Shown here piece by piece: positions 1 through 5,545 of a stretch of 5,545 bases of DNA; positions within the stretch are counted from its first letter, which is position 1; the number at the start of each line of letters is the position of its first letter. Both the position numbers and the translations under genes were made by a program. Origin of the DNA: Candidatus Bathyarchaeota archaeon (lineage in GTDB: Archaea > Thermoproteota > Bathyarchaeia > 40CM-2-53-6); the NCBI GenBank assembly GCA_005888695.1, contig VBBH01000157.1, forward strand, positions 1-5,545, given 5' to 3'. A model generated the notes under the pieces. The model saw only the letters and a list, made by a program, of their open reading frames with translations, was not told where the DNA came from and did no database searches.

Positions 1-325
1 ATTCGCTTGGAGCTTCAGCGAGCGAGACGAGTTTCATCCTGGAGAAGACAGCATCTAGTGCTACTTGTCCGAGCACATTGCGTATCCCGTCCTGAACGCA
101 ATCGCTGAGTGCCGAGATAAATTTTCCGGCCGCGGCAGTGCTCGTTCCAGTATCTTTCAGTTGGGTGATTCCCTCTTACGTGAGAACTGAAGTGGTCGCA
201 ACAGTTGGCTTCTTGGCCGCTTTTCTAAATAGGTCTACGAAGGTCTGAGCCCCAGTCTCACTGGCGCGAGCGCCGTGCTGGTCTGGCTCACTTGCTCTTT
301 GCTTGGGCTTGGAATCTTTTGGCAA
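1..325 (-). pseudogene. Hypothetical protein, interrupted by an in-frame stop and cut by the window edge
   Basis: One minus-strand frame stays open from a TTG at 325-323 to the left edge except for a single TAA at 178-176 (codon 50). Before the stop it reads TFVDLFRKAAKKPTVATTSV; after it, EGITQLKDTGTSTAAAGKF and then a helical stretch with ISALSDCVQDGIRNVLGQ and VALDAVFSRM. Both sides look like one soluble, helical, archaeal-style protein, so I read this as one gene with a nonsense change (CAA to TAA would be a single C-to-T step). The start overlaps the end of the upstream membrane-protein gene by about 38 bases in another frame, which suggests co-transcription. No better start codon is in frame. 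I do not recognise the family. A sequencing error, or two separate short genes, are the alternatives. Confidence 0.4.
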
Positions 326-632
326 GTCCGAAAAACCCCAGAAACAGGGCTATTCCTGCGGCGAGATTGACTATCGAGCTCACAATGGTCGTTGTGACTC
401 CGACCGATTCAATAAGAGTACTAACCTGGTCAGCGGGAAGCGAGAGGGTCATGAACAGAGACACCACACTCCTAACTGTCAGAATGGCGAAGGCCGCGAT
501 GATTAACGTCCATGCTTGAAAGGATCCAGTTATTCTCGTCACCTTGTAAGCGTACACGAAGACAAGGGCTTGGAGAACGAGCTGGACTACCGAGACAAAG
601 TAGAGTGTCGGTATCACGATTGGATCTAGCAT
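288..632 (-). CDS. Small three-helix membrane protein
   Basis: A 114-residue protein starting MLDPIVIPTLYFVSVVQ. Three hydrophobic segments are visible, at about residues 5-28, 38-60 and 74-98, separated by short polar loops (YKVTRITGSFQAW; a loop with PADQVSTLIESVG). The C-terminus is short, basic and probably cytoplasmic (AKRFQAQAKSK). No catalytic motif is visible, so the function is unknown; similar three- or four-helix proteins of this size in archaea are also uncharacterised. I chose the ATG at 632 because a purine-rich stretch (GGTAGGAAGGATA) lies directly before it and the first membrane helix follows at once. A GTG at 722 in the same frame would add 30 residues without clear features. 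A TATA-like CTTTAGA near 755 would suit that longer form. It is divergent from the acetyltransferase gene and upstream of the broken gene at the left edge. Confidence 0.7.
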   Translation of the reverse strand: MLDPIVIPTLYFVSVVQLVLQALVFVYAYKVTRITGSFQAWTLIIAAFAILTVRSVVSLFMTLSLPADQVSTLIESVGVTTTIVSSIVNLAAGIALFLGFFGLAKRFQAQAKSK

Positions 633-791
633 TATCCTTCCTACCTTCGGAGGCAATAATCCCCCTTTGAGAATAATCGCACGATACCGGGCCCAGAGAG
701 CATCTGTTACTATGCTGAACACCTCTTTGGAGTCGTGAAACGGAGCAACCGTCTAAAGCAACAAGTTTTTGCCGAGGGGGTCGACCTGAAC

Positions 792-799
792 GATTAATT
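792..799 (+). promoter_or_regulatory. TATA-like box for the acetyltransferase gene
   Basis: The sequence gattaatt is centred about 26 bases before a TTG (823) in the acetyltransferase frame. The spacing matches an archaeal TATA box of a leaderless or near-leaderless transcript. The support is short sequence and spacing only. Confidence 0.3.
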
Positions 800-822
800 G
801 GTACAGCTTGGGTGCGGTTGGG

Positions 823-1305
823 TTGAATAGAGCGTTGGTAACGGTTTCCCAGCCCGTTGTGAATCTGAGGGAAGTTACAAAAGAGAACTGGTTGGGGGCA
901 CTGAAGCTGGAGGTGTATCCAGACCAGCATGCATTTGTTCCATCAGTCGCCGTCTGTCTGGCAAAGGCGTACATCAAACCTGAGAACGGACTCGTGGTAC
1001 CCTTCGGAATCTACTCAGGTGAGACGATGGTCGGCTTCTTCACCATCACTCACGATTCCAACCGAATGGACCGGTTCTGGATCAACGGGTTCCAAATCGA
1101 CAAGAACTACCAACGCAAAGGTTACGGGAAGGCTGCGCTCGCGGGGATTATCACTCTACTGCAAAAACTGTATCCGGCATGCAGAACTGTCGGGCTTACC
1201 CTAGCGCACCATAACGAAGTCGCGAGGAAATTGTACGAATCCCATGGCTTCGTGAATACGGGAACCGTGTACGAAGGAGAAACTGTCTACCTGCTCCAAT
1301 TGTAA
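823..1305 (+). CDS. GNAT-family N-acetyltransferase, spermine/spermidine acetyltransferase-like
   Basis: An acetyl-CoA-dependent N-acetyltransferase of about 160 residues, presumably cytoplasmic. Seen: the opening strand NLREVTKENW; the strand GETMVGFFTI; the acceptor-side strand FWINGFQIDKNYQ; the acetyl-CoA pyrophosphate loop QRKGYG (motif A, Q/R-x-x-G-x-G); motif B with LTLAHHNEVARKLYESHGF, including the Asn and the Tyr that acts as general acid in many GNATs; and the closing GETVYLLQL. This arrangement and length match the BltD/PaiA/SpeG-type polyamine or small-amine acetyltransferases, but the substrate cannot be read from the sequence. The start is ambiguous: TTG at 823 sits about 27 bases after a TATA-like gattaatt (792-799), as expected for a leaderless transcript. 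GTG at 859 gives the family-like MNLREVTKEN, and TTG at 808 gives the longest form. The gene is monocistronic. Confidence 0.85.
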   Translation: MNRALVTVSQPVVNLREVTKENWLGALKLEVYPDQHAFVPSVAVCLAKAYIKPENGLVVPFGIYSGETMVGFFTITHDSNRMDRFWINGFQIDKNYQRKGYGKAALAGIITLLQKLYPACRTVGLTLAHHNEVARKLYESHGFVNTGTVYEGETVYLLQL

Positions 1306-1350
1306 GCAATATCGAGGAATCGAACCCGCGACTCTTTGCGCCTCTCAAGT
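1306..1350 (-). other. Degenerate tRNA 3'-end-like sequence
   Basis: Read on the minus strand this gap contains GTCGCGGGTTCGATTCC followed by TCGATATTGC. It carries the invariant tRNA T-loop core GGTTCGA plus a 7-base tail that could be an acceptor 3' strand. It is not a working tRNA: only the two inner T-stem pairs are Watson-Crick, a third is G-T, and the outer two fail. No matching 5' acceptor strand (GCAATAT) lies 70-90 bases upstream. It lies exactly between two convergent genes. It could be an eroded tRNA remnant, a partial tRNA copy left by an integrated element (attachment-site scar), or chance. Confidence 0.25.
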
Positions 1351-1359
1351 TGTAACGCA

Positions 1360-1626
1360 TTACCCGATAGTGACAGTAGTCCCTTGTTCCGGCCGCGAGA
1401 AACCCTCCTGCTCTCTGTACTCATCAAGCCTCCTATCCACTTCCAGTTTCATTCTGTTCCACACATGTTCACAAATCACGTCGTTGTGCGGAGTCAATAG
1501 GAGAACCTTGTGCTTCTGATCTGAGCGAATATCAACCGCCGCAGGTCGTCCCGATTGCTGGCAGCCTTTTGTCGTGCATTCAACCATGACGCAGTCTAAC
1601 ATATGGTAATCAGTCCGGTTTGCCAA
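1360..1626 (-). CDS. Small Cys-containing hypothetical protein
   Basis: An 88-residue protein that I do not recognise. It has a Cys-rich N-terminal part (Cys12, Cys17, Cys22) followed by Cys52 and His54 (motif VICEHVW), a possible single zinc site. A charged helix (KLEVDRRLDEYREQEGF) then leads to the C-terminus. The middle segment, with KHKVLLLTP, looks like a buried beta strand. The start is a TTG about 14 bases beyond the transcription start predicted from a TATA-like ATTTATTC (complement of 1663-1670). An ATG lies 8 codons further in. It is convergent with the acetyltransferase gene and divergent from the VOC gene. Codon use is ordinary, and the strand lacks a competing good frame. Metal binding is an inference from Cys spacing only. 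Confidence 0.5.
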   Translation of the reverse strand: MANRTDYHMLDCVMVECTTKGCQQSGRPAAVDIRSDQKHKVLLLTPHNDVICEHVWNRMKLEVDRRLDEYREQEGFSRPEQGTTVTIG

Positions 1627-1662
1627 AGCAAGTTCACTTTCAATGCCTGCTTCACTCCTGAG

Positions 1663-1670
1663 AATAAATG
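1663..1670 (-). promoter_or_regulatory. TATA-like box for the small Cys protein
   Basis: On the minus strand this reads CATTTATT, centred about 40 bases before the TTG at 1626. That would give a short leader of about 14 bases. It lies in the 126-base divergent gap shared with the VOC gene. Confidence 0.25.
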
Positions 1671-1720
1671 CTCATTTGTGTTCGGATGCTTAGGTGATCG
1701 GACGTGGCCAAAGGTCGGCC

Positions 1721-1727
1721 TTATGTA
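1721..1727 (+). promoter_or_regulatory. TATA-like box for the VOC gene
   Basis: The sequence ttatgta is centred about 28 bases before the ATG at 1753, and no Shine-Dalgarno sequence lies between. The spacing agrees with a leaderless archaeal transcript. The match to a TATA consensus is only moderate. Confidence 0.3.
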
Positions 1728-1752
1728 GCCCAAAGCCTGGTCCTTCGATTCG

Positions 1753-2151
1753 ATGATCCATCACCTGAATGCGGTGGTGCTGCCGGTGCGGGACCTTGAG
1801 AAGTGCACATCATTCTACAGCGAGAAACTGGGATTCAAGCTGAAGAACAAAGATGACAACTCTGCCTTCTTCGGCCTCGGTGACAAGGAACGGATCATAC
1901 TAGGCCTGATCTTGATCGATAACGTTGCCGAATTAATCTCGGAAGAACAAGTTCGCCCACGAGAGGAAACCATCCACAGAACCTACTACGCGGTCTTCGT
2001 CGACGACGTCGACCGAGAGTATGAAGAGCTCAAGCGGAAGGGCGTTCATTTTGTAAAGCCCCCGACGACGCAGCCGTGGGGCCAGCGGATAGCTTACTTC
2101 GAGGACCCCGAGGGTAACCTCTGGGAAATCTCCCACTTCCCCAAGAAGTAG
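1753..2151 (+). CDS. VOC-superfamily (glyoxalase/bleomycin-resistance fold) protein
   Basis: A 132-residue protein, full length for a single-chain VOC protein made of two beta-alpha-beta-beta-beta modules. Module 1 runs from residue 1 to about 55 and holds LPVRDLEKCTSFYSEKLGF. Module 2 starts near residue 77 with TYYAVFVDDVD and holds the hallmark ending YFEDPEGNLWEI. VOC enzymes bind a divalent metal and act as lyases, isomerases, dioxygenases or drug-binding proteins. Here the metal-site positions look mostly lost: Ala7 stands where a His usually opens strand 1, and Tyr79 where a His usually opens module 2. Glu125 of the final EI motif remains. A glyoxalase I role is therefore unlikely, and a non-metal binding protein or an altered site is possible. 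It starts at an ATG with a TATA-like box about 28 bases upstream and ends 44 bases before the thioesterase gene. Confidence 0.88.
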   Translation: MIHHLNAVVLPVRDLEKCTSFYSEKLGFKLKNKDDNSAFFGLGDKERIILGLILIDNVAELISEEQVRPREETIHRTYYAVFVDDVDREYEELKRKGVHFVKPPTTQPWGQRIAYFEDPEGNLWEISHFPKK

Positions 2152-2164
2152 GAACCAGAACTAG

Positions 2165-2172
2165 CCTTTATT
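2165..2172 (+). promoter_or_regulatory. TATA-like box for the thioesterase gene
   Basis: The sequence cctttatt in the 44-base gap after the VOC gene is centred about 26 bases before the ATG at 2196. This fits a leaderless transcript independent of the VOC gene. No ribosome-binding site precedes the ATG. Confidence 0.4.
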
Positions 2173-2195
2173 CCAACATTTGTGGCCCGGCAATC

Positions 2196-2627
2196 ATGGA
2201 ATCTGCAAGATCGGATTTCTCGCGTCATGTCAGGGCTAGTTTCCGTAAGCAGAAGATCATGCGACTCTTCCAGGCCCGGATATCTAGGGTTGAGAGGGGA
2301 CTGGTGGAGATTTCAGCGGTTAATCGTCCTGATCTGCAGCAGCAGGATGGTTTTGTTCATGCTGGTGCTCTTGTGGCATTGGCGGATAGTGCGGGAGGAT
2401 ATGCAGCACTCACTCTTCTCCCGTCTGGTTCACGAGTGCTTAGTGTTGAGATCAAATTGAACTTTCTAAGACCGGCAGTTGGAAGCATGATACGTGGAAG
2501 AGGCAGGGTCAAGAAGATTGGCCGGAGTATTGCGGTTTGTGAGCTTGAGGCAATGATGAAACAGGACCAGAAATGGGTCACCTGTGCCTGGGGAAGCCAA
2601 ACAATCTACGGCATACGCAACCAATGA
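2196..2627 (+). CDS. PaaI-type hotdog-fold acyl-CoA thioesterase
   Basis: A 143-residue cytoplasmic protein of the PaaI/YdiI thioesterase family, which hydrolyses acyl-CoA or aryl-CoA thioesters. The family signature is clear: LQQQDGFVHAGALVALAD followed by SAGGYAALTLLP. Gln49-50, His55-Ala56-Gly57 and Asp64 fall at the catalytic and substrate positions (the usual motif is HGG...AD). The five-stranded sheet follows with VLSVEIKLNFLRPAVG, then IRGRGRVKKIGRSIAVCELEA, and the final strand WVTCAWGSQTIYGI. The length is normal for a one-domain hotdog subunit that works as a dimer or tetramer. The substrate cannot be predicted, and neighbouring genes do not point to phenylacetate breakdown. The stop is only 12 bases from the stop of the convergent nuclease gene. 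Confidence 0.9.
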   Translation: MESARSDFSRHVRASFRKQKIMRLFQARISRVERGLVEISAVNRPDLQQQDGFVHAGALVALADSAGGYAALTLLPSGSRVLSVEIKLNFLRPAVGSMIRGRGRVKKIGRSIAVCELEAMMKQDQKWVTCAWGSQTIYGIRNQ

Positions 2628-2639
2628 GAACATTCTCGA

Positions 2640-3290
2640 CTATGGGCACCCAGTCCAGCTCTCGTTGGCGAACTCGCTCACCCCACAGTAGTACGTCACA
2701 AGGACCGCATGGCCCGAACGTAGCAACTCTGCGTTCAGGTTAATACTTCCACAGTATACGAGTGCCACCATCCGTCCGTAGCTTCCTCCAGTCTGTCCAT
2801 CATCCTCGTCCACAAGTGCCCGTGATCCAATGGGGCAGGTCTGTGCCGTGAACAGGCTTGCCTCCGAGTAGCCATTCTGTCCGACCTCAGGTGAATTCAC
2901 AAGCGCAAGCCTGATCCTAGTACTACCAACGTCAAGTGTGTCTCCATCCACGATGTGAACCACCGAATCAGTAAAGCAAGCCGCTGTACCCTTGCATTGT
3001 GCGTTGAGGGGATTACAGTTTGGATAGACGCCACCGTAATGGCAGGTCGGTGCCGGATTGCAATTCGGAAAACTCCCTCCGTATTGACAGGTATTATCAT
3101 TGCAGGTTGGGTAATTTGTTGCACCATTTGTACATACATTACCTGAATTTGAAGAGGAAGCTAACCTGCCATTTTGATAGCGTATAATTGCAAGTCCGGA
3201 TACTCCGATTACGAGAATTAAGGCAAGAACTGAACCGAGAATCTTACCCCTAGTCCAGAACGGTATCGGAGCGCCGACGCCCTGTGCCAC
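2640..3290 (-). CDS. Membrane-anchored staphylococcal-nuclease-like (thermonuclease) protein
   Basis: A 216-residue protein with three parts. Residues 1-16 are a short cytoplasmic tail and 17-37 a single membrane helix (KILGSVLALILVIGVSGLAII). Residues 48-105 form a Gly/Asn/Pro/Cys spacer with a tandem unit, TCQYGGSFPNCNP then TCHYGGVYPNCNP, probably stiffened by disulfides. Residues 109-216 are an SNase domain. The domain shows VDGDT (Asp115, Asp117), Arg127 in TRIRLALVNSPE, Glu135, and Arg173 in YGRMVALVY, matching Arg35, Glu43 and Arg87 of S. aureus nuclease. The calcium ligand Asp40 is replaced by Asn132 and Thr41 by Ser133. It is probably a calcium-dependent endonuclease of DNA and RNA outside the cell, for nucleic-acid scavenging or as a barrier. 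The GTG start has GAGGGTGGAT just before it. The gene looks intact, unlike its upstream neighbours. Confidence 0.85.
   Translation of the reverse strand: MAQGVGAPIPFWTRGKILGSVLALILVIGVSGLAIIRYQNGRLASSSNSGNVCTNGATNYPTCNDNTCQYGGSFPNCNPAPTCHYGGVYPNCNPLNAQCKGTAACFTDSVVHIVDGDTLDVGSTRIRLALVNSPEVGQNGYSEASLFTAQTCPIGSRALVDEDDGQTGGSYGRMVALVYCGSINLNAELLRSGHAVLVTYYCGVSEFANESWTGCP
3009..3102 (-). repeat. Tandem Cys-rich spacer repeat inside the nuclease gene
   Basis: At the protein level two copies of TC-x-YGG-x-x-PNCNP follow each other (residues 67-79 and 82-94), with a weaker half copy before them (NYPTCNDN). At the DNA level the copies are related but not identical, so the duplication is not recent. 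Such Cys/Gly/Pro/Asn repeats usually form an extended, disulfide-bonded stalk outside the cell. Confidence 0.6.
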
Positions 3291-3549
3291 ATATCCACCC
3301 TCTACCCAAGTCCCAGAATTCGGCGAGAAAAGCCTTCCGGATAATAAGTGAGACTGTCCGAAGCTGAATCGTTTCAGACACTTCTTCGACCTCGTTTGCG
3401 CCCCCGTTTTCGTTCAAAAGGATCAGAAGCAAAGGACCTCCGACTATGTTGTGGAAAAGGCGTTTGATCTAACCGAGATTTCCATATGCATCGAGGTAAC
3501 GAGAGGTCGCCGAGTCCGTAATACTCGAAGCGAAGAGTTGCGACTTACG
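3250..3549 (-). pseudogene. C-terminal continuation of the broken nuclease gene, weakly winged-helix-like
   Basis: The frame of the upstream nuclease-like gene stays open here except for TAG at 3471-3469. It reads SSITDSATSRYLDAYGNLG, stop, then IKRLFHNIVGGPLLLILLNE, followed by GGANEVEEVSETIQLR, TVSLIIRKAFLAEFW and DLGRGW, ending at a TAG (3252-3250) inside the start of the next gene. The order of a helix rich in Leu/Ile, a GG turn, a helix, then a TVS-x-x-I-R-K recognition-like helix and a DLGRG wing resembles an archaeal winged-helix DNA-binding domain. The similarity is by eye and weak. Keeping one frame across two stops suggests a single original gene of about 356 codons running from 4320. 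If the reading is wrong, this is simply non-coding spacer before the SNase gene. Confidence 0.35.
3341..3348 (-). promoter_or_regulatory. Possible TATA-like box for the nuclease gene
   Basis: The minus strand reads CTTATTAT, centred about 54 bases before the GTG at 3290. That would leave a leader of about 28 bases containing the Shine-Dalgarno-like GAGGGTGGAT. It lies inside the remnant of the upstream gene, so chance is possible. Confidence 0.25.
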
Positions 3550-3768
3550 TCAGAGTTTAGAATCGATCTCAGGTCCGACCACGAGGTCCACTCTCAGCGA
3601 CTTCATCAACTCAACGAAGTTGGCCGTCGGAGGATTCACGAATCTGTATTCGTAGAAATAATAACCAACCTCGGAGTCGGACGCTGGCACAATTTTCACC
3701 AAGACAGTGTGTAACGTCTTCCCGCTATGCTCGACCGAGTCACGAACGACGAGGAACGGGTACAAGAG
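3550..3768 (-). pseudogene. Middle fragment of the broken PD-(D/E)xK nuclease-like gene
   Basis: This fragment follows the TAG at 3771-3769 in the same frame and ends at a TGA (3552-3550). It reads LLYPFLVVRDSVEHSGKTLH then TVLVKIVPASDSEVGYYFYE and later NFVELMKSLRVDLVVGPEID. The beginning completes the helix expected after the ExK motif, where RecB-type nucleases have Q-x-x-x-Y: with the TAG read as its likely ancestor CAG it becomes QLLYPF. The rest alternates beta strands and helices, as in the second half of a restriction-enzyme-like fold. A TTG at 3765 could restart translation, but there is no ribosome-binding site and the fragment alone has no fold of its own. Together with the part before the stop it would form a nuclease domain. 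Confidence 0.5.
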
Positions 3769-4320
3769 CTACAGAAGGATAAAACTGCGGGACGCATCCG
3801 TTTTCGCTTCGAACAAATAGACATCGGTTGCTGTCTCGATACAATAGTCCAAGTCGAGCTGCACGTTTTGAAGGTTTACGGGAAAAATAGCACCCTGCTT
3901 GTCTTTCAACAGTATGTCGGCCTTCGGGAGATTCATCTTGCCGAAGATGCCGTGTGTTATTCTAGTGGAATCCGGTAAGTCAAATGCGGCCTTGAAAACC
4001 CCGGTCTCAAATGCGAGACTGAGATACTTTGCTTCAGTAGAGATTTTGACAAGCAGAGATGCAGGAATGTCCTTTCTACCGACCGTCACAATCACAGTGC
4101 GGTCCACCGTCTCGGGGATAGGAACGAATAGCTTCGCCTTTGTAAGCACAGCGGTCCCGATTCCTACCCTTAACGGGACGAGGCCGTGTTTCTGGAGGAA
4201 TGGGAACCTGGTCAGAGAAGAATTGGAATAGATGGGAATAAGGAGACGGGGCTCACCGAACTCGCTTATTACCTTCCGACTGATGATCTGTGAAACGAAA
4301 GGTATGGAATCCTGAGACAA
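3769..4320 (-). CDS. N-terminal fragment of a PD-(D/E)xK nuclease-like protein (broken gene)
   Basis: 183 codons from a TTG to an in-frame TAG. The N-terminal half (FGEPRLLIPIYSNS, HGLVPLRVGIGTAV, LFVPIPETVDRTVIVTVG) looks like a mixed alpha/beta domain I do not recognise. The end carries a plausible PD-(D/E)xK core: LDLDYCIE (Asp156 or Asp158), a turn, then VYLFEAKTD (Glu171-x-Lys173) followed by a helix SRSFILL. In this fold the Asp, Glu and Lys bind metal and cut DNA. The stop falls at codon 184, exactly where Gln of a Q-x-x-x-Y helix would stand, and the protein resumes in frame on the other side. The TTG start has GAAGGT just before it; the TATA-like box is too close for that start, so the true start may also have been lost. 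The function is probably DNA cleavage, perhaps defence; this copy is likely inactive. Confidence 0.5.
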   Translation of the reverse strand: MSQDSIPFVSQIISRKVISEFGEPRLLIPIYSNSSLTRFPFLQKHGLVPLRVGIGTAVLTKAKLFVPIPETVDRTVIVTVGRKDIPASLLVKISTEAKYLSLAFETGVFKAAFDLPDSTRITHGIFGKMNLPKADILLKDKQGAIFPVNLQNVQLDLDYCIETATDVYLFEAKTDASRSFILL

Positions 4321-4333
4321 GTGGACCTTCTGG

Positions 4334-4343
4334 CATATTTAAT
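4334..4343 (-). promoter_or_regulatory. TATA-like box upstream of the nuclease-like gene
   Basis: The minus strand reads GATTAAATATG, one of the best TATA-like stretches in the window. A transcript start 26 bases on would fall near 4312, a few bases inside the only available start codon (TTG 4320). The box may be misplaced by chance, or the real start may have been an ATG near 4305 where ATA now stands. Confidence 0.35.
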
Positions 4344-4358
4344 CCCACGGATCATTCT

Positions 4359-4487
4359 TCAAGAAGGCTCACTAGGAAGCGTTCCACACGATTGGGATAT
4401 TTCAATCTCCACTTCTCCCCTCAAGGTGAGACTCAAACTCGGATTTTCCTTTGCCCCCTCAATTGAGCCGAAGGTTGGACCGACCAT
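4359..4487 (-). CDS. Small acidic hypothetical ORF
   Basis: A 42-codon ORF starting at ATG 4487, beginning MVGPTFGSIEGAKENP and continuing with LSLTLRGEVEIEISQS. The frame is also open and coding-like upstream (VSILWLKEDSPAEE) but has no ATG, GTG or TTG there. GTA at the expected start position could be a lost GTG. The beta-strand pattern and acidic composition look protein-like. It lies in the 231-base gap between the CBS-HEPN gene and the nuclease-like gene on the same strand. It has a GAGGAG directly against the ATG, which is too close for a normal ribosome-binding site. The family is not recognised, and it may be a remnant. Confidence 0.25.
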   Translation of the reverse strand: MVGPTFGSIEGAKENPSLSLTLRGEVEIEISQSCGTLPSEPS

Positions 4488-4551
4488 CTCCTCTGCAGGC
4501 GAATCCTCCTTGAGCCACAGGATACTTACGCGAGGAAGACTTAGAGGGAGA

Positions 4552-4908
4552 CTATGAGCCGATTCTTTGCGTCGCCTGCTCGACAGTGGATAGGGCCTCC
4601 CAAAGCGATGGCAGTTCCGTTTTACTGAGGATCAGCCTTGGGGGGTGTGCCGGATGGACAAGTCGATTTCTCCATCTGATCAGGCTTGAGAGAGCTTTTG
4701 TTTGACCTAGTTTCGCGTGGAGCTGGGGAGTTTTCTGGACAATCGTAATCTTATCCGAAAACTGACAACAAGAAAGCATATCGTAGTCTACACGCGATTT
4801 CTTGTCCAACGAATATCGCTCATCGAGGAATTCTAACGCTGTTGGGGAAAGTTTAGTCCTCCACCAGCCAATATCCCCTGTGCGAGAGATCAAAGCAGAT
4901 AATTTCAC
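4552..4908 (-). CDS. HEPN-like domain fragment of the CBS-HEPN gene
   Basis: A 118-codon ORF from a GTG to a TAG, mostly helical: KLSALISRTGDIGWWRTKLS, SPTALEFLDERYSLDKK, DYDMLSCCQFSDKITIVQK, then SSLIRWRNRLVHPAHPPR. Arg80, Asn81 and His85 form the R-N-x3-H signature of HEPN RNases and related nucleotide-binding HEPN proteins. The GTG at 4908 is probably not a true start: coding sequence of the same frame extends upstream (DILAFE) and joins the CBS 2 segment once a base is restored at 4919-4922. It ends 64 bases before the small acidic ORF. As a free-standing product it would be a HEPN domain without its CBS regulator. Confidence 0.6.
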   Translation of the reverse strand: MKLSALISRTGDIGWWRTKLSPTALEFLDERYSLDKKSRVDYDMLSCCQFSDKITIVQKTPQLHAKLGQTKALSSLIRWRNRLVHPAHPPRLILSKTELPSLWEALSTVEQATQRIGS

Positions 4909-4916
4909 TTCAAAAG

Positions 4917-5060
4917 CTAAAATATCATGTAAAGCATAACACGAATCGTAGGCTTGTTCAGGTCGGCATGCGTGATAATGCCTCGCGGGTTTTGTGCGGT
5001 TCCTACTATCAGAATTGTAGAATCATCTTTTTCGTAACTCACAGCAATGCGAAAAGGCTT
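4917..5060 (-). pseudogene. CBS domain 2 segment in the shifted frame
   Basis: This stretch codes for KPFRIAVSYEKDDS, ILIVGTAQNPRG, IITHADLNKPTIRVML and YMIF before a TAG at 4919-4917. It is missed by simple ORF finding because it has no start codon of its own. The motif RGIITHADL is diagnostic of the last strand and helix of a CBS domain. It fits directly onto the upstream fragment (frame 1) and the downstream HEPN fragment (frame 1 again), which locates the two indels to short A/T runs at its two ends. Confidence 0.65.
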
Positions 5061-5310
5061 CCAGCAAGTGCGCAGATAGTTTCACGATTAGATTATTCGT
5101 TGGCAAGACAACTCTGGAATGAAGATCGAGAATTCCCCCAACTGAACCTTCACGCGTCAAGGGAATGTAATCGAAGATATCAAGCCAATGCGAAGAATAT
5201 CGGAACGCTCCATCAAAATACGGCTCAGTTTGAACCATGTCCCATGGGGTCATTATTTCGCTCACTTGAAACTTGGACCTTGTGATGACCTCGTGCAACG
5301 ACTCGAGCAT
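5023..5310 (-). CDS. CBS domain 1 fragment of the CBS-HEPN gene
   Basis: The 95-codon ORF as it stands in the sequence. Residues 1-78 are genuine CBS-type sequence (EIMTPWDMVQTE; DYIPLTREGSVGGILDL; LIVKLSAHLLEAF). The last residues after the T-run (SHCCELRKR) are frameshifted and meaningless, ending at a TGA. A transcript from the promoter at about 5338 would start within a few bases of this ATG. If the frameshift is real, only half a CBS pair is made, which is unlikely to fold well. Confidence 0.55.
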   Translation of the reverse strand: MLESLHEVITRSKFQVSEIMTPWDMVQTEPYFDGAFRYSSHWLDIFDYIPLTREGSVGGILDLHSRVVLPTNNLIVKLSAHLLEAFSHCCELRKR

Positions 5311-5334
5311 TGAACAACGTCTAGGTTGGTTGAG

Positions 5335-5342
5335 AATTTAAG
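5335..5342 (-). promoter_or_regulatory. TATA box for the CBS-HEPN gene
   Basis: The minus strand reads CTTAAATT, centred about 28 bases before the ATG at 5310. Sequence and spacing match an archaeal promoter driving a leaderless or nearly leaderless transcript. No Shine-Dalgarno lies in between, and this supports the chosen start. Confidence 0.5.
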
Positions 5343-5351
5343 CGCTAAAGG

Positions 5352-5439
5352 TTCAAAACCGGTGGGTTCCGGTCCTGAGTAGGGGCTTTGTACTGACCCC
5401 GATTTTTTCCTGCCTGTCAAGGTGGGCACCTCCGACAGG
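5352..5439. other. Non-coding patch with three consecutive hairpins
   Basis: Three inverted repeats follow each other: ACCGG (5358-5362) with CCGGT (5369-5373); GGGG (5382-5385) with CCCC (5397-5400); and CCTGTC (5413-5418) with GACAGG (5434-5439), the last enclosing AGGT (5420-5423) and ACCT (5428-5431). A T-run (5403-5408) stands between the second and third on the plus strand, so the first two hairpins could end plus-strand transcription, though no plus-strand gene enters here. A minus-strand frame across it reads SGPEPTGFEPLAL, which I take as a spurious translation of structured DNA. It may be a structured RNA, a recombination site or a regulator-binding region upstream of the CBS-HEPN promoter. 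Confidence 0.4.
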
Positions 5440-5494
5440 ATTCGCTCGCCAATGGGAATCCGCATAGACTACAAACACTCCCCTCTTTCTCTTG

Positions 5495-5545
5495 CTACTC
5501 GAACCGCCGAGAGACCTCAGCGTACATATCGTCCATTAGCTGCGC
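5495..5545 (-). CDS. Last codons of a gene entering from the right edge
   Basis: The minus strand reads QLMDDMYAEVSRRFE and then TAG (5497-5495), in frame to the window edge (16 codons). The acidic-to-basic helical ending looks like a real C-terminus, and no gene is otherwise present in the last 100 bases. It would lie upstream of the CBS-HEPN gene on the same strand, separated by about 185 bases including the hairpin patch. It is too short to name. Confidence 0.3.
   Translation of the reverse strand, partial: AQLMDDMYAEVSRRFE

What the first reader, a model, noticed from the sequence alone, without database searches (positions are those of the whole stretch)
4552..5310. CBS-pair fused to a HEPN RNase-like domain, hidden by two frameshifts
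Plain ORF calling gives two unrelated short ORFs, but the middle segment in a third frame is a clear CBS domain (RGIITHADL). Rejoining the three gives CBS-CBS-HEPN with an R-N-x3-H site. A nucleotide-sensing module fused to a toxin-like RNase is a plausible ligand-gated RNase for stress or phage defence. What is seen: the motifs and the frames. Known: CBS pairs bind adenosyl ligands and many HEPN domains are RNases. Inferred: gating and the biological role.
Basis: partly seen in the sequence, partly recalled or inferred. Interest (0 to 1): 0.75.

Follow-up and report, generated by a model that had tools for sequence, protein, structure and literature searches.

The report
Broken nucleotide-sensing RNase beside restriction gene
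The sequence holds a damaged copy of what looks like a single-protein immune enzyme, joining a nucleotide-sensing module to an RNA-cutting module; this is a known kind of anti-virus defence, and it lies next to a damaged gene for a probable restriction enzyme.

Summary
Three minus-strand pieces (two frames) between 5310 and 4552 encode one protein. Three database proteins match it; two are intact and full length (253 and 254 aa; 53 and 50% identity; E 1e-76 and 1e-74). The model of P0001 (pLDDT 84) is a CBS pair followed by a HEPN-like helical bundle with R-N-x3-H. CBS+HEPN in one chain was described in 2013 (PMC3710099). A one-protein CBS+HEPN system, DS-11, was shown in 2026 to stop phage in E. 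coli, with both domains needed (PMC13092281).

What the session adds: (1) 6 of 17 relatives' loci viewed have a restriction-type gene within about 5 kb, one heading an hsdM-hsdS-hsdR cluster; (2) the window's neighbour, DUF6997, is probably a restriction endonuclease and is also interrupted; (3) a sister form carries a MESH1/SpoT-like hydrolase domain before CBS-HEPN, a clue to the unknown ligand. Whether the window's copy is truly decaying or only misread is open. New member of a known kind.

The parts
4552..5310 (-). CBS-CBS-HEPN gene, broken by two frame changes
5023..5310 (-). ORF holding the first CBS domain and the start of the second (homologous up to about 5056)
4920..5060 (-). middle piece in another frame: rest of the second CBS domain
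   Evidence: tblastn of P0001 residues 84-130, frame -3
4959..4982 (-). GIITHADL, second-CBS motif; its Asp is invariant in the 17 relatives of alignment A8
5173..5175 (-). F46, aromatic residue aligned with Y157 of the E. coli CBS-HEPN protein that is probably DS-11
4552..4917 (-). C-terminal HEPN part
4654..4671 (-). RNRLVH, HEPN Rx4H motif
3550..4320 (-). DUF6997 gene, probable restriction endonuclease, interrupted by an in-frame stop inside its aligned core; N-terminus unresolved
   Evidence: Pfam PF22518 1.8e-11; tblastn of three intact homologues (22-23% identity, E 4e-6 to 6e-4) runs across the stop; those homologues lie between two DNA methyltransferases

Best explanation
This is a damaged copy of a one-protein defence RNase. 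In intact relatives two CBS domains form one nucleotide-binding module in front of a HEPN ribonuclease domain. The protein probably works as a dimer. A nucleotide, probably an adenine derivative or an alarmone, that changes during phage infection binds the CBS pair and switches the HEPN Rx4H site, which then cuts cellular or phage RNA and stops phage growth. In a good part of the loci seen the gene is carried with restriction systems, perhaps as a second line that acts when restriction fails or is attacked. Shown here: architecture, motif conservation, homology to a validated type of system, repeated restriction linkage, and breakage of this copy as read. Inferred: RNase activity, ligand gating, dimerisation, the back-up role, and that the breaks are genetic.
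Confidence: 0.75

Rival explanations
1. Stress-response regulator rather than phage defence: the CBS pair senses an alarmone or the adenylate energy charge and HEPN trims RNA during starvation. The HD form both senses and hydrolyses the signal.
For: Ten of the 10 long relatives that were read carry the HD motifs (3 more hits were not read in the right frame). In the 3 scanned the domain is Pfam HD_4 at 1.5e-16 to 9.6e-19; the one searched against the PDB is closest to MESH1 and then Rel/SpoT hydrolases, best 2.2e-17. The long form was confirmed in 10 of 369 genomes sampled from one class.
Against: The short form is patchy, in 6 of 17 loci near restriction genes and in 10 of 17 on haloarchaeal plasmids (a set partly chosen by searching plasmids); the tested one-protein relative defends against phage (PMC13092281, passages).
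Confidence: 0.2
2. The frame changes are sequencing or assembly errors, and the gene is intact in the organism.
For: Both changes lie at short homopolymer runs; homology continues in register on both sides; catalytic and ligand residues are kept.
Against: The neighbouring DUF6997 gene carries an in-frame stop in its aligned core, a different kind of damage. At 3 breaks in 1530 bp, 2.6 would be expected in the three well-covered open genes (1329 bp), P(0) 0.07, or 3.9 with the SNase gene added (1980 bp), P(0) 0.02. This is a small-number estimate made after seeing the data.
Confidence: 0.4
3. The HEPN part is a non-catalytic scaffold or antitoxin-like partner, and the CBS pair controls something else.
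For: Some HEPN families have lost the motif (PMC3710099, passages); L038 and L046 here lack it.
Against: Arg and His are invariant in the 17 relatives of A8, and HEPN catalytic residues are required in DS-11.
Confidence: 0.07

Closest known systems
DS-11, one-protein CBS+HEPN anti-phage system in E. coli (PMC13092281; passages seen)
   Same: CBS module and HEPN domain in one chain; aromatic residue at the position of Y157 (F46 in the window, Y/F/Y in P0001-P0003); HEPN Rx4H; profile match across both domains
   Different: The protein taken to be DS-11 (Tyr at 157; the identity is inferred, the sequence was not seen in the paper) is 365 aa with an extra N-terminal region; the window protein is of the 253-aa class and its copy is broken
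CBS-HEPN and CBS-HD-HEPN proteins of Anantharaman et al. 2013 (alr3009; gi 118580987 of Pelobacter; PMC3710099, passages)
   Same: CBS and HEPN fusion; same proposed idea of ligand-controlled RNA stability
   Different: the two examples named in the passages carry or are cited with HD; the window form lacks HD; no sequence comparison with those two was made
PrrC and RloC anticodon nucleases (HEPN membership of PrrC from a passage of PMC3710099; their NTPase sensing and restriction linkage are recalled)
   Same: HEPN RNase linked to restriction systems as a second line
   Different: those sense through NTPase domains, not CBS pairs
Csm6 (best HEPN structure match)
   Same: HEPN RNase under control of a nucleotide-binding domain in the same chain
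   Different: Csm6 uses a CARF domain and cyclic oligoadenylates made by type III CRISPR (recalled); no search for CRISPR arrays was made here

Membership tests
CBS pair (Pfam PF00571) | two CBS repeats packed as a Bateman module | tested here: met
CBS pair (Pfam PF00571) | score over Pfam's curated cut-off in the close family | tested here: not met
   P0001 15.8 bits against 24; no CBS match in P0002, P0003 or the window pieces
HEPN superfamily | helical bundle with Rx4-6H motif | tested here: met
HEPN superfamily | score over Pfam's curated cut-off for a HEPN model | tested here: not met
   HEPN_RiboL-PSP 19.3 bits against 28.4 in P0001; best in the wider family HEPN_Swt1 22.9 against 27.5 in L027
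HEPN superfamily | ribonuclease activity | not testable with these tools
   needs purified protein
DS-11-type CBS-HEPN defence | one chain with CBS then HEPN, homologous across both | tested here: met
   hhalign of the wider family: probability 99.1, E 1.7e-18 over 211 columns; close family alone 82.3, 1e-5
DS-11-type CBS-HEPN defence | aromatic residue at the adenine-contact position Y157 | tested here: met
   F46 in the window, Y46/F46/Y46 in P0001-P0003
DS-11-type CBS-HEPN defence | about 120-residue N-terminal extension before the CBS pair | tested here: not met
   CBS fold begins near residue 14 in P0001 but the CBS match at 133 in the E. coli protein
DS-11-type CBS-HEPN defence | protects cells from phage | not testable with these tools
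   needs a plaque assay
PADLOC PDC-M34B | match to the model | tested here: inconclusive
   L001 1.7e-6, L003 1.5e-4, P0005 0.0032; no match for P0001, P0003, P0006 or L004
Restriction endonuclease (DUF6996/6997), for the neighbour gene | lies beside DNA methyltransferases | tested here: met
   3 of 3 over-cut-off DUF6997 loci in 398 genomes, close relatives of one another, lie between a D12-class and an N6/N4 methyltransferase; the fourth, weak hit (L053) was not examined; no methyltransferase was seen in the window itself
Restriction endonuclease (DUF6996/6997), for the neighbour gene | PD-(D/E)XK fold and activity | not tested
   only a D...EAK pattern read by eye in the alignment, with EAK kept in the window

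The most novel reading that the evidence does not exclude
CBS-HEPN proteins are alarmone-gated RNases. The ligand is a (p)ppApp- or (p)ppGpp-like nucleotide made or depleted during infection. The long form carries its own MESH1/SpoT-like hydrolase as an off-switch, and the short form, as here, leaves signal removal to the host and works as a fail-safe wired into restriction loci. Since the DS-11 authors infer an adenine derivative, (p)ppApp would fit best.
Probability: 0.25. Interest if true: 0.7.

Novelty: new member of a known kind. Interest (0 to 1): 0.4.

Why it matters
DS-11's ligand is stated to remain undiscovered (PMC13092281, passage). Relatives in which a MESH1/SpoT-like hydrolase is fused in front of the same CBS-HEPN unit give a short list of nucleotides to test. 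The repeated position beside restriction enzymes suggests a built-in second line of defence. For this window, the result mainly shows that plain ORF calling misses a broken defence-type locus.

Tried and rejected
Tried without result: own-genome search (no genome held); genome contigs and viral contigs with the close family; viral contigs with the wider family; solved-structure sequence search with the close family; solved structures with DUF6997, two chance-level rows only; phage records with P0001; DUF6997 in 100 genomes of G001's phylum (no hit, and the control genomes were silent too) and in plasmids; E. coli genomes by distant DNA search with L017; paper search for DUF6997; passages of PMC6563490 and PMC3153485 with nothing to the point. 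The first AF2 model had a poor CBS half and was superseded; its Foldseek search was not significant. In the second VIA list CBS chains fill most rows, so the HEPN part is judged mainly, and no separate model of the HEPN part was made. No model of the window's own broken protein was made; both models are of P0001.

Considered and set aside: two unrelated short ORFs (one search shows one protein); a programmed frameshift (homologues are in one frame, and the damage next door is of another kind; not tested further). A link to the SNase gene (3290-2640) was considered but has no support.

Dropped rows: L030, L036 and L037 were read in a wrong frame by my script and left out of the HD count; of the other 10, 9 keep R-N-x3-H in the HEPN part and L038 does not. 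Alignment A8 leaves out P0003 and L002 (both in A6), the cut-off L013, L016-L018, the HD forms and the haloarchaeal L040-L047. L002 has no Pfam CBS or HEPN match and rests on the alignment alone. L047's N-terminal part looks methyltransferase-like by eye, but Pfam finds only CBS in the protein, so it is not counted as a restriction link.

Full report
WHAT IS THERE. The minus strand from 5310 to 4552 carries three consecutive pieces in two frames. Searching an intact homologue against the raw window, with nothing joined, places its residues 1-252 on 5310-4561 in frame -2 and residues 84-130 on 5060-4920 in frame -3. So this is one gene with two frame changes. A read-through with X at the joints finds three proteins among about 5.8 billion at E 0.01 or better: P0001 (253 aa), P0002 (254 aa) and P0003 (199 aa), E 1e-76 to 3e-63. 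The first two are intact and full length. P0003 lacks about 60 residues inside the HEPN part but keeps R-N-x3-H. The close family is rare: a profile search adds only P0004 and P0005 at E 0.1 or better.

WHAT IS KNOWN. Anantharaman et al. 2013 (PMC3710099, passages) report HEPN domains fused to CBS domains, some with an HD domain, and propose that nucleotide sensing controls RNA stability. DefensePredictor (PMC13092281, 2026, passages) tested DS-11, a one-protein CBS+HEPN system, in E. coli. It stops phage; replacing Y157, predicted to touch ATP, or the HEPN catalytic residues abolishes defence; the ligand, thought to be an adenine derivative, is said to remain undiscovered. I did not see the DS-11 sequence. 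An E. coli CBS-HEPN protein found here has Tyr at exactly residue 157 (LMLRHDYSQLPVM) and is present in 127 of 5426 complete E. coli genomes, one gene away from nothing but an integrase on its upstream side in the one genome viewed. It is probably DS-11. Its four-member alignment and the window's wider family align at probability 99.1, E 1.7e-18, across both domains; the window's close family alone gives 82.3 and 1e-5. The position of Y157 is aromatic in the window family (F46). The window family lacks the N-terminal extension, so it is a relative, not the same subfamily. A paper search for 'CBS-HEPN', 'HEPN-CBS', 'CBS and HEPN' and three related terms found only PMC13092281; 'HEPN' with 'CBS domain' and 'RNase' found PMC3710099 and one enterococcal paper seen only in the listing.

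SURROUNDINGS OF RELATIVES. I viewed 17 loci of the form without HD or the DS-11 extension (including L047, which has a longer N-terminus of its own, and L002, which lacks Pfam support). Six have a restriction-type gene within about 5 kb: L003 (62 bp after an MmeI-type enzyme, with Abi_2 and DUF4917 nearby), L019 (58 bp after an HNH nuclease gene and 2.4 kb after an Eco57I-type enzyme), L020 (overlaps hsdM by 4 bp, in an hsdM-hsdS-unknown-hsdR cluster), L001 (Mrr, with a small gene between), L041 (AspBHI-type nuclease 2.6 kb away) and L044 (annotated restriction endonuclease 4.5 kb away). L023, where the CBS-HEPN gene is cut by the contig end, overlaps a SNF2/NOV_C helicase gene by 4 bp. The other ten (L002, L004, L021, L022, L040, L042, L043, L045, L046, L047) show none; the neighbours of several of these were scanned only in part or are known only by annotation, and L022 lies near a contig end. 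As a rough control, HsdM-type methyltransferase matches (PF02384) number 33 in the seven whole genomes concerned. The chance that two or more of seven genes lie within 5 kb of one is about 0.007; two do (G034, G314). The test was framed after seeing the loci, and defence genes cluster in general, so this supports a defence setting rather than a specific partnership.

THE WINDOW'S OWN NEIGHBOUR. Downstream on the same strand lies DUF6997 (Pfam 1.8e-11). In a sample of 398 genomes, three have DUF6997 over the cut-off and a fourth has a weak hit that I did not examine. In the three, which are close relatives of one another, it lies between a D12-class adenine methyltransferase and an N6/N4 methyltransferase, the arrangement of DpnII-type systems (recalled); the one scanned also carries DUF6996. 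A D...EAK pattern, read by eye, fits a PD-(D/E)XK nuclease, and the window keeps EAK. In the window an in-frame stop falls inside the aligned core; identity is only 22-23%. No methyltransferase was recognised in the window. So a CBS-HEPN gene and a probable restriction-enzyme gene stand side by side and both are damaged as read. Three other genes (GNAT 808-1305, glyoxalase 1753-2151, thioesterase 2196-2627) are open and match their families over most of the profile; the SNase gene (3290-2640) is open but matches 80 of 107 profile positions, so its end may be missing. The contrast favours decay of a small defence locus over evenly spread read error only weakly: P 0.07 with three genes, 0.02 with four.

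A CLUE TO THE LIGAND. Thirteen further hits in a sample of 369 genomes of one bacterial class lie in longer open frames. Ten were read in the right frame, and all ten have WLHDxVED and KLAD motifs of an N-terminal HD domain. It matches Pfam HD_4 at 1.5e-16 to 9.6e-19 in the three scanned and, in the one compared, MESH1 and Rel/SpoT hydrolases in the PDB, best 2.2e-17. The rest of the chain is the same CBS-HEPN unit (hhalign of seven of them against the wider family: probability 100, E 1.5e-40 over 241 columns). A cis-acting alarmone hydrolase in front of the sensor suggests that the sensed nucleotide is alarmone-like; this is inference. The 2013 paper mentions HD but, in the passages seen, not this subtype. 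Two paper searches on the combination listed 10 of 18 and 3 of 3 papers, and none showed the link in its listing; apart from PMC3710099 and one passage of PMC3153485 these were not opened.

MECHANISM. Most likely: dimeric protein; nucleotide binding in the CBS pair repositions the HEPN dimer; RNA is cut; phage growth stops. Architecture and motifs are shown; protection and the need for both domains are shown by others for a relative; ligand, substrate and direction of switching are not known.

VERDICT. The idea is published and the kind of system has been tested. This is a broken member of a distinct small subfamily, with useful leads on ligand and restriction linkage.

Noticed in passing
L026-L029, L031-L035, L038: HD (MESH1/SpoT-like) + CBS + HEPN proteins of 439-541 aa (10 read), a possible self-resetting alarmone-gated RNase.
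   Followed up: partly
window 3550-4320; L054:3589-4359, L055:3614-4384, L056:3311-4081: DUF6997 lies between two DNA adenine-type methyltransferases in 3 of 3 over-cut-off hits (close relatives), so it is probably a restriction endonuclease; no paper was found under DUF6997 or DUF6996.
   Followed up: partly
L001:5509-5856, L040:4540-4896, L041:4533-4889, L042:4530-4886, L043:4530-4886, L044:4524-4880, L045:4522-4878, L046:4521-4904: In 8 of 10 haloarchaeal plasmid loci viewed (not L002 or L047) a related 115-127 aa gene is transcribed divergently 78-122 bp upstream of CBS-HEPN; no Pfam match in the two scanned. It could be a regulator or antidote.
   Followed up: partly
L043:5874-6854, L044:3248-4156, L046:8987-9913: An ADP-ribosylglycohydrolase gene lies near CBS-HEPN in 3 of the 10 haloarchaeal plasmid loci.
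   Followed up: no
P0003: 199-aa homologue lacking about 60 residues within the HEPN part but keeping R-N-x3-H; either a damaged or a minimal form.
   Followed up: no
L047:4077-5549: 490-aa Haladaptatus protein with a long N-terminal part that looks methyltransferase-like by eye, before CBS-HEPN; no Pfam support for the N-terminal part.
   Followed up: no
window 2640-3290: Open SNase-family gene on the same strand with a hydrophobic N-terminal stretch and Cys-containing repeats, possibly a membrane-anchored nuclease; only 80 of 107 profile positions match.
   Followed up: no
NZ_CP095490.1 251237-251974 and 364491-365228: The CBS-HEPN gene occurs twice with equal score on the Halorientalis marina plasmid.
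   Followed up: no
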